Below are positions 1 through 64,000 of a stretch of 64,000 nucleotides of DNA, one piece after another. Each line of letters starts with the position of its first letter. Within the stretch, counting starts at the first letter, position 1. The DNA is from Sphingobium phenoxybenzoativorans (GTDB taxonomy: Bacteria > Pseudomonadota > Alphaproteobacteria > Sphingomonadales > Sphingomonadaceae), in assembly GCF_001757355.1 (NCBI RefSeq), contig NZ_MINO01000006.1:1-64000 (forward strand). Reading direction: 5' to 3'. A program made the translations under genes and the position numbers. The notes beneath the pieces were generated by a model, which did no database searches, had not been told where the DNA came from, and was given only the letters and a program-made list of their open reading frames with translations.

Positions 1-287
1 GCCGCAGCCGGGCGTTGCGGCGCGGGCGCGGCCGACTGGACGGCGGGGCGCGCTTCCGGTTCCTGCCTTGGCGGCGGCGCGGGCTTTTTCACCGGGGCGG
101 CCGCCTTCTTGCGCGGCGTCTCGGTCGCCTTCACCGGCGAGGGGCGCGACTGCAGGCCCAGGCGATGCGCCTTTCCGATCACGGCGTTGCGGCTGACGCC
201 ACCCAGCTCGTCCGCGATCTGGCTGGCGGTCATGCCCTTTTCCCACATCGTTCTAAGCTGGTCGATCCGTTCGTCGGTCCAGGACAA
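1..287 (-). CDS. gcrA: GcrA cell-cycle regulator (3' part outside window)
   Basis: The N-terminal about 95 residues of GcrA are present; the gene runs off the left edge. GcrA is an alphaproteobacterial transcription factor that works with sigma70 RNA polymerase and, in Caulobacter, responds to CcrM-methylated promoters. The protein opens with SWTDERI, followed by a helix-turn-helix containing SQIADELGG and SRNAVIGKAHRLGL, which is the family hallmark. A lysine/proline/alanine-rich linker follows from about residue 55. The start is read as TTG at 285-287 because AGGAG lies just upstream (about 293-297) and no ATG precedes the conserved motif. The C-terminal sigma-binding domain is not visible. 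Confidence 0.93.
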   Translation of the reverse strand, partial: MSWTDERIDQLRTMWEKGMTASQIADELGGVSRNAVIGKAHRLGLQSRPSPVKATETPRKKAAAPVKKPAPPPRQEPEARPAVQSAAPAPQRPAA

Positions 288-436
288 GGCAGGCTCCTAA
301 AATTCGGTGATTAACAGGGTGAAGGTCATATGGTGTGCCAACCACCATCCTTCAATTCGTCAAAAGATGCAGGATGCGGCGTGAACGGCCAATTCGCACT
401 TGCCGCATCTGGCCGCACCCGATAGTCGATCCAGCA

Positions 437-1297
437 ATGAACGACCATAGCAAAAATGCGGCCGGCGCGGCGGAAACGATGATCCGGCACGAACCGGGCG
501 TTCCCGTCATCAAGAATATCAACTGGCCGGGCATGCGCGCGCTGTACCGCAAGGAAGTGCGCCGCTTCATGAAGGTGCAGTTGCAGACCGTCTGGGCGCC
601 TGCGCTAACCACATTGCTGTTCCTCATCATCTTCCTGCTCGCGCTGGGCGGGGAAGGGCGGATGCTCAGCCTGAATGGGCAGCAGGTCCACTTTGCCGAC
701 TTCATCGCCCCTGGTCTGATCATCATGGGCATGATCAACGCCTGCTTCGCCAATTCCAGCTTTTCGCTGCTGGTGGGCAAGATCCAGGGGACATTGGTGG
801 ATTATCTGATGCCGCCGATTTCGGTGGGGGAAATGCTGTTCGCGCTTGTCGCCTCGTCGGTCACCCGCGCGGTCATGGTCGGCTTCGCCCTCTGGCTCGC
901 TATGGCGCTCTGGCCAAGCGTGCATGTCACGCCAGTGCATTTCTGGGCGATTTTGTGGTTCGGCCTGCTCGGCTGCGCCTTTATCGCCTTCCTCGGCGTG
1001 CTGACCTCGATCTGGGCGGAGAAGTTCGACCATGCCGCCGCCGTGACCAATTTCGTCATCGGCCCCTTCGCCCTCCTGTCGGGCACCTTCTATTCGATCG
1101 ACCGCCTGCCGCCGCTGTTTCAGGCGATCAGCCACGCCAACCCGTTCTTCTACATCATTTCGGGTTTCCGCTATGGCTTCGTGTCGGCGGCCGACACCAA
1201 CGTCGCAGTGGGCAGCGCCGTCATCCTGACGCTGAACATCGTGGTGGGATGCATGACCTACGGCCTGCTGCGCCGGGGCTGGAAGCTCAAGGCCTGA
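437..1297 (+). CDS. ABC-2 type transporter permease
   Basis: This is an integral membrane permease of the ABC-2 family (polysaccharide, drug or lipid export type). After a soluble N-terminus of about 45 residues there are about six hydrophobic segments, and the family-typical APGLIIMG motif lies between the first two. The C-terminus ends in a basic tail (RRGWKLKA). The frame is open upstream to about 335, but those residues are basic and low-complexity, so I chose the ATG at 437; an ATG at 479 is also possible. No ATPase partner is next to it in the window, so the ATP-binding subunit must be encoded elsewhere. The substrate cannot be told from sequence. Confidence 0.88.
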   Translation: MNDHSKNAAGAAETMIRHEPGVPVIKNINWPGMRALYRKEVRRFMKVQLQTVWAPALTTLLFLIIFLLALGGEGRMLSLNGQQVHFADFIAPGLIIMGMINACFANSSFSLLVGKIQGTLVDYLMPPISVGEMLFALVASSVTRAVMVGFALWLAMALWPSVHVTPVHFWAILWFGLLGCAFIAFLGVLTSIWAEKFDHAAAVTNFVIGPFALLSGTFYSIDRLPPLFQAISHANPFFYIISGFRYGFVSAADTNVAVGSAVILTLNIVVGCMTYGLLRRGWKLKA

Positions 1298-1354
1298 TCC
1301 TGCGGCCCAGTGAATCTGCAGTGAACCTGCGGCGGGACGGGCCGCCGCCAGCCA

Positions 1355-1735
1355 TCAATGCCGGTGGAGCGGCCTCAGCCGATATTTGCCATCCGCATAG
1401 GCGCCGAAGATGCCGCCGATCGCCGGATGGTCCACAGGCTCATCGCTGTCGTCGCTGACCAGATTCTGCTGGCTGACATAGGCGACATAGCTCGCCTCGC
1501 CATTTTCGGCGAGCAGGTGGTAGAAGGGCTGGTCCCTGTCCGGCCGCATCTCCTCCGGGATCGCCTCATACCATTCCTCGGTATTGGCGAATACGGGATC
1601 GATATCGAAGATGACACCGCGAAAACCGAACATCCGGTGCTTCACCACATCGCCGATGCTGAAGCGCGCATGGGAGATGAAGGGAGCATTGCGCGCGATA
1701 TTGGCGCCGAAGGCGGGAGGATTCGTGCTGGACAT
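1355..1735 (-). CDS. hspQ: Heat shock protein HspQ (YccV-like)
   Basis: A 126-residue protein of the HspQ/YccV family, hemimethylated-DNA-binding-like proteins that in enterobacteria act as Lon specificity enhancers. Family signatures visible are ARFSIGDVVKHRMFGFRGVIFDIDP near residue 24 (given here only as the recognised core), then a YHLLAENG and a YVAYVSQQNL segment. The ATG at 1733-1735 is chosen because the conserved part starts about 20 residues later. The frame is open further upstream, through the antisense strand of the tRNA-Ser gene, and that part looks non-coding. No strong ribosome-binding site is seen, so the start is less certain than the gene. Confidence 0.88.
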   Translation of the reverse strand: MSSTNPPAFGANIARNAPFISHARFSIGDVVKHRMFGFRGVIFDIDPVFANTEEWYEAIPEEMRPDRDQPFYHLLAENGEASYVAYVSQQNLVSDDSDEPVDHPAIGGIFGAYADGKYRLRPLHRH

Positions 1736-1880
1736 GACGTTAATGTAGGGATGCATTACGCAGGCGCAAGAAAAATGCCGAAAGCCCCGCTTGGCAAAGC
1801 CAATTTCATTCGCTAATGCCCGCCCCTCGACTTGGGTAGCCCCCAATCGGAAGGCATCTTCCGACGGACAGACCCCTCGC

Positions 1881-1970
<90 letters not shown>

Positions 1971-2104
1971 CTTACCTGAACCAGGACGCAGCGGTTATCG
2001 GCCATGCATTGCGATGCATGCGCGGGCGAGAGGCGCGCGGGGATCCTGCTTTTCCGCCAGGAGCGGCATACTTGGCTGCCGATACCGCTCCCGATCGCTG
2101 TGTC

Positions 2105-2860
2105 CTATTCGCCCTTTGACCAGGCGATGGCGTCGGCCCCTGCCGGCAATACCGCCGGACAGTCCGGATCGGTTGCCGCCCGGAAAATCGCCTCTGCAAC
2201 GTCCCGTGATGTGGTGACGACGCCATTGCCAGCGCTCTGCATCATGGCCAGCGTCCTCTGCGCAAAATCGGCATAAGGCTCCGGGAAACCTCCCGCCTCC
2301 ATAATATGCCCCTGCGCCGTGGCGGCGAACGCGGTCGAAGGGGCCATGCCGGGCAGGACGACCCGCGCCTTGATGCCGAATTCCGCAAGTTCCAGCGCGG
2401 CGGATTCGGTCAGCGCCGTCATCGCCGCCTTGCTCGCGCGATATACGGAAAGCAGCGGCAAGGGCTTGTAGGTCGAGCTGGAACTGACATTAATGATCGT
2501 GCCGGAACGCCGCGCGCGCATGCCTGGCAGGACCGCCTGCATCATGGCCATTGCGCCGAACAGATTGGCTTCGAATATCTCGCGCGCCGTTTCCATCGGC
2601 GTGCCCTCGACAGCGTTGAGCCAGCCTATGCCGGCATTGTTGACAAGTATGTCGATTGCGCCAGCCTCCGCGACGGCGGCGGCTATGCTGTCGGGATCGG
2701 TGACGTCCAGCGGCAATAGCCTTAATCTGTCCGAGGCGGGGAGGGTGCTGGCGGCGGGGTTGCGCATCGTTGCTATGACGCTCCAGCCTTGTTCGAGGAA
2801 ATAAAGGGCCGTTTTCCGGCCGAAACCGGTCGAACAGCCGGTGATGAGGACGCTATTCAT
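2105..2860 (-). CDS. SDR family oxidoreductase
   Basis: A 251-residue classical short-chain dehydrogenase/reductase with an NAD(P)-binding Rossmann fold. The N-terminal glycine motif is TGCSTGFG (about residues 7-14), NNAG occurs near residue 74 and the catalytic YRASK near residue 140. The T at the start of the cofactor motif and the absence of an acidic residue after strand 2 would suit NADP, but this is weak. A Shine-Dalgarno AAGGAG lies 9-14 nt upstream of the ATG. It is divergently transcribed from a TetR regulator 71 bp away, which probably controls it. The substrate is unknown. Confidence 0.9.
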   Translation of the reverse strand: MNSVLITGCSTGFGRKTALYFLEQGWSVIATMRNPAASTLPASDRLRLLPLDVTDPDSIAAAVAEAGAIDILVNNAGIGWLNAVEGTPMETAREIFEANLFGAMAMMQAVLPGMRARRSGTIINVSSSSTYKPLPLLSVYRASKAAMTALTESAALELAEFGIKARVVLPGMAPSTAFAATAQGHIMEAGGFPEPYADFAQRTLAMMQSAGNGVVTTSRDVAEAIFRAATDPDCPAVLPAGADAIAWSKGE

Positions 2861-2931
2861 CGCATGACTCCTTGCGGGGGAATGAGTGAACCGCCAAGAT
2901 ATGAACGATCCTTCAGTTTCGGAATTCGCAT

Positions 2932-3573
2932 ATGAATCGCCCCGCGCCTTCGCTCCTCAAGCCCCGGAAAGCGCCGCAACAGGCGCGCTCCGCCGCGACA
3001 ATCGAGGCGATACATATCGCTACCATTCAGGTTTTGCTGGCGGATGGGGTGGGACGTCTCACAACGACGCGGGTGGCCGAGCGGGCGGGCGTGTCGGTTG
3101 GCACCATGTACCAATATTATCCGCACAAGCAGGCTCTGTTGTTCGCCCTGGTGGAACGTCAGTTCGACCTGATCGAGAGCGCGATGCAGGCCGCGGCAGA
3201 GCGCCTCATGGGATGCGACCTGCAGACGATCGCGGAAGGGCTGGCTACGGCATGGCTCGACGCCAAAATGGCGGACAGGGTCGCCTCACGCGCAATCTAT
3301 GGCATCGCCGCCGAATTTGACCTGTCGGAACTGATGAGCAGGGCGTTGTCGTGCATGGCGGAAATGATCGAAGCCCTGCTCGCCAATGCGCCCGGCGCCC
3401 GCTTTGCCGACCGGGCCTCCGTGGCGTTCATGCTTGCGGCATTGCTCGGAGGCTCGGTGCGCGTGGTCATGGAGGCCGAAGCGTCCGAGGACAATTTCAC
3501 GCGCCTGCGCCGCGAGTTGCCGCAAGCATGCCATGCCTATTTGGCCGCAGCCAATCAAAGGGCTGCGGCCTGA
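2932..3573 (+). CDS. TetR/AcrR family transcriptional regulator
   Basis: A 213-residue regulator. The N-terminal helix-turn-helix covers about residues 20-65 and includes ARSAATIEAI and RVAERAGVSVGTMYQYYPHKQAL, which is the classical TetR recognition helix. The C-terminal two thirds are helical and variable, as expected for a ligand-binding domain. It faces the SDR gene at 2105-2860 across a short shared promoter region and is probably its repressor; the ligand cannot be inferred. An alternative upstream start in another frame (2886) has no TetR content. Confidence 0.92.
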   Translation: MNRPAPSLLKPRKAPQQARSAATIEAIHIATIQVLLADGVGRLTTTRVAERAGVSVGTMYQYYPHKQALLFALVERQFDLIESAMQAAAERLMGCDLQTIAEGLATAWLDAKMADRVASRAIYGIAAEFDLSELMSRALSCMAEMIEALLANAPGARFADRASVAFMLAALLGGSVRVVMEAEASEDNFTRLRRELPQACHAYLAAANQRAAA

Positions 3574-3825
3574 CCTCAATAGGCGGCCGACAGGGTCAGG
3601 AACCACTGGCGCGGCGCAAGGGCAGGCGGCTGAGAACTACAGAATATCGGCGTTCGGCGAATGCTTCCCGCGACCCTGAACGCCGTCTGGAGGACCAAAA
3701 GGGTCCCAAAAGTGTTGCATAGGTACAACGACTTCGGGGTTTACAAGATATCCTGTGAGCATATGCTCAATTGCGATTTCGCGCCGCAGAGCTGAATAAA
3801 TCGGCCGGCGCAAAGGGGAAGCGCA
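3574..3825. promoter_or_regulatory. Upstream region of the fecI-like gene, with a palindrome
   Basis: This 252-bp region separates the TetR gene from the ECF sigma gene. It holds a perfect 14-bp palindrome, TGAGCATATGCTCA, at 3756-3769, about 57 bp before the start codon, a reasonable operator candidate. A short GGACC-AAAA-GGGTCC inverted repeat lies near 3692-3706. The AAAGGGGA ribosome-binding site ends just before the TTG start at 3826. I could not fix -35/-10 boxes with confidence. Confidence 0.4.
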
Positions 3826-4422
3826 TTGGCGCATGGAGAGAACAAGATATTGACCGGGCGCCGTCCATTGGAGATTGATGCCCGTGATGGAACGTCCGTT
3901 CTTGGCGTGGACCTGTTCCAGCCAAGCTGCTTTGATGACATCGATCACCATTTCCGGCGCCCTTTACGGGGTTATTTCTTGCGGCGATCCGTGTCTCCTA
4001 CCGATGCGGACGATTTAACGCAGGATGTGTTTCTTCGCCTGCTCAGCAGGCGGAAGGACAATGCGATCGATAATTTCGAAGGCTATGTCTATCGGATCGC
4101 TACCAACGTCCTGAATGATTTCCGGCGCCGGTCAGCGATTTTCGATGACAAGCCGTTCGAGGATCATTGCCACGAAAATCACGAGTCGCTGATCGACAGG
4201 ATCGATGCCGAGCGTATAGTCCTGGCGAGGGAGGCTTTGATGACCCTTCGCGCGGCGCTGGATGGACTGGACGAACGGACCCGCACAGTGATCCTCCTGT
4301 ACCGGCTCGACCGCATGCGGCAGCGCGAGATTGCGAAAAAGATCGGCCTCTCGGTGAGCAGCGTGGAAAAGATCATCGTTAAGGCGATGGTGCATCTTGC
4401 GCGGGCGATGCGATCTTCATGA
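3826..4422 (+). CDS. RNA polymerase ECF-type sigma factor (FecI-like)
   Basis: A 198-residue extracytoplasmic-function sigma factor. Region 2 includes DADDLTQDVFLRLL (about residues 61-74) and region 4 includes a helix-turn-helix around REIAKKIGLSVSSVEKII near the C-terminus. The TTG start is chosen because AAAGGGGA lies 7 nt upstream and no ATG occurs in frame before region 2. It overlaps the downstream fecR-like gene by 4 nt (ATGA), so the two are translationally coupled. With the STN-domain receptor that follows, this is the standard layout of a cell-surface-signalling system in which the anti-sigma holds or activates this factor in response to ligand uptake. Confidence 0.92.
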   Translation: MAHGENKILTGRRPLEIDARDGTSVLGVDLFQPSCFDDIDHHFRRPLRGYFLRRSVSPTDADDLTQDVFLRLLSRRKDNAIDNFEGYVYRIATNVLNDFRRRSAIFDDKPFEDHCHENHESLIDRIDAERIVLAREALMTLRAALDGLDERTRTVILLYRLDRMRQREIAKKIGLSVSSVEKIIVKAMVHLARAMRSS

Positions 4423-5447
4423 GCGACGCAGAAACCCGTCAGTTGGAAGCCGCTGCGCGCTGGTATTTCGAACTCGATCAGGCGGGACACGATCCGCAGC
4501 TTGAGCGCCGCTTTCATGCATGGCTGCAGCGCGATCCAGACCATGCCTCAGCTTTCAATGACATTGTTCGGTCGCTGGCGGCCATTGATGGCCAGGAGGA
4601 CAGATCGGAGCTGTCGGCGGCGGCCCATGAGGCAACGATTGGCCTTCGCCGCAGGAACAGGCTTGTTACTGGATACAAGCTCGCGGGTCTCGGCGCCCTG
4701 TTATTGGCCGTAACGGGCAGTCTGGCTTTTCGTAGCGCGCCCGCGCCGGTTGAATATGCGAACTTCCAGGATGGCGTCAGAACCGTTCGACTGGCGGACA
4801 ATTCGGAAATCGTCCTCGACCGGCGAACCGTTGTCCAGGTGAACTATGCCAGCGGGGTGCGCCATATCGATCTTCTGGCCGGGCAGGCGCGGTTCAAGGT
4901 GGCTCATGATCCGGAACGTCCGTTCGAAGTGTTAGCGAACCGCCGGGTGGTGGTCGCAAAGGGCACCGATTTCGTGGTCAGCAGACCGGATGAGACTCTT
5001 TCCGTCACATTGCTATCCGGCCGGGTCGATGTCGCCATAGACCCGCCATGCATCAATTCGCTGGTATCGCTTTGCCGTTTTCTGCGGCGGGATAATCTGG
5101 TCATGCGGCCCGGCGAACGTCTTTCCGGCCCACTTGACGACGGCGCGATGGTGCGCGACCGGGTGAACGCCACGAATGCGACAGCCTGGCAGGTGGGGCT
5201 GTTGATCGCCGATAATGAGCGGCTTGGCGCATTGGTTCAGCAACTCAACCGCTATGCCGGGAAAAATATAATCGAGCTGGCCGACCCCTCCCTGAAAGAC
5301 CTGCGTGTCGACGGCGCGTTCCGTATAGGAAAGCCCGTTGCGGTAGCCGAAGCGCTCCAGCAGATCTTCGACATCGACGCACAGTTCCGCCCCTACGGAC
5401 GAGTCATCCTGACGAAAAAAATGCATCCCCCCAAAAATAATCTTTGA
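4419..5447 (+). CDS. FecR family anti-sigma regulator
   Basis: A 342-residue inner-membrane sigma regulator. An N-terminal cytoplasmic DUF4880-like segment (AAARWYFELDQAG, then RRFHAWLQRDP) precedes one transmembrane helix at about residues 88-106 (LAGLGALLLAVTGSLAF). The periplasmic FecR domain follows (about 120-215, with VRTVRLADNSEIVLD and LLAGQARFKV). The C-terminal part near residue 315 resembles the STN-like domain seen in many FecR proteins. It sits between the ECF sigma gene, which it overlaps, and a receptor with a signalling domain, so it most likely relays receptor occupancy to that sigma factor. Confidence 0.92.
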   Translation: MSDAETRQLEAAARWYFELDQAGHDPQLERRFHAWLQRDPDHASAFNDIVRSLAAIDGQEDRSELSAAAHEATIGLRRRNRLVTGYKLAGLGALLLAVTGSLAFRSAPAPVEYANFQDGVRTVRLADNSEIVLDRRTVVQVNYASGVRHIDLLAGQARFKVAHDPERPFEVLANRRVVVAKGTDFVVSRPDETLSVTLLSGRVDVAIDPPCINSLVSLCRFLRRDNLVMRPGERLSGPLDDGAMVRDRVNATNATAWQVGLLIADNERLGALVQQLNRYAGKNIIELADPSLKDLRVDGAFRIGKPVAVAEALQQIFDIDAQFRPYGRVILTKKMHPPKNNL

Positions 5448-5500
5448 GGGTTTTCACCGCGCTCCGGTCTTTCTCATGAAACCAAAGCGGGAGACGGATA

Positions 5501-8167
5501 ATGCTAAGAGAGGGAAGCAGCGCGTTGGCGCTGGTCATCGGCCTTTGCGCCAGCGCGCCATCAGCATATGCGCAACAAGGCCGGATCACCATACCGGCGA
5601 TGGAAATGGGGCAGGCGCTTCGTGAATTTGCCGTGCAGACAAACCGGCAGGTGGTTTTTCAGGCGTCCCAACTGCGCGGCCAGCGCAGCAACGCGATTTC
5701 GGGATATGAAGATCCAGCGACCGCTTTGCGGTATCTAATTGGTGATTCCGCTCTGGAAATCCGGCCGATGACTGACGGCGGATATGTGATCGCGCCCAGA
5801 GTCCAATCGCGCAGTCTGCTGCAGCCGACCCGATTTCAACCCAGCCCGGAACCGGCCGCGCCCTTAGCGCCGGCTTCCTTCAATCCAGCGCCGCCGGAGG
5901 AGCCGGTGGCCGATGACATCATCGTCACCGCGCAAGGGCGCGCCGAGCGGCTTCAGGATGTTCCCATCTCTGTCAGCGTGACCCAGGGATCGCTTCTGCA
6001 GGAAAAGAACATCAACAATCTGCAGGATCTTTCCGCGCGCCTGCCCAATGTGCGCATATCGTCCGCGCCGACGGCGGACTTCATCAATGTCCGGGGCGTC
6101 GGCTCATCGCTCAACTATGGCTTTGAACAATCGGTCGCCACCTTCGTCGATGGCGCTTATCGGTCACGATCGCGCGCCAGCCGCGCGGCCATGTTCGACA
6201 TTGATCGCGTCGAAGTGCTGAAAGGGCCGCAGACCACCTATTTCGGCAACAACGCCATTGCCGGCGCGCTCAACATCACCACGCGCAAGCCCGGCGACAA
6301 GCTGGAGTTCAACGGAACGGCCTTCTACGCGCCGGCCTTCGGCGAATATGCGGTTGAAGCGGGCATTTCCGTGCCGCTCACGGAAACGCTCAGCGTTCGC
6401 ATTTCCGGCCGCCAGTCGGGCATGGATGGCTATCTCAAGAATACCTATAGCGGCAATGACGGCCCGCACCTGAATGACAGGATCGGCCGCTTCTCCTTCG
6501 CCTGGAATCCCAGCGAAAGCCTGGAGAGCAATTTCCGCATCGACCATGTGCGTATGCGCGATGACGAAACCTGGGGAGCGGAAATCACCGACTGCCCTGC
6601 GCCCGCGCCTTTCACGACGGCAGGCGCATGCGCCCGCTATCTGGCAAATCAGGGGGCCGCCGCCGATACGAAGTTCGACCGCCGCTTCGCCAACAGCCCG
6701 TCCTTGCTCGACCTCAATCAGACGGAGGCGGTCTGGACCAACAAGCTCAGCTTCGGCGACCACAGCCTGCGGTCTATCACCAGCTATCTCGACATGGACT
6801 ATCATCTCGTGAACGCGGTGATCCCCGTGCCGGGCAAGCAGGGCGGCAGCCCCATTGGCGCTGACTATGGCATCGTCAGCAGCTATTTTGAGAACTACAA
6901 GCAATTCTCGCAGGAACTGCGGTTCCAGTCGGAGCATGACGGCCCGATCACCTACATGGCCGGCCTCTATTATATGCACGGCGACCTCGATATCGACGGT
7001 TATGCGGGCCTGTATTCCGCGCCGTTCGGTAATTTCGGCGCGCCCGTCACCAATGCGGCGACGCCGATCGTGTCCTTGCTGCGGGCCAATGAAAAGACCG
7101 ACAATATGTCGGCTTTCGGGTCGATCACCGTCCGCCCGGTCGAACGGCTGCGCATCAGCGGCGGCCTGCGCTACAGCGTCGTGGACAAGCATGATCATCG
7201 CTCCGTCACCTATGGAACGGGGACGACGGCGAATAATTACATCCCCACGGCGGACAGTTTCACCGTTCTGCCCATCGCTACGCAGATGCAGATCGGCGCG
7301 ATCACCGGGGCCAATTTCCTTGATTACAGCCCCTCACACCGGTCGGACAGCAAGCTGATGCCGTCGGTCAACGTCCAGTATGAACTGACGTCCAGGGCGA
7401 TGGCCTACGCCTCCTACGTCAAAGGCTTCAAGTCCGGCGGTTTTGCCATTGGCGAGAGCGAGCGGAGCCTGTTCGACCCTGAGACGGTGGACGCCTATGA
7501 GATCGGCCTGAAGTCGCAGCTTTTCAACAACCGGCTGACGCTGAACATCGCGGGCTTCTACAGCAAATATGACGATATGCAGGAAACCACGACCGTCGAC
7601 CGGCCTTCGGGATCGCCCGGCCAGGTCACCGGCAATGTCGCGGCATCGATCTCCAAGGGGATCGAGGTCGGCTTCTCGCTGCGGGCGACGGACGAACTGA
7701 GCTTCAACGCCGATCTCGCCTATCTCGACTCCCGCTATGACAGATATCCCGGCGCGCCGTGCACGCCGCTCCAGACCCTGAATACGCCGGTGAACTGCAA
7801 GCAGGACCTTTCCGGCAAGCGGCGCGCCTTCGCGCCCAAGTTCAGCGGCAATATCGGCGTGACATACCGGCGCGACATCGGCAGCGACTATGAGCTGCTG
7901 TTCGACAACAGCCTGTTCTTCACGTCCCGCTATTTCCAGCAGACCACCGCCGATCCGACGCTGGTTCAACCGGGCTTCGCGAAGTGGGACGCGCGACTGG
8001 CGTTCGGCCGCCAGGACAAGCTGTGGCAACTCGCGATCGTCGGCCGGAACCTGACCGACAAGCTGACGGCGTCCTATCGCCAGTTCGTGCCCAGTTCTCC
8101 CGGATCGATCCAGGCGATGGCCGATCCGCCCCGGTCGTTCGGCCTGCAATTGAACGTCAAATACTGA
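5501..8167 (+). CDS. TonB-dependent receptor with STN signalling domain
   Basis: An 888-residue outer-membrane receptor. A signal peptide (about residues 1-24, ending AYA) is followed by a secretin/TonB short N-terminal (STN) domain at about 28-98, then a proline-rich linker. A TonB-box-like DDIIVTAQ lies near residue 138. The plug (VEVLKGPQTTYFGNNAIAG) precedes a beta-barrel that ends in an aromatic residue (NVKY), as outer-membrane proteins do. The STN domain and the upstream sigma/FecR pair mark it as a transducing receptor. GGGAG upstream supports the ATG at 5501. The ligand is unknown; plug sequence and domain style resemble the large sphingomonad receptor families rather than a proven siderophore receptor. 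Confidence 0.94.
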   Translation: MLREGSSALALVIGLCASAPSAYAQQGRITIPAMEMGQALREFAVQTNRQVVFQASQLRGQRSNAISGYEDPATALRYLIGDSALEIRPMTDGGYVIAPRVQSRSLLQPTRFQPSPEPAAPLAPASFNPAPPEEPVADDIIVTAQGRAERLQDVPISVSVTQGSLLQEKNINNLQDLSARLPNVRISSAPTADFINVRGVGSSLNYGFEQSVATFVDGAYRSRSRASRAAMFDIDRVEVLKGPQTTYFGNNAIAGALNITTRKPGDKLEFNGTAFYAPAFGEYAVEAGISVPLTETLSVRISGRQSGMDGYLKNTYSGNDGPHLNDRIGRFSFAWNPSESLESNFRIDHVRMRDDETWGAEITDCPAPAPFTTAGACARYLANQGAAADTKFDRRFANSPSLLDLNQTEAVWTNKLSFGDHSLRSITSYLDMDYHLVNAVIPVPGKQGGSPIGADYGIVSSYFENYKQFSQELRFQSEHDGPITYMAGLYYMHGDLDIDGYAGLYSAPFGNFGAPVTNAATPIVSLLRANEKTDNMSAFGSITVRPVERLRISGGLRYSVVDKHDHRSVTYGTGTTANNYIPTADSFTVLPIATQMQIGAITGANFLDYSPSHRSDSKLMPSVNVQYELTSRAMAYASYVKGFKSGGFAIGESERSLFDPETVDAYEIGLKSQLFNNRLTLNIAGFYSKYDDMQETTTVDRPSGSPGQVTGNVAASISKGIEVGFSLRATDELSFNADLAYLDSRYDRYPGAPCTPLQTLNTPVNCKQDLSGKRRAFAPKFSGNIGVTYRRDIGSDYELLFDNSLFFTSRYFQQTTADPTLVQPGFAKWDARLAFGRQDKLWQLAIVGRNLTDKLTASYRQFVPSSPGSIQAMADPPRSFGLQLNVKY

Positions 8168-8177
8168 TCTCAGCTTC

Positions 8178-8213
8178 GGCCCTCCCACCTCCTCTCATGG
8201 AGGGCCGCTTTTT
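8178..8213 (+). terminator. Rho-independent terminator after the STN receptor
   Basis: GGCCCTCC (8178-8185) pairs perfectly with GGAGGGCC (8199-8206), followed by GC and a run of five T. It ends only 14 nt before the ATG of the next gene, so it may act as an attenuator rather than a full stop. Confidence 0.8.
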
Positions 8214-8227
8214 CTCTGGAGGCGCAC

Positions 8228-9226
8228 ATGCCGTTCTGGCGTAAATTTTCGATCCTTATGTTGCCGCTGACGCTTGGCGCTGGCGCATGGGCCGCCGCGC
8301 CCGCTACCGAAACCGGCGGAGCCGCGCCGCAGGCGACGACATTGACCCTTCTGGGCACCGCTGGCGGCCCGATCATCCGCACATACCGGTCGCAGCCATC
8401 GTCGATGTTGACGGTCAATGGACGGCATTTCCTGATCGATGCCGGGGAGGGGACGGTGCGCCGCCTTCAGGAAGCGGGCGTTCAGGCCAGCGAGATCGAA
8501 AAGGTTTTCCTGACCCACCTGCATTTCGACCATACGGCGGGCCTGGGTTCGCTATTCGCCTTCGCCTGGACGATGCCGACCGGCAAGCCGATCGAGGTGA
8601 TCGGCCCCGCAGGCACCCAGGCGATCGTGGCGGACGCGCTGAACGCCAACCGGACGTCGAAAACGCTGTATGAGGCGATTACGCCGGGCGCGCCCGACTG
8701 GATGAAAATCGCCGTCGCCAAACCGTTCGAGGCGGACAAGCCGACTATCATCTACAAGGATGGCGATGTGACAGTGACGGCCGTCGCCAACAGCCATTTC
8801 GACGCCGTGCCCGTGCCCGATCAACCCTATGGCAAGGTGCGCGCCTATGCCTACAGGTTCGAAACGAAGGATCGCGTCATCGTGTTCACGGGGGACACCG
8901 GTCCTTCGCCTGCCGTAGTCAAGCTTGCGGACGGGGCGGACATTCTGGTCAGCGAGATCATCGATCTCGACCACGCCGTTGAGGTAGCCAAGGCGCAGGG
9001 CAGGACGGGCCGCGACCTGGAAGGGATCGTCGCGCACCACACCAGGGAACATCTCATCCCGGAGGAGGTCGGCAAACTGGCGGCGGCCGCGAAAGTCAAA
9101 ATGGTCGTGCTCAACCATATGGCGTTCGCTCTGGATCGCGAAGGCGCAGCGGCGCCATTCCTCGCCGGCGTGCGCAAATATTATAACGGACCCGTGGTCG
9201 CCGGCCGGGATCTCGACCAGTTCTGA
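8228..9226 (+). CDS. Exported MBL-fold metallo-hydrolase
   Basis: A 332-residue metallo-beta-lactamase-fold protein with an N-terminal signal peptide (hydrophobic to about residue 22). The zinc motif is THLHFDHTAG (about residues 96-105) and later ligands are likely in NSHFD (about 187), FTGDTGPS and the terminal VLNHMAF. This arrangement is like arylsulfatase/RNase Z-type MBL hydrolases that act in the periplasm, not like true beta-lactamases. A strong CTGGAGG ribosome-binding site precedes the ATG. It follows the surface-signalling receptor, separated by a terminator hairpin, and could process the ligand imported by that receptor; this is inference only. Confidence 0.88.
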   Translation: MPFWRKFSILMLPLTLGAGAWAAAPATETGGAAPQATTLTLLGTAGGPIIRTYRSQPSSMLTVNGRHFLIDAGEGTVRRLQEAGVQASEIEKVFLTHLHFDHTAGLGSLFAFAWTMPTGKPIEVIGPAGTQAIVADALNANRTSKTLYEAITPGAPDWMKIAVAKPFEADKPTIIYKDGDVTVTAVANSHFDAVPVPDQPYGKVRAYAYRFETKDRVIVFTGDTGPSPAVVKLADGADILVSEIIDLDHAVEVAKAQGRTGRDLEGIVAHHTREHLIPEEVGKLAAAAKVKMVVLNHMAFALDREGAAAPFLAGVRKYYNGPVVAGRDLDQF

Positions 9227-9259
9227 TATCGCCATGTCATGCGATATTGCGCCTCACGG

Positions 9260-9303
9260 CCGGGTTGGGCGGCTTCTCTCCGGAATAGCCTTCGCCAACC
9301 CGG
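9260..9303. terminator. Inverted repeat between convergent genes
   Basis: CCGGGTTGG (9260-9268) pairs with CCAACCCGG (9295-9303) around a 26-nt loop. It lies between the convergent 3' ends of the MBL hydrolase and AraC genes. There is no clear T-run, so a bidirectional terminator is only likely. A smaller hairpin, ATATCGC/GCGATAT, sits at 9226-9247 right at the hydrolase stop. Confidence 0.4.
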
Positions 9304-9327
9304 CTGAACGATCCCCCATTCCCGACC

Positions 9328-10221
9328 TCACGCCTCCGCGAGTCCGCCGCCATGCAACAGCCGCGCGGCGTCGCGCAGGGGAGGGAGGCCGAACAGGCGG
9401 GTATATTCCCGGCTGAACTGGGATGGGCTTTCATAGCCAACGGCGTAGGCCACCCGCGCCGCCTCCGCAGGGGCCATGATCAGGCGGCGGCGCGCTTCCT
9501 GCAGGCGGATGCTCTTTTGATAGGCGAGGGGACTCATCGCCGTTACCGCCTTGAAATGCCGGTGAAAGGACGAAGCGCTCATCCCGGCCAGACTGGCCAG
9601 ATGATCGATCTTGAGGGATTCGGCGTAATTCTGCCCGATCCAGTCGATCGCGCGCCTTATGCGCGACAGACGGCTGTCCGATTGCGCGATCTGGCGCAAT
9701 ATCGGTCCCTGCGGGCCCTGCAGCACGCGGTAAAGTATCTCGCGCTCAAGCATCGGCGCCATGACCGGCACATCCTCCGGCGCATCCAGAAGGCGCGCGA
9801 TGCGCAGCAGGGGATCGATCAGTCCGGGGGTAATCGGGCTGATGCTGATCCCGGCTTCGGCGGCGCTTTCTCCGCCGTTCGGCATATCGATCAGCAGCGC
9901 CGCTATGGATGCCGGATCGAGCGCCAGCGCCACGATCATCAGCGGCTTCTCCGGGCTGGCTTCTATCACCTGGCCGATCACCGGCAGATCGATGGAGGCG
10001 ACGAGTAATTCTCCGGCGCGATACTCCAGCGTCCGGCCGCCAATGATCACCCGCTTGGCACCCTGAAGCACGAAATAGAGCATCGGCTTGTAGAGGCCAT
10101 GGGTGAGCGGCGTCGGCTCGAACGCCTGCCCCACGCTCAGCGGCAGGCGCGGCGGCACGGGCTTCCCCGCATGACGCGCGACCAGCGCTCGCATCTCCTC
10201 CAGAATCATCTGCATGGGCAT
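9328..10221 (-). CDS. AraC family transcriptional regulator
   Basis: A 297-residue regulator. The N-terminal AraC_N-type cupin region (about residues 20-160) contains LYFVLQGAKRVIIGG and LLVASIDLPV. The C-terminal double helix-turn-helix (about 190-290) contains HLASLAGMSASSFHRHFKAVTAMSPLAYQK and the second recognition helix VGYESPSQFSREYTRLFG, which are typical (quoted as two separate short motifs of that region). It is divergent from an SDR gene at 10358, 136 bp away; such AraC_N/SDR pairs are common in proteobacteria and suggest that this protein controls the reductase. Confidence 0.92.
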   Translation of the reverse strand: MPMQMILEEMRALVARHAGKPVPPRLPLSVGQAFEPTPLTHGLYKPMLYFVLQGAKRVIIGGRTLEYRAGELLVASIDLPVIGQVIEASPEKPLMIVALALDPASIAALLIDMPNGGESAAEAGISISPITPGLIDPLLRIARLLDAPEDVPVMAPMLEREILYRVLQGPQGPILRQIAQSDSRLSRIRRAIDWIGQNYAESLKIDHLASLAGMSASSFHRHFKAVTAMSPLAYQKSIRLQEARRRLIMAPAEAARVAYAVGYESPSQFSREYTRLFGLPPLRDAARLLHGGGLAEA

Positions 10222-10357
10222 TTAGATCGGCGCGAGAGCACGCAAAGGCAAGCGTGCAGAAATAGCGATTGAGAGGATCAGGCAAGGATCGGGCAGCATC
10301 GGGCGCTCCGATCGCGCGCGGAAAGTCTATCTGGAGGAGAGTTTGAAGGAGGCGTTC

Positions 10358-11314
10358 ATGACTGACATTTTCACAGGCTTTGGCCCGGACTCAACGACGG
10401 ACGAGGTGCTGGAGGGCATTGATCTTTCCGGCAAGCGCGTGCTGGTAACCGGCGTTTCCGCCGGTCTTGGCGTGGAGACGGCGCGCACCCTCGTCGCCCA
10501 TGGCGCCAATGTCGTGGGTAGCGTCCGCGATCTGGACAAGGCGCGCCGCGCCACTGCCGGGATCGAGGGCCCCGGAACACTGGAATTTGTGGAATGCGAT
10601 CTGTCCTCGCTCGCCAGCGTGCGCGCCTGCGCCGACGCGCTGAATGCGAAGGGGGACCGCTTCGACGTCATCATCGCCAATGCCGGCGTCATGGCGATGC
10701 CGCAGAAGCAGGAGACGGCCGACGGGTTTGAAATGCAGTTCGGCGTCAACCATCTTGGCCACTTCGTTCTGGTGAACCGCATCGCCGGTCTCATCAAGGA
10801 TGGCGGGCGTCTGGTGAATCTCTCCTCCGCCGGGCATTGCTATTCCGACGTCAATCTCGACGATCCGAATTTCGACAGCACGGAATATACGCCTTTCGGG
10901 GCCTATGGCCGTTCAAAGACCGCCAACATCCTGTTCGCGGTCGAGTTTGACAGGCGGCATCGCGGGCGTGGCGTGCGCGCTGCAGCGGTGCATCCCGGCG
11001 GCATCCAGACAGAGCTTGGCCGCTATATGAGCGAGGCGGACATGAACGCCCTGGTCGAAAGCCTGAAGGAAGCGGAGGCCAAGGGTTCGCCATTCAAGTT
11101 CAAGACCGTCCCCCAGGGCGCGGCCACGTCCGTCTGGGCCGGGTTCAAGGCCGACGCCGATGAGGTTGGCGGGCGCTATTGCGAGGATTGCCATGTCGCG
11201 GCGCTCAGCGTTTCGGTGGATATCCTCGAAGGCTATGAACCCTATGCGCTGGACCCGGACAATGCCAAGGCGCTCTGGGCCAAGAGCGAGGAATTGGTCG
11301 GCGAGCGCTTTTAG
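10358..11314 (+). CDS. SDR family oxidoreductase (retinol-dehydrogenase-like)
   Basis: A 318-residue short-chain dehydrogenase. The cofactor motif TGVSAGLG is near residue 32, NAGVMA near 110 and the catalytic YGRSK near 182. The extended length and the KTANILFAVEF stretch resemble the WWOX/retinol-dehydrogenase subgroup. The ATG at 10358 is chosen because AAGGAGG ends 5 nt upstream; a TTG five codons earlier overlaps that site and is unlikely. Divergent from the AraC regulator. The physiological substrate is unknown. Confidence 0.9.
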   Translation: MTDIFTGFGPDSTTDEVLEGIDLSGKRVLVTGVSAGLGVETARTLVAHGANVVGSVRDLDKARRATAGIEGPGTLEFVECDLSSLASVRACADALNAKGDRFDVIIANAGVMAMPQKQETADGFEMQFGVNHLGHFVLVNRIAGLIKDGGRLVNLSSAGHCYSDVNLDDPNFDSTEYTPFGAYGRSKTANILFAVEFDRRHRGRGVRAAAVHPGGIQTELGRYMSEADMNALVESLKEAEAKGSPFKFKTVPQGAATSVWAGFKADADEVGGRYCEDCHVAALSVSVDILEGYEPYALDPDNAKALWAKSEELVGERF

Positions 11315-11331
11315 AGCGAACGCGATCCCGC

Positions 11332-11374
11332 CCGGCCATCGCGCGCTGCACCGCTGCGATGGCCGGAGTTGTTT
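11332..11374 (+). terminator. Rho-independent terminator after SDR gene
   Basis: An 11-bp perfect stem, CCGGCCATCGC (11332-11342) with GCGATGGCCGG (11356-11366), is followed by the T-rich AGTTGTTT. It sits 18 nt after the SDR stop codon and faces the convergent Lrp-type gene. Confidence 0.75.
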
Positions 11375-11408
11375 GCTATGACCAATATGGGGCCGGCGGT
11401 CCCAGCCA

Positions 11409-11870
11409 TCAAAAAGGCAGGGGCGCATTCTCCTTCACTTCTTTCATGACGAAGAAGGTGCGCGTCTGCCGAACGCCGGGAAGCGCGATCAGATGCTGCC
11501 CGTGCAGCTTGTTGAAATCCACCATATCGCGGACCCGGATCTTCAGCAGATAGTCAAAATCCCCTGCAACCAGATTGCAGTCGAGCACTTCATCCATCCG
11601 CACTATCGCGGCTTCGAACTCGGCAAAGCTGTCGGGAGTCGACCGGTCGAGCACAACGCCGACCATCACCAATGCGCCAAGCCCGACGGCGGAGGGCGAG
11701 ATTTCCGCGTGGACTCCCGTGATATATCCCTCCTCGAAAAGCCGTTGCGACCGCCGGTGACAGGTGGCGGCGCTCACGCTGACGCGCTGCGCCAGCTCGG
11801 CATTTGTCAGGCGTCCGTCGGTCTGCAGCAGGCGCAGCATGCGGAAATCGATTCGGTCCAATTTGGTCAT
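11409..11870 (-). CDS. Lrp/AsnC family transcriptional regulator
   Basis: A 153-residue feast/famine regulator. The N-terminal winged helix-turn-helix starts KLDRIDFRMLRLLQTDGRL (first 20 residues region) and has the recognition helix SVSAATCHRRSQRL. The C-terminal RAM domain includes VLDCNLVAGDFDYLLKI, the usual effector-binding glycine/aspartate region. I start the gene at the ATG at 11868-11870, where similarity to the family begins; the frame is open about 34 codons further upstream without family content. It is divergent from a TonB receptor at 12202 and may regulate it, which would fit uptake of amino acids or peptides. Confidence 0.92.
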   Translation of the reverse strand: MTKLDRIDFRMLRLLQTDGRLTNAELAQRVSVSAATCHRRSQRLFEEGYITGVHAEISPSAVGLGALVMVGVVLDRSTPDSFAEFEAAIVRMDEVLDCNLVAGDFDYLLKIRVRDMVDFNKLHGQHLIALPGVRQTRTFFVMKEVKENAPLPF

Positions 11871-12201
11871 GAAAGAAGCTTCCGATTTTCTCTGAAATGA
11901 TGCGCCCGGAATAGCGCACATGCCTGGATATTTGTCCAGACCCAACAAATCGGATGCAAAGTTAGAAAGCACCTTTCCCTACATATTGCTCATACTGTCC
12001 CCGTGAATCGCATCATGGAGACCCGGAAAATGTCGCTCCTGAGAGTGAATGTTCACCGGCAGATCATCGCCGGAATCCTGCTGGCCGCCACCCGGCCGGT
12101 CCAGGGTCGTCCGGCAAATCCCGAATAGAAAAATACAAAGGCCGTTCGCAGCGAAGAACAACGGACTGCTCACATGCGAGCATATTTAAGGGAGGGAATA
12201 T
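11871..12201. promoter_or_regulatory. Divergent region between Lrp-type regulator and TonB receptor
   Basis: This 331-bp interval must hold the promoters of both genes. It contains a short open frame at 12030-12128 that looks like the beginning of a transporter gene (described separately). A small inverted repeat, TGCTC-N6-GAGCA, lies at 12167-12182, and the receptor's strong ribosome-binding site (AAGGGAGGG) is at about 12189-12197. I looked for cobalamin, TPP and SAM riboswitch landmarks and saw none. Confidence 0.4.
12030..12128 (+). pseudogene. Possible remnant of a dicarboxylate symporter 5' end
   Basis: A 32-codon open frame begins MSLLRVNVHRQIIAGILLAA and then turns into unrelated residues before a TAG. 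The opening closely resembles the N-terminus and first membrane helix of Na+/H+-dicarboxylate (DctA/GltP-type) symporters, after which the homology is lost, as if the rest of the gene had been deleted. No good ribosome-binding site is seen. It could instead be a leader peptide for the TonB receptor 73 nt downstream. The family assignment rests on memory of the N-terminal pattern over only 20 residues. Confidence 0.35.
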
Positions 12202-14859
12202 ATGATCAGACATATGACAAGGGGAACGGTGGCCGCCAGGCTGCTCGGCACCAGCATGCTGGCCGCCGCGGCGGTCTCGGGGATGCCGGCCCTCGCGCAA
12301 TCGGCGCCTCCGGCAAGCGGCGCAGGGGCTGCGGACAGCGAACAGATCGTCGTTATCGGCACGCGGCGGACAGACCGCAGCGCCACCAATTCGGCCTCTC
12401 CGGTCGATGTGATCAGCGCTCAGGAAATCACGTCCCAGCCGGCCGCCAACATGCTGGACGCGGTGAAGAACATCATCCCGTCCTTCTTTGTCGGCCAGAA
12501 CACCATTTCGGACGCCTCCACCTTCGTACGCGCGCCGTCTCTGCGCGGCCTGCCGGGCGACGAGGTGCTCGTGATGCTCAACGGCAAGCGGTACAACCGC
12601 TCGGCGCTGGTGCAGGTGTTTGTGGGCGGCGACACCGGTCTGTCCTTCGGTTCGCAGGGGTCGGACATTTCGGCCATCCCGGCGATCGCGATCAACAATC
12701 TCCAGGTGCTTCGCGACGGCGCAACCGCGCAATATGGGTCGGACGCAATCGCGGGCGTGCTCAACTATGGTCTGCGCGAAGACGCCGGATTGGAAATCCA
12801 GGCGCGCTACGGCCAATATTATGACAATGGCGGAGACGGAAAGAGCCGCCAGATCGCCGCGAACGCCGGTGTGAAGCTTGGCGAGATCGGCTTCATCAAC
12901 CTCAGCGGCGAATATTTCGATGACAATGGCACGAGCCGCGGGGAGACCCGCCCGATCGCGCTGGTGTTCGCGCAGAATAATCCGTCACTGGCGACGCAGC
13001 TTCCCAATTATCCCGGCCCTGTCCAGATCTGGGGATCATCGCCCAGCAAGGGCTATAAGCTGCTCCTGAATTCCGGTTTGGACGTCACCGACAACAGCAA
13101 CCTCTATCTGTTTGTGAACGTCGCGCATTCGAAAGGCGATCAGAGCTTCAACTACCGTTCCCCGATCAGCGCGACCGGATTGCAGATCGACAATGGCACG
13201 ACGAACACGCTGACCGACCTGGGCGCCAATTCGGCATTCGCCCATCCCATCTATCTGACCAAATGCCCGGCCGGCAATGCGTCCTGCCCGGCAGGAGGTT
13301 TCGTGAAAGACGGAAACGTCTACAACTTCACGGCGCTGTATCCTGCGGGCTTCACGCCGCGCTTCATCGGCATCACCGATCAGGCATATGGAACACTGGG
13401 CTATAAGGGCAAGGCGGATTCAGGCTTCACCTGGGACATCGCCGCAAGCCTCGCGCGCAATTCGCTCGACCTCTCCATGTATAACTCGCTCAGTCCGTCC
13501 TTCGGGCCGCAAACCCAGACCGAATTTGAATTCGGCAAACTGATCCAGAAGGAATTCACCGCAACGCTCGACCTCACCTATCCCGTCGAGTTGGCTGGCC
13601 TGGCCAGCCCCGTGACGCTGGCCTTCGGCGCCGAATATCGAAAGGAAACCTACGAGCAGACGGAGGGCGATCTTCAATCCTACGCCGCCGGGCCGTATGC
13701 GGTGCAAAATCTCTACGTGCCGACCGGTCCTGGCACCTATGCCTTCGATTCCACCGTCACCATGCCTCCCGCGGCCAGCGGATATGGCGGCACCAGTCCG
13801 CAGGCGGCCGGTTCCTACTCCCAGAAAAGCTATGGCTTCTATGGCGCGGCGGAAACCGACATCACCGATCGCCTGACCGTTGGCGTTGCCGGACGCTACG
13901 AACATTATGACAGCTTCGGCAGCGCCACAGTCGGCAAGGCGAATGCGATCTATAAATTCTCCGACGGGTTTTCACTTCGCGGCACGGTCGGCACCGGCTT
14001 TCATGCGCCTTCGCCGGGGCAGAACAGCGTGCAGATCCTGACCACAAACTTCCGCGCCGGTAATCAGGTTCAGACCGGCACGTATCCCGTCACCAGCCAG
14101 ATCGCGCAGTTCTATGGCGGTCAACCGCTCAAACCGGCCAAGGCGACCAATTTCGGCCTTGGCGTCGTCCTGAACCCCGCACCGGCCTTCACGCTCACCG
14201 TGGACGGCTACATCATCAAGGTGCGGGACCGCATCGGCATTTCGCAGACGTTCAGCGTTACGGGCGCGGACATCGCCGCGCTGCCGGCTCTTGCCGCTGT
14301 GGGTGTGGGCGGAGACGTCAATTATTTCACCAACGCTTTCGACACGATCACGCGCGGCGTCGATGTCGTCGGCACCTACCGGACGGATCTGGCGGGCGGA
14401 AAGCTGAACCTCACACTGGCCTATAACTATAATAAGAGCAAAGTGAGCAATTATGATCCGGCCGTCATCGGCGCGGACCAGATCGTCAATGTCGCGCATC
14501 TGGCGCCCAACCACAGGGCCAATCTCGCCGCGAACTGGACCATCGGCGATTTCACGATCAACGCGCGTGAGAATTATCATAGCTGGTGGCAGGTGGAGAC
14601 CGACTATCCGGGCCAACGCTTCAGTTCGAAGTTCACTACCGATCTGGACGTCAGCTACACCTTCCAGGATCGCTACACGCTGACGGTCGGCGCAAATAAT
14701 CTGTTCAACACCTATCCTGAACGGATCGCGGCATCGGCGACCAATCCGATTTTCCTGTCCACCAACAGTCTTGCCGACGGGCAAGTCTATCCACGCAACG
14801 GCGGTCCTTTCGGGATCAATGGTGGCTTTTGGTATGCACGTTTGCGCGTGAAATACTGA
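12202..14859 (+). CDS. TonB-dependent receptor
   Basis: An 885-residue outer-membrane receptor without an STN domain. A signal peptide (to ALA near residue 32) is followed by a TonB-box-like EQIVVIGTRR at about 48. The plug contains RAPSLRGLPGDEVLVMLNGKR and LQVLRDGATAQYGSDAIAGV (quoted as short landmarks). The barrel ends in RLRVKY. The plug style matches the large receptors with LNGKR and DGAxAxYGSDAIAGV motifs common in sphingomonads and Caulobacter. It is divergent from an Lrp-type regulator and ends in a strong terminator, so it is probably a single-gene transcript. The ligand is unknown. Confidence 0.94.
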   Translation: MIRHMTRGTVAARLLGTSMLAAAAVSGMPALAQSAPPASGAGAADSEQIVVIGTRRTDRSATNSASPVDVISAQEITSQPAANMLDAVKNIIPSFFVGQNTISDASTFVRAPSLRGLPGDEVLVMLNGKRYNRSALVQVFVGGDTGLSFGSQGSDISAIPAIAINNLQVLRDGATAQYGSDAIAGVLNYGLREDAGLEIQARYGQYYDNGGDGKSRQIAANAGVKLGEIGFINLSGEYFDDNGTSRGETRPIALVFAQNNPSLATQLPNYPGPVQIWGSSPSKGYKLLLNSGLDVTDNSNLYLFVNVAHSKGDQSFNYRSPISATGLQIDNGTTNTLTDLGANSAFAHPIYLTKCPAGNASCPAGGFVKDGNVYNFTALYPAGFTPRFIGITDQAYGTLGYKGKADSGFTWDIAASLARNSLDLSMYNSLSPSFGPQTQTEFEFGKLIQKEFTATLDLTYPVELAGLASPVTLAFGAEYRKETYEQTEGDLQSYAAGPYAVQNLYVPTGPGTYAFDSTVTMPPAASGYGGTSPQAAGSYSQKSYGFYGAAETDITDRLTVGVAGRYEHYDSFGSATVGKANAIYKFSDGFSLRGTVGTGFHAPSPGQNSVQILTTNFRAGNQVQTGTYPVTSQIAQFYGGQPLKPAKATNFGLGVVLNPAPAFTLTVDGYIIKVRDRIGISQTFSVTGADIAALPALAAVGVGGDVNYFTNAFDTITRGVDVVGTYRTDLAGGKLNLTLAYNYNKSKVSNYDPAVIGADQIVNVAHLAPNHRANLAANWTIGDFTINARENYHSWWQVETDYPGQRFSSKFTTDLDVSYTFQDRYTLTVGANNLFNTYPERIAASATNPIFLSTNSLADGQVYPRNGGPFGINGGFWYARLRVKY

Positions 14860-14885
14860 TCCCGGCTCCTCCGGGTGGGTAGACT

Positions 14886-14922
14886 GTGGCAGGAAATCCC
14901 TTGGTTTCCTGCCACTTTTTTT
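14886..14922 (+). terminator. Strong rho-independent terminator
   Basis: GTGGCAGGAAA (14886-14896) pairs perfectly with TTTCCTGCCAC (14905-14915) around an 8-nt loop, then seven T. It lies 26 nt after the stop of the TonB receptor. Confidence 0.93.
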
Positions 14923-14947
14923 GTTGGGGAGGGGTGTTTCCCTCCGG

Positions 14948-15247
14948 TCAGTATCTCCAGCGTTCCGCCACCTCGACATGATCGAACAAGTGCAGGCCCA
15001 GCATCATCAGCGCAGCGCCGATGCTCGCTGAGAGGAACAAGGCCATGGCTATCGCCAGTTCCGGCGGAGACACTGTTTCGGGACGGCTGGCGGTGACAAT
15101 CGGGGAGAATGACCGCCCTGCGAACCAGACCGTGGCAAGCATGAACGCGCCGCAGAAGCGAAGGGCGATATCGACTCCGATCCGGTTGCGCGAATGTGGC
15201 AAGGCACCCTCCAATATCAGGAAGCCTCCAGATACGCCCCTCGACAT
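14948..15247 (-). CDS. Small membrane protein of unknown function
   Basis: A 99-residue protein that I do not recognise. It has two hydrophobic segments: about residues 27-42 (IALRFCGAFMLATVWF) and 66-87 (LAIAMALFLSASIGAALMML). A short C-terminal tail ends VEVAERWRY. A stop codon lies just upstream of the ATG, which limits the start, but no clear ribosome-binding site is present. It lies 50 nt after the nucleosidase gene on the same strand and could be its operon partner. The two clear membrane helices argue for a real gene; the weak start argues for caution. Confidence 0.5.
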   Translation of the reverse strand: MSRGVSGGFLILEGALPHSRNRIGVDIALRFCGAFMLATVWFAGRSFSPIVTASRPETVSPPELAIAMALFLSASIGAALMMLGLHLFDHVEVAERWRY

Positions 15248-15297
15248 AGCTATTCGAGATTGAAGGACCGCTCAGGCCATAGTGATTCCATATGAGT

Positions 15298-16212
15298 TTA
15301 GTCGGGCAGGGCGGCCACAAAAGCCGTCACCACCGCCGCGGAATTGGCGGACGCCAGGGCCATGAAAGCGTGCATCTGGTTCGCCTCCGCATCCCCTCCG
15401 GCCAGATCGGACAAGCTGCGAAACCCAAGGAAGGGGACGCCATTGGCGAAGGCGACCTGCGCGACGGCGGCGCTCTCCATATCCAGCACGCGGGCATCAT
15501 ATGTGTCGAACAAATAGCTTCTGTAGGCGGCGTTATCGACAAAGGCTGGACCGCTTATGCCTTGCCCGCCAACCACAATCGCGGGTTTCCGGTCGAGGCA
15601 TTGCTCCACCGCCGCCGCCGCACAACGGTTCAGCCGAATCTCTCCGGCTACCTTGCTTGCCAAAGCGAGAAGGGTGGGGTCGACGGAAAAGGCTGCGCGC
15701 GTCACAGGCCCTGTGGCCGTGCTGCTGGTGGTGACCAGCCGGGGGTGCATCATGCCGTAATTGGGCCTGCTTCCGTCAGTGAGCGCCGCAACGGGGGCAA
15801 AGCCGTCCGCTGTTTCGCGCGCCATCAACACTTCCAGATATTGTCCCCAACTGTCCGGGATGACGACATCGCCAATATGCAGGGACGGGTCGACTCCGCC
15901 GGCAATGCCGGAAAACAGGATGCGGGACACGGCAAAACGGTCGATCAGCAACTGCGCGTTCATGGCGGCGTTGACCATGCTGACGCCGCTTTCCATCAGG
16001 ATCACCGGTTTGCCCGCGAGCGTGCCCGTGACGATAATCTTGCCGTTGACGGTTTCGTCCCTGCGATCGGCTATCGCGCCTTCCAGCGCGGCGCGCTCCG
16101 GCGGGAAGGCGATCATGATGGCGGTGCGTTTCGTTCCGTCGCGCTCTCCCGCAAAGGCTGGAGGAGCAATCGCCGCCAACAAAAGCCACAGCGCAATCAC
16201 GGCAATTCTCAT
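15298..16212 (-). CDS. Exported phosphorylase-superfamily nucleosidase (MTA/SAH nucleosidase-like)
   Basis: A 304-residue protein of the PNP/UDP phosphorylase superfamily, closest in motifs to 5'-methylthioadenosine/S-adenosylhomocysteine nucleosidase. It has an N-terminal signal peptide (MRIAVIALWLLLAAIAPPAFA). The core follows: AIMIAFPPE, LMESGVSMVNAAM, the glycine-rich SGIAGGVDP with IGDVVIP, and MESAAVAQVA near residue 253, which holds the nucleoside-binding Met-Glu and the catalytic-site acid. The ATG at 16212 has AAGGGA upstream; a longer start would bury the signal peptide. Cytosolic homologues lack the leader, so this one probably works on nucleosides in the periplasm. Confidence 0.85.
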   Translation of the reverse strand: MRIAVIALWLLLAAIAPPAFAGERDGTKRTAIMIAFPPERAALEGAIADRRDETVNGKIIVTGTLAGKPVILMESGVSMVNAAMNAQLLIDRFAVSRILFSGIAGGVDPSLHIGDVVIPDSWGQYLEVLMARETADGFAPVAALTDGSRPNYGMMHPRLVTTSSTATGPVTRAAFSVDPTLLALASKVAGEIRLNRCAAAAVEQCLDRKPAIVVGGQGISGPAFVDNAAYRSYLFDTYDARVLDMESAAVAQVAFANGVPFLGFRSLSDLAGGDAEANQMHAFMALASANSAAVVTAFVAALPD

Positions 16213-16302
16213 TACGTCCCTTTCCGAAGCGCGGAATCGCGTCGCGGGACACAATGTTCTTCAGCATATGCCCGGTTGCAAGAAGGCCCTTGCCCGGAAA
16301 TG

Positions 16303-16340
16303 AAAAAGGGGCGGACCATATGAGCGGTCCACCCCTTTTC
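16303..16340 (-). terminator. Rho-independent terminator of the small lipoprotein gene
   Basis: Read on the minus strand, AAAAGGGG-T-GGACC pairs with GGTCC-G-CCCCTTTT with one mismatch, giving a 13-bp stem, an 8-nt loop and a T-run. It lies 22 nt beyond the lipoprotein stop codon. Confidence 0.88.
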
Positions 16341-16362
16341 CGAAAACTGTGCTGACGCGAAA

Positions 16363-16566
16363 TTACATCGCGTTGGCAGCGTTCTCCGCAACATTTGCAG
16401 CGTTCGCAGCCACGTCAGCAGCGTTGTCTGCAACAGCAGCGGCGTTGTCCACAACATTCTCGATGGCTTCGTTAGAAGCGTTCGCGGTCTCGTTGGCGGG
16501 CGTCCCACCGCAAGCGGCGAGCGCCATCAGGCCGGCCGAAGCGAAAACAATGGCGATCTTCTTCAT
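16363..16566 (-). CDS. Small alanine-rich lipoprotein with heptad repeats
   Basis: A 67-residue lipoprotein. The signal peptide ends in the lipobox LAAC (Cys about residue 20), so the mature protein has about 48 residues. These are mostly Ala, Asn, Val, Asp and Glu, with a seven-residue rhythm (VADNAAD, VAANAAN, VAENAAN) at about residues 41-64, suggesting one long amphipathic or coiled-coil helix. GGGAG about 10 nt upstream supports the ATG at 16566, and a strong terminator follows, so it is an independent transcript. The layout recalls small structural lipoproteins such as Lpp or entericidin, but no lysine is present at the C-terminus for peptidoglycan linkage. Confidence 0.8.
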   Translation of the reverse strand: MKKIAIVFASAGLMALAACGGTPANETANASNEAIENVVDNAAAVADNAADVAANAANVAENAANAM

Positions 16567-16714
16567 CTTGTATGGCTCCCATAGCATTTGCCGCGCGGAC
16601 GTTTCAGGCCCGACGCGAGTGACCGGCATTACCGTGTGCGGTGCACAAATCAATGTTTTTTTGGGTCGATGAAACGAAGGTTAGCGGCGATGACATGTTG
16701 TCTATCTGCAAACT

Positions 16715-18127
16715 TCACTTTGCGGACAGGCTTTCCGGGGCATTGGCGGCCACCGCCAGCATAGCGGTCCAGGCCGCCACATTCTGCCGCACCTGTTGCG
16801 GATCGACCTTGTCGAACGTGTCATCTGCGGTGTGATGCAGATCGAAATAACGGGTGCCGTCCTGTTGCAGATCGACCGTCGCGACTCCGGCCTTCACGAA
16901 CAGCGCATTGTCTGCGCCGCCGGACGCCGGATGCTCTCCCTTGCCGATACCAAGGGGGATGAGCGCCGTTGCGATTCGGTCCGCAACCGCCTTGGCGGAT
17001 TCGGGAAAGGCGAAGTCGACGCGCCAGATGCGATCCGCGCCGAAATCCGATTCCGATGTCAGCATATGCAGTTCGTTCTTGTGCGCTTCGAAATAGGCGT
17101 TGCCGCCATACGACCCGACTTCCTCTGCGCCGGCAAGCAGGATGCGGATGGTCCGCCGCGGGGTCCCGGCGTCCATGATGCGCTTCGCCGCCGCGCTGAC
17201 GATGGCGACGCCCGCCGCATCGTCGATGGCGCCCGTGCCCAGGTCCCAACTGTCGAGATGGCCGGTGATCATGATGATGCCCGCCGACGGATCGCTGCCC
17301 GGCACCTCGGCAATGACATTGCCTGATTCCTGCTTGCCATTTAATTGCGGCGTCAACAGCAGCTTCATCGTGATCGGCTTGCCGCGCTTCACCATGCGTT
17401 CGATCTGATCGGCGTCGGGGCCGGACAGGGCGGCCGCGGGAATCGGCTGCACGCCCTCCTCGAACCGGGTGACGCCGGTATGCGGCATGCGATGATTGTC
17501 CGTGCCGATCGATTTGATGACGATCGCCGCCGCGCCCTTCTTGGCCGCCATGTTCGGCCCCACGAAGCGCGCCATGCCATAGGCGCCATAGCTGGACCCG
17601 TCCTGTGTCGGCATCATCTGGTTGCTGACGAAGGCGATCTTGCCTTTCAGGCTCCCGTCCGGCGCGGCCTGAAGATCGGCGATCGTCGGGAAATAGACGA
17701 TTTCGGCTTCAAGCCCCTTCTTGCCGGTCGACCCGCTATTGCCCAGCGCCGCGACGATCAGCTTTTGCGGGAAGGGGGCGACGATGCTCGCCTCCTCCTC
17801 GCCACGCACCCAGGCGGGCATCATATAGGTTTCGATCCGCACATTGCTGAAACCCAGCGCCTTCAGCTTCGCGGCGGCCCAGGTCCTTGCCTCCGCTTCC
17901 TTCGCCGTTGCGGCCGGGCGGGGTCCGACTTCGGTCGTCAGCCCCTCGATAATGTCCATGGCCACATCGTCACGCAACGCCGCGTCGCGCATCGCCGCCA
18001 CATTGGAGAAGGTGGCGGGGACCATATCCGGCCCCTTGTCGAGAGCAGGCGGAGCGGCATGGGCGAGGCTGGCGATGAGGAGGGACAGGGCGGCGGCGGG
18101 GAGGGCGATTTTCTGCATGGCGGCCAT
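16715..18127 (-). CDS. Exported M28 family aminopeptidase
   Basis: An M28 zinc metallopeptidase of about 470 residues with an N-terminal signal peptide (ALPAAALSLLIASLAHA). A PA-domain-like insertion lies at about 140-260. The catalytic domain follows with zinc ligands in GHLDSWDLGTGAIDDAAGV (His and bridging Asp), GAEEVGSYGG (catalytic Glu-Glu), ESDFGAD and a distal His in DLHHTADD. It probably trims peptides in the periplasm. Start choice is uncertain: ATGs at 18118, 18127 and 18139 and a TTG at 18154 are all in frame and none has a convincing ribosome-binding site. It is divergent from ettA, with about 95 bp between. Confidence 0.9.
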   Translation of the reverse strand: MAAMQKIALPAAALSLLIASLAHAAPPALDKGPDMVPATFSNVAAMRDAALRDDVAMDIIEGLTTEVGPRPAATAKEAEARTWAAAKLKALGFSNVRIETYMMPAWVRGEEEASIVAPFPQKLIVAALGNSGSTGKKGLEAEIVYFPTIADLQAAPDGSLKGKIAFVSNQMMPTQDGSSYGAYGMARFVGPNMAAKKGAAAIVIKSIGTDNHRMPHTGVTRFEEGVQPIPAAALSGPDADQIERMVKRGKPITMKLLLTPQLNGKQESGNVIAEVPGSDPSAGIIMITGHLDSWDLGTGAIDDAAGVAIVSAAAKRIMDAGTPRRTIRILLAGAEEVGSYGGNAYFEAHKNELHMLTSESDFGADRIWRVDFAFPESAKAVADRIATALIPLGIGKGEHPASGGADNALFVKAGVATVDLQQDGTRYFDLHHTADDTFDKVDPQQVRQNVAAWTAMLAVAANAPESLSAK

Positions 18128-18220
18128 GCTAACCGGCATTTCGCCATTTGCCAACGCGCCCCGCCTTCGCTAACTCGGCCCGGATTCCCCCTATCCGCAC
18201 ATTCCGGAGCAGCCGAACCC

Positions 18221-19906
18221 ATGTCCGCCTCCTCGCAATACGCCTATGTCATGAAGAGCATGACCAAGAGCTTCCCCGGCGCCGCGAAGCCGGTGCTGAG
18301 CAACATCAACCTGCAATTCTATCGCGGGTCCAAGATCGGCATTGTCGGCCCCAACGGCGCGGGCAAGTCGACCCTGATCAAGATCATGGCCGGCATCGAC
18401 AAGGATTTCAGCGGTGAGGCATGGCCCGGCGAGAACATCACCGTCGGCTATCTGCCGCAGGAGCCGCAGCTCGACCCGAACAAGACGGTGCTGGAAAACG
18501 TCAAGGACGGCGCGCGCGACATCGCGGACAAGATGGACCGGTTCAACGAGATCAGCATGATCATGGCCGATCCGCCGGAGGACGTCGATTTCGACGCCCT
18601 GATGGAGGAGATGGGCACGCTGCAGGAGCAGATCGACGCCGTTGACGGCTGGACGCTCGACAACCAGTTGGAAATCGCGATGGAGGCCCTGCGCTGCCCG
18701 CCGTCGGACTGGAGCGTCGAGAGCCTGTCGGGCGGTGAAAAGCGCCGCATCGCGCTCACCCGCCTGCTGATCCAGAAGCCGGACATCCTGCTGCTCGACG
18801 AACCGACCAACCATCTCGACGCCGAAAGCGTCACCTGGCTGGAAAATCATCTGAAGGAATATGCGGGTTCGGTGCTGATGATCACCCACGACCGCTATTT
18901 CCTCGACAATGTAGTCGGCTGGATCCTGGAACTCGATCGGGGGAAATATTTCCCGTACGAGGGCAATTACTCCACCTATCTGGAGAAGAAGGCCAAGCGT
19001 CTGGAGCAGGAGGACCGCGAAGCCACCGGCCGCCAGAAGGCGATCAATGACGAGCTGGAGTGGATTCGCGCCGGCGTGAAGGGGCGTCAGACCAAATCGA
19101 AGGCCCGTATTCGGAAGTTCGAGGAACTGGTCGCTGGCCAGGAAAACCGCTCGCCCGGCAAGGCCCAGATCGTCATCCAGGTGCCGGAACGGCTTGGCGG
19201 CAAGGTGATCGAGGCCAAGAACATCTCCAAAGCCTATGGCGACAAGCTGCTTTTCGAAAACCTCTCCTTCCTGCTGCCGCCGGGCGGCATTGTGGGCGTG
19301 ATCGGCCCGAACGGCGCGGGTAAATCGACGCTGTTTAAGCTCCTCACCGGTCAGGAGCAGCCCGATTCCGGTGAGATCGACATCGGTTCGACCGTGCGCC
19401 TCGGCTATGTCGACCAGAGCCGCGACCATCTCGACGGGTCAAAGAATGTCTGGGAGGAGATTTCGGACGGCCTCGACTATGTGAAGGTCAACGGCCACGA
19501 CATGTCGACCCGCGCCTATGTCGGCGCGTTCAACTTCAAGGGGCAGGATCAGCAGAAGAATGTCGGCAAGCTGTCCGGCGGTGAGCGCAACCGCGTCCAC
19601 ATCGCCAAGATGCTGAAAAAGGGCGGCAACGTCCTGCTGCTCGACGAACCGACCAACGACCTTGACGTGGAAACGCTGGGCGCGCTGGAGGAAGCGATCG
19701 AGAATTTCGCCGGTTGCGCCGTGGTCATCAGCCACGACCGCTTCTTCCTTGACCGCTTGGCGACACACATCCTGGCCTTTGAGGGCGACAGCCATGTCGA
19801 ATGGTTCGAAGGCAATTTCGAAGCCTATGAGGAAGACAAGCGCCGCCGCCTAGGCGACGCGGCGGATCGCCCAACCCGGTTGGCGTACAAGAAACTGACG
19901 CGATAG
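18221..19906 (+). CDS. ettA: Energy-dependent translational throttle protein EttA (ABC-F)
   Basis: A 561-residue ABC-F ATPase. Two nucleotide-binding domains are visible: Walker A GPNGAGKST near residues 43-51 and again in the second half, signatures SGGEKRR and SGGERNR, and Walker B LLLDEPTNHLD and LLLDEPTNDLD. Between them is the arm/P-site linker with the lysine/arginine-rich segment around GRQTKSKARIRKFEEL. There are no membrane segments. EttA binds the ribosomal E site and gates translation by ATP/ADP ratio in E. coli. The ATG at 18221 begins the conserved MSASSQYAYVMKSM; the same frame is open far upstream but only as antisense of the peptidase gene. Confidence 0.96.
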   Translation: MSASSQYAYVMKSMTKSFPGAAKPVLSNINLQFYRGSKIGIVGPNGAGKSTLIKIMAGIDKDFSGEAWPGENITVGYLPQEPQLDPNKTVLENVKDGARDIADKMDRFNEISMIMADPPEDVDFDALMEEMGTLQEQIDAVDGWTLDNQLEIAMEALRCPPSDWSVESLSGGEKRRIALTRLLIQKPDILLLDEPTNHLDAESVTWLENHLKEYAGSVLMITHDRYFLDNVVGWILELDRGKYFPYEGNYSTYLEKKAKRLEQEDREATGRQKAINDELEWIRAGVKGRQTKSKARIRKFEELVAGQENRSPGKAQIVIQVPERLGGKVIEAKNISKAYGDKLLFENLSFLLPPGGIVGVIGPNGAGKSTLFKLLTGQEQPDSGEIDIGSTVRLGYVDQSRDHLDGSKNVWEEISDGLDYVKVNGHDMSTRAYVGAFNFKGQDQQKNVGKLSGGERNRVHIAKMLKKGGNVLLLDEPTNDLDVETLGALEEAIENFAGCAVVISHDRFFLDRLATHILAFEGDSHVEWFEGNFEAYEEDKRRRLGDAADRPTRLAYKKLTR

Positions 19907-19952
19907 GGGCGGGATAGAGGGCCGGCGGACATCGTTCGGTCCAATAGACCGC

Positions 19953-20049
19953 CGTCATCCCGGATTTGATCGGGGATCCACGGTCGCAAACGCTTGTGCG
20001 GTCACGCCGTCGTGGAGCCAATAGATCCCGCATCAGGTGCGGGATGACG
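19953..20049. repeat. REP-like palindromic element
   Basis: The 97-bp element is bounded by CGTCATCCCGGA (19953-19964) and its near-exact inverse TGCGGGATGACG (20038-20049). Each end also forms its own small hairpin (for example GATCCCGCATCAGGTGCGGGAT). The GTCATCCCGGA...GATCC pattern is a very common intergenic repeat in sphingomonads and other alphaproteobacteria. It lies 46 bp after the ettA stop and directly abuts the 11-bp array. Confidence 0.75.
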
Positions 20050-20061
20050 AAGGAGGTGGGA

Positions 20062-20175
20062 GTGCGGCCTGAGTGCGACCAACATGAGACACAAGTGCGA
20101 CTCAGATGCGGCTTGCATGAGACCAACATGCGACGCGAGTGCGACGCACATGAGACTCACCTGCGACGTGGATGA
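20062..20175 (+). CDS. Possible small repeat protein read through the 11-bp array
   Basis: A 37-codon frame starts GTG at 20062, 4-5 nt after a near-perfect Shine-Dalgarno (AAGGAGGTG, 20050-20058), and ends TGA at 20173-20175. Because three 11-bp units equal 33 nt, it encodes an 11-residue repeat: MRPECDQHETQ, VRLRCGLHETN, MRRECDAHETH, then LRRG. The same pattern (R..CD..ET) appears in another frame from an ATG at 20084 and stays open past the array. The Shine-Dalgarno could be chance, and the repeat pattern follows from the DNA periodicity, so translation is unproven. Confidence 0.2.
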   Translation: MRPECDQHETQVRLRCGLHETNMRRECDAHETHLRRG

Positions 20176-20304
20176 GACTCAAGTGCGACCCGGATGCGAC
20201 TCATGTGAGACGCAACTGGGACGTGAGTGCGACGCACATGCGACCTACATGAGACGCACACGCGACGTATGTGACACCAACATGCGACTTTTCTGCTACT
20301 TTGC
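20063..20304. repeat. Degenerate 11-bp tandem array, 22 units
   Basis: Twenty-two consecutive 11-bp units run from 20063 to 20304 with no insertion or deletion between units. The consensus is TG(C/A)GAC followed by five variable bases (approximately NYRNR). Across units, base 2 (G) and base 6 (C) are invariant, base 1 is T in 21, bases 4 and 5 match in 20, and base 3 is C in 14, A in 7 and G in 1. Base 3 follows the order CCA CCA CCA CA CCA G CCA CA CC, so units are grouped by threes (33 bp) with occasional loss or gain of one unit. It lies between the convergent 3' ends of ettA and acyP, directly after a REP-like element. I know of no named element with this structure. Confidence 0.9.
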
Positions 20305-20452
20305 CGCTCGAAACGCGTCACAACCCGCAACTTCCGCAACTTCGCTCGATCATCCTCTTTTCAACCGAGGGACAGGAGGCGGCCGGGCTACCCGAAGGCG
20401 CGGGAAAGTGAAGGCTGTTGTATCCTTGCCAATCCGGCCGGAAGCCGGGCTG
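20305..20452. other. Intergenic remainder after the array
   Basis: Two weak traces of the 11-bp rhythm may continue for one or two units past 20304, then the pattern is lost. GC-rich short inverted repeats (CCGGCCGGAAGCCGGG near 20437-20452) could serve as a terminator for neighbouring transcripts, but there is no T-run. I see no gene here. Confidence 0.4.
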
Positions 20453-20734
20453 TCACACCGTGGCGCGCTTCTCAAATCCCGTCAGTTCGGTCATGGCGGC
20501 ATCGCTTACTGCAATCCCGGCGACCCGCGCCGCCGATGGCCCGTCATGCGCCAGCGCGACAAACCGCTCGACCACGTCGGCTTCGCCCTGCACCACTGCC
20601 TCGACGGACCCGTCCATCCGGTTCCGCACCCATCCGGTCAGGCCCAGTCCCTTGGCGATGTCCACCGTCCAGTTGCGATAGAATACGTCTTGCACCCTGC
20701 CGCTTATCAACAGATGCCGGGCGATTACGGCCAC
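20453..20734 (-). CDS. acyP: Acylphosphatase
   Basis: A 93-residue acylphosphatase, which hydrolyses carboxyl-phosphate bonds of acylphosphates. The signature is SGRVQDVFYRNW near residues 11-22, with the catalytic Arg in FYR, and the catalytic Asn in GWVRNRMDGSVE near residue 38. The usual GRVQGV carries Asp in place of the second Gly here. The GTG start directly follows the TAA of the upstream gene (TAAGTG), so it is probably translated by re-initiation from the NYN-domain gene. Confidence 0.9.
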   Translation of the reverse strand: MAVIARHLLISGRVQDVFYRNWTVDIAKGLGLTGWVRNRMDGSVEAVVQGEADVVERFVALAHDGPSAARVAGIAVSDAAMTELTGFEKRATV

Positions 20735-21481
20735 TTACCGCACCCGCTTTACATAGACTTGCCCGCCCTCGCGCTTTTCCGTGACGAAATTGGGCACGGC
20801 TTCCATGAGGTCGGACAGCCGCTTGAAGCCATAATTGCGCGAATCAAAGCTGGACCGGTTCCCCGCGAGCTGACCCACCGTGCCGAGCAGCGCAAAGCCC
20901 CGTTCGTCCCGCTTGGCGCTGTCATAAGCATCGACCAGCAGCTTGATGAGTTCGTCATCAAGCTTGAGCGGGGCAGGGGCCTCCGCCGCGCCCGCCGTCG
21001 ATTCCTTTGAGGCTTCGGCAAGGGCCGTCTCCCGCCCGCCCAGCGCGGCAACGTCGATAAACCGCGTGCACGCCCGCCGGAATCCCTCCGGCGTATTGGC
21101 GGTGCCAAAGCCATAGACGGGAATGCCATCCTGCCTGATCCGCGTGACCAGTGGCGTAAAGTCGCTGTCACTCGACATCAGGCCGAAACCCTGAACCCGG
21201 CCGCTGAATAGCAGGTCCATGGCGTCGATCGTCATCTTCATATCGGTGGCGTTCTTGCCTTTGGTGAGGTCGAACTGCTGTTGCGGCTCGATCGCTTGGG
21301 TAATGGACAGGTTCGCCCATGTCTTGAGCGCGGGCTTGCTCCAATTGCCATAGGCGCGGCGGATATTCACCGTGCCCAGCTCTGCCAGTACGGTCAGCAC
21401 CGGGTCGAAATGCGCCGCCGACGCATTGTCCGCATCGATCAGCAGGGCGACATTGCCGCTGGGCGCTCCGTTGGACGACAT
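20735..21481 (-). CDS. NYN-domain RNase-like protein with C-terminal OST-HTH/LOTUS-like domain
   Basis: A 248-residue LabA/DUF88-type protein. The N-terminal NYN (PIN-like) domain carries the acidic residues expected of a metal-dependent ribonuclease site: LLIDADNA (about 13-20), KNATDMKMTIDAMDLL (about 75-90) and SSDSDFTPL (about 103-111). A variable linker rich in Ala and Glu follows (about 150-175). The C-terminal 75 residues (LIKLLVDAYDSA, GFALLGTVGQL, YGFKRLSDLMEAV) match the winged OST-HTH/LOTUS RNA-binding fold. It is predicted to act on RNA in the cytosol. It is coupled to acyP by TAAGTG; no functional link between the two is known to me. Confidence 0.88.
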   Translation of the reverse strand: MSSNGAPSGNVALLIDADNASAAHFDPVLTVLAELGTVNIRRAYGNWSKPALKTWANLSITQAIEPQQQFDLTKGKNATDMKMTIDAMDLLFSGRVQGFGLMSSDSDFTPLVTRIRQDGIPVYGFGTANTPEGFRRACTRFIDVAALGGRETALAEASKESTAGAAEAPAPLKLDDELIKLLVDAYDSAKRDERGFALLGTVGQLAGNRSSFDSRNYGFKRLSDLMEAVPNFVTEKREGGQVYVKRVR

Positions 21482-21508
21482 GGCTTATCCTCTCCTGCCG
21501 GAACCGGC

Positions 21509-22147
21509 TCAGGCGGGCGAGAACGCGCCGCTCTGTTCGTCCAGCACATGCAATTGCCCGTCCGCGATCGCGAAGAACGCGCCGACCAGCTTCAGGCTAC
21601 CATTGCGTTCCTTGGACCGGACGCAGGGGAAGGTGCGCAGATTGTCGAGCGACACCTTCACGCCTTCCTGCTCCATCGCCCGGTGTGCATCGCGGCCCCG
21701 GTCATCCCCATATTCGGCGACCACCTTCTCCCGTGCGCCGTCCAGCAGGTCGATCCAGTTGGCGATGAAGCCGCCTTCGCCGGGAGGGGCATCCTTCAGC
21801 TCCTGGCTCAGCGCGGCCTTGCATCCGCCGCATTTTCCGTGGCCCATCACCACGATCTCGCCGACCTTCAGCACCTGCACCGCAAACTCCAGCGCGGCAG
21901 ACACGCCATGGTGGCCAGGATTGGTTTCAAAAGGAGGAACCAGCGCAGCCACATTCCGCACGACGAAAATCTCGCCTGGACTGGTGTCGAATATCTGCGT
22001 CGGATCAACCCGGCTGTCGGAGCAGGCGATCACCATCACCTTGGGGTTTTGCCCCTCGCTCAGTTCGTCCCAGCGCTCACGCTGCTGCGCCCAGCCTGTT
22101 TCGCGAAAACGCCGGTAACCGGCCAGCATGCCATTGAAATCGGTCAT
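21509..22147 (-). CDS. Beta-class carbonic anhydrase
   Basis: A 212-residue carbonic anhydrase that interconverts CO2 and bicarbonate. Zinc ligands and the active-site pair are seen in VIACSDSRVDP (Cys and the Asp/Arg dyad, about residues 40-50) and VMGHGKCGGCKAAL (His and Cys, about 98-111). No signal peptide, so cytosolic. It is divergent from lipA, and its ribosome-binding site (TTAGGAG) lies inside one arm of an inverted repeat at 22157-22180. A second, separate beta-carbonic anhydrase gene is at 51529-52230. Confidence 0.93.
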   Translation of the reverse strand: MTDFNGMLAGYRRFRETGWAQQRERWDELSEGQNPKVMVIACSDSRVDPTQIFDTSPGEIFVVRNVAALVPPFETNPGHHGVSAALEFAVQVLKVGEIVVMGHGKCGGCKAALSQELKDAPPGEGGFIANWIDLLDGAREKVVAEYGDDRGRDAHRAMEQEGVKVSLDNLRTFPCVRSKERNGSLKLVGAFFAIADGQLHVLDEQSGAFSPA

Positions 22148-22156
22148 CGTAGATGC

Positions 22157-22180
22157 TCCTAACTGGCACAGGCGTTAGGA
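22157..22180. promoter_or_regulatory. Inverted repeat in the carbonic anhydrase/lipA divergent region
   Basis: TCCTAAC (22157-22163) and GTTAGGA (22174-22180) are perfect inverse copies separated by 10 bp. On the minus strand one arm contains the Shine-Dalgarno of the carbonic anhydrase gene, so it may be an operator or an mRNA hairpin that masks the ribosome-binding site. Confidence 0.35.
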
Positions 22181-22220
22181 TGCGCGCGCGGCACTGGCAA
22201 GACTCGATGGGGATCGCTAT

Positions 22221-23168
22221 GTGAACGGCATGAACGAAATCTCCCGCATCGACACGCCGCAGCCCCGCCAGCGCAAGCCCGACTGGATTCGCGTGAAAGC
22301 GCCGACCAGCCCCGGCTATGTCGAAACCAAGAAATTGATGCGCGAAAAGGGCCTTGCGACCGTCTGCGAGGAGGCCGCATGCCCCAATATCGGCGAATGC
22401 TGGAGCAAAAAGCACGCCACGGTGATGATCCTGGGCGACACCTGCACCCGCGCCTGCGCCTTCTGCAACGTCAAGACAGGCATGCCCCGCCGGGTCGATC
22501 CCCTGGAGCCGATGCATCTGGCGGAGGCTGCTGCGGAAATGGGTCTGGAGCATATCGTCATCACCTCGGTCGACCGGGACGATCTGCCGGACGGCGGCGC
22601 ATCGCAATTCGTCAAGGTTATCAATGAACTGCGCCGCACGACGCCGAACACGACGATCGAAATCCTGACGCCTGACTTCCGCAACAAGCATGAGGCCGCC
22701 GTCGCCGCCATCGTGGAGGCGCGGCCGGACGTCTATAACCATAATCTGGAAACCGTCCCCCGCCTGTATCCGACCATCCGGCCCGGCGCACGCTACTATG
22801 CCTCGCTCCGTCTGCTGGAGATGGTGAAGCGGCTTGATCCGTCCATCTTCACCAAGTCCGGCATCATGGTCGGATTGGGCGAGGAGCGGCTGGAGGTGCA
22901 TCAGGTGATGGACGATATGCGCTCGGCCGATATCGATTTCCTGACCATGGGCCAGTATCTGCAGCCCACGCCCAAGCACGCCAAGGTCATGGATTTCGTG
23001 ACCCCGCAGACCTTCAACGCCTATGCCGCCATCGCGCGTGCGAAGGGCTTTCTGCAGGTCGCCGCCAGTCCGCTCACCCGGTCCAGCTATCATGCGGGCA
23101 AGGATTTCGCGGAAATGCGCGCCGCGCGCGAGGCGCAACTGGCAAAGGCCGCCAATGCCCACGCATAA
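22221..23168 (+). CDS. lipA: Lipoyl synthase
   Basis: A 315-residue radical-SAM enzyme that inserts two sulfurs into octanoyl groups on lipoyl domains. Both iron-sulfur motifs are present: the auxiliary cluster [12 protein letters not shown] (about residues 52-63) and the radical-[11 protein letters not shown] (about 78-85). The C-terminal [10 protein letters not shown], including the Ser that ligates the auxiliary cluster, is intact. GTG at 22221 and ATG at 22230 are both possible starts; a GGGGAT element upstream suits the first. The stop overlaps the following COQ10/RatA-like gene by 14 nt, an arrangement shared by many alphaproteobacteria. Confidence 0.96.
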
Positions 23169-23631
23169 GGAAACGCGGCGTCTTCCCTATACTCCTGAAC
23201 AGATGTTCGACCTTGTTGCGGACGTCCAGCGCTACGAGGATTTCCTTCCCTGGGTGAGCGCGATCAGGATACGGTCGGACAGCGACACGGAAATGGTCGC
23301 GGACATGATCGTGGGCTTCAAGGGCTTGCGGGAGACGGTGACGTCAAAGGTCAACAAGCGCCGCCCGGAGGAGATCCATGTCGATTATGTCGATGGTCCT
23401 CTCAAGCATCTGCACAACCATTGGCGCTTCCGGCCGGATGACGGGGACGGCGTGCTGGTGGATTTCGAGGTCGCGTTTGAATTCAAGAACAAGCTGTTCG
23501 AGATGATCGCCGGCCAGATGTTCGACAGCGCCCTGCGCAAGATGATCGGCGCATTTGAGGCGCGGGCTGTGGCGCTCTACGGAACGGGCGAGTCGGGCAG
23601 CAGCAAATCGAGCGCGACCAACGCGGCCTGA
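23155..23631 (+). CDS. RatA/COQ10-like START-domain protein
   Basis: A 158-residue protein of the polyketide-cyclase/START superfamily, COQ10/RatA branch. It begins [20 protein letters not shown] and continues with the family motif [25 protein letters not shown] and a final helix ([15 protein letters not shown]) follow. Homologues include mitochondrial coenzyme Q-binding COQ10 and E. coli RatA, which was reported as a ribosome-association toxin. In alphaproteobacteria the ubiquinone role is the more likely one. The start lies inside lipA, 14 nt before its stop. The 3' end overlaps the convergent CinA-C gene by 55 nt. Confidence 0.9.
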
Positions 23632-24095
23632 AGGCGGACGCCGCCGCGCCCATTATCTTCGAAATGCCGCATATCCGCGACAACATTGTCCGGGCTCGAT
23701 CCTCTTTCCGCACGGGCGAATACGACCGTGCCCACCGGCTTGTTGTCCGACCCGCCGCCAGGACCGGCAACTCCGGTGATCGCAACAGCCACATGCGCGT
23801 GCGATTTCTCCAGCGCCCCCTGCGCCATCGCCCAGGCCGTCGCGATGGAAACAGCGCCGAAAGTATCAAGCACGTCGTGCGATACCTTCAGGACTTCATT
23901 CTTCATGCCGTTGGAATAGGTAATAAAACCAGCGTCGAACACCTCCGACGATCCCGGAATTTCCGTGATCGCGGCCGACACCAGCCCCCCTGTGCAGCTT
24001 TCCGCGACCGCAATGGTGCGTCCCGCCCGGCGGTTGGCGGCAACGACATCCTGAGCCTTGCGGACAAGTTCTGGGGGAAGGATCGTATCGGGCAT
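23577..24095 (-). CDS. CinA C-terminal domain protein (nicotinamide-nucleotide amidase type)
   Basis: A 172-residue stand-alone CinA-C domain (PncC type), which deamidates nicotinamide mononucleotide to recycle pyridine nucleotides. Motifs are VAESCTGGLVSAAIT (about 29-43), FITYSNGMKNEVL, and GVAGPGGGSDNKPVGTV (about 106-122). It stands 4 nt behind ispDF on the same strand, so it is probably co-transcribed with it. Its last 55 nt overlap the 3' end of the RatA-like gene on the other strand. Confidence 0.92.
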   Translation of the reverse strand: MPDTILPPELVRKAQDVVAANRRAGRTIAVAESCTGGLVSAAITEIPGSSEVFDAGFITYSNGMKNEVLKVSHDVLDTFGAVSIATAWAMAQGALEKSHAHVAVAITGVAGPGGGSDNKPVGTVVFARAERGSSPDNVVADMRHFEDNGRGGVRLQAALVALDLLLPDSPVP

Positions 24096-24099
24096 CCGG

Positions 24100-25290
24100 C
24101 TACTCTATGTCGGGAAGGGAGAGGGTGGCAATCGCCTGCGCGGCAATGCCTTCGCCACGGCCGGTAAAACCCAGCCGCTCGGTCGTGGTGGCCTTTACGC
24201 TGACCCGGCCTATCGAAACACCTAGCAGTTCCGCAACCCGTGCGCGCATTGCGTCCCGATGCGGACCAACCTTCGGCCGCTCGCAGATGATCGTCAGGTC
24301 GACATGAGAGATGATGCCGCCCCGCGCCTCTACCCGCTGCCGGGCGAATTCCAGGAAACGCCATGACGCCGCGCCCCGCCATTGCGGGTCAGATGGCGGA
24401 AAGTGGCTGCCAATATCGCCTTCGGCCAGTGCGCCCAGCAACGCATCGACCAGCGCATGCAACGCCACATCGGCGTCGCTATGACCGGACAATCCTTTGT
24501 CATGCGGAACTTGTATTCCGCACAGCCACAATTCTTCCTTCTCGACCAGTCGGTGAACGTCATATCCCAAACCGGTGCGCGCACTCCGGCTTCCGGCAAA
24601 AACCTTCTCCGCCGCGGAGAAATCCTCCGGCAATGTCAGTTTCTCAAGCATTCGATCACCCATAACAAGCGCGACGTCATGACCCGCCGCACGCAATATC
24701 TGCGCATCGTCGGTGGCATCCGTTTCAGCGCTCCACAGCCGATGCGCGGCCAGAATTTCCGCGAAGGCAAATGCCTGAGGAGTTTGCACCCGGTTGATCA
24801 CTGACCGGTCGACAACTTCGCCCAGGACGGTGTCGCCCAGCGCAATCGTATCCACGACCGGAAGAACCGGAATGGCTCCCTGTGCATCACCCAATGCGCT
24901 GAGCAGCCGGTCGATAACGGCGGAGGAAAGAAAGGGCCGCGCCGCATCATGGATCAACACCGTGGAAGGCGAACCCGCCGACGCCAGATGTTCCAGCGCG
25001 GCCCGCACCGATTTCTGCCGGGTGGCGCCGCCAAGGACGACTGCGATCGGGCTGCGCCCACCCATCGCCGCCATGACGGCCTGTTCCTGTCCCTCGCCGG
25101 TCACAAGCAGAACCCCATCGATTCCGTCATGCTCGGCCAGCCGGTCAAAGGCATGGGCCAGCACCGCCCTGCCGCCAATCCTGCGGAATTGCTTCGGGGT
25201 ATCGCCACCGGCGCGCTCGCCTCGGCCCGCTGCGACGATAATGGCGATGGTTGCGCCGTCGATGGACCCCAATGTCATGACGCGCCGCAT
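24100..25290 (-). CDS. ispDF: Bifunctional IspD/IspF, MEP isoprenoid pathway
   Basis: A 396-residue fusion of two non-consecutive MEP-pathway enzymes. The N-terminal IspD (2-C-methyl-D-erythritol 4-phosphate cytidylyltransferase, about residues 10-230) shows IIVAAGRGERAGGDTPKQF and LIHDAARPF. The C-terminal IspF (2-C-methyl-D-erythritol 2,4-cyclodiphosphate synthase, about 238-396) shows GLGYDVHRL, HSDADVALHALVDALLGA and EGDIGSHFPPSD, with the metal-binding Asp/His residues. The fusion is typical of alphaproteobacteria. Two ATGs (25290, 25278) are in frame, and neither has a strong ribosome-binding site. Divergent from dusB. Confidence 0.95.
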   Translation of the reverse strand: MRRVMTLGSIDGATIAIIVAAGRGERAGGDTPKQFRRIGGRAVLAHAFDRLAEHDGIDGVLLVTGEGQEQAVMAAMGGRSPIAVVLGGATRQKSVRAALEHLASAGSPSTVLIHDAARPFLSSAVIDRLLSALGDAQGAIPVLPVVDTIALGDTVLGEVVDRSVINRVQTPQAFAFAEILAAHRLWSAETDATDDAQILRAAGHDVALVMGDRMLEKLTLPEDFSAAEKVFAGSRSARTGLGYDVHRLVEKEELWLCGIQVPHDKGLSGHSDADVALHALVDALLGALAEGDIGSHFPPSDPQWRGAASWRFLEFARQRVEARGGIISHVDLTIICERPKVGPHRDAMRARVAELLGVSIGRVSVKATTTERLGFTGRGEGIAAQAIATLSLPDIE

Positions 25291-25349
25291 AGCCCAGCAG
25301 GATGGGTCCCGCCAGTATCTTGCTGATTTGCCCTATACAGGCTAAGGCG

Positions 25350-25368
25350 CTGCCTGATTTTTAGGCAG
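25350..25368 (+). promoter_or_regulatory. Small hairpin at the dusB start
   Basis: CTGCCT (25350-25355) and AGGCAG (25363-25368) flank a T-rich 7-nt loop, 4 nt before the dusB ATG. The right arm includes the only purine-rich stretch that could act as a ribosome-binding site, so the hairpin could restrain translation. It is short and may be chance. Confidence 0.25.
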
Positions 25369-25372
25369 AGCA

Positions 25373-26371
25373 ATGCAGCAGTTGAAGTCCATTTCCATTG
25401 GCGGCGTCATTATCGACGCCCCCGTTATCCTCGCGCCGATGACTGGCGTGACCGATATGCCGTTCCGTACCCTCGTGCGGCGCTACGGCTGCGGCCTCAA
25501 TGTGACCGAGATGATCGCTTCCGCGGCCATGATTCGCGAAACCCGCCAGTCATTGCAGAAGGCCGCCTGGCACCCGGTGGAGGAACCGGTGTCCATGCAG
25601 CTTGCCGGATGCTCGCCCGTGGAAATGGCGGAGGCTGCAAAGCTCAATGCAGATCGCGGCGCGGCGATCATCGATATCAATATGGGCTGCCCGGTGAAGA
25701 AGGTCGTCAACGGCGACGCCGGCAGTGCCCTGATGCGGGACCTGCCGCTTGCGGCTGCGCTGATCGAAGCTACCGTCAAGGCTGTCGATGTGCCCGTCAC
25801 GGTCAAGATGCGGATGGGCTGGGACCATGCCAGCCTGAACGCCCCGGAACTCGCCCGTATTGCGCAGGATCTCGGTGCAAAGATGATCACCGTACATGGC
25901 CGGACCCGGAACCAGATGTATAAGGGTTCTGCCGACTGGGCCTTCGTACGGAAGGTCAAGGATGCCGTTTCGCTTCCGGTCATCGTCAATGGCGACATCT
26001 GTTCGATCGAGGATGCCGAGACTGCGCTGGCCCAGAGCGGCGCAGATGGCGTCATGATCGGGCGGGGCGCTTATGGCCGCCCCTGGCTCATCGGGCAGGT
26101 GATGCACTGGTTCGCCACCGGCCAGCACCGCCCGGACCCATCGATCGATGAACAATATGCGGTGATCTCCGGCCACTATCGCGCGATGCTCGACCATTAT
26201 GGACGCGAAACCGGCGTAAACATGGCGCGCAAGCATATCGGCTGGTATACAAAGGGGCTGCCCGGTTCGGCGGAATTCCGCAATGCCGTCAATCAGGAAC
26301 CGGATGCGGACAAGGCGTTGGCCATGCTCGCCCGTTTCTACGATCCCTTTCTGGCGCGTGCGGCTGCTTGA
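25373..26371 (+). CDS. dusB: tRNA-dihydrouridine synthase B
   Basis: A 332-residue flavoenzyme that reduces uridine to dihydrouridine in tRNA (historically NifR3). Motifs: [13 protein letters not shown] near the N-terminus, the catalytic-Cys segment [10 protein letters not shown] (about residues 102-111), [14 protein letters not shown] (about 172-185), VIVNGDICS and [13 protein letters not shown]. It heads the ntrBC operon, as in most alphaproteobacteria, and its TGA overlaps the TTG start of ntrB by 4 nt. Confidence 0.95.
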
Positions 26372-27477
26372 CCGTGGCCGTCGGGCCGGCCCCCCCAAGC
26401 AGACAGGGCCGCGAGCAGCCATCGCTCGCTGATATCGTAACCGCCTATCCGGTGGCGACCCTGGTGGTCGACCCGGACAACCGGATCGCCAACGCCAATG
26501 TACGGGCAGAAACCCTGCTGAATATGGCGCGATCAGCCATTGTTGGCAGCGATATTACGCGCACCATCCGCATGGCGGATGTCCAGGGCCGTTTCGATAT
26601 CTGGCACACTGACAAGCCGCTTTCCGCCTATGACGTGCAGGTTCATGCCGGGCGGACCGCGGCGATGGAGGTTGACCTTATGGTCGCGCCAATTCCCGAT
26701 CATGAGGGCTGGCGCGTCGTGTCCATTCATGTGCAGAGCGAGGCGCAGAAAATCGCTCAGCGCCGCACAGCCGGCGGCACGCGATCGGCCATGGGCGCCG
26801 CGGCGATACTGGCGCACGAGATCAAGAATCCGCTCTCCGGCATCAGGGGCGCCGCTCAGTTGCTGGAAAGCGAGAATGACGCTGGCGCATCGACCCTCAC
26901 CCAACTCATCTGCAATGAAGTCGATCGGATTGCGGCGCTGATCGACCGCATGCAGGATTTCACGACCGACCGTCCCCTGACATGCGGGCCGGAGAATATC
27001 TATCCTTTGATCGACAGGGCTGCGCGGCTGGCATCGGCCGGTTTTGGGCAGAATATCAAGATCACCAAGAGATATGATCCCTCTCTGCCTTTCGCGATCA
27101 TCAATGATGATGCATTGGTGCAGGTGATGATCAACCTCCTCAAAAATGCGGCGGAGGCTCTGGAGGGCGTGGAAAAACCGCAGGTCCGCATTGTCACCGC
27201 TTTCCGTCATGGTGTCTCGGTCATGATGGGCAGCGGCAAGGGTAATGCTGTCCTGCCGATAGAGATATTGGTGATCGACAATGGTCCCGGCGTGCCGGAG
27301 AATATCCGGGATCATCTTTTCAATCCCTTCATCACGGGCAAACGCGACGGGCAGGGGCTTGGGCTGGCGCTCGTAGATAAGCTTGTGCGCGACATGAACG
27401 GATTTGTGCAGCATATGCGGGACGACGATGCAGGCGAGACGACCTTTCGCATCCTGCTTCCGATGGGGATGGGATGA
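26368..27477 (+). CDS. ntrB: Nitrogen regulation sensor histidine kinase NtrB
   Basis: A 369-residue cytosolic sensor kinase/phosphatase that controls NtrC in response to PII. A PAS domain occupies about residues 18-125, the HisKA phospho-acceptor is H150 in [11 protein letters not shown], and the ATPase domain has an N-box ([10 protein letters not shown]), a G1 box ([12 protein letters not shown]) and a G2 box (GQGLGLALV). No membrane segments. The start is read as TTG at 26368 in a TTGA overlap with dusB; a GTG two codons later is also possible. The stop overlaps ntrC by 4 nt. Confidence 0.94.
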
Positions 27478-28931
27478 TGGGGCAAGCCACCGGCAAGATT
27501 CTGGTCGTCGATGACGATCCCGCCATTTGCATCGTGGTGGGCGAGGCGCTCCGACGTCAAGGACACAAGGTCAAAACCGCTGCATCCATAAGAGAGCGCA
27601 CAGCCCTGATGTGCGATTTTGCGCCGGACGTCCTTATCACCGACGTCATGCTGCCGGACGGGGATGGGTTGGAAGGGGTTGCGGACCTGATCGCCCAGGA
27701 CCCGGCCATGAACGTGATCATCCTGTCTGCGCAAAATACCCTCAACACTGCCGTTCGCGCCACGGAGAAGGGGGCCTTTGAATATCTCCCCAAGCCCTTC
27801 GATCTGAATGAACTGACCCGCGCAGTCGCCGATGCGATCACCATCCGTCAGCAATCGGATGGCGACGAGGAAAGAGACTCGCTCGGCGCCAGCAGTGACG
27901 GTATGCCACTGGTTGGCCGCTCTCCGGCGATGCAAGAAGTTTACAGGACAATCGCCAGGGTCATCTCCAACGATCTGAGCATCCTGGTGCTCGGCGAATC
28001 CGGCACCGGCAAGGAACTGGTGGCGCAGGCCATTCACGGTCTTGGCCGGCGGCGGGCAAAGCCCTTCGTCGCCATCAACATGGCCGCGATTCCCCGCGAA
28101 CTTATTGAGGCTGAACTGTTCGGCTATGAGCGGGGTGCCTTTACCGGCGCGCATACCCGGACCGCTGGCAAATTCGAACAGGCCGAGGGCGGCACGCTGT
28201 TCCTGGACGAAATTGGCGACATGCCCATGGAGGCACAGACGCGGCTGCTGCGCGTACTTCAATCGGGTGAGGTCACTACGGTTGGCGGCTCGACGCCGGT
28301 CAAGGTCAATGTCCGCATCATCGCTGCGACCAATCAGCAATTGCCTGCACTGATCGCCGAGAGCCGTTTTCGCGAAGATCTCTATTATCGCCTGAACGTC
28401 GTCCCGATCTCTCTGCCTGCCTTGCGCGAGCGCGGCGAGGATGTTGCTCTCCTTGCCCGCCATTTCCTGGATATCGCCGCCAATGAAGGGCTGCCGCGCA
28501 AGACCCTAGCCGACGATGCCGCAGGATTGCTCGGTGGCTATCATTGGCCGGGCAATGTGCGTGAATTGCAGAATCTGATGCAGCGTATGGCCGTGCTGAG
28601 CCGGGAAAATGTCATTACAGGCGAGATCGTCCGGCAGAATCTCTCGCTGGATTCCATTGCGGGCGCGCACGCCAGCGCCAGCGCGGATAATCTGGCCGCG
28701 TCCATGCGGGAATGGCTTCGTAGCCAGTTGGGTGTCGGCCAGACGCCGCGGGAAACACTGCATGACGATATGCTGGCGATCGTTGAACCAGTGCTGCTAC
28801 GGGAAACCTTGCGCAGTGTGGATGGCAATCAGATACGCGCGGCCAGCCTCCTGGGGATCAACCGGAACACTCTGCGCAAAAAGCTGACAGACTATGGTCT
28901 CGATCCGGCGAATATCCGGCAAGGCGAATAA
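27474..28931 (+). CDS. ntrC: Nitrogen regulation response regulator NtrC
   Basis: A 485-residue sigma54 activator. The receiver domain has the phospho-acceptor D57 in [12 protein letters not shown]. The AAA+ domain has Walker A GESGTGKE (about 174-181), an intact sigma54-contact loop GAFTGA (221-226) and Walker [12 protein letters not shown]. The C-terminal Fis-type helix-turn-helix includes [19 protein letters not shown]. All parts expected for an active enhancer-binding protein are present, in contrast to the neighbouring NtrX. Translationally coupled to ntrB. Confidence 0.95.
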
Positions 28932-29040
28932 CCCCGACCATGGTCCATTTCGACCAACCGGCCAAGACTGTCGCCCAACGGGAGATTGACAGCAAATTGC
29001 TGTGTTTGATTGGGCACGCTATTGTTGTATTGATGCAACG

Positions 29041-31308
29041 ATGACGGACGAAGCGATTGATCCTGCTGGCGATGGCGAGGCCAAGGACTGGCGTCGATTC
29101 CTGCCGGCGAGCATGCGGTCGCGCGATTTTGCCGTCCTGCTTGAAATCGGCACGTTATTGCTGTTTCTGTGCACGGCCGGCCTTACCTACATGCTGGTTT
29201 CCAGCCAGGGCCAATCATATACACTGTTGACCCCGCCAATCGTTGCGCTCCTGCTGGTCGCCAATCTGGTGCCTGCAATCGCTTTGCTCGTGCTGCTCGG
29301 ACGGCGCGTTGCGAAGCGGAGGGCGGCGCGTTCGGCCGTCGGCAGCGACGGGCAGCTTCATGTCCGACTTGTCGCCATCTTCTCCACAATCGCCAGCGTA
29401 CCGATGCTTCTGGTCGTGATCTTCGCCTCGCTGCTGTTCCAATATGGCGTACAGTTCTGGTTCTCGGACAGCGCGCGAGGGATGCTGCAGAACGCCAGCG
29501 ACTTTGCGCGCGGATATTATGAACAGAATGTCCGTGAGGTCGGTGACGAGACTCTGACGATGGCAAGCGACCTGCGCGACTATCTCGCGCAGCAAAGCGT
29601 CTCCAGCCCGAAGTTCGCCGAAGGTTATATCTATCAGGTCGTAACCCGGAAGTTGAATCGCTCTGCGATCATAGAGATTGGCAAGGACGGCGTCGCGCGT
29701 ACCGCCGCCACGGTCGATCCAGACAGCCGGCCGGCAGAACAGATTCTGTCCAAGGCCGTTATCGACAAGCTTTCTGGTGGGGAAAATGTCGTCGTCAATA
29801 CGCGGCCGGACCAAATCGAAGCCTTCACGCTGCTCGACCCGGACGCGAAAATCTATCTCTACGCCACCCGCGACGCCGACGCGCCTGCGTTCAGCCAAGT
29901 GGAGCGAGCGCAAGCTGTGCTCACCGACTATGACGCCTTTGCCGCGCGTTCCCGCCAGTTGCAGCTTCGCTTCAACATCGCCCTGTTTTTCGGATCGCTG
30001 CTCCTGGTGGGCATAGCGGTCTGGATCGCGCTGAAAGTCGCCGACTGGCTTGTCCGTCCAGTGAATGAGTTGGTGGATGCCGCCCGCCGTATCACGGCAG
30101 GAGATCTCTCGACCCGCGTCTCCGGCCCACATGCCCGCGACGAGATCGGTACCCTCGCCAGCGCCTTCAATCGCATGACGCAGCGGCTGGAGGCGCAGAC
30201 CGGCGCGCTGGTCGCCGCCAACGGCCAGCTCGACAATCGCCGCGCCTTTATCGAAGCAATCCTGTCCGGCGTAACGGCGGGCGTGCTGTCGGTTGACCAG
30301 ACAGGCATGGTCCGACTGATGAACAGTTCCGCCCTCGCCATATTGGTGGAGGAGGGGGATGATCCCCTAGGCAAGCCGCTGTCGGCGCTATCTGTCGAAC
30401 TGGCGGAGTTGGTTGATGGCGGAGAGAATGCCGCGATCGTCCAGGTACGGGCGCATAGCGACCTGCGCACCCTTGCCGTCAAAGTGTCGAAAGATGCATC
30501 GGGCCACGTCCTCACCTTTGACGACATCACCCAACAACTCTCCGACCAGCGCCGCGCCGCATGGTCTGATGTCGCACGCCGCATCGCTCATGAGATCAAG
30601 AACCCGCTGACGCCCATCCAGCTCGCCGCCGAACGGCTGCAGCGGCGCTATGCGGGCGAGATTACCAATGATCCCAGCACCTTTACTCGACTTACCGGCA
30701 CTATAGTCCGTCAGGTGAGCGATTTGCGCCGTATCGTCGACGAATTCTCATCTTTTGCACGTATGCCCAAGCCGCTTTTCCGGCGGGAGGCTATCGCGGA
30801 TATCGCTCGCCATTCGCTGTTCCTTCACGAGGTCGCGCATCCCAATATCGCTTTCGAGTTTCATTCGGACGTTGGTGGCATGGAAATCGTCTGCGACCGG
30901 CGGCAGATCGCCCAGGCTCTGACCAACATCGTCAAGAACGCAGTCGAGGCGATCGAACCCAAACCCTCGCGAGAGGATGGCGGCTTGGCGGGCCATGTGC
31001 GCATGGACCTGTCGCTCGAAGATGATGGGAAACTGCTCATCATGGTGACTGATGACGGCATCGGCCTACCACCCGAACGTGACCGCATTTTGGAACCCTA
31101 TATGACAACGCGGGCGAAGGGGACGGGACTTGGCCTCGCCATCGTCCAGAAGATCATCGAGGAACATGCCGGAGAATTGTCATTCACGGATGCGATTGGC
31201 GGCGGCGCGTGCGTGTCGATCTCGCTCGACCTGACGGCGCTGGAAAAAATGGAAGAAGGCCGGGATACGGCACCTGTGAAAGGAATAGTGACGGCTCATG
31301 ACGCTTGA
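29041..31308 (+). CDS. ntrY: Sensor histidine kinase NtrY
   Basis: A membrane sensor kinase of about 755 residues. The N-terminal region has several transmembrane segments (including LLEIGTLLLFLCTAGLTYML and VALLLVANLVPAIALLVLL) and a long extracytoplasmic part, then a further helix before HAMP (VARRITAGDLSTRV-like region). A PAS-like segment, the HisKA motif HEIKNPLTPIQLAAERLQRR and the ATPase boxes (NIVKNAVEAIE, DDGIGLPPERD, GTGLGLAIV) follow. The ATG at 29041 is preferred over an upstream TTG at 29002, whose residues look unrelated, although no strong ribosome-binding site is seen. It overlaps ntrX by 11 nt. NtrY/NtrX is a second nitrogen- or redox-related system in alphaproteobacteria. 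Confidence 0.93.
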   Translation: MTDEAIDPAGDGEAKDWRRFLPASMRSRDFAVLLEIGTLLLFLCTAGLTYMLVSSQGQSYTLLTPPIVALLLVANLVPAIALLVLLGRRVAKRRAARSAVGSDGQLHVRLVAIFSTIASVPMLLVVIFASLLFQYGVQFWFSDSARGMLQNASDFARGYYEQNVREVGDETLTMASDLRDYLAQQSVSSPKFAEGYIYQVVTRKLNRSAIIEIGKDGVARTAATVDPDSRPAEQILSKAVIDKLSGGENVVVNTRPDQIEAFTLLDPDAKIYLYATRDADAPAFSQVERAQAVLTDYDAFAARSRQLQLRFNIALFFGSLLLVGIAVWIALKVADWLVRPVNELVDAARRITAGDLSTRVSGPHARDEIGTLASAFNRMTQRLEAQTGALVAANGQLDNRRAFIEAILSGVTAGVLSVDQTGMVRLMNSSALAILVEEGDDPLGKPLSALSVELAELVDGGENAAIVQVRAHSDLRTLAVKVSKDASGHVLTFDDITQQLSDQRRAAWSDVARRIAHEIKNPLTPIQLAAERLQRRYAGEITNDPSTFTRLTGTIVRQVSDLRRIVDEFSSFARMPKPLFRREAIADIARHSLFLHEVAHPNIAFEFHSDVGGMEIVCDRRQIAQALTNIVKNAVEAIEPKPSREDGGLAGHVRMDLSLEDDGKLLIMVTDDGIGLPPERDRILEPYMTTRAKGTGLGLAIVQKIIEEHAGELSFTDAIGGGACVSISLDLTALEKMEEGRDTAPVKGIVTAHDA

Positions 31309-32674
31309 TGTTCTGATTGTCGACGATGAGGAGGATATCCGGGATCTCGTCGCGGGCGTGCTGGAGGATGAGGGGTACGAGACTCGCACCGCCGCCCACA
31401 GTGACGCCGCCATCGAAGCGCTCAGCATGCGCCGGCCCTCGCTGGTCTTGCTTGATGTCTGGCTGCAAGGCTCCCGGCTGGATGGCCTTGAACTGCTGGA
31501 GGAGATCAAGAAGCGCGATCCGTCCATTCCCGTGCTCATGATTTCCGGTCATGGCAATATCGATACCGCCGTGGCGGCGATCCGCCGGGGCGCCGCCGAT
31601 TTCATCGAAAAGCCGTTCGAGGCGGATCGTCTGCTCCATCTTGTCGCCCGCGCGACCGAGACAGAAAGGCTGCGCCGCGAAAATCAGGTTCTGCGCGCCC
31701 GTGTTGGCCAGGATGACGAACTCACCGGCAATTCCAGCGCCATCAACACTGTGCGCGCCACCATCAAAAAAGTTGCAGGCACCGGCAGCAGGGTGCTCAT
31801 CTCCGGTCCGGCGGGCGTTGGCAAAGAAGTCGCCGCCCGTATGCTTCACGCCTGGAGCGGCCGCGCCGACGCGCCCTTCATCATCGTCTCCGCCGCCCGC
31901 ATGGACCCGGAAAGGGTGGAGGAGGAGTTGTTCGGCATAGAGGATCAGGGCGGCATGGTGCGCCCCGGCTTCCTTGAACAGGCGCATGGCGGCACCCTCT
32001 ATCTGGACGAGATAGCGGACATGCCGATCACCACCCAGGGCAAGATTCTGCGCGTTCTTACTGAGCAGAGCTTTACCCGCGTCGGCGGCCAGCGGGTGGT
32101 CAAAGTGGATGTGCGGGTCATCTCCTCCACCGCTCTCGACCTTGCGGCGGAAATTGAGGAAAAGCGTTTCCGCGAGGATCTGTTTTACCGCCTTAACGTC
32201 GTTCCACTCACCATACCGCCTCTGTCGGAACGGCGGGACGATATTCCGCCATTGGTCGAGCATTATTTCGCCCGTTTCGCTGCAGAACGGCGAGTCCCAG
32301 CGCCGGATGTGGCGACGGACGCCATGGCTGCGCTACAGGCTGGCGAATGGCCAGGCAATGTGCGGCAACTGCGCAATGTCATCGAACGGACCATGATCCT
32401 GGCGCCCGGCGACCGCATCGGACGGATCGAGCTGGACATGCTGCCCGCGGAAACCACTGGCGGCGGATCGGCCGAGAGCATGGGGCAGGGGGCCATTATG
32501 GGCGCCCCGCTAAGGGAAGCGCGGGAAAGCTTCGAGCGGGAGTATCTGCGGGTTCAGATACGCCGCTTTTCCGGCAATATCTCGCGCACCGCGACCTTCA
32601 TCGGCATGGAAAGATCCGCTCTGCACCGGAAACTCAAGCTGCTGGGAATCACCGACGGTAAGGATGGCGGCTGA
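31298..32674 (+). CDS. ntrX: Response regulator NtrX, sigma54-contact loop missing
   Basis: A 458-residue NtrC-family regulator. The receiver domain has D53 in LLDVWLQGS. The AAA+ domain has Walker A GPAGVGKE (170-177) and Walker [12 protein letters not shown] (about 231-241). The C-terminal helix-turn-helix is [20 protein letters not shown]. Between ELFG and GGTLYLDE, where NtrC has GAFTGA, this protein reads [17 protein letters not shown] (213-230), so the loop that touches sigma54 is absent. It therefore probably regulates without sigma54, as a DNA-binding repressor or activator of another polymerase form. The first codons overlap ntrY. Confidence 0.93.
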
Positions 32675-32847
32675 CAGAGAAGGGGACCTATCCATATTGG
32701 CCGGACGTGCTGGTCGCATGCCCAATGGACGTCCCTTCGCAATTGCGATATGACCTGATCCGCTCCCCCCGATGCGCGGGGGACGGCACGATGCCCTGCA
32801 AGGGCGCGAGAGCGGGCAACGTCCCGCCAATAAGGAAAGGCTCGATC

Positions 32848-33333
32848 ATGGCCGATAAACTCAACAATCTTCAGGATATTTTCCTGAACAGCCTCCGCAA
32901 GAGCAAGACCCCCGTCACCATGTTTTTGGTCAAGGGCGTAAAGCTTCAGGGCATCATCACCTGGTTCGACAACTTCTCCGTTCTGCTGCGGCGCGATGGA
33001 CAATCGCAGCTCGTCTACAAGCACGCCATTTCCACGGTTATGCCCGCGCAACCGATGGATATGACCGAAGTGCGCAAGAGCGCCGAAGCCAATGACCGCA
33101 AGCCCAAGCTGCTCCAGGAAATCTTCCTGAACGCTGTGCGCAAGTCCGGCGACTCCGTCACCATGTTCCTCGTGAACGGCGTGATGCTTCAGGGTGAGAT
33201 TGCCGCTTACGACCTGTTCTGCATGCTGCTCGGACGCGACGGCATGGTGCAACTGGTCTATAAGCACGCCATATCGACCGTTCAGCCCGCCCATGCGCTC
33301 GACCTCACGGCCGAGGGTGAAGGCGAGGACTGA
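32848..33333 (+). CDS. hfq: Hfq RNA chaperone with two tandem Sm domains
   Basis: A 161-residue Hfq in which the Sm fold occurs twice. Domain 1 (about 8-66) is canonical: LQDIFLN for the proximal RNA face, [13 protein letters not shown] and the Sm2 motif VYKHAIST. A linker of about 21 residues follows. Domain 2 (about 88-147) keeps LQEIFLN and VYKHAIST, but WFDNF has become AYDLF and the RR of LLRRDG is LLGRDG. Standard Hfq is a hexamer of about 80-residue subunits; this chain could form a six-domain ring from three copies. AAGGAAAGG upstream fixes the ATG at 32848. It lies between ntrX and hflX, the usual alphaproteobacterial place for hfq. Confidence 0.95.
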
Positions 33334-33354
33334 TCCCTTCACGGCAGTATCGGC

Positions 33355-34665
33355 ATGAGTGTGTTCGAGCGCGACAGCGATGACGAGGTCACGCGCGGCG
33401 CACGCGCCATCGTGGTGCATGGCGACATGCGTGCGGACCGGCGCGATGTCGATGCCCGGCTGGAGGAGGCGAGGGGACTCGCGCTCGCCATCGGCATCGA
33501 CGTCCGCGCTTCGCAAAGTTTTCGCGTGCGGGAGAAGCGCCCGGCCACGCTGTTTGGCAGCGGGCAGGTGGACAGCATCGCCGCGCTGGCGATGGACCAT
33601 GAGGCAGAGTTGGTCATCGTCGACAATGCCCTGACCCCAGTCCAGCAAAGCAATCTGGAAAAGGGCACGAAGGCTAAGGTCATCGACCGCACCGGCCTAA
33701 TCCTGGAAATCTTCGGTGAACGGGCCGCGACCAATGAGGGGCGGTTGCAGGTGGAGCTTGCCCATCTCGACTATCAGGCCGGACGCCTCGTCAGAAGCTG
33801 GACTCACCTTGAAAGGCAGAGGGGTGGTTTCGGCTTTCTCGGCGGTCCCGGTGAAACCCAGATAGAGGCTGACCGGCGGATGATCCGCGACCGGATGGCG
33901 AAGATCCGCCGCGAACTGGATCAGGTGACCCGCACCCGCGGCCTTCACCGCGCCCGGCGGCAAAAGGCGCCATGGCCGGTGATCGCCTTGGTCGGCTACA
34001 CCAACGCCGGAAAATCAACGCTTTTCAACCGCTTGACGGGTTCTGACGTCATGGCGGAAGACCTGTTGTTCGCAACGCTCGACCCCACCATGCGGCAGAT
34101 CGCACTACCCGGTCTCGACAAAGCGATCCTGTCTGACACGGTGGGTTTCGTCTCGGACCTGCCGACCCAATTGATCGCAGCTTTCCGCGCAACGCTGGAG
34201 GAGGTGATGTCCGCCGACTTGATCGTGCACGTCCGCGATGTCGCTCATCCCGATACAGAGGCGCAGCGCGCCGATGTTCTAGAGGTTCTGGCGGAACTTG
34301 GCGTTATCGGCGAGGCGGCCGACACGCGCCAACCGCCAATCATAGAGGCATGGAACAAGCTCGACCTGCTCGATTCCGAAGCAGCCGCTCATGCCCGTGA
34401 AGTCGCTGCCCGTCAGGATAATGTCGCGCTCGTATCGGCCATGACTGGGGAAGGGGTGGCCAGCCTCCAGCGGCGCATGAGTGATAGCCTGACCGCTGGC
34501 AGTACCGTCTATCATCTGACGCTTGATCCCTCCGACGGCGCCTCGCTCGCCTGGCTGCATGAGCATGGCGAAGTCCTGGCGACGAAGGGCGAGGGGGATA
34601 TTTTACAAGTCGACGCCCGCCTGAGCGACGCTGCGGCGGCGCGATTTGGCGCGCGCAAGGCGTAA
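33355..34665 (+). CDS. hflX: GTPase HflX
   Basis: A 436-residue ribosome-associated GTPase that splits stalled or stressed 70S ribosomes. The N-terminal domain contains KRPATLFGSGQVD and VIDRTGLILEIFGERAAT (about residues 60-125), then a glycine-rich GFLGGPGETQIEADRR linker. The G domain has G1 GYTNAGKST (about 218-226), G3 DTVGF and G4 NKLD. It directly follows hfq (21 nt), as in most relatives. It converges on the GNAT gene, whose stop lies 2 nt away. Confidence 0.96.
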   Translation: MSVFERDSDDEVTRGARAIVVHGDMRADRRDVDARLEEARGLALAIGIDVRASQSFRVREKRPATLFGSGQVDSIAALAMDHEAELVIVDNALTPVQQSNLEKGTKAKVIDRTGLILEIFGERAATNEGRLQVELAHLDYQAGRLVRSWTHLERQRGGFGFLGGPGETQIEADRRMIRDRMAKIRRELDQVTRTRGLHRARRQKAPWPVIALVGYTNAGKSTLFNRLTGSDVMAEDLLFATLDPTMRQIALPGLDKAILSDTVGFVSDLPTQLIAAFRATLEEVMSADLIVHVRDVAHPDTEAQRADVLEVLAELGVIGEAADTRQPPIIEAWNKLDLLDSEAAAHAREVAARQDNVALVSAMTGEGVASLQRRMSDSLTAGSTVYHLTLDPSDGASLAWLHEHGEVLATKGEGDILQVDARLSDAAAARFGARKA

Positions 34666-34667
34666 AA

Positions 34668-35159
34668 CTAAAGCGCGCGCCACATCACCAGCGCGTCAAC
34701 GGGGCCAAGGGCAGGGTGATCAAATGCGCCAGGAAGCCGCCCTACCTCTGCAAAGCCGAGACTCCGCCACAGGGCGGCCGCGCGAACATTGCTGCTCACC
34801 ACAAAATTAAACTGCATGGCCCGGAAGCCGCGCCCGCGAGCCTCGTCCAGTGAATGGAGACACATGGCCCGCGCCACGCCTCTGCCGGTAGCAGCCTGGG
34901 CCGTCGCATAACCCGCGTTCGCGACGTGAGCGCCGCCACCCATCTGATTAGGCCGGATATAATAACTGCCTATGATTTCGTCATTTTCTTCGGCAACGAA
35001 CGGTATGTGGTCTCCACCAAGCCAATAGGCCGTGGCGTCATCCCGAAGCATGTTGCGTGGAAGGGCGAAAACTTCTCCGGCACGAATAACAGGCTCGATA
35101 ACCGCCCAGATCGCTTCGGCGTCATCAGACGCCGCAGGGCGAATGGAGAGGGTGGTCAT
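34668..35159 (-). CDS. GNAT family N-acetyltransferase
   Basis: A 163-residue acetyltransferase. The acetyl-CoA binding loop is in motif A (GYATAQAATGRGVARAM, about residues 83-99), followed by FNFVVSSNVRAAALWRSLGF, the usual motif B. The N-terminus SIRPAASDDAEAIW is typical. Substrate unknown. It overlaps mazG by 4 nt on the same strand and is the last gene of the minus-strand series. Confidence 0.88.
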   Translation of the reverse strand: MTTLSIRPAASDDAEAIWAVIEPVIRAGEVFALPRNMLRDDATAYWLGGDHIPFVAEENDEIIGSYYIRPNQMGGGAHVANAGYATAQAATGRGVARAMCLHSLDEARGRGFRAMQFNFVVSSNVRAAALWRSLGFAEVGRLPGAFDHPALGPVDALVMWRAL

Positions 35160-35977
35160 ACCTGCTTGGCGGCCTGCCAGAGCCTTTCTTTATCGTCCAA
35201 AGACAGGGCAGCAAAGCCAGCGCCGGCCTGATCCTCCATCGCCCTGAACCGCTTTTCAAACTTCACGTTCGCACCACGCAGCGCCGTTTCCGGGTCGATC
35301 CTGTGATGCCGGGCAAGGTTGACGACCGCAAACAGCAGGTCGCCGATCTCCTCCTCTCGATGCGCTGGGGAGGTGGCAGTCTCCACCTCGACGATTTCTT
35401 CCTGAATCTTGGCGATAACCCCTCCGGTATCAGGCCAATCAAATCCCGTCCGCGCAGCCCGCTTCTGCAACTTCTCCGCACGCAACAATGCGGGAAGCGC
35501 GACGGCAACGCCAGCCAGGGCGCTGGGATCACTCTCCTTCTCCGCGCGCTCCGCCGCCTTGATCGCTTCCCAGTTCATTTGCGCCGCTACACCATCCTGC
35601 GCATGCACATCGCCAAACACATGCGGATGACGCCGGACCATCTTGGCGCAAATATTCTCGATGACGTCCTGCAGCGCGAAATACCCGGCCTGCTCCGCCA
35701 TACGCGCGTGGAACACCGTTTGCAGGAGCAAATCGCCCAGCTCATCTTTGAGCGCGGCCATATCGTCACGCTGTATGGCGTCAGCGACCTCATAGGCTTC
35801 CTCTATCGTATAGGGCGCGATCGTGGAGAAGTTCTGTTCGATATCCCAGGGGCATCCCGTCACAGGATCACGCAAGCGCGCCATGACACGCGCCAGCGGC
35901 ATAATGTCCGCGACGCTGGCTTCTCTACCGTCCGAAAGCGGGAGGGGAGTGCTGGAACTGCCCTGAGAATCACGCAT
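35156..35977 (-). CDS. mazG: Nucleoside triphosphate pyrophosphohydrolase MazG
   Basis: A 273-residue MazG with two tandem alpha-helical pyrophosphohydrolase domains. Domain 1 includes RLRDPVTGCPWDIEQNF and YEVADAI, and the metal site ELGDLLLQ with VFHARMAE. Domain 2 includes KIQEEIVEVETA and EEIGDLLFAVVNLARH. It hydrolyses non-canonical NTPs and affects (p)ppGpp-related stress in E. coli. The ATG at 35977 has a GGCGGGAAC element upstream. An IS element ends about 36 bp before this start, so the native upstream region has been displaced. Confidence 0.94.
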   Translation of the reverse strand: MRDSQGSSSTPLPLSDGREASVADIMPLARVMARLRDPVTGCPWDIEQNFSTIAPYTIEEAYEVADAIQRDDMAALKDELGDLLLQTVFHARMAEQAGYFALQDVIENICAKMVRRHPHVFGDVHAQDGVAAQMNWEAIKAAERAEKESDPSALAGVAVALPALLRAEKLQKRAARTGFDWPDTGGVIAKIQEEIVEVETATSPAHREEEIGDLLFAVVNLARHHRIDPETALRGANVKFEKRFRAMEDQAGAGFAALSLDDKERLWQAAKQV

Positions 35978-36013
35978 ATCTGTTCCCGCCGCTTAGAAAA
36001 GGCACTATCTGTC

Positions 36014-36031
36014 CCGGATAGAAATGACACC
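36014..36031 (+). repeat. IS terminal inverted repeat (left)
   Basis: CCGGATAGAAATGACACC, an 18-bp perfect inverse of the right end at 37647-37664. Confidence 0.88.
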
Positions 36032-36144
36032 ATCAATGAGAGCAGGGGCTGCGTGGAGCCATCGGTTTAGCGCAGCGCAGACCCTGCTGATGGCGTACAG
36101 TGGTGGGGAAGCGCACGGACCCGCTGCGCATGCAGCGGGCTCGG

Positions 36145-37560
36145 TCAGCGCGCCTTCACAAACTCCAGCGTTCCCCGTGCCTGCAACTCAGTTTGGCTGA
36201 GCCGGGGGCCGCGCTTGAGCTTGGGGCGGCCTAACCGGCGCCGATCGATTTTCGCTGATGCCTCTGGCTCGGGGAACAAATGTGTGGGCTGGTCGCGACG
36301 GGCAGGGGCATTATTGTTCCGCTGGCGGTGATGCGGGGCGATCGCCTGGATTTCCTTTGCCAGCGCCAGCGCCGCGTCGAGATGCTTGTTGTCGACGATG
36401 GCAGGTTGATTGATCCGGGGCATCTTGTCGAACAGGCTATAGGGGAGGGAGCGCCCCTCGTGCCGGATTTCCACCGTGCCATCTGGATATTCACAAACAT
36501 CCACGCGCTTGCGCGCCAGTTCCTTGCTGATCGGGCTCGGCTCCAGAAGGAACAGCACCTTGTTATAGTGCAGCGTCAGCGCGGCCGTGACCGTTCGCTG
36601 TTCGCGCCAGACCATGACGGAGTGCAGATCATCTCGCGGCGCCAGAGGGCGGTGCAGATCACGACTGTTCGCTGCCGGGCGAGCGAAGCGCGCATTATGT
36701 GTCGTCTGGTAGCCGCTCAAAAAGGCATTTGCTTCTCCGATTGAGGAGATGCCCTCCAGTCGCATCGCCTTGACGAGCCGATCCTGCAAAGTGCCGTTCG
36801 CCCGTTCGACCCGGCCCTTGGCCTGGGGCGAGTTGGCGCAGATGATCTCGATGTTCAGCGCGTCCAGTGCGCGCCCGAAGTGCGTCATGCCATCACCCTT
36901 CGCCGTCGCCTTGGGGTTGCGGAAGACCGTGTGCTTGTCGGAATAGAAGGCCACCGGCTTGCCGTGCCGCTCGATATATTCGCGCGTCGCTTCCATGTAG
37001 GAAAAGGTGCTTTCGCTCTCGACCATCTTGAGATGCATCAACTCGCTGGTCGCGTCGTCAATGTAGACGAGCAGCGTGCAGCGCGGACCGCGATCCTCGA
37101 ACCATTCATGATCAGAACCGTCGATCTGAATCAACTCGCCACGGCACTCCCGACGATGGCGAGGCTGATAGGGACGAGAACGACGAGCGGCGCGATCCTG
37201 CCAGATACCCGCCCCGATCATCATCTGTCGCAGCGTCTCACAGCCCACCGAAATGCCGTGGCGCTCCGCCAGATATTCCCGCGCCAGGGTCGGTCCGAAA
37301 TCGCCATAATGCTCGCGGACCAGCGATAGAATCTGCTCGCGAAAGGCATCGCCGTGACGCCGGTTGCCCGGCCGACCACGCTTGCGCGACACCAAGCCTG
37401 AAGCGCCTTCGGCGCGCAGACGCTCGAGCAACCGGAAAATCTGCCGACGCTTCAATCCCAGCAGCGTTGCCGCATCCTCAACCCGAAGTTCGCCGCGATC
37501 CACACGCGACAATGTATCAAACCGCGAAAGCTCGCCATGGCTCATCGCCACCACCGTCAT
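36145..37560 (-). CDS. ISNCY family transposase
   Basis: A 471-residue transposase. An N-terminal helix-turn-helix region (LRVEDAATLLGLKRRQIFRLLERL) and a second DNA-binding part (RKRGRPGNR, FREQILSLVREHYGDFGPTLA) precede an RNase H-like catalytic core. The core shows DDE-type residues: IQIDGSDHEWFE (D), VYIDDATSELMHL (D/D) and ANSPQAKGRVERANGTLQDRLV (E). Length and order fit the ISNCY/IS481-like integrase-type transposases. The ATG at 37560 is preferred because GGGAGGA lies 7 nt upstream; the frame opens earlier, at 37593. No frameshift or stop is seen, so it may be active. Confidence 0.92.
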   Translation of the reverse strand: MTVVAMSHGELSRFDTLSRVDRGELRVEDAATLLGLKRRQIFRLLERLRAEGASGLVSRKRGRPGNRRHGDAFREQILSLVREHYGDFGPTLAREYLAERHGISVGCETLRQMMIGAGIWQDRAARRSRPYQPRHRRECRGELIQIDGSDHEWFEDRGPRCTLLVYIDDATSELMHLKMVESESTFSYMEATREYIERHGKPVAFYSDKHTVFRNPKATAKGDGMTHFGRALDALNIEIICANSPQAKGRVERANGTLQDRLVKAMRLEGISSIGEANAFLSGYQTTHNARFARPAANSRDLHRPLAPRDDLHSVMVWREQRTVTAALTLHYNKVLFLLEPSPISKELARKRVDVCEYPDGTVEIRHEGRSLPYSLFDKMPRINQPAIVDNKHLDAALALAKEIQAIAPHHRQRNNNAPARRDQPTHLFPEPEASAKIDRRRLGRPKLKRGPRLSQTELQARGTLEFVKAR

Positions 37561-37622
37561 AAGCGCGTCCTCCCGAACTGCCAGGAGGACCATGCCACCG
37601 GACTCTGCTAAGGACGCCTGAG

Positions 37623-37664
37623 GGTGTCATTTCTATCTAGCAGAGGGGTGTCATTTCTATCCGG
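37623..37664 (-). repeat. IS right end: terminal plus subterminal repeat
   Basis: GGTGTCATTTCTATC occurs at 37623-37637 and again within the terminal inverted repeat at 37647-37664, 24 bp apart in direct orientation. Double motifs at one end are often transposase binding sites. Confidence 0.75.
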
Positions 37665-37735
37665 CGCTTACAATATCTAAATCCGATAATATATATTATG
37701 TTAAATAACCCGACTGGCGTCAGGCGAGCGAACCG

Positions 37736-38335
37736 TCATTTCGGCTCCAGGATCATCTCGCTATCCTCAACACGCCAGCTTTTCAGTTGCGACAGGAAAT
37801 TCATGCCGAGCACATTGACCTCGCCAAAAGCCGGCGACACGACGACCGTCAAATTGCTTGCCTTGATAGCGCCGACCGCCAATGTAGGCACGACCGAATA
37901 TTTGGCCTCCACCGGACCATTGGCTGTCTGCATCATCGCGACGCGCTGCTGATCGACAATGAGCCCCGCCAGCCGCGTGGTAGCCTCCGACAGCGCCGTA
38001 ATACTCGCGCCGCTATCGACCAGGAAGCGCGCGGGCACGCCATTCACATTGCCCTCGACCCAATAATGGCCGTCAGCCGCCAGCGCGATACGAATGGCAT
38101 TGCCTTCCATTTGCTGGCGCGGCGCGCCGGTAACCTCGGTCTGAACGCGAGTAGCGACCAGCCCCAGCTCCTGACGGTAGCTGAATGCGATTAGCGCCAG
38201 AAGGAATATGCCAACCCATATCAACGCCATGCCAAGCGCGCCCTTCAGGCTGACCCGGCGCGAAAGCAATGCGGACCCGACGAGCGTCAGCGCCAGGACA
38301 TACCAGATCACCTGCGCCGTCTGGTCGCCGCTCAT
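37736..38335 (-). CDS. Retropepsin-like aspartic protease, membrane-anchored (TIGR02281 type)
   Basis: A 199-residue protein with two N-terminal membrane helices (QVIWYVLALTLVGSALL and MALIWVGIFLLALIAF, about residues 8-50) and a C-terminal aspartic-protease domain. The active site is FLVDSGASITALS (about residues 103-115), followed by the VLGMNFLSQL flap-type motif near 177. This is the clan AA family known in many alphaproteobacteria, predicted to cleave in the periplasm or act near the membrane. It overlaps the MBL gene upstream by 4 nt, and an IS lies just downstream. Confidence 0.9.
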   Translation of the reverse strand: MSGDQTAQVIWYVLALTLVGSALLSRRVSLKGALGMALIWVGIFLLALIAFSYRQELGLVATRVQTEVTGAPRQQMEGNAIRIALAADGHYWVEGNVNGVPARFLVDSGASITALSEATTRLAGLIVDQQRVAMMQTANGPVEAKYSVVPTLAVGAIKASNLTVVVSPAFGEVNVLGMNFLSQLKSWRVEDSEMILEPK

Positions 38336-39105
38336 GAAAGATCTACCACCATGCCGTCATATCCAGGTTCAACATTGGGCGGAAGCGTAGCGCGCAGCGT
38401 CGCATAGTCCATGCTCTGATCCATATGGATCAGCACCGCACGGCCAGGCTTCGCCTCCGCAATGGCATCCAATGTCAACGCCAGATGCGGATGGCTTGGG
38501 TGTGGCTCCCGGCGCAGGCCGTCGACAACCCACAGGTCGATATTCGCGAACAGCGACGCCATAGCGGTCGTAACTTCATGGAAGTCCGTTGCATATCCCA
38601 CTGATTTTCCGTCATATTCGAACCGGAATCCGGTAGAAAATATCTCGCCATGAGGCTGATCCACGCTATGGATCATAATATCTCCGATCATGATCTCCAT
38701 GGGTAGATCATGGCCAGTGATGATTGGAGGATAGCCGCCATGTCCTTCGAAAGCATAAACAAACCGGCGCTGTAATAGTCTCAGCGTCTCTACGCGGGCA
38801 TAGCCTGGCATGGGACTGCGCCGGTGGTGCGCAAGTTGCCGCACATCGTCCAGGCCATGGCTGTGGTCGGCATGATCGTGCGTCCATAAAACGGCGTCGA
38901 TATCGATCACGCCAGCAGCGAGGAGCTGTTCGCGCAAGTCCGGCGAGGTATCAACCAGCAGGCGGGTGCTTTCCGTCTCCACCAGAATGGAAGGCCGAGT
39001 CCTGCGATTTTTTGGCTCTGCGGGATCGCATGCGCCCCAGTCATTGCCTATGCGCGGCACGCCGGATGAGGTGCCACTGCCCAGGATCGTGACCTTCAGA
39101 CTCAT
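38332..39105 (-). CDS. MBL-fold metallohydrolase (PhnP/RNase Z-like)
   Basis: A 257-residue cytosolic metallo-beta-lactamase-fold hydrolase. It begins with the typical GSGTSSGVPRIG, and the zinc motif is WTHDHADHSHGLDD (about residues 74-87). Later ligands are probably in YATDFHEV and VLIHMDQ. It resembles the phosphodiesterase branch of the family (PhnP, RNase Z). It is linked by 4-nt overlaps to both neighbours, tatD upstream and the aspartic protease downstream, an order conserved in many alphaproteobacteria. Confidence 0.92.
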   Translation of the reverse strand: MSLKVTILGSGTSSGVPRIGNDWGACDPAEPKNRRTRPSILVETESTRLLVDTSPDLREQLLAAGVIDIDAVLWTHDHADHSHGLDDVRQLAHHRRSPMPGYARVETLRLLQRRFVYAFEGHGGYPPIITGHDLPMEIMIGDIMIHSVDQPHGEIFSTGFRFEYDGKSVGYATDFHEVTTAMASLFANIDLWVVDGLRREPHPSHPHLALTLDAIAEAKPGRAVLIHMDQSMDYATLRATLPPNVEPGYDGMVVDLS

Positions 39106-39878
39106 TGCACCGTCTTGGCGAATAGCCTGCGGAAGTTTTCCGCGCTGTAGGCGGCAAGGTCATCGACATCTTCCCCACGCAAACCGGCGAGGAAGCGGGC
39201 AGTGTCAGCTACAAAAGCCGGCTCACACGGCCTCCCCCGATGCGGAACAGGTGCTAGGAATGGAGAGTCCGTTTCAATTAGCAGCCGATCCTTCGGCAAC
39301 CTCGCCGCAGTTTCCTGAAGATCCTTGGCATTTCTGAATGTCACGATGCCAGAAATGCTGATGTAAAAGCCGATTTCCATCGCCATGTCGGCAAAGGCGC
39401 CGCTTGCGGTGAAACAGTGGATGACGCCGGTATAGGCCCCCTTCCCCATCTCCTCGCGCAATATCGCGATCGTATCCTCCTCCGCCTCCCGCGTATGGAC
39501 GACAAGCGGCAGGCCGGTCTCGCGCGAGGCAGTGATATGGGCGCGGAAGGATGCCTTCTGCCGATCGCGATCGCTGTGGTCGTAATAATAATCTAGGCCC
39601 GTCTCGCCGATACCGACGACGCGCGGATGGGCGGCGCGCTGCACCAGCTTGGCCGTATCAATATGGGGGTGTTCGTCAGCCTCATGCGGATGAATGCCAA
39701 CCGTGGCCCATACATCCGCCTCACGTTCGGCCGTCGCGAGCACGGCGTCCCATTCGCTTTCTCGGGTGGCGATGTTGAGCATAACGCCAACCCCCGCCCC
39801 ACGCGCCCGGTCCAGCACGCCCTGCTGATCCTCGACCAGCCCCTTATAATTCAGGTGGCAATGGCTATCGACCAGCAT
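39102..39878 (-). CDS. tatD: TatD family metal-dependent hydrolase
   Basis: A 258-residue TIM-barrel hydrolase. The metal site begins with DSHCHLNY near residue 4, then GIGETGLDYYYD (about 90-101), HTREAEEDT and VIHCFTASG, and the final LIETDSPFLAPVPHRGRPCEPAF segment (quoted in part: LIETDSPFLAP). Family members are Mg-dependent 3'-5' DNA/RNA exonucleases in DNA repair and RNA turnover. It follows metG by 3 nt. Confidence 0.94.
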   Translation of the reverse strand: MLVDSHCHLNYKGLVEDQQGVLDRARGAGVGVMLNIATRESEWDAVLATAEREADVWATVGIHPHEADEHPHIDTAKLVQRAAHPRVVGIGETGLDYYYDHSDRDRQKASFRAHITASRETGLPLVVHTREAEEDTIAILREEMGKGAYTGVIHCFTASGAFADMAMEIGFYISISGIVTFRNAKDLQETAARLPKDRLLIETDSPFLAPVPHRGRPCEPAFVADTARFLAGLRGEDVDDLAAYSAENFRRLFAKTVQ

Positions 39879-39881
39879 GGA

Positions 39882-41459
39882 TCACCCCTCGGAATCCGCA
39901 AGCTCAAGGCGTGGAAACAAAGGCTTGGGAGCAGATAATATGAAACCGCTTGAGGATAGCGCATCATACCATGCGCCATCGATGGCGGCATGGCTACGCG
40001 CATCGGCGGGCAAGCCCATCTGGTCAAGCAGCGCCGTGGCGCTTGCCGGGATCACTGGCTGAATGATGATCGCAAGGTTGCCAATAGCCTGATAGAGTGT
40101 CGCCAACACTGCTGTCATCCGGTCCGGGTCGGTCTTACGCAGCGCCCAGGGCGCCTGCGCGTCTATATAGGCATTGCAGGCGAATACGGCCTTCATCCAT
40201 GCCTCGATCGCCTGTGAAGGTGCCAGGTCGCCCATGGCGTCGGCAAAGTCGGATCCTGCGTCGCTTACAAAATCGCGCAATTCCGCGTCGGCGGGATCGG
40301 ATGTGCCCCCCGCCGGCAGCACACCATCCAGATTCTTGGCGATAAAGCTCAGGGTCCGTTGCGCCAGATTGCCGAAACTGTTGGCGAGATCGCTATTGGC
40401 ACGGCCAACAATCGCCTCCGCGCTGTAACTGCCGTCATTGCCGAAAGTAACTTCGGACAGCAGGAAATAGCGGAGTTGATCGACGCCGAACCGCTCCGCC
40501 AGTTCCAACGGGTCGGCGACATTGCCGACGGACTTTGACATTTTCTCGCCCCGATTGAGCAGAAAACCGTGGCCAAACACCTGTTTCGGCAGCGGCAATT
40601 TTGCGCTCATCAGAAAGGCCGGCCAGTAAACCGTATGAAAACGCACAATATCCTTGCCAATGATATGGATAATATCGCCGCCCTCCGCCCAATAGCGGGC
40701 CATGCGTTCCGGGTCGTCGGGATAACCGCAGCCTGTGATATAGTTGGTCAGCGCATCGACCCAGACATACATGACATGGGATGTGCCGGTCTCGTCGCTG
40801 CCAGGCACCTTCACGCCCCAGTCAAAACTGGTGCGTGAAACGCTGAGGTCGCTTAAGCCCCCCTCGACAAAACGCATAATCTCATTCCGGCGGCTGTCCG
40901 GGCGGATTAAGTCGGGCTGCGCAGCATAGAGGTCCAGCAAGGGCTGCTGATATTTGGACAAACGGAAGAACCAGCTCTCCTCGACAGTCCATTCGACAGG
41001 CGTGCCCTGGGGCGAGAGTCTTGTGCCCCCCTCCCCGTCGATCAGTTCCTTCTCGTCGTAAAAGGCTTCGTCACGAACGGAGTACCAGCCCTCATATCGG
41101 CCGAGATACAGATCGCCATTGGCCTCCATTGCCTGCCAGATCGCCTGGCTGGCCCGATGGTGCGCGGGTTCGCTGGTACGGATAAAACGATCATAGCTGA
41201 CATTCAGAGCGTCATCCATTTCTTTGAAATAGGATGACATTTCGTCTGCCAGAGCGCGAGGTTCGATTCCCCTCGCCCTCGCCGTCTGATCCATTTTTAG
41301 GCCATGCTCGTCCGTACCGGTCTGAAAAAAAACGTCGCGGCCCATCATGCGTTGGAAGCGGGCGATGGCGTCGCTTGCTATCGCTTCATAGGCATGGCCG
41401 ATATGCGGGCGGCCATTGGGATAGCTGATCGCGGTCGTAAGGGTGAAGGGCTTTGACAT
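39882..41459 (-). CDS. metG: Methionyl-tRNA synthetase
   Basis: A 525-residue class Ia synthetase. The HIGH motif is PNGRPHIGHAYEA (about residues 14-26) and the KMSKS motif is GEKMSKSVGN (about 307). The catalytic core lacks the four-cysteine zinc knuckle of the E. coli type and there is no C-terminal EMAP-like domain, so it is the short alphaproteobacterial form. It stands upstream of tatD (3 nt apart) and downstream of holB (85 nt), an ordering common in this class. Confidence 0.95.
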   Translation of the reverse strand: MSKPFTLTTAISYPNGRPHIGHAYEAIASDAIARFQRMMGRDVFFQTGTDEHGLKMDQTARARGIEPRALADEMSSYFKEMDDALNVSYDRFIRTSEPAHHRASQAIWQAMEANGDLYLGRYEGWYSVRDEAFYDEKELIDGEGGTRLSPQGTPVEWTVEESWFFRLSKYQQPLLDLYAAQPDLIRPDSRRNEIMRFVEGGLSDLSVSRTSFDWGVKVPGSDETGTSHVMYVWVDALTNYITGCGYPDDPERMARYWAEGGDIIHIIGKDIVRFHTVYWPAFLMSAKLPLPKQVFGHGFLLNRGEKMSKSVGNVADPLELAERFGVDQLRYFLLSEVTFGNDGSYSAEAIVGRANSDLANSFGNLAQRTLSFIAKNLDGVLPAGGTSDPADAELRDFVSDAGSDFADAMGDLAPSQAIEAWMKAVFACNAYIDAQAPWALRKTDPDRMTAVLATLYQAIGNLAIIIQPVIPASATALLDQMGLPADARSHAAIDGAWYDALSSSGFILSAPKPLFPRLELADSEG

Positions 41460-41544
41460 GGCGTCGTGCTCTACGGTCGAAAATCGCGCAGGACAAGGCG
41501 GCTATGCGCGGACAACCGCGTGATTTGCGCGGGCCGGGGCGGCG

Positions 41545-42528
41545 TCAGGCGGCCTCTCGCACATCAGCCATCCCGGCGATGAGGCTGCACAGCTCGAATA
41601 CCACAGAAGACGGGTCCAGTGACAATATGACGGCGCCCGCCGCAAGGCTGCGCGCCTGCTCCCATGCATCGACGGCAGTGGCGAGCGGCCTCCCCTCTCT
41701 CGCGCGCGCTGCCGCGGCGATGAAGGCGGGCCCACGTTCCAGCAGCGCCTCATACCGTGGCCGGGCGGCCTTGGGCGACAGCATCTTCGCGAGCATCAAC
41801 CGGCGGCTATTATCGAGGTCTCCAGTCGTCAGGATTTCGCGCATCAGCGATTCCACCTGCGCCAGACCGAGACCGGCAAATTCCAGGGCGCGGCCGGGCG
41901 ACCCCTGCCCCATCGCGATCAGCGCCTCCATCTCGCCATCATCTGCAAGGTCAGGCAGATTCTGCCTCAACACTTGCCGCATCTGATCATCGGGGAGCGG
42001 CGAGAAGCGCAATAGCCGGCAGCGCGAACGGATGGTGGGGAGAAGGCGCGCAGGCGCATGCGACACCAGCAGGAAAATCGTCCCGGCCGGCGGTTCCTCC
42101 AGATTCTTGAGCAGAGCGTTGGCGGCTCCACGCTCCAGATCGTCGGCGCTGTCTATGACGATGACGCGGCGATCGGAAAAGGACGGCACATTGGAGAATA
42201 GCCGTTGCAGTCCGCGCACCTGGTCCACGCTGATATTGCGGGCATAGTCGCCATTGTCCTTTTCCAGCCGCTCCAGCTCGGCATAGTCAGGGTGTGCGCC
42301 CGAAGCGAAAAGGCGGGCGATCCGGTGATCCTCCGGCACATCCAGCCCGGAGGACTGAAAAGACGGCCCCGCTGCGTCCGCCAGCAACCGCAGCGCCGCG
42401 GCGCGCGCAAAGGCGGCCTTTCCAATGCCCTTCGGTCCAGCGAGTATCCAGCCATGATGCATTCGCCCGCCAGCGGCCGCATCCAATAGGGTGCGGGCCT
42501 GCTCATCCTGCCCGAAATATGACGTCAT
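41545..42528 (-). CDS. holB: DNA polymerase III subunit delta'
   Basis: A 327-residue clamp-loader subunit. The AAA+ Walker A region is GWILAGPKGIGKAAFARAAALRLL (centre GPKGIGK, about 32-38). The SRC-type arginine finger motif is in LLPTIRSRCRLLRF (about 155-168), and ANALLKNLEEPPAGT with VIDSADDLE lies before it. The delta' subunit helps load the sliding clamp at replication forks. It overlaps tmk by 4 nt, the classical tmk-holB pair. Confidence 0.93.
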   Translation of the reverse strand: MTSYFGQDEQARTLLDAAAGGRMHHGWILAGPKGIGKAAFARAAALRLLADAAGPSFQSSGLDVPEDHRIARLFASGAHPDYAELERLEKDNGDYARNISVDQVRGLQRLFSNVPSFSDRRVIVIDSADDLERGAANALLKNLEEPPAGTIFLLVSHAPARLLPTIRSRCRLLRFSPLPDDQMRQVLRQNLPDLADDGEMEALIAMGQGSPGRALEFAGLGLAQVESLMREILTTGDLDNSRRLMLAKMLSPKAARPRYEALLERGPAFIAAAARAREGRPLATAVDAWEQARSLAAGAVILSLDPSSVVFELCSLIAGMADVREAA

Positions 42529-43151
42529 GGCATCAGGTCCGACAAGGCGTCCCAGAGGCGAGTGGTAACCTCCTCCGCTTGCCCCGATGCATCAATCAGG
42601 CGGATACGGCCCGGCTCCTGACTGGCATAGGCGCGAAAAGCATCCGCCACCCGGCGATGAAAGGCCGTATCGCGCGCGCCGATCCGGTCGGTCGCGCCAC
42701 GATCCCGCTTTGCGGCGCGGGCGGCGGCTTCCGCCTCATCCAGCGTGAGGACCAATGTCCTGTCGGGCAGCAATCCTTCGCTGCCAATGCGGTGCAGCGC
42801 CAGTATATCGGCATCGGCAAGGCCGCTCGCTCCGCTTTGATAGGCGCGGCTGCTGTCGAGGAACCGGTCCGACAACACCCAGGCCCCGCGGCGGAGCGCA
42901 GGCAGGATCGTCTTTTCGAGATGATCGGCGCGGGCGGCGGCAAAGAGCAAAGCTTCGGCGCGCGCATTCCAGCGATCCTCCGCACCGGTGAGCAACAGGC
43001 TGCGGATCGCTTCCGCCCCCGCGCTTCCGCCCGGCTCGCGGGTTTCGACGACCTCAAGGCCGGTGCCGCGCAATCTCTGCGCCAGCGCCTTCAACTGGGT
43101 CGACTTTCCCGCGCCCTCACCGCCCTCAAGGGTGATGAAGCGGCCCGTCAC
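42525..43151 (-). CDS. tmk: Thymidylate kinase
   Basis: A 208-residue kinase that phosphorylates dTMP to dTDP. P-loop: FITLEGGEGAGKSTQ near residues 4-18. DR motif: LSDRFLDSSRAYQ (about 91-103). A lid segment follows around RDRGATDRIGARD. The start is read as the GTG at 43149-43151, because it overlaps the stop of the dac gene in a GTGA; a longer start would run nine residues into dac with no homology. Confidence 0.94.
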   Translation of the reverse strand: MTGRFITLEGGEGAGKSTQLKALAQRLRGTGLEVVETREPGGSAGAEAIRSLLLTGAEDRWNARAEALLFAAARADHLEKTILPALRRGAWVLSDRFLDSSRAYQSGASGLADADILALHRIGSEGLLPDRTLVLTLDEAEAAARAAKRDRGATDRIGARDTAFHRRVADAFRAYASQEPGRIRLIDASGQAEEVTTRLWDALSDLMP

Positions 43152-44311
43152 CCGAACAGCGACTTCAGGCCGTTCCACAGGCGGCCGAACATGCCCGCCT
43201 CCGCCACGTCATCGGCGGCGACCAGCGGCATGATCTGCGCGGGCGTGTCCGGCGTGGAAACCACGAGTTGCGCGATTTCCTGGCCCTTTTTGATCGGCGC
43301 CTTGATCGGCCCGGTATAGATCACCTTCACGCCGATATTGGACGAAGCCGTACGGGGCAGCGTCACGGCAAGGTCACGCGGGGCGACAAGGCCAACCTCG
43401 GTCGCTCCGCCAAGCTGCACTTCGGCCGTTTCGACCAGAGCGCCTTTCTTGAACAAGGGCTGCGCCTTCCACGCGCGGAAACCCCAGTCCATGAACCGCA
43501 CCGACTCCTCGATCCGGCCATTGAAGCTGGTGAGGCCCGCAACGACCATGACCAGCCGCCGCCCATCCTGAACCGCCGATCCGGTGAAGCCATAGCCCGC
43601 TTCTTCAGTGTGCCCGGTTTTCAGGCCGTCCGCGCCGGTGATGCGCCCCAGGATCGGGTTGCGGTTCGCCTGGGCGATGTCCGCGCCGCCCATCGTCTTG
43701 CCCCAGGTGAACGACCGGGTGGCGTAGAAACGCTTGTAGAGGTCGGGCGTCTCCTGGATCGTGCCTTCCGCCAGCTTGGCGAGGTCGCGCGCGGTGACAT
43801 AGGTCACACCCTCGTCGGGCCAGCCATTGCTCGTGCCGAAATGGCTGTCGGTCAGGCCCATGCGCTCGGCCTCCTGGTTCATCTGCGCGACGAAGGCCTC
43901 CTCCGTTCCCGCAATGCCCTCCGCCAGCACGACGCAGGCGTCATTGCCGGACAGGGTGACGATGCCATGCAACAGGTCGTTCACCGACACCTGCTCGCCG
44001 GGAGAAAGAAACATGGTCGATCCCGCCTGCGGGCCGTGCCATTTCTGCCAGGTTTCAGGCCGCACGGTGAATTTCGTGTCCAGCTTCAACTCGCCCCGCT
44101 GGATCAGGCGGAATGCGACATGCGCCGTCATCATCTTCGCCATGGATGCGGGCGGCATCCGCTTCTCGCCACCCTTGTCATACAGCACGGCGCCGGACGA
44201 CAGATCCTTCATATAGGCGATCGGCGCTTCGCTGGTATAGGGCGGCGCTTCGGCCGCGAGCGGCTGCGCCGCAAGAGTGAATAGGAGAGCGGCGGAGGAA
44301 ATTCTTTTCAT
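43148..44311 (-). CDS. D-alanyl-D-alanine carboxypeptidase (PBP5/6 type)
   Basis: A 387-residue serine-type carboxypeptidase that trims peptidoglycan pentapeptides in the periplasm. A signal peptide (to LAAEA, about residue 23) is followed by the active-site SxxK in PASMAKMMTAH (about 55-65), the SxN motif in TLSGNDACVV (about 118) and the KTG motif in LKTGHTEEAG (about 236). A C-terminal beta domain ends in a short amphipathic helix (GRLWNGLKSLFG), probably the membrane anchor. It is coupled to tmk by a GTGA overlap. Confidence 0.94.
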   Translation of the reverse strand: MKRISSAALLFTLAAQPLAAEAPPYTSEAPIAYMKDLSSGAVLYDKGGEKRMPPASMAKMMTAHVAFRLIQRGELKLDTKFTVRPETWQKWHGPQAGSTMFLSPGEQVSVNDLLHGIVTLSGNDACVVLAEGIAGTEEAFVAQMNQEAERMGLTDSHFGTSNGWPDEGVTYVTARDLAKLAEGTIQETPDLYKRFYATRSFTWGKTMGGADIAQANRNPILGRITGADGLKTGHTEEAGYGFTGSAVQDGRRLVMVVAGLTSFNGRIEESVRFMDWGFRAWKAQPLFKKGALVETAEVQLGGATEVGLVAPRDLAVTLPRTASSNIGVKVIYTGPIKAPIKKGQEIAQLVVSTPDTPAQIMPLVAADDVAEAGMFGRLWNGLKSLFG

Positions 44312-44344
44312 TGTCAGTCCCGGATCATGCCCCGGCGGGAGCCG

Positions 44345-44980
44345 TTAAGGCCGTTCATTAGCCACAATGCGCGAGTCCGCAAACCCCTTCGATGCGGAGA
44401 CGGCGCTCTCCTGCGCCAGACGGGTGCGCAGGGCGACGAGTTCCGCCGCCGGGACGGGAGGACGCGGCACCGCCGGCTTTCCCGCGCGCAATTTCGCCTT
44501 GTCGCTTTCCGGCGGATCGACGAGCCGGACATGCACAGCCGCCACCCCCTTCCTGACCACGCCAAGCTGCTCCGCCGCGCCTTGCGACAGGTCGATAATC
44601 CGGGTTCCCACGAAAGGGCCGCGATCATTCACGCGGACCAATATGGTCCTGCCAGTGTCCAGCGCCGTAACCTCCAGATAGCTGGGCAAGGGCAAAGTCT
44701 TGTGCGCGGCGGACACGCCCGACGGCCTGAACCGCTCTCCATTGGCCGTTGGATTGCCCGACTGCTCCTTCCCATACCAGGAGGCATAGCCGGTGGCGTC
44801 ATATTGGGCGACAGCCTGCGGCGCATAGGTGACGCCCTTGACCGTGTAAGGCTTTCCGATCTTCACCGGCGTATCCGAAACGGCGCGAAAGCCGCCCCTG
44901 CCCCCGCTCACCGTGCCGCAAGAGGCCAATGCAAGCGACGCAAAGGCGATGAGGAACGCGACGCTATTGGGCAACCGCAT
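44345..44980 (-). CDS. rlpA: Septal ring lytic transglycosylase RlpA family lipoprotein
   Basis: A 211-residue lipoprotein. The lipobox is LALASCG (Cys about residue 21). The double-psi beta-barrel includes ATGYASWYGKEQSGNPTANG and LVRVNDRGPF, with the active-site-type Asp. RlpA proteins cleave naked glycan strands at the septum. No SPOR domain follows; the C-terminus is instead an Arg/Ala-rich tail. The ATG at 44980 lies inside the mltB stop region (overlap 17 nt); an ATG at 45007 is also in frame but would put the signal peptide nine residues in. Confidence 0.88.
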   Translation of the reverse strand: MRLPNSVAFLIAFASLALASCGTVSGGRGGFRAVSDTPVKIGKPYTVKGVTYAPQAVAQYDATGYASWYGKEQSGNPTANGERFRPSGVSAAHKTLPLPSYLEVTALDTGRTILVRVNDRGPFVGTRIIDLSQGAAEQLGVVRKGVAAVHVRLVDPPESDKAKLRAGKPAVPRPPVPAAELVALRTRLAQESAVSASKGFADSRIVANERP

Positions 44981-46043
44981 CAGCCAGCAAACCCACTGAA
45001 AGCGCATAGAAATTCGAGCAATTATAGTCGAGGATGACGCGATAGTTATTCGTCAATAGATAAGCCGTCTTTCCCGGCCCATCCGGCTCCAGCAGAGTCG
45101 CCAGCACAGCATCCCCCGGCCAAGCCCGTCCTTGCATCACCACGCCCCGCCTGCGCCATTCGGCCATGGTCAGCCAGCGGCTGTGCCGCTCCATCACGCG
45201 GGGGCAGCGGGCGGCGTTGGTGCGGTTCGCCACGCCGGCCCGGTCGAACGAGGCAGGCAGGGTGACGGCGACGCCCCATGGCTGCCCCCTTCGCCACCCG
45301 GCGCGCACGAAGTAATTGGCGATGGAGGCGAGAGCGTCGGCCTCGCTGGTCCAGATATCCGCCTTTCCATCGCCGTCGCCATCGCGGGCGACGCGCAGAT
45401 AGACGGACGGCAGGAATTGCGGATAGCCTGTGGCCCCCGCCCAGCTTCCTACCAGACGGGAGCGCGGCACGCCGCTGTCCAGCATCTTCAGCGTCGCCAG
45501 AAATTCGGGCTCGAACAGGGCGCGCCTGCGCCCCTCATAGGCCAGGGTGCCGAGAGAGCGGAGCAGATCGAAATCGCCGGTGTAGGAGCCGTAATTGGTC
45601 TCATGACCGAAGATCGCGACCATGATCGCTTCGGGAACGCCCGTCTGCGCCTCTATCTGCGATAATTTGGGCCGGTTTGACTGCCACGCCACCCGCCCGC
45701 GCGCGATACGCGCGGCATCGACATGCTGCAGCCGGTAAGGCTCAAAATTGGGAATCGGGGAATCGAAGCTGCCTCCGGGCTGCGACTGGTCCAGGGCTAT
45801 GACGCGCGGATTGGGCGTGAGACCAGGAAAGACCGTGTTCATCGTGGCGTCGGAAATACCCATCGCCCGCGCCTTTGGCCGCAGCCCGGCGAGATAGGAT
45901 TGAAAGCCCGCATCCGGCAAAGGCGATGCGGATTGCGCGGGAATGGGCTGCACCATCTGCGCGCCCGATGGCGCGGATTGCGGCACGGCGCTGCCGGGAA
46001 TGAGTGCGGCGGCCAGGAACCCGGCCAGCATGATCGGTCGCAT
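44964..46043 (-). CDS. Lytic murein transglycosylase (MltB family)
   Basis: A 359-residue SLT_2-type transglycosylase that cleaves glycan strands with anhydromuramyl formation. It has an N-terminal signal peptide (ILAGFLAAALIPGSAVPQ-like). The catalytic Glu is in AIMVAIFGHETNYG (about residues 140-153), then GATGYPQFLPSVYLR and DGDGKADIWTSEADALASIANYF. Together these motifs are diagnostic for the family. Likely periplasmic rather than lipid-anchored, as no lipobox Cys is seen. It is the first gene of the minus-strand series mltB-rlpA-dac-tmk-holB. Confidence 0.93.
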   Translation of the reverse strand: MRPIMLAGFLAAALIPGSAVPQSAPSGAQMVQPIPAQSASPLPDAGFQSYLAGLRPKARAMGISDATMNTVFPGLTPNPRVIALDQSQPGGSFDSPIPNFEPYRLQHVDAARIARGRVAWQSNRPKLSQIEAQTGVPEAIMVAIFGHETNYGSYTGDFDLLRSLGTLAYEGRRRALFEPEFLATLKMLDSGVPRSRLVGSWAGATGYPQFLPSVYLRVARDGDGDGKADIWTSEADALASIANYFVRAGWRRGQPWGVAVTLPASFDRAGVANRTNAARCPRVMERHSRWLTMAEWRRRGVVMQGRAWPGDAVLATLLEPDGPGKTAYLLTNNYRVILDYNCSNFYALSVGLLADAVAQ

Positions 46044-46085
46044 GATAGTCTCCCTGACCGCCTTGTTGCACAGGCGGGCGATAAG

Positions 46086-46151
46086 GTGAATCCCCTAAAG
46101 CCTTCAAAGCGCGATGAAGATTTGCCTTGGCAATGGCTGCAGGGGCGATAA
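46086..46151 (+). CDS. Possible 21-residue peptide
   Basis: A GTG-initiated frame (MNPLKPSKRDEDLPWQWLQGR) lies upstream of and divergent from mltB. The Trp-rich LPWQWLQGR end looks less random than its surroundings, and I have no family for it. The ribosome-binding site is weak (GGGCGATAAG) and the frame could be chance. Confidence 0.15.
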   Translation: MNPLKPSKRDEDLPWQWLQGR

Positions 46152-46328
46152 GAAGCGCGACACGCGGAAGGGCGGCGATGCGGTCGATTGCAGCGACCTT
46201 GAAAGCTACCGGAGCTTGCGACCTGAGCGCGGAATTAGGAGTGTGGTTACAAGGGGTTAGTGTAGGTCAGGTTCGCCGGGTATAATCACCCATAAGCCTG
46301 TCGTAAGCTGCTAGCCCCGAAACGGTAT

Positions 46329-46418
46329 GGAAGAGTGTCCGAGTGGTTTAAGGAACTGGTCTTGAAAACCAGCGACGGGGCAACCCGTCCGTGGGTTCGA
46401 ATCCCACCTCTTCCGCCA
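46329..46418 (+). tRNA. tRNA-Ser (anticodon TGA)
   Basis: The 90-nt sequence folds as a class II tRNA: acceptor GGAAGAG pairs with CTCTTCC, it has a long variable arm (GACGGGGCAACCCGTC region), the T-loop GGTTCGAATCC and a genomic CCA ending at 46418. The anticodon TGA at 46363-46365 decodes UCA/UCN. Confidence 0.96.
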
Positions 46419-46424
46419 TTGCCG

Positions 46425-46769
46425 TTAGTCATCCACTCCAGAAATGACGCGATACATGGCCAACAGCGGTTTATGAATCAGGGTGAGCACATAGAAGCCA
46501 GCCAATAGGCCCGGCCACACCAGCAGCTTGCCCCATTCGCCAAACCATTGCTCGCCTACCAGCATGGTCGCCACTCCGGGCGCCCACATCACGAAATTTC
46601 CGGTTCCTAGTATGAACAAGCCTCCGGCAACTAGCCGTAGAGCGCTCGGGCTTTTCTTTATCACGGCCAACGGAGAAATTCCGTCACCCCATGAATAGAC
46701 CAGCACGAGCGTCGTGAGTGAACATGCCAACAGCGCCAGTGAACCAAGATGCTCGTTAATCCAGTGCAT
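46425..46769 (-). CDS. Small integral membrane protein, unknown
   Basis: A 114-residue protein that I do not recognise. Three hydrophobic segments are visible: about residues 9-26 (GSLALLACSLTTLVLVYS), 45-66 (LVAGGLFILGTGNFVMWAPGV) and 78-98 (WGKLLVWPGLLAGFYVLTLIH). The ends are charged, and it stops 6 nt after the tRNA-Ser gene on the other strand. Codon use looks normal. It has no operon partners. The regular membrane pattern supports a real gene. Confidence 0.6.
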   Translation of the reverse strand: MHWINEHLGSLALLACSLTTLVLVYSWGDGISPLAVIKKSPSALRLVAGGLFILGTGNFVMWAPGVATMLVGEQWFGEWGKLLVWPGLLAGFYVLTLIHKPLLAMYRVISGVDD

Positions 46770-47393
46770 GGCTTTCTCTATGCCAAAAGACGTTTCTGGC
46801 CATAAGGCAGCGCATAATTGCGAGGATGAATGACGAGGTCAACTTACCATCCCGCCCACTCCTGTTAACAGAGCAGCACCCCACGCCCGAAGGCGCAGGG
46901 TGCTGGCAGCGTCAAGGCGGAAGGAGTGTAGCCTACCCCCGCTGCTGCGGATGTTCGATTTACGAGGGACCGTCCGCTGATCCTCGGCGCAGCCAGCCGA
47001 ATAATGCCACGCGCAACCCTATGCTGGCACCGGCAGGCACCGTCAGCGAGCATGTGCGCCGCTCCATGTCCCGTCCTGCTCCCAGCCGCGCAGAGCAGTG
47101 ACTACCGCCCGATGTCCTCAGCAGCCAGCGCCCGCTCTCCAATCCCGGCAGCACGTCGCGCTGAACCCATGCGTCAAATGATCCGAACCAGTGCGCCCAC
47201 GGCGATGTTGCCGGTATAGCGCGCGCCGCCTGCCGCTCACGTCTGAGGCGGAAGCGTGAAGCCAATAACAAGGTCGCGGTGGAAGGATCAGTTGATTTTC
47301 CAACATCACCTCTCCGCAGCTTGCAAATATTGCATGCAAAACTAATCCTGCTTTTGGAGGCGTTGTGCCGTGCAGCCTCGATGGGAGAGATTA
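46770..47393. other. 624-bp stretch without a supportable gene
   Basis: On the minus strand the frame is open from about 47340 to 46960 and reads partly like protein (SPWAHWFGSFDAWVQRD), but it has no start signal, no family I can name and mixed third-base use. It could be a decayed gene. The last 60 bp hold the promoter side and ribosome-binding site (GGGAGAG, 47383-47389) of the NTF2-like gene. No repeats, RNA genes or IS ends were seen. Confidence 0.4.
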
Positions 47394-47996
47394 ATGGCGT
47401 TTTTTCAGACGAGCACTTTGGGGTTGGCGCTATGCGCGGCGATAATCGGAACGGCGCAGACTTCCGTGCATGCAAAGGGAAATGATATGAAGGTTGCGAC
47501 ATCCTACAGCTTGCAGACGCTTTCCGACCGCGCCGAGATTCAGGAGCGGCTCGCGCGTTGGCCGGATATTGTCGACAGCATGAAGCTGGACCTGCTGCCC
47601 GAAGTGTTTCAGCCCGATGTCGTCTGGGACTTTGGCGGCGGAACCGTGGAATATAGCCTGGCGGCGGTGCGCAAGAAGATTGAAGGCCATCTGGGCGACA
47701 ACGCCCCAACCTTTTGCGGTCATACCCGGCATGACCTGTCGAACATGATGATCGATGTCGATGGGGACAAGGCGCGCAGCAAGGTGAACGTCTTTGCGTC
47801 GCACGAAGGGGTCGGGCCATATGCCGGGAAAATCCTGTATATCTGGCTGACCTATACGGACGATTGGGTCAGGACCGCCAATGGCTGGCGCATTGGCCAT
47901 CGGGAATATCGCATCCAGTTCATGAATGGCCCCAAGGAGATTGTGTATGGCGACGACTCTCCGCCAATCGACCCCTCCCAGATATTAAAGAAATAG
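47394..47996 (+). CDS. Exported NTF2/SnoaL-like protein
   Basis: A 200-residue protein. A signal peptide (MAFFQTSTLGLALCAAII, cleaved about residue 28) precedes a SnoaL-like domain: the helix SDRAEIQERLARWPDIVD at about 45, then EVFQPDVVWDFGGGTVEY, HTRHDLSNMMIDVDGDKARSKVNVF (short landmarks) and WRIGHREYRIQFMNG near 165. Such cone-shaped folds serve as dehydratases, isomerases or binding proteins. GGGAGAG 5 nt upstream supports the ATG at 47394. Function unknown; no enzyme neighbour gives a clue. Confidence 0.82.
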   Translation: MAFFQTSTLGLALCAAIIGTAQTSVHAKGNDMKVATSYSLQTLSDRAEIQERLARWPDIVDSMKLDLLPEVFQPDVVWDFGGGTVEYSLAAVRKKIEGHLGDNAPTFCGHTRHDLSNMMIDVDGDKARSKVNVFASHEGVGPYAGKILYIWLTYTDDWVRTANGWRIGHREYRIQFMNGPKEIVYGDDSPPIDPSQILKK

Positions 47997-48143
47997 AACG
48001 GCGGAGGCTGCGGGCGCACTTCCATCGATGGCCGCAAGTAAAGATGTGACCGCCAGCGCAATCGCGAGCAAGGGCGGCCCAATATAGCAAGGAAACATTA
48101 GCATATTCGCGTTAAGTCCGGATCGGACGAAAGGCAAAATGCT

Positions 48144-48449
48144 ATGAAGACAGCATTGCTGACATGGGCGGAACAGGAGATAGACGCCCGTCGCGACCAC
48201 CGGCTGGAGATATTCCTGCCGGTCAAGCTGCTGTGGGCGGGAACCCGCCGGAGCGCCCAGATCGTCAACATCTCCCAGAGCGGAGCCAAGCTCTATTGCG
48301 CCATCACGCCTTCGCATGGCGACCTGCTGGGCATTGAATGGCAGGGCAAACTCATCCTCGGCCGGTGCGTCTGGTCGCGATCCCACCTCGCCGGGATCGC
48401 CTTTGAGGAGCGGCTGACCGATGACGAGATGCAGGCGATGATCGCCTGA
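48144..48449 (+). CDS. PilZ domain protein
   Basis: A 101-residue single PilZ domain. The cyclic-di-GMP binding motifs are RRDHR (RxxxR type, about residues 14-18) and NISQSGAKL (D/NxSxxG, about 43-51). No membrane segments, so it is probably a small cytosolic c-di-GMP receptor. Its target is unknown. Confidence 0.88.
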   Translation: MKTALLTWAEQEIDARRDHRLEIFLPVKLLWAGTRRSAQIVNISQSGAKLYCAITPSHGDLLGIEWQGKLILGRCVWSRSHLAGIAFEERLTDDEMQAMIA

Positions 48450-48821
48450 CATCATCGTCATATTTCCGCTTTGTTACGACAAAATCCCTTTAATTCACGA
48501 TAGATAGTGGAACAGAAGGCTGCGTCACAGCGTCTGTTAACCATGTTTGCAAGATGATTGCGGCCATGAGAGGCCGACCCTCGCGCCGCCAAGGCCGGGG
48601 ATAATCCCACCATCAGCCGGAGATTTGCATGATCATTCGCACACGCTCAGCCATGGAGTCGGCAAGGCGCAGAAAGCCCGAAGATGTCGCTGCATGCGTC
48701 CGCAGAATCATAGGGGCAGGAGACGACCGGTTGACCCACCGCCCCCTGCCCTTGCCCCGCCGTCAGGCGGCGGGCTGAACAGCATGGCGGGACCGGCTGA
48801 CCAGCCCCGCCACGCCTTGCA
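48450..48821. other. 372-bp stretch between PilZ gene and porin gene
   Basis: Contains a small possible gene at 48629-48778 (listed separately). A palindromic GC-rich element (CCGCC-GTCA-GGCGG, about 48758-48772) lies near the porin 3' end; it has no T-run. Nothing else recognised. Confidence 0.35.
48629..48778 (+). CDS. Possible 49-residue basic protein
   Basis: An ATG-initiated frame with CCGGAG about 9 nt upstream reads MIIRTRSAMESARRRKPEDV and continues to a TGA. The central part (PEDVAACVRRIIGAGDD) could form a helix, but the C-terminus (PLPLPRRQAAG) runs over a GC-rich palindrome. I recognise no family. The ribosome-binding site is fair, the length is short. Confidence 0.25.
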   Translation: MIIRTRSAMESARRRKPEDVAACVRRIIGAGDDRLTHRPLPLPRRQAAG

Positions 48822-49664
48822 TCAGAATGCCGCCGAGATCGAGAATACGACCTGACCCGAAGCGATCGACGAGCCATTCTTGGTCGACGAGAAATTCGGC
48901 TGCAGGTAGAGCGATTCCGAGCTGCTGATGTTGGTGTCGACATAGGCGACGCCAAGGGTCAGCGGGCCGAGTGCGACGTCACCGCCAACCATCCAGTCCA
49001 GATACTTGCCGGTCGGCGCGACGCTGGTGCCGTTCGGGCCAAGGCCGGAGTTGCCGTTCGAATAGCCAAGGTGCGCCTTGACGGTCAGCGGCGTGGACGG
49101 GATGCCGGAGCTGATGTCGCCCCAGATGTAGAGATTGTCTTCCTTGTCGCCCGGCGCGTCAGGAATGCCGGTGCCGTAGGAAGCGCCGCTCAGATACCAG
49201 CGGCCAAGAGCCTCCTGCTTGGGCGCATAGGCGACGCCCGCGAGCAGTTTTGCCGGGCCGACGGTGCCGCTGACCTTCACATAGGGTTCGGCGAAGTCGG
49301 TCTTGTCCGAACCGCCCGGATACATGTACCAGGTCAGGCCGACGTCGATGGTCGCGCCGCCAACGGGAATGGCGTAACCGGCGAACAGGTCAAGCTCCAT
49401 GCTGGAGCCGCCGAAGGTGCCCCAACCCGCGAGGTTCGATCCCCAGGTGCCGACATAGGCGCCGCTTTCGTGGGAGACGGTGATGCCGCCCTGGATCGCC
49501 ATTTCCTCATCGGTCTGCGAAACGCCGCGGAAGCGGTAGTCGGAAACCAGGCCAACCGAGCCGGTGACGGAAATGGGGCTGGAGGGCTCTTCCTGAGCCA
49601 GGGCCGGAGTTGCCGCCGAGAGAAGAGCGATGGCCGCGCAAGCCAGATGATAGCGCATGAACAT
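48822..49664 (-). CDS. TorF family putative porin
   Basis: A 280-residue outer-membrane protein. It has a signal peptide (to ALAQ, about residue 24), the family start VTGSVGLVSDYRFRGVSQT (about residues 33-51), and repeated beta strands with aromatic girdles to the terminal phenylalanine (VVFSISAAF), which is the outer-membrane insertion signal. The TorF/TIGR02001 family is defined by YRFRGxSQ. Substrate unknown. Encoded alone. Confidence 0.92.
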   Translation of the reverse strand: MFMRYHLACAAIALLSAATPALAQEEPSSPISVTGSVGLVSDYRFRGVSQTDEEMAIQGGITVSHESGAYVGTWGSNLAGWGTFGGSSMELDLFAGYAIPVGGATIDVGLTWYMYPGGSDKTDFAEPYVKVSGTVGPAKLLAGVAYAPKQEALGRWYLSGASYGTGIPDAPGDKEDNLYIWGDISSGIPSTPLTVKAHLGYSNGNSGLGPNGTSVAPTGKYLDWMVGGDVALGPLTLGVAYVDTNISSSESLYLQPNFSSTKNGSSIASGQVVFSISAAF

Positions 49665-49956
49665 TTCCCCTTTATTTGAAAGAAATGTTCCGTCCTGCGT
49701 CCGAGCCGTGCCCCAATCTCATCAGTGATGGTGAAGCATCGGATCGAATGAGGCGAGGATAATATTGCGGCGCAGCATCCTGAAATCAATTCGGCCCGAT
49801 GAAGGGCGTATCCCGCCCGCTAGTGACCTATCGGCAACGGTTTATTTCTATATTATTTCTTGTTTGATTCATCTGGTTAACTGATCGCGGCGGAATATTT
49901 CCACTCGCCTGTTCAGCCTTTTTGGGAGGCGTTTATCGCTCCGAATCACCAAAAGG
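49665..49956. promoter_or_regulatory. Porin upstream region
   Basis: An AT-richer 292-bp interval. The porin's ribosome-binding site is GGGGAA just before its start. TTATTTCTATATTATTTCTTG near 49841-49861 could carry promoter elements, but I could not fix boxes. No gene is seen. Confidence 0.35.
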
Positions 49957-49993
49957 AAATTGCCCGCCGCATGGGTCATGCGGCGGGCAATTT
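49957..49993 (-). terminator. Strong terminator of the SulP/carbonic anhydrase operon
   Basis: A perfect 17-bp stem, AAATTGCCCGCCGCATG (49957-49973) with CATGCGGCGGGCAATTT (49977-49993), has a 3-nt loop. On the minus strand it is followed by the T-rich CCTTTTGG. It lies 28 nt past the SulP stop codon. Confidence 0.9.
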
Positions 49994-50021
49994 CGGCTGG
50001 ATCGGGGCAAGCCCGGTCCGT

Positions 50022-51524
50022 TCATGCCGCGTCGGCGAACGTCTTTAACCGGCCCGTGGCGCCCAGCAGCTCGACGCGCTCGCCCGACTGGCGGCGGCGC
50101 TGCAGCCACTCCTTCACCATCTCGGCGCAGGTATGGTCGATATGCGACAGGCGCTCGATGTTGAGCTTCAACGCCCCGGTTGCGGGGATGGCGTCCAGCT
50201 TGGCGGACAGTTTCGGCAATGTAAGGAAAGTCGCCGATCCATCCAGCGTGATCTCCCGCGCTTCCCCGTCCTGACGCTCGCCAACCTTCAGGCCAAGCTT
50301 ACGCAGATGAGGCAGCAGTTCGACCATCGACAGGCCCAGGCCGACCAGCACGCCGGTCAACAGGTCCGTCGCCACCACCATGATCAGCGTCGCCGCCCAT
50401 ACGACGGCGGGCAGAGGTCCATAGCTGTGGAACAGGTGCCGGACATGCTGGATGCTGACCAGGCGAACGCCTGTCACCACCAATATGCCCGCCAGCGCCG
50501 CCATCGGGATCTCCTGAAGCAGCCACGGCAGCAGCGCAACAAAGCCCAGGATCCAGATGCCATGCAGGATAGCCGACAAGCGCGTCATGGCGCCCGCCTG
50601 GACGTTGGCGGAACTGCGCACGATAACGCCCGTCATCGGGAGCGCGCCGGCCACGCCGCAAAGCAGGTTGCCAACGCCCTGCGCGCGCAGCTCCTTATTA
50701 TAGTCGGTGCGCACGCCATTATGCATCCGGTCCACCGCCGCCGCAGACAGCAGCGTTTCCGCGCTGGCGATAAAGGCGATGGCCAGCGCCGTCGCAATGA
50801 TCGTCGGGTTCAGGAACTGGCTCCAAATCCCTTCATCGGGCAGTGCGATCGCGCTGACGATCGACTCCGGCACCGTGACCCGCGCCACTTCCAGGCCCAT
50901 GAAGAAGGCGACGAGCGTCGCGGCCACGACGCCGACAAGCGCGCCCGGCACCAGCTTCATCGAGGCCGGGCGGAGCTTTTCCCAACCCAGCATGCTGACG
51001 ATAGTGACCAGGCCGACCGCAAAGGCGATGAACGCCGGTTCATTATCCAGACCCAGCAGCTTGCTTGGCATCGCCATCAGATTGGCGAGGCCGCTGGGCA
51101 AGGGCCGGTCGTCGAACAGCACATGGAACTGACCCACGACGATGAGGACGCCAATACCCGCAAGCATGCCATGCACGACCGCGGGAGAAATGGCGCGGAA
51201 CCAGCCGCCCACGCGCAATATGCCCGCGACGAACTGAATGATGCCGGCCAGAATCAGGATAGGACCAAGAGCCGAAAGCCCCTGATCCCGCACGATTTCG
51301 AACACGATCACCGCAAGGCCCGCAGCAGGACCGCTGACCTGCAGCGGCGATCCCGCCAGCAGGCCGACGATCACGCCGCCGATAATGCCAGTGATCAGGC
51401 CCCTTTCAGGCGGCACGCCCGACGCGATCGCAATGCCCATACAAAGGGGCATCGCGACCAGGAACACGACGATGGATGCAGTGAAGTCGCGGCTGAAGGT
51501 GCCGCCGGAAAGGGCCTTCATCAT
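50022..51524 (-). CDS. SulP family anion (bicarbonate/sulfate) transporter
   Basis: A 500-residue SLC26/SulP carrier. About ten to twelve membrane segments cover residues 12-400, with the family features MPLCMGIAIASGVPPERGLITGIIGG (opening landmark PLCMGIAIASG) and GANSGMxG-like ALPMTGVIVRSSANVQAGA. A C-terminal STAS domain begins near residue 420 (EITLDGSATFLTLPKL, HIDHTCAEMV). The ATG pair at 51524 is chosen; the frame is open upstream only inside the carbonic anhydrase gene. Placed 4 nt after that gene, it is most likely a bicarbonate transporter, as CA-SulP pairs usually are. Confidence 0.9.
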   Translation of the reverse strand: MMKALSGGTFSRDFTASIVVFLVAMPLCMGIAIASGVPPERGLITGIIGGVIVGLLAGSPLQVSGPAAGLAVIVFEIVRDQGLSALGPILILAGIIQFVAGILRVGGWFRAISPAVVHGMLAGIGVLIVVGQFHVLFDDRPLPSGLANLMAMPSKLLGLDNEPAFIAFAVGLVTIVSMLGWEKLRPASMKLVPGALVGVVAATLVAFFMGLEVARVTVPESIVSAIALPDEGIWSQFLNPTIIATALAIAFIASAETLLSAAAVDRMHNGVRTDYNKELRAQGVGNLLCGVAGALPMTGVIVRSSANVQAGAMTRLSAILHGIWILGFVALLPWLLQEIPMAALAGILVVTGVRLVSIQHVRHLFHSYGPLPAVVWAATLIMVVATDLLTGVLVGLGLSMVELLPHLRKLGLKVGERQDGEAREITLDGSATFLTLPKLSAKLDAIPATGALKLNIERLSHIDHTCAEMVKEWLQRRRQSGERVELLGATGRLKTFADAA

Positions 51525-51528
51525 TGGC

Positions 51529-52230
51529 TTATTCCGCCGCCTGGAGGGTGGGAGCGATATCGCCGGCAAGGCGGCGCGCCTGCGGCAGGGCAACCGGCAG
51601 CGGCTCGCCCTCACGCAGCGGCACGAAGCGGCCGCTTTCGCCGTCCATGCCCAGCACCTGGCCCGCATGAATGTCTACATACCAGCCATGCAGGGCGATC
51701 TCGCCGCGGGCGATGCCGGACGCGACCGACGGATGGGTGCGCAGGTGCGAGAGCTGCACCACGACATTTTCCAGCGCCATATTGCGCAGCTTTTCCGCCG
51801 GGCTGAGGTCAGCCGGATAATTTTCGCGGCAAACTTTCTGCGCAGCGTGCGAGTGGCGCAACCATGCAGCAACATTCGGCATCGATCCCAGGTCGGCGTC
51901 GGTCGCCAGCGCTTTCATCGCGCCGCAATCGCTATGGCCGCAAACGATGATGTCGCGCACGCCCAGCACCATGACGGCATATTCGACCGTCGCGGTGACG
52001 CCGCCCAACTGGCTGGCATGTGGCGGAACAATGTTGCCGGCGTTACGGCATACGAACAGATCGCCAGGGTCCGCCTGCATGATATGTTCTGGGACGATGC
52101 GAGAGTCCGCGCAGGAGATCATCAACGCCTTGGGGCTTTGACCATCGCTGGCCAGGCGGCCGTAAAGCTCGCTCTGGGTGGGGAAAACGTGGCTCTCGAA
52201 GCTGAAAACTCGACCGATGAGCTCGTTCAT
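51529..52230 (-). CDS. Beta-class carbonic anhydrase
   Basis: A 233-residue carbonic anhydrase with zinc motifs ISCADSRIVPE (Cys, Asp/Arg, about residues 38-48) and IVCGHSDCGAMKAL (His and Cys, about 96-109). No signal peptide. An AGGAATAGAG site precedes the ATG. The gene is followed at 4 nt by a SulP transporter, so the pair likely couples bicarbonate transport to CO2 hydration. It differs clearly from the other copy at 21509-22147. Confidence 0.94.
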   Translation of the reverse strand: MNELIGRVFSFESHVFPTQSELYGRLASDGQSPKALMISCADSRIVPEHIMQADPGDLFVCRNAGNIVPPHASQLGGVTATVEYAVMVLGVRDIIVCGHSDCGAMKALATDADLGSMPNVAAWLRHSHAAQKVCRENYPADLSPAEKLRNMALENVVVQLSHLRTHPSVASGIARGEIALHGWYVDIHAGQVLGMDGESGRFVPLREGEPLPVALPQARRLAGDIAPTLQAAE

Positions 52231-52331
52231 GGCTCTATTCCTCAGATAAAATGGCCCAGACGGGGGGTGTCCGGGCAGTCATCAAAGGATAGGGATCGAC
52301 TTTTGCTGCGCCGCAGCAGTTTTGTTAAAAA

Positions 52332-53660
52332 TTATGTCTGATTTCCGATATATGGCAGGAATACCTGCGCCAGCAGGCCGCCTTCCGGTCTGTTGGAGAG
52401 ACGAAGCGTGCCGCCTTCCCGCTCGATCGCGCGCAAGGCTATGGCAAGCCCCAGTCCCAGCCCTTTCGTGTTCCTGCCCCGCGCAGCGTCCAGACGAACG
52501 AACGGCCGGAGCGCATCAACCAGCCGGTCCGGCGGAATGCCCGGACCGTCATCAGCGATCGACAGAATGATGGAGTCGGCGTCCCGTTCCAGCGAGACAT
52601 GCACCGTTTCGCCATATTTTGACGCATTTTCAATGAGATTGCGGATCGCCCTCTTAAACCCGACCGGCCGGACCGACAGGTCGAGATTGTCTGGGCCAGC
52701 ATATTCGGCCCGCCCGCCGCTATCCGTAATCTCGTCCACCAGCGTCGCGGCCATGATGGCGATATCCATTGTCTGCGGCTTTTCCGGGTCATCCTCTCCG
52801 CCCAGATAGGCGAGCAGCGACGAGACCATCGCCGACATTTCCGTCACATCATTGCCGATTTCCTGCCGCAGCGCCTCATCGCCTATGCCCTCCGCGCGCA
52901 ATTGCAGCCGGGCCAGGGGCGTGCGCAGATCATGGCCGACCGCCGCCAGCGCCTCCACCCGGTCATTGATCAGCGAATGGATGCGCGCCTGCATCTCATT
53001 GAAGGCCCGGACCAGGCCGCGCACCTCAACGCCGCCGGTCTCCTCGATCGGCTCCACCTGCTCCCCATGGCCGATGCGGGCCGCGGCCTCCGACAATTTG
53101 CGCACCGGGCGCAGGGTCGAACGCACCATCAGTCCCGCGATCAGGCTGAGGCCAAGCGCGACGACCACCATCATGACGATCCAGGTGAAGCGAAATTTCT
53201 TTTCGTCCACCAGTTGAGGCGCCTTGAACGTCACCCAACTGCCGTCCGCGAGTTGCAGGGACCCCATCACGATCCCTCCCCGCCCCGGCTCCTTGAGATA
53301 CAGCCGCAGGTCATGGCGGGCCAGCACAGGCTCCCATCGCGTAATCTGGTCCCGCATCTCGGTGAGGTCGGCCGACATGGGCGGCGCGGGCGGCAAGGTT
53401 GGAACCCAGCGTATGGTGAAATTCTTGCTGGAAAGCCGCCCGGCGATAGCGGGCCGTTCAGCGGGCGGCCTCTGGATCATCACGCGGCTTGCGCCAGCGA
53501 GATGTTCGGCCACGCGATGCACCTCATCTTCCCTGACGCGCAGTTTGCTGGCGCGGTCGTAAAGGATCGTGCTGGCGCAAAATTCAATGAGGATCGTCAG
53601 CAGGACGATCCCCAGAATACGGCCGAGCAGGCCGACGGAAGGGTGCAGCAATGCCCTCAA
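52332..53660 (-). CDS. Sensor histidine kinase (EnvZ/CpxA-like)
   Basis: A 442-residue membrane kinase. Transmembrane helices at about 8-30 (IVLLTILIEFCASTIL) and 150-172 (IVMMVVVALGLSLIAGLMV) flank a periplasmic sensor of about 120 residues. HAMP follows (RPVRKLSEAAARIGHG), then the HisKA histidine in VGHDLRTPLARLQL (about 243), the N-box NLIENASKYGE, G1 DDGPGIPPDR and G2 KGLGLGLAIA. It overlaps its response regulator by 4 nt. The stimulus is unknown; EnvZ-like architecture suggests envelope or osmotic sensing. Confidence 0.93.
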   Translation of the reverse strand: MRALLHPSVGLLGRILGIVLLTILIEFCASTILYDRASKLRVREDEVHRVAEHLAGASRVMIQRPPAERPAIAGRLSSKNFTIRWVPTLPPAPPMSADLTEMRDQITRWEPVLARHDLRLYLKEPGRGGIVMGSLQLADGSWVTFKAPQLVDEKKFRFTWIVMMVVVALGLSLIAGLMVRSTLRPVRKLSEAAARIGHGEQVEPIEETGGVEVRGLVRAFNEMQARIHSLINDRVEALAAVGHDLRTPLARLQLRAEGIGDEALRQEIGNDVTEMSAMVSSLLAYLGGEDDPEKPQTMDIAIMAATLVDEITDSGGRAEYAGPDNLDLSVRPVGFKRAIRNLIENASKYGETVHVSLERDADSIILSIADDGPGIPPDRLVDALRPFVRLDAARGRNTKGLGLGLAIALRAIEREGGTLRLSNRPEGGLLAQVFLPYIGNQT

Positions 53661-54367
53661 ACGCGCTCGACTTCAGCGCTGAACATATATCCGATGCCAC
53701 GCACCGTGACGATCGGCGCCTTGCCGCCCTTGTGCGACAATTTCCGCCGCAGCCGGCTGATGAGAACATCGACGCTGCGATCGGAGCTGTCGCCCAGGCG
53801 GGTGCGGGACAGTTCAATCAGCCGCTCACGCGCGATCACCCGCTGCGGATTGTCGATGAAGCTCGCCAGCAGATCAAACTCCGCCCCGGTCAGATCGACG
53901 ACCGCATTGGTCGGCGAGGTCACTTCCCGGCGCGGGAAATTGATCGTCCAGCCGTCGAAATGCGCTTCCCGGCGGCCGCCGCCCTCATGCTGACGATCCA
54001 TCCGGCCCCGGCGCAATATCGCGCGGATGCGCGCGATCAGTTCGCGGGTGTCGAACGGCTTGGTCAGATAATCGTCCGCGCCCAGCTCAAGCCCGACGAC
54101 GCGATCGACCTCCGCCGCCTTGGCGCTGACGAAGATGATGGGCACGTCGCTCTTTTGGCGGATCTGGCGGCACAGGTCGAGACCATTGGTGCCCGGCAGC
54201 ATGATGTCCAGCACCACCACATCAACCGGCAGTTCCGTCATGATATTCCACATTTCCGGCGCGGAACCGGCAGGACGGACATTAAAACCGTTTTGCTGCA
54301 GCGATCGCATGACCAGAGTGCGCAGTGCCGGATCATCCTCGACGATCAGAACATTGGGGGCGGTCAT
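53657..54367 (-). CDS. OmpR-type response regulator
   Basis: A 236-residue regulator. The receiver phospho-acceptor is the Asp in VVVLDIMLPGTNG (about residue 55), with the switch Lys in YLTKPFDTRELIARI (about 108). The C-terminal winged helix includes LTGAEFDLLASFIDNPQRVIARERL and the recognition segment SVDVLISRLRRKL, and ends TVRGIGYMFSAE. Overlap with the kinase gene (ATGA) shows the two are one operon. Likely partner of the kinase at 52332-53660. Confidence 0.94.
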   Translation of the reverse strand: MTAPNVLIVEDDPALRTLVMRSLQQNGFNVRPAGSAPEMWNIMTELPVDVVVLDIMLPGTNGLDLCRQIRQKSDVPIIFVSAKAAEVDRVVGLELGADDYLTKPFDTRELIARIRAILRRGRMDRQHEGGGRREAHFDGWTINFPRREVTSPTNAVVDLTGAEFDLLASFIDNPQRVIARERLIELSRTRLGDSSDRSVDVLISRLRRKLSHKGGKAPIVTVRGIGYMFSAEVERV

Positions 54368-54517
54368 GTTATGGAAATTCCAGACAGTTTCTGGTCCCCC
54401 ATGTAAGGCACGGAGAGACCTGGATCAATGATGGCCGATCCGGATGCCCATGCGCCCATGTTGGGGGGAAGCGCAATTAGACATCCGGATAGGTTGACGA
54501 AGAACGGGCGGGCGGCC

Positions 54518-54985
54518 TCAGCCGCCCTTGGCCCGGTTCAGCGCGGCAACGCCGTCCAGCTCGGCGACCAGCGCGCTCTGATCGCGCTGGGCAACGGCTG
54601 TAGCCTGCGAGGCGAGCTTGTCGGACTGACGCGCGACGGCGGCGGCAATGCGCTTCTCGGCGGCCTGGCAAGTGCCGATCTCATAGCCGGACAGGGGCGC
54701 AAACTGATGAATGGGCTTGGCCAGCGCCGCGACAGCCGTGCTGTCGGCGGTATGGACGGCGCGGTTCACCACGACATTGGCTTTCCAGCGGCAGGCGGAC
54801 TGACCCGCGCGGCTCGCGGGGATGGCCGCGATTTCGCGGGTGCTGGTCTGCGAATCCAGGCTGTAGGACGCATTTACCGGCAGCACATTATGCTGGACGG
54901 CAGCCTGATGGACCGGCTGAGCATAGGCAGCGGGAGCCGCGACCGCAGCCAGCATCGCAATCCCCGAAAGGATAGTGAGTTTCAT
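54518..54985 (-). CDS. Exported protein of unknown function
   Basis: A 155-residue protein that I do not recognise. A clear signal peptide (MKLTILSGIAMLAAVAAPAAYA) precedes a mature part with two cysteines (SACRWKA near 65 and GTCQAAE near 107), which could form a disulfide. An Ala-rich helical C-terminus (AEKRIAAAVARQSDKLASQATAVAQRDQ) resembles a coiled coil. The gene stands alone between the response regulator and the polysaccharide group. Confidence 0.72.
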   Translation of the reverse strand: MKLTILSGIAMLAAVAAPAAYAQPVHQAAVQHNVLPVNASYSLDSQTSTREIAAIPASRAGQSACRWKANVVVNRAVHTADSTAVAALAKPIHQFAPLSGYEIGTCQAAEKRIAAAVARQSDKLASQATAVAQRDQSALVAELDGVAALNRAKGG

Positions 54986-55278
54986 AAAAGTCTCCTGCTA
55001 GATCCCGGCGACTGGTTCGCGCCGGTAACTGATCATTGAGGTAATCAAGCAGGATGTCCGGCCCATTTTCCGGTTGTAACAAAGTGTTGCCCCGAAATGG
55101 CTGATTTACAATTCTTGCAAATTCAGAAGCTTAGAAACAATCGCATCGGGCGATCGAGACCATCCCCGGATGGTGAGAGCGTAAAAGCCCGCTCCTCCCA
55201 ACACAATATTCGCAGCCTTCCCGGTTTTACCACAGCGGCCGGTCGCTTTTTGAAAGGGCGAAGCGGCAGCCTATTCGC

Positions 55279-56214
55279 CTATTTCGGAACGGAAAATCCA
55301 AGGCGCCATTTTGCTCCGAGCAGCAGATCATATTCCTTCGGCTCAAAGGCGTCGAAGCCGCCGCCGGGATATAGGGTCAGTTCCCCTACCCTGACCCATT
55401 CGTCGCAGGCGTAGAGATCGACCCGCAGGAAATCGAACCCCTTGCCCAGCCGTTCGGCGAGACGGATCATTTCCTCCAGCCGCGCCGGTTTTTCGACCTC
55501 GCCGAGAAAGAAACCGTCATAATCGGGATCGTGAAACGGCAGCTTTCGCCATTCGGGGTCATAATTGCAGTAGGATGTCTGGCCCTCGCTCTCAAAATCC
55601 ACCTCGATATGGGAAACAACGCCATCGAAGGTGAACAGGCGATAGTCTGGCGGAATCGCCCCGCGCGAAAGCAGCATCGGTTCGATGATGATGCGCGGCT
55701 CCAACTGGCTATAGGCCCATTCGCGATTATAGGAGGCATGGTCGATGGCCAGCCACGCATCGGAAGGATCGTCCGCCATCAGCGCGTCGACATCATCCCA
55801 ATCGTGCAAAAGACGTCCGACGCCGCTGGCATGCGTGGGCTTCACCACTGCAGGCAGGGCGATCTTCCGCCAGTCGACGCTGGACAACGCGGTGCCCACC
55901 CATTGCGTCGGCACGACATAGCGGGGACCGGCCACTTCGGTAATCAGCGCCTTCACATCCGCCTTGTCGACGATGGTGGGGAAAAGCGGGTTACGGTCAT
56001 AAAGCTTGCGCGCCTGAACCTTGTCGGTAAAGGTCCGCGGGTTGCGAAGGTCGGGGAACCGGCCCCGGAACGTGAAATATTTCAGCGCGCAGAAGGTCGC
56101 GTCAGGAAGCGGCGCGATGATCCTGCAGATCGCGCTGCGCGCCACGTCCTTCCAGCTTTTCTGGGTATGTCCGGTATTGAGGAAAACATCCCTGTCCGTA
56201 ACCGCCGCCGTCAC
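55279..56214 (-). CDS. TupA-like ATP-grasp polysaccharide enzyme
   Basis: A 311-residue protein of the TupA-like ATP-grasp group found in teichuronopeptide and capsule clusters. Landmarks are KYFTFRGRFPDLRNPRTFTDKV (opening KYFTFRGRFP near residue 44), YDRNPLFPTIVDKADVKALI, PAVVKPTHASG (about 134) and the ATP-grasp C-terminal DFLRVDLYACDEWVRVGELTL with the metal-binding acid residues. It would ligate an amino acid or similar group to a glycan. GTG at 56214 has AAGGG upstream. It is divergent from the flippase gene. Confidence 0.82.
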   Translation of the reverse strand: MTAAVTDRDVFLNTGHTQKSWKDVARSAICRIIAPLPDATFCALKYFTFRGRFPDLRNPRTFTDKVQARKLYDRNPLFPTIVDKADVKALITEVAGPRYVVPTQWVGTALSSVDWRKIALPAVVKPTHASGVGRLLHDWDDVDALMADDPSDAWLAIDHASYNREWAYSQLEPRIIIEPMLLSRGAIPPDYRLFTFDGVVSHIEVDFESEGQTSYCNYDPEWRKLPFHDPDYDGFFLGEVEKPARLEEMIRLAERLGKGFDFLRVDLYACDEWVRVGELTLYPGGGFDAFEPKEYDLLLGAKWRLGFSVPK

Positions 56215-56298
56215 TTGCGCCCTTTCCTCGCTCTGCTGCAGCGATTGTAACAGCGGCCGTTTAACAGGCGGTTATGGACTCGCGATAAAGACGCGCTG

Positions 56299-57780
56299 AT
56301 GGCAAATATCCTGCGTTCCTCCCTGATCAGCATAGCGGCGACCGGCGCATCGCTGGCGGCCGGCTTCGTCAGCAACATCATTGCCAGCCGGATGCTGGGG
56401 CCGTCCGGCGCGGGCCTTATCGCCTTTTCGCTGTGGGCCGCGACATCCGCCTCAGCCGTCGCCGATCTCGGCCTTCCCCAGACGATGCTCCGCAATGCCG
56501 GGGCCGCTTCGGGACCGGGCGATGCCTGGAAGGGGCTGGTGCATTCGGCGCTGCGCACCTTCCTCCTTTCCGTGATGCTGGTGGGTGCGGGCATGCTTGG
56601 CTACGCAGCGTGGCTGGGCCGGCACGAGGATGGAGGCGGATGGCGCTGGGCGGTCACGGCGGCACTGTTTGTCGCCTATGCGCTGGCCGCTTTCTCCACG
56701 GCGGTCGCGCGGGGACGGGGGCGTTTCGGGCAAACGGCGATCAGCACGGCGATAGGCGGCGCGCTGCAGGTGCCCCTGGTACTCATCGGGGCATGGTTCT
56801 GGGGCGCGGCGGGGGCCCTGATCGGCCATGTCGCCCGCTACCTGCCGCAAGCTTTGCGCCTGCGGGGCTATTTCAGGCACCCCGCCCGTCCCCTGACGCC
56901 AGAAATGCGGTCCTATGCAGGGAATATGTGGCTGAGCGACCTGGTGGAGAATATGATCCTCTCGCGGATCGAATTCCTGTTCCTGGGCATCTTCTTCGCC
57001 TCTACCCAGATCGGCTATTTCGCATCCGGCCTCGCGCTTGCAGGGCTGGTCGAGCAGATCATGCTGCAGATATCCCCCGCGCTTATCGTGGGATTTGCCG
57101 ATGCGCATTCGCGCGGCGACATGAAGTCGCTGCAAACATCCTACAGCCGCGTCATGCGCATGGTCAGCCTGATCATCTTTCCCGTGACTTTCGGTGGAGC
57201 CGCGATCATCCCCGCGCTTCTGCCGCTGGTCTTCGGCGAGCCTTTCACCCCCGCCATTCCCGCCGCCGTCATACTGATGGCGACGGTCGGCGCTGCTGCG
57301 CTCGCCGTCATTCCCTGGGGCCTGATCAGCGCCGCCAGCCAGAGCCAGCAGATCCTGCGCATCCAGATATTCAGCGGCTTCCTGACGATCATCCTGCTGC
57401 TGGCCATCGTCCCCTGGGCGGGGCTGGAGGGGGCAGCCTGTTCGCGCGCCGGGGTCAGCCTCCTGACGCTTGCGATACTCCTCTATATCGCGGCCCGGCA
57501 TATCGGGATTGCGACGCCCTGGGCAGCGTTGATCCGCACCATGATCGCGGGCGGCCTGTGCGCCGCTGCGGCGGCCATCCCGGTGATGATGATGCCGCCC
57601 ATTCCCGCCATCGCCGTCGGAGTGATTGCAGGCGCTCTGGTCTATATCTTTGCGATCCGCATGCTTCGCCTGGTCGATCCGGACGATGCCGGCCTATTGC
57701 TGGCTGCTGTGGAGGGCAAATTGCCCGGCCCTGCGAAGCGGATCGCGGCGAGCCTGTCAGCCTTCATCGCGCCACGATAG
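56299..57780 (+). CDS. Polysaccharide flippase (Wzx/MOP family)
   Basis: A 493-residue membrane protein with about 12-14 hydrophobic segments and the MOP-type opening LRSSLISIAATGASLAAGFVSNIIASRMLGP (landmark FVSNIIASRMLGP near residue 23). Members move lipid-linked oligosaccharide across the inner membrane. Located between a TupA-like and a GumK-like gene, it probably serves surface polysaccharide export. Weak ribosome-binding site. Confidence 0.88.
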   Translation: MANILRSSLISIAATGASLAAGFVSNIIASRMLGPSGAGLIAFSLWAATSASAVADLGLPQTMLRNAGAASGPGDAWKGLVHSALRTFLLSVMLVGAGMLGYAAWLGRHEDGGGWRWAVTAALFVAYALAAFSTAVARGRGRFGQTAISTAIGGALQVPLVLIGAWFWGAAGALIGHVARYLPQALRLRGYFRHPARPLTPEMRSYAGNMWLSDLVENMILSRIEFLFLGIFFASTQIGYFASGLALAGLVEQIMLQISPALIVGFADAHSRGDMKSLQTSYSRVMRMVSLIIFPVTFGGAAIIPALLPLVFGEPFTPAIPAAVILMATVGAAALAVIPWGLISAASQSQQILRIQIFSGFLTIILLLAIVPWAGLEGAACSRAGVSLLTLAILLYIAARHIGIATPWAALIRTMIAGGLCAAAAAIPVMMMPPIPAIAVGVIAGALVYIFAIRMLRLVDPDDAGLLLAAVEGKLPGPAKRIAASLSAFIAPR

Positions 57781-57795
57781 CGGCAGCATCCGGCG

Positions 57796-58953
57796 TCAGC
57801 CCTCGAAGGCCGCCTCAAGCGTCTGCCGGGCCACATCGTGCCAGGTCATGATCCCCTTGCGCAAAGATGCCGAGTGGGGAAGCGCCAGCGCCGCATCGAT
57901 CTTGCCTCGCCAGTCATCCTCTCCGTCCAGCCGGTAGGTGATGGCGTTCTTGCCGGTATAAGGAATGAGGTCCGGCATAAGGATCGGCAGTCTGCAATAG
58001 CTATATTGGGGCAGCTTCAGGCTGGATTCCGAAAGATACACCTCCCCCGCCGTCATCCTGTACGGCGCCAGACCGATGTCGGCGTGGCGGATATAGGGCA
58101 CGATGCTGTCGAAATCCCGCTCGCCATAGATGACGACATTGGCGGGCAGCGGCCCATGCCACTGCGCGCCGAAGATATGGAAGGTCACTTCCGGGGCGGC
58201 CGCCGCCATTGCGGCAACGGCATCCTCATCGAACAGCATATTGCCCACGGACACGGCGTTCCGGCTGCCCGCCGGATAGGGCGATGGCTGCTTCTTGTCG
58301 AACAGGCGCGCATCGACGCCCTGCGGAATGAAGCGCACATTGCCGCCCGCGGGCAGGCGCTCGGCCAGCAGGCGGGACGGCACGCAGATGGTGTCGAACT
58401 GCGGGATAGCCCGCTCCTGGATGCTTTCCAGCACTGATGCCGCGCCCACGCTTTTCAACAGGTCGCGGCAGAAATAGAGCAGGCGCGCTTCGGGATTGTA
58501 ACGATGCACCGTGTCGAAGAAACACAGGGCGGAGCCGCTCTCGATGACGACAAGATCGGCATCGGCGATCTGCTCGCGCGCGAATTTGGGCAGATAACTG
58601 CCATATAGCCGGAACGCGCCCTCGCTGAGCCGGTCGAGCACCGCGTTGCCCGAACTGAAGGCGTGAATGGGCGGCAGATAGGCTCCTGCCCACAGATTTT
58701 GCCGTACAAGCTCGAAATGGTTCGCCTGATGCGCGGACAGCGCCAGGAAACGCGGCCTGTCCTTGGCGTAGGTCAGCCAACTATGTCCGACGGTAGTGAA
58801 ATAGACCTGGTTGCCCTGCTCCGCCCAATTCTGCGCCACGAAATGGACGGACGCCTTGCGATAGCCGGGCAGGAATACATGGGAGGTCAGGATCACGATC
58901 TTCCGCGGCGTCGCGGCGGCGATGGTCTTTTGAATGGCCTTGTGATGAAACAC
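57796..58953 (-). CDS. GumK-like glycosyltransferase (GT70 type)
   Basis: A 385-residue glycosyltransferase. The N-terminal KIVILTSHVFLPGYRKASVHFVAQNWAEQG (landmark LTSHVFLPGYRKASVHF, near residue 18) matches the GumK/glucuronosyltransferase group. A second Rossmann half carries RFIPQGVDARLFDK, VGNMLFDEDAV, HADIGLAPYRM and LPQYSYCRLPIL, the usual nucleotide-sugar site. It would add a glucuronic-acid residue to a lipid-linked glycan. The GTG at 58951-58953 has AGGA 8 nt upstream; a GTG at 58980 also lies in frame. It converges on the flippase gene. Confidence 0.75.
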   Translation of the reverse strand: MFHHKAIQKTIAAATPRKIVILTSHVFLPGYRKASVHFVAQNWAEQGNQVYFTTVGHSWLTYAKDRPRFLALSAHQANHFELVRQNLWAGAYLPPIHAFSSGNAVLDRLSEGAFRLYGSYLPKFAREQIADADLVVIESGSALCFFDTVHRYNPEARLLYFCRDLLKSVGAASVLESIQERAIPQFDTICVPSRLLAERLPAGGNVRFIPQGVDARLFDKKQPSPYPAGSRNAVSVGNMLFDEDAVAAMAAAAPEVTFHIFGAQWHGPLPANVVIYGERDFDSIVPYIRHADIGLAPYRMTAGEVYLSESSLKLPQYSYCRLPILMPDLIPYTGKNAITYRLDGEDDWRGKIDAALALPHSASLRKGIMTWHDVARQTLEAAFEG

Positions 58954-59059
58954 AGTCGCGATCCTGCACCGCCAGCGCACGGCGCGCTGACTTTCAGGGT
59001 GACCGGACAGATGCGTTCACCCACTCGACCTACAATCACGGCACGGATAATGGCGGGTT

Positions 59060-59079
59060 AAGCCCGTTCGGGGCTTTTT
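59060..59079 (+). terminator. Orphan rho-independent terminator
   Basis: AAGCCC (59060-59065) and GGGCTT (59071-59076) form a short stem that runs into five T. No plus-strand gene ends here, so it may close a short unrecognised transcript that starts after about 58954. Confidence 0.6.
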
Positions 59080-59135
59080 CTGCTGTCAGAAAATGGGACA
59101 AATCCTACGTTTCTGGACTGTTTCGGCATTTCGGA

Positions 59136-59192
59136 GCGGCGGCTGCGCCGGGGACGGAATGCAGGACATGTCGCCCCCGGCGCAGCCGCCGC
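59136..59192. repeat. Perfect 18-bp inverted repeat with 21-nt loop
   Basis: GCGGCGGCTGCGCCGGGG (59136-59153) and its exact inverse complement (59175-59192) flank a 21-nt loop. It is very stable as RNA or cruciform; there is no T-run, so it is not a standard terminator. Confidence 0.8.
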
Positions 59193-59325
59193 GCGCGTAC
59201 CAGCGGCGCGACTTTCAGAAGAGGGCCGCCGCCATGACCGGAGCCTCGCTTTCCTGCGGCACAATATGGTTAACATTCATTTCCCATCGCCGGTAAACTC
59301 CTGTAGAAATTCAACGGGTAACCGC

Positions 59326-59712
59326 ATGAATCATAAAATGCGGGGGGCGTTCATGATCGGGTCTATTGTTGCTCCATTATTGTTGCTGGCTCCGGCTCCG
59401 GTCCAGGCGCCTCCAAAGGCGCCGTCGGTTTTTATGTTTGAAACCGGTGCGAGCCTGCTGGAGAAATGCCAGAATAAGGCGCCGGAATATGCGCTGGCCT
59501 GCACGGCCTATGTTGTCGGCGTTGTCGACGGCATCAAGAAGGACATCTATCTGGGCCGCGCGCCCACCACATGCTGGCCCGACCGGCTGGGCGCGACGCA
59601 GGTGCGCGATATCGTCGTCAAATATCTGAAAACCTATGCCGATCAACGCAATTTCCCGGCGTCGCTGATCGTCAGCGTCGCGCTGGCCGACGCCTTCCCC
59701 TGCCACCCCTGA
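59326..59712 (+). CDS. Rap1a/Tai-like secreted protein
   Basis: A 128-residue protein. A signal peptide (GSIVAPLLLLAPAPVQA) is followed by a Rap1a/Tai-type domain: FETGASLLEKCQNKAP, CTAYVVGVVDGIK, CWPDRLGATQVRDIVVKYL and a final SVALADAFPCHP, with four cysteines that could form two disulfides. The family includes immunity proteins against type VI amidase effectors in Serratia, but many stand-alone members have no known effector, and I see no effector or T6SS gene near. The ATG at 59326 is chosen because the frame upstream has no homology. Confidence 0.72.
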   Translation: MNHKMRGAFMIGSIVAPLLLLAPAPVQAPPKAPSVFMFETGASLLEKCQNKAPEYALACTAYVVGVVDGIKKDIYLGRAPTTCWPDRLGATQVRDIVVKYLKTYADQRNFPASLIVSVALADAFPCHP

Positions 59713-59789
59713 AAAGACCGTCGAAGCATTTGCATCGTCGCCTTCGCTAACGCACAATGGCGTCACTATCAGCCGCATGCAGGAGAATC

Positions 59790-61391
59790 ATGAGCGACAG
59801 CCAAAGCGATCGCTGGTGGCGGGGCGCCGTCATCTATCAGGTCTATCCGCGCAGCTTCGCAGATTCCAACGGCGACGGCATAGGCGACCTTCCGGGCATC
59901 ACCGCAAAGCTTGACCATATCGCATCACTCGGCGTCGATGCCATCTGGCTGTCCCCCTTCTTCACGTCGCCCATGCGCGACTTCGGCTATGACGTGTCCG
60001 ACTATTGCGACGTCGACCCGATTTTCGGGACGCTGGCCGATTTCGACGCCCTGATCGCCCGCGCCCATGCGCTGAACCTGAAGGTGATCATCGACCAGGT
60101 TTACTCGCATACCTCGGACCAGCACGCCTGGTTCGTGGAAAGCCGGTCCAGCCAGGACAATCCGAAGGCCGACTGGTATGTTTGGGCCGATCCCAAGCCC
60201 GAAGGCTCCCCGCCCTCCAACTGGCAATCCGTGTTCGGCGGTCCGGCATGGACGTGGGATTCACGGCGGCGGCAATATTATCTGCACAATTTCCTGAAAG
60301 ATCAGCCGCAGCTTAACGGCCATAATCCGGACGTGCGGCAGGCGCTGCTGGACACGGCGCGCTTCTGGCTGGACCGGGGGGCGGACGGGTTCCGTCTGGA
60401 TGCGCTGAACTTCGCTATGTATGATCTGGGCCTGCGCGACAATCCGCCGGAGACCAAGAAAGGCCCACGGACCCGCCCCTTCGATTATCAGCAGCGCCTC
60501 TACAACCAGGGGCATGAGGATATTCCCCTGTTCATCGAGTCCCTCGCGGGCCTGATCATCGGCCATGGCGACCATTTCACGGTGGCGGAAGTCGGCGGAG
60601 AGGACGCGGACCGGGAGATGAAGGAGTTCACTCGCCTGCCCGGACGCCTGAACAGCGCCTATGGCTTCACCTATCTCTATGCGCCGGAGCTGACGGCGGA
60701 GGTAGTGCGGGAGGCGATAGCGGAATGGCCGGGGAAGGACGCGTTGGAAGGATGGCCAAGCTGGGCCTTTTCCAACCATGACGCCCCCCGCCATGTGACC
60801 CGCTGGGGCGAGGGCCGCGAGCGTGACAGGCTGGCGCGCCTGACCATGTTGCTGCTGACGAGCCTGCGCGGAAATATCTTCATCTATCAGGGCGAGGAGC
60901 TTGGCCTGCCGCAAGCGCATGTGCCCTATGACCGGCTGGTCGACCCGGAGGCGATAGCGAACTGGCCGCTGACGCTCGGACGGGACGGCGCACGGACGCC
61001 CATGCCCTGGACCGGGGAAGCGCCATGGGGCGATTTCTCGGTCGTTGAGCCGTGGTTGCCGATGGACCCGGAGCATTTAAGGCTCGCCGTGGCGACGCAA
61101 GAGGAAGACCCGGACTCAATGCTGGCCTGGACGCGCCAGATGATGGCGCTGCGCAAGGCGCATGCAGCCATCCGCAAGGGCAGCATAAAAGTCAGAAAGA
61201 CACCGAAGGCGTTGCTCGTCTTTGACCGGATTACGGGCGAGGAAACCGTGACCTGTGTGTTCAACCTGACCGACGCGCCGATCGCGTGGCAGCCGGATGA
61301 CGCGGGATTGAGGATATTGGCGGCTGTGGGTTTTGAGGGTGAAGGCGTTCCGGCGAGCTTGCCTGCCCTGTCTGGCTATATTGCTATTTGA
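59790..61391 (+). CDS. GH13 alpha-glucosidase (oligo-1,6-glucosidase type)
   Basis: A 533-residue GH13 enzyme. Conserved regions: VYPRSFADSNGDGIGDLPGI near the N-terminus, VIIDQVYSHTSD (region I), GFRLDALNFAMYD with the nucleophile Asp (about 205), FTVAEVGGE with the general acid Glu (about 265) and AFSNHDAPRH with the transition-state Asp. No signal peptide, so it should act on imported malto- or isomalto-oligosaccharides in the cytosol. AGGAGAA 3 nt upstream fixes the ATG at 59790. Which linkage it cuts cannot be told; the DQVYSHTSD variant (Gln-Val in place of the usual LVxNH) fits the alphaproteobacterial group. Confidence 0.93.
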   Translation: MSDSQSDRWWRGAVIYQVYPRSFADSNGDGIGDLPGITAKLDHIASLGVDAIWLSPFFTSPMRDFGYDVSDYCDVDPIFGTLADFDALIARAHALNLKVIIDQVYSHTSDQHAWFVESRSSQDNPKADWYVWADPKPEGSPPSNWQSVFGGPAWTWDSRRRQYYLHNFLKDQPQLNGHNPDVRQALLDTARFWLDRGADGFRLDALNFAMYDLGLRDNPPETKKGPRTRPFDYQQRLYNQGHEDIPLFIESLAGLIIGHGDHFTVAEVGGEDADREMKEFTRLPGRLNSAYGFTYLYAPELTAEVVREAIAEWPGKDALEGWPSWAFSNHDAPRHVTRWGEGRERDRLARLTMLLLTSLRGNIFIYQGEELGLPQAHVPYDRLVDPEAIANWPLTLGRDGARTPMPWTGEAPWGDFSVVEPWLPMDPEHLRLAVATQEEDPDSMLAWTRQMMALRKAHAAIRKGSIKVRKTPKALLVFDRITGEETVTCVFNLTDAPIAWQPDDAGLRILAAVGFEGEGVPASLPALSGYIAI

Positions 61392-61474
61392 GAATAAACC
61401 CGCTCGTCCGGCTGACACGAGGCGCGTGACTCGGGTCAGTGTCGAAGGACTGTCCTTACGCCTGAAGAATAGAA

Positions 61475-61550
61475 CAGGGCTTCGACAGGCTTAGCCCGGA
61501 CGGGAATAAGGCTAGCGCATCCGTTTCTCGACTTCGCTCGAAACGAACGG
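61475..61550. repeat. Intergenic repeat elements
   Basis: CAGGGCTTCGACAGGCTTAGCCCGGACGG (61475-61503; landmark TTCGACAGGCTTAG) and the hairpin CGTTTC-N12-GAAACG within 61521-61550 are of the kind seen many times in sphingomonad intergenic DNA. They lie between the convergent 3' ends of the glucosidase and amidohydrolase genes. Confidence 0.6.
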
Positions 61551-61569
61551 AAGTGGCGCGTCCGGGCAG

Positions 61570-62838
61570 CTAGTCGACCAGCTTGCCGCCCTTCACGACA
61601 TCCGTGACATGTTCGAGGACGGTCACATCCTTCAACGGATCGCCGGCGACGGCGATGATGTCGCCATAGCGGCCGACCGCGATCGCGCCCACGTCGCCCT
61701 CCTGCCCCAGCGCCTTCGCGCCGCTGACGGTCGCCGCCTGGATCGCCTGCAGCGGGGTCATGCCCCATTCCACCATCTTGGCGAACTGCTTGCCATTGTC
61801 GCCATGGGGATAGACGCCTGCGTCAGTGCCGAACAGCATCGGTACGCCCGCCTTCACCGCCTTGCGGAAAGTTTCGCGCTGCAGACGGCCGATCATCTTT
61901 TCCTTGTCCAGACTTTCCTGCTCGGTGCCGTTGGCGGTGCCGGTCGCAAGGATATAGTCGTCATTATAGATATCCATGTCGAACCAGGTCTTTTTCTGGG
62001 CGGCGAGTTTGATGGTCTCATCGCCCGCCAGACTGCAATGTTCGATCGTATCGATCCCGGCGAGGATGGCGGTCCGGATGCCCTCATCACCATGCGCATG
62101 CGCGGCGACCTTAAGCCCCAGCATATGCGCCTCATCGGCGATCGCCTTCATCTCCTCCAAAGTGAGCTGCTGTGTGCCAACCCCGTCGCCCAGCGAAAAT
62201 ACGCCGCCGGTAGCGCAAATCTTGATCGCGCGGGCGCCATATTTGTGGAGCCAGCGGACCTTGGCCCGTGCTTCCTCCGGGCCATTGACGATGGACGGCT
62301 GCTTGACGTCCATCGATGGAGGCAGGCCGCCCTCGTCACAATGACCGCCGGTCGCGCCGATGGCATAGCCCGCGGGCACAATCCGTGGCCCCTCGACATA
62401 GCCGCCCTCAATCGCCTGTTTCAGCCCGACATCGCCAAAGTCCGATGCGCCCACATTACGCACGGTCGTAAAGCCCGCCTTCAACGTCTTTTTCGCATTG
62501 GCGACGCCAACCGCCGTCCAGAAACTGTCGGTATAACGCAGGCCCTGATAGCCACCGACCTCCGCCAGGCTGGTCAGGTGGACATGCATATCGATAAGGC
62601 CGGGGAGGATCGTCTTGCCGGACAGGTTGATATGCCTGACCGTATCGGCCCAGCGGACAGTTCTGGCGTCAGCGATGCTGGTGATCCGGCCATCCTCGAT
62701 AAACACCGCCGGGCTGTCGACCTCCCTGCCGGTCAATACGTCGACCATTTTGTCTGCGGTGACGACCACGGTTTCGGCGCTGGCGGCTATGGGCGTCAGC
62801 GAGGCGAGGAGACAGGCGGCGACGGCGAACTTCTTCAT
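61570..62838 (-). CDS. Exported amidohydrolase (imidazolonepropionase-like)
   Basis: A 422-residue metal-dependent amidohydrolase. A signal peptide (KKFAVAACLLASLTPIAASA) precedes the barrel: LIDMHVHLTSL with the HxH metal ligands, AHAHGDEGI (about residue 235), DTIEHCSL (about 256) and a final LFGTDAGVYPHGDN with the Asp ligand. The C-terminal composite domain contains GRYGDIIAV. This exported group includes Xaa-Pro dipeptidase-like and isoaspartyl enzymes. GGAGGAATCGC directly upstream fixes the ATG at 62838. Confidence 0.9.
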   Translation of the reverse strand: MKKFAVAACLLASLTPIAASAETVVVTADKMVDVLTGREVDSPAVFIEDGRITSIADARTVRWADTVRHINLSGKTILPGLIDMHVHLTSLAEVGGYQGLRYTDSFWTAVGVANAKKTLKAGFTTVRNVGASDFGDVGLKQAIEGGYVEGPRIVPAGYAIGATGGHCDEGGLPPSMDVKQPSIVNGPEEARAKVRWLHKYGARAIKICATGGVFSLGDGVGTQQLTLEEMKAIADEAHMLGLKVAAHAHGDEGIRTAILAGIDTIEHCSLAGDETIKLAAQKKTWFDMDIYNDDYILATGTANGTEQESLDKEKMIGRLQRETFRKAVKAGVPMLFGTDAGVYPHGDNGKQFAKMVEWGMTPLQAIQAATVSGAKALGQEGDVGAIAVGRYGDIIAVAGDPLKDVTVLEHVTDVVKGGKLVD

Positions 62839-62911
62839 GCGATTCCTCCGCATATTTTTTTCGAGATCGCACCGGCCTACCGCGCGATCACATTATAATA
62901 CAGATGTAAAA

Positions 62912-63337
62912 TTATCGGCCGGATGCGATGTCGATGGCGAAGCCGATCCACATGGCCGAAAGTATGGCGCAAGACAGAGCGTAGACGGCAAAGCGCGCCA
63001 TCACCGGGCCTTTGGTTGCATGGATGACGCTGTGCGCCACGCGCAAAAGAACGAAAATCCAGGCGAGAAGAATCTGGAGATGATCGGCGTGGCGGGTGAT
63101 CAGCAGCAGCGGCACCAGCGCGAAATAGAGCACCGGCATCTCGAACAGGTTGCGCAGGTTATTGGCGGGCATCTCGACCGGCGAGAAATAACGAAGCGCC
63201 GCTTCGCCCGTCGCCAAATCCTCCTTAGCCGGGGGATTGGCCTTCATATGGCCGGATCGCTTGACAAACATCAGCAACCACACGGCATAGACCAATGCGA
63301 CCAGCAGGAATGTGGGCCAGAGAATATCGACTTGCAT
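62912..63337 (-). CDS. MAPEG family membrane protein
   Basis: A 141-residue four-helix membrane protein of the MAPEG (glutathione/eicosanoid) superfamily. Hydrophobic segments lie at about 5-24, 70-86, 87-104 and 116-137, with the family-type LRNLFEMPVLYFALVPLLLI and LAWIFVLLRVAHSVIH. No catalytic role can be assigned; bacterial members are mostly unstudied. AGGGGAGGC precedes the start. Confidence 0.88.
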   Translation of the reverse strand: MQVDILWPTFLLVALVYAVWLLMFVKRSGHMKANPPAKEDLATGEAALRYFSPVEMPANNLRNLFEMPVLYFALVPLLLITRHADHLQILLAWIFVLLRVAHSVIHATKGPVMARFAVYALSCAILSAMWIGFAIDIASGR

Positions 63338-63415
63338 GATTGCCTCCCCTTGCTGTTTGACTGAGGCAATACAGCATGGACGCGCAGCGGCGGCAAGCAG
63401 GTCAGCGACGACGGA

Positions 63416-64000
63416 TCAGCGGCGCAACCACCCGCCGCACAGGAACAGCCACCCCATTCCCAATATCCAGCCGGCCAGAACATCGGTGGGCCAGTGAACG
63501 CCCAGCCACACCCGGCTGAAACCAATGGCGAGAATCATCGCGGAAGCGGCGGTCCATGCCCACCCCCGGCCGATCAGCATAGCCAGCGCGCCGAAGAAGA
63601 TCATGTTTCCCGACGCATGGCCCGACGGAAAACTGTAACTTTTTACGATGTCCAGATGCGGCAGAAGGTCAGGACGCGGCGCGGCGAACACCTGCTTCAG
63701 TCCTGCGTTCAGCAATGTGCCGCCCACCACGACAAGAACCAGCCAGACTGTCTGACGCCCTCTGCCGCGCCAGAATAACATGGCGCAGGCGACCAGACTC
63801 ATGCCGATCCGCGCCGCCGTATCGCCGATCTCGCTCAGCCCAACCATTGTCAGCGTGACGGGCGGACCGATGGCGGTGTCGCGCCATGCCCCCGCTCCGC
63901 CCATCAAGCCGTGGTTGAAGGGCCTGAGCCATCCCCAGCGCTGCGCGAGGGCGATGGCCAGAACCAGCAACAGCGACAGGATGAACAGCAGCGCCCGGCG
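63416..64000 (-). CDS. PAP2 family phosphatase (5' end outside window)
   Basis: At least 195 residues of a membrane PAP2 phosphatase; the frame is open to the right window edge, so the start lies beyond 64000. Signature motifs are complete: KQVFAAPRP (KxxxxxxRP), SFPSGHAS (PSGH) and SRVWLGVHWPTDVLAG (SRxxxxxHxxxD). Several membrane helices surround them. Such enzymes dephosphorylate lipid phosphates such as undecaprenyl pyrophosphate or phosphatidic acid at the periplasmic face. Confidence 0.93.
   Translation of the reverse strand, partial: RRALLFILSLLLVLAIALAQRWGWLRPFNHGLMGGAGAWRDTAIGPPVTLTMVGLSEIGDTAARIGMSLVACAMLFWRGRGRQTVWLVLVVVGGTLLNAGLKQVFAAPRPDLLPHLDIVKSYSFPSGHASGNMIFFGALAMLIGRGWAWTAASAMILAIGFSRVWLGVHWPTDVLAGWILGMGWLFLCGGWLRR

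Follow-up and report, generated by a model that had tools for sequence, protein, structure and literature searches.

What kind of sequence keeps one eleven-base phase through 22 successive units, with a nearly fixed hexamer and a varying spacer, between the ends of two convergent genes? The question is raised by a locus of Sphingobium phenoxybenzoativorans, analysed here within a stretch of 64,000 nucleotides (the window). A preliminary description of the window had taken the array for an element without a name, and this still holds: at the gathering score, Rfam matches two tRNAs in the window and nothing at the array, and no matching paper was found in the open-licence literature searched. 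Two points absent from that description are added in this study, namely that the array is one module within a dispersed element whose tail is conserved, and that similar arrays are located inside phage genes.

Structure of the array and its surroundings

The features of the locus are collected in Table 1. The 22 successive units follow one another with an indel count of 0, and every one of them has G at base 2 and C at base 6, as first reported. The core TG(C/A)GAC, described as present throughout, occurs in most units; those that deviate are units 1 and 5 (TGCGGC), 15 (TGGGAC), 19 (CGCGAC), 20 (TGACAC) and 22 (TGCTAC). Tandem Repeats Finder displays the array only as overlapping degenerate rows with periods of 11–55. 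The array is far above chance expectation. The concern that such phased runs might be no commoner than in a control is answered by a 3-unit pattern, which has 60 + 54 exact matches (114) in the 5.04-Mb genome and 0 + 0 in the reversed control. A 4-unit pattern matches in one of 199 family genomes, which is the genome studied here, and a 6-unit pattern with up to three mismatches matches in 2 of 94 genus genomes only.

Table 1. Features at and around the array, in positions of the window
Feature	Position	Strand	Basis or remark
Upstream gene, ends towards element	18221..19906	+	start picked by eye within longer frame
Unrelated palindromic repeat (TCATCCCGG...CGGGATGAC)	19954..20048	.	occupies the place of the 5' box CTGTCCTACA of most other copies
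22-unit array TGVGAC+N5, 11-bp period	20063..20304	+	sequence; reversed control = 0 matches
ORF, 308 aa, through array; 11-aa repeat CDxx[AE]Tx[MV]Rxx; putative translation	20084..21010	+	ORF translation, comparison among copies
3' tail module ending CCCGCAACTTCCGCAACTTCG (exact match 20324-20344), two 9-bp direct repeats	20305..20344	+	alignment of 10 copies of this genome
Downstream gene, ends towards element tail	20453..20734	-	ORF

Statistics on 193 units from ten arrays of this genome refine the picture. Positions 1, 2, 4, 5 and 6 each hold a single base in 94–98% of units, and position 3 is C in 107, A in 71, G in 14 and T in 1. The spacer is constrained rather than free, with A at position 7 in 4/193, G at position 8 in 3/193, T at position 11 in 6/193 and A at position 9 in 144/193. 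The view that the spacer is much less well conserved than core and spacing is therefore sustained, whereas bases 7–11 are not "almost free", since positions 7, 8, 9 and 11 are biased. A simple satellite was rejected on the same 193 units, in which variation is unevenly spread between core and spacer. Arrays of this kind comprise 4–23 units. Fixed-phase tandem direct repeats, as required of an iteron origin, are present; the exceptions in phase are a 10-bp unit in copy L018, a phase break in L206 and an insertion ahead of the tail in L011.

The upstream gene presumably encodes an ABC-F ATPase of the EttA type and the downstream one what we take to be an acylphosphatase-like protein. Both end towards the element, so that the convergent gene ends noted at the outset are real; the accompanying label "not coding" needs qualification, as the array lies inside a stop-avoiding ORF. 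Window positions 20250-20350 gave no match in a plasmid collection. Elsewhere in the window (16376-16457, minus strand), a 21-bp tandem repeat of 3.9 copies codes for the NAAN-rich tail of a small lipoprotein-like frame. Where relatives without the element (L268, L270, L274, L276) have kept this gene neighbourhood, other sequence separates the two genes. Downstream of the acylphosphatase gene, L268, L270, L271, L274 and L276 have a conserved GTTTTAGGAGAGGATGCCTGAAAGGC adjoining a terminator-like hairpin where the window has its array, and this stretch is perhaps a small RNA gene.

Two readings at the RNA level were weighed at this point. A structured RNA, one of the guesses in the preliminary description, was rejected: folding z-scores of ten copies on both strands (40 shuffles each) run from +1.0 to -3.4 with no consistent signal, and Rfam has no match. 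The lowest value, -3.4, is that of the window copy on the plus strand, to which the palindrome before the array contributes. A Rho-dependent terminator, in which the transcript from the tail-side gene would carry UC every 11 nt in a rut-like manner, is suggested by 1.84 YC dinucleotides per 11 nt, compared with 0.61 for the opposite strand (ten arrays), and by a tail side that often faces a STOP. However, C barely exceeds G on that strand (0.30 versus 0.27), relatives with the same neighbours have no array at the window locus, and the fixed hexamer, the stop-free frame and the copies facing a START would be left unexplained, which makes termination the least probable of the explanations that we weighed.

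A dispersed element and its inheritance

The array represents one of the forms taken by a dispersed intergenic element. An alignment of the ten arrays first found in this genome (G000) revealed the 3' tail in 10/10, together with a 5' box, CTGTCCTACA. A sequence-only tail model (R1), the search filters of which lose some weak matches, located 16 copies with array and tail in G000 and 8 in a second genome, G267, which we infer to be the MAG of Sphingobium sp. nzgw534; the 92 other genomes among the 94 of the genus gave none. All 24 array copies share a common orientation and the 3' tail, which is identical in 22 of them and one base off in 2. Unit order is partly common to L014, L017 and L018 (GTGGA, GCAC., CCAAG and GT.GG in succession), and the copies are therefore homologous blocks rather than independent amplifications.

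The tail is also found by itself. With up to two mismatches it occurs 27 times in G000 (16 with an array, 11 without), 11 times in G267, 14 times in G201 and, as single matches that look like chance, in G219 and in G251; a reversed-tail control gave 1–2 matches in five genomes, other or the same. At one mismatch the tail is present in 5 of 397 family genomes, and among the four besides G000, G112 has 3 matches and the other three have chance-like matches in coding sequence. In G201 (L214-L243), a CAACG tail variant precedes 7 of the 9 inspected tails and no array accompanies those inspected; the G201 tails are perhaps an older branch of the element. Several of the 11 array-less tails of G000 have a hairpin, AAGTTGCGGG...CCCGCAACTT, just ahead of the tail repeat. 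The distance from the 5' box (up to one mismatch) to the tail is 125–188 bp in 10 of these 11 copies and 163–427 bp in most array copies, reaching 617 bp in L199; the box is absent in the window copy and in L244, and present in L044, the G267 ortholog of the window locus. As candidate terminal inverted repeats, CTGTCCTAC (up to one mismatch) occurs upstream in 25 of 27 copies, and GTAGGA or GTTGGA follows the tail in some copies only.

Certain ideas on these modules were dropped. The 5' box was considered as a general promoter, and the bipartite pattern TGTCCTACN{9,15}TGNT has 25 matches in G000 (22 at element copies) against 17 in the reversed control, which in five other genomes is mostly equally frequent or more so; these control counts indicate that the pattern is not specific by itself. 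A relationship between the tail and the TTGCAANNNTTGCAAC sites at the same locus in relatives was abandoned too, since TTGCAANNNTTGCAAC is not a dispersed family, with 0–2 exact sites per genome and 2–10 at up to one mismatch (10 genomes).

Comparison of the two species points to vertical inheritance. Of 11 G267 loci, nine can be aligned to loci of G000 over 1.5–7.3 kb at 78–91% identity. Arrays are found in both species at 6 loci, including the window locus (L044/L016), and the hairpin form in both at 2; at one locus, 19 units in G000 (L013) face the hairpin form in G267 (L212), and thus array and hairpin alternate at one locus between species. The remaining L206 and L209 of G267 have no partner among the 27 G000 loci compared. 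The orthologs L207 and L010 differ by an indel of exactly one unit, and in this one clean pair (the others align less cleanly) there are 4/84 core versus 8/70 spacer differences, which is not significant (p 0.14).

Such a distribution calls to mind a neutral or selfish intergenic repeat of the MITE or BOX type, with the array as a slippage-amplified passenger of coding descent whose frame is a relic, tolerated between convergent genes. We regard this as unlikely, although it deserves serious weight. Copies lie mostly beside gene 3' ends (STOP on the tail side in 19/27 and on the 5' side in 19/25, as estimated by an approximate ORF rule that admits some false frames), the element is lineage-restricted (2 of 94 genus genomes), L203 has an imperfect terminal inverted repeat, TGTCCTAC/GTAGGACA, and unit number varies over the whole 4–23 range. 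Nevertheless, drift would not freeze five core positions while others vary, the boundaries of 22 copies exhibit no target-site duplication at both ends but only chance-like 5–9 bp matches, and a search of the Y1 family found no linked transposase. A Y1/RAYT transposase as the driver was rejected, because G000 has a single broken copy unlinked to the repeats; G267 and G201 have none. The broken copy is at G000:C18:59598-59950, in a locus of about 3 kb without element boxes.

The dispersed set also bears on a centromere- or nucleoid-type site like parC of plasmid R1, which a ribbon-helix-helix or similar protein would coat in order to position the DNA. One-turn tandem repeats at many chromosomal places fit this idea, but no par genes (parM/parR operon) were recognised by eye beside the window array, and 16 sites on scattered contigs, in a family confined to 2 of 94 genus genomes, make it very improbable.

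A stop-free frame on top of the DNA motif

Among the arrays of at least six units, 19 of 21 have a stop-free forward frame, the exceptions being L011 (3 stops) and L013 (1). Stops per frame, sorted and summed over arrays, amount to 4, 53 and 75. Base 3 of the codon-phase units in the chosen frame is C in 91, G in 14, A in 3 and T in 2, and the stop-making A is thus found in 3/110 against 97/211 in the other phases. When the same frame picking is applied to shuffles, the summed minimum class count is 2 versus 15.8 ± 2.1 (5000 shuffles, lowest 7); six single arrays give p 0.01–0.13, and pooled p-values are too small because arrays within a genome are related. Base 3 identity at lags 3, 6 and 9 is 0.50–0.53 versus 0.33–0.39, and the spacer shows no such rise. 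This period of three in base 3 without one in the spacer indicates a reading frame, and a 33-bp higher-order repeat was accordingly rejected.

Third codon positions are frozen too: GAT replaces GAC in 1/110 cases in array frames versus 63/178 in eight window frames (p 1e-14), a DNA constraint on top of the frame. No start, stop or tail frame is conserved among the copies, the tail being read in all three frames. The arrays therefore possess both a DNA motif and a stop-free frame, with no sign of a finished gene. Such a double constraint, of frozen silent sites and a stop-free frame, would be as expected for iterons inside a phage initiator gene.

That stops are avoided in this frame could instead reflect a translated repeat-peptide gene family, with the frame under protein selection and an 11-aa repeat CDxxETxMRxx. 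One copy of this genome is a predicted 191-aa protein (P0001), a metagenome copy is P0002, and the frame reaching the 5' box reads PVLH in 10 copies. We nonetheless hold this family to be improbable: start, stop and tail frame are not conserved, the 5' box is in another frame in some copies, the Arg codons are CGA/AGA, which make up 9/169 Arg codons in eight window frames, synonymous third positions hardly vary, L011 and L013 contain in-frame stops, and P0001 has no Pfam or PHROG match.

Arrays within phage genes and in other genomes

A five-unit scan of viral contigs gave 17 stretches, 11 of which have nearly identical units and are plain satellites. In one viral contig (L355), six TGCGAC+N5 units lie inside a 445-aa frame; its three spacers all occur in chromosomal arrays, and the last 22 bp of its array are identical to the ends of the arrays L014 and L197. 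The array is in frame shortly after a likely helix-turn-helix, and the protein matches Pfam helix-turn-helix models weakly (E 0.017 and up), as it does replication-initiation PHROGs (E 0.06–0.09, up to 0.086). The homologs P0005-P0010 align along their length and have RPxCDxxATxxRxxCD at the same place, and the array-coded residues R, P, C, D, A, T, R, C and D are invariant in the derived profile (A3). Eight homologs, all compared as protein sequences, reach the array region, P0011 and P0012 without the repeat; P0013-P0016 do not extend that far. The family was found in one contig only among the viral contigs, and 50,697 phage records contain no homolog at E 1e-5. At E up to 0.1, profile A3 matches only the arrays of G000 and G267 in these two genomes and 8 others of the genus. 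Sneathiella L070 also has an array inside a gene, the protein of which matches first an unnamed family (E 4e-36) and then the DnaD-like helicase loader phrog_2514 (E 4e-21).

Looser scans yield a mixed collection. A four-unit scan of viral sequences gave 78 stretches. Spacers are varied in 27 of 79 arrays, and most of these are not covered by a clear initiator frame; a wider public four-unit scan, biased to the pattern, gave at least 115 stretches, in which many TGMGACN5 matches are plain satellites. Varied-spacer arrays occur in Achromobacter (L031, L053), Archaea (L097, L101, L105) and viral L429, some of them beside possible helix-turn-helix genes with weak family matches. The Achromobacter arrays (L031 7304-7402, L053 5927-6036) are TGAGACN5 arrays of 9–10 units with mostly different spacers, adjoining conserved terminator-like and GTATAC motifs (by eye), and that of L031 presumably lies near prophage-like genes. 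Short TGAGACN5 arrays of Woesearchaeota (L097, L101, L105) and viral L429 lie in, or no more than about 130 bp away from, the frame of a small protein that has C[SA][KR]A[TS]FYRY towards its end and may contain a helix-turn-helix; no family match was firm. A Dehalococcoidia MAG of Chloroflexota (OY282365.1) has at least 19 array stretches of the TGCGACACYTA type (including L024, L029, L030, L042, L043 and L045), with flanks common to the two stretches inspected, and these are a second, unrelated dispersed 11-bp family.

Origin and possible role

The explanation that we prefer, with a rough probability of 0.45, is that a phage-iteron-type array, which binds protein, is carried by an intergenic element that is dispersed in the genome and inherited vertically. 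An array bound by protein on one face of the helix, already among the early guesses, would remain the best idea. The arrays are read as iteron-type because the demands of a DNA site and of a code are both satisfied, yet no such gene was found: profile A3 located no cognate initiator gene beside or around arrays in ten genus genomes. The L355-type phage protein may be a replication initiator, judging from its likely helix-turn-helix, the array position and the weak matches. The chromosomal array may descend from the iteron segment of such an initiator gene, as the 22-bp identity with L014 and L197 and the stop-free frame suggest, or else mimic it. A helix-turn-helix protein would then sit on each TGVGAC, one per turn, and spread head to tail. 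As to the role, which is less certain, the array would most likely bind an initiator-like protein entering or made in the cell, the element being otherwise tolerated between convergent genes. On the opposing side, the amino-acid likeness of the arrays to the L355 family follows partly from the DNA motif itself, and no AT-rich stretch lies beside the 24 arrays, where the maximum AT share of any 40 bp is 0.50–0.65 and the overall share 0.35–0.45.

A more specific and doubtful idea is that the arrays are chromosomal origin decoys, in which 16 loci with 256 phage-type iterons would tie up, by titration or handcuffing, the initiator of a phage or satellite that infects the cell. A laboratory precedent stands in the available text of one study, where lambda replication is blocked by plasmid-borne lambda iterons together with oop and O titration is considered as a cause (PMC3349717). 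If true, decoy arrays would be an anti-replication defence written only in DNA, free of protein; if a host protein binds, they would offer a clean system of one-turn-spaced sites at many loci. The open-licence literature searched yielded no description of arrays that are dispersed over a chromosome and bear the double constraint of in-gene iterons while lacking the gene.

Comparison with known systems

BOX, MITE and REP-type repeats are dispersed, intergenic and modular. The arrays resemble them in these respects, and several array-less copies have a hairpin; the element differs in its 11-bp phased centre, and neither end duplications nor a linked transposase were found. The unit length of parC of plasmid R1 is 11 bp. 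In the parC/ParR system, as far as the consulted part of the source goes, a direct-repeat array is bound by one protein (PMC4949242); binding is putative for the arrays here, which in contrast have no recognised parMR neighbours, many chromosomal copies and a stop-free frame. BldC, a MerR-like protein, binds cooperatively head to tail at tracts one helical turn apart and variable in repeat number, according to the accessible portion of PMC5859096. Its operators are like the arrays in direct repeats, one-turn spacing and variable number, with binding again putative on our side; the BldC site in the same portion is AATTXXXX(C), in few repeats and at promoters.

Iterons are the closest counterpart. 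PLE iterons are a further example, within the available text of PMC8263062, and the lambda origin has four 18-bp iterons within gene O, by the available part of PMC3349717. Whereas the arrays described here have 4–23 units and are free-standing at many loci, without a gene or an AT-rich stretch, they resemble the iterons of phage initiator genes (lambda O and, putatively, the L355 family) in that one tract of tandem direct repeats combines DNA sites with an open reading frame.
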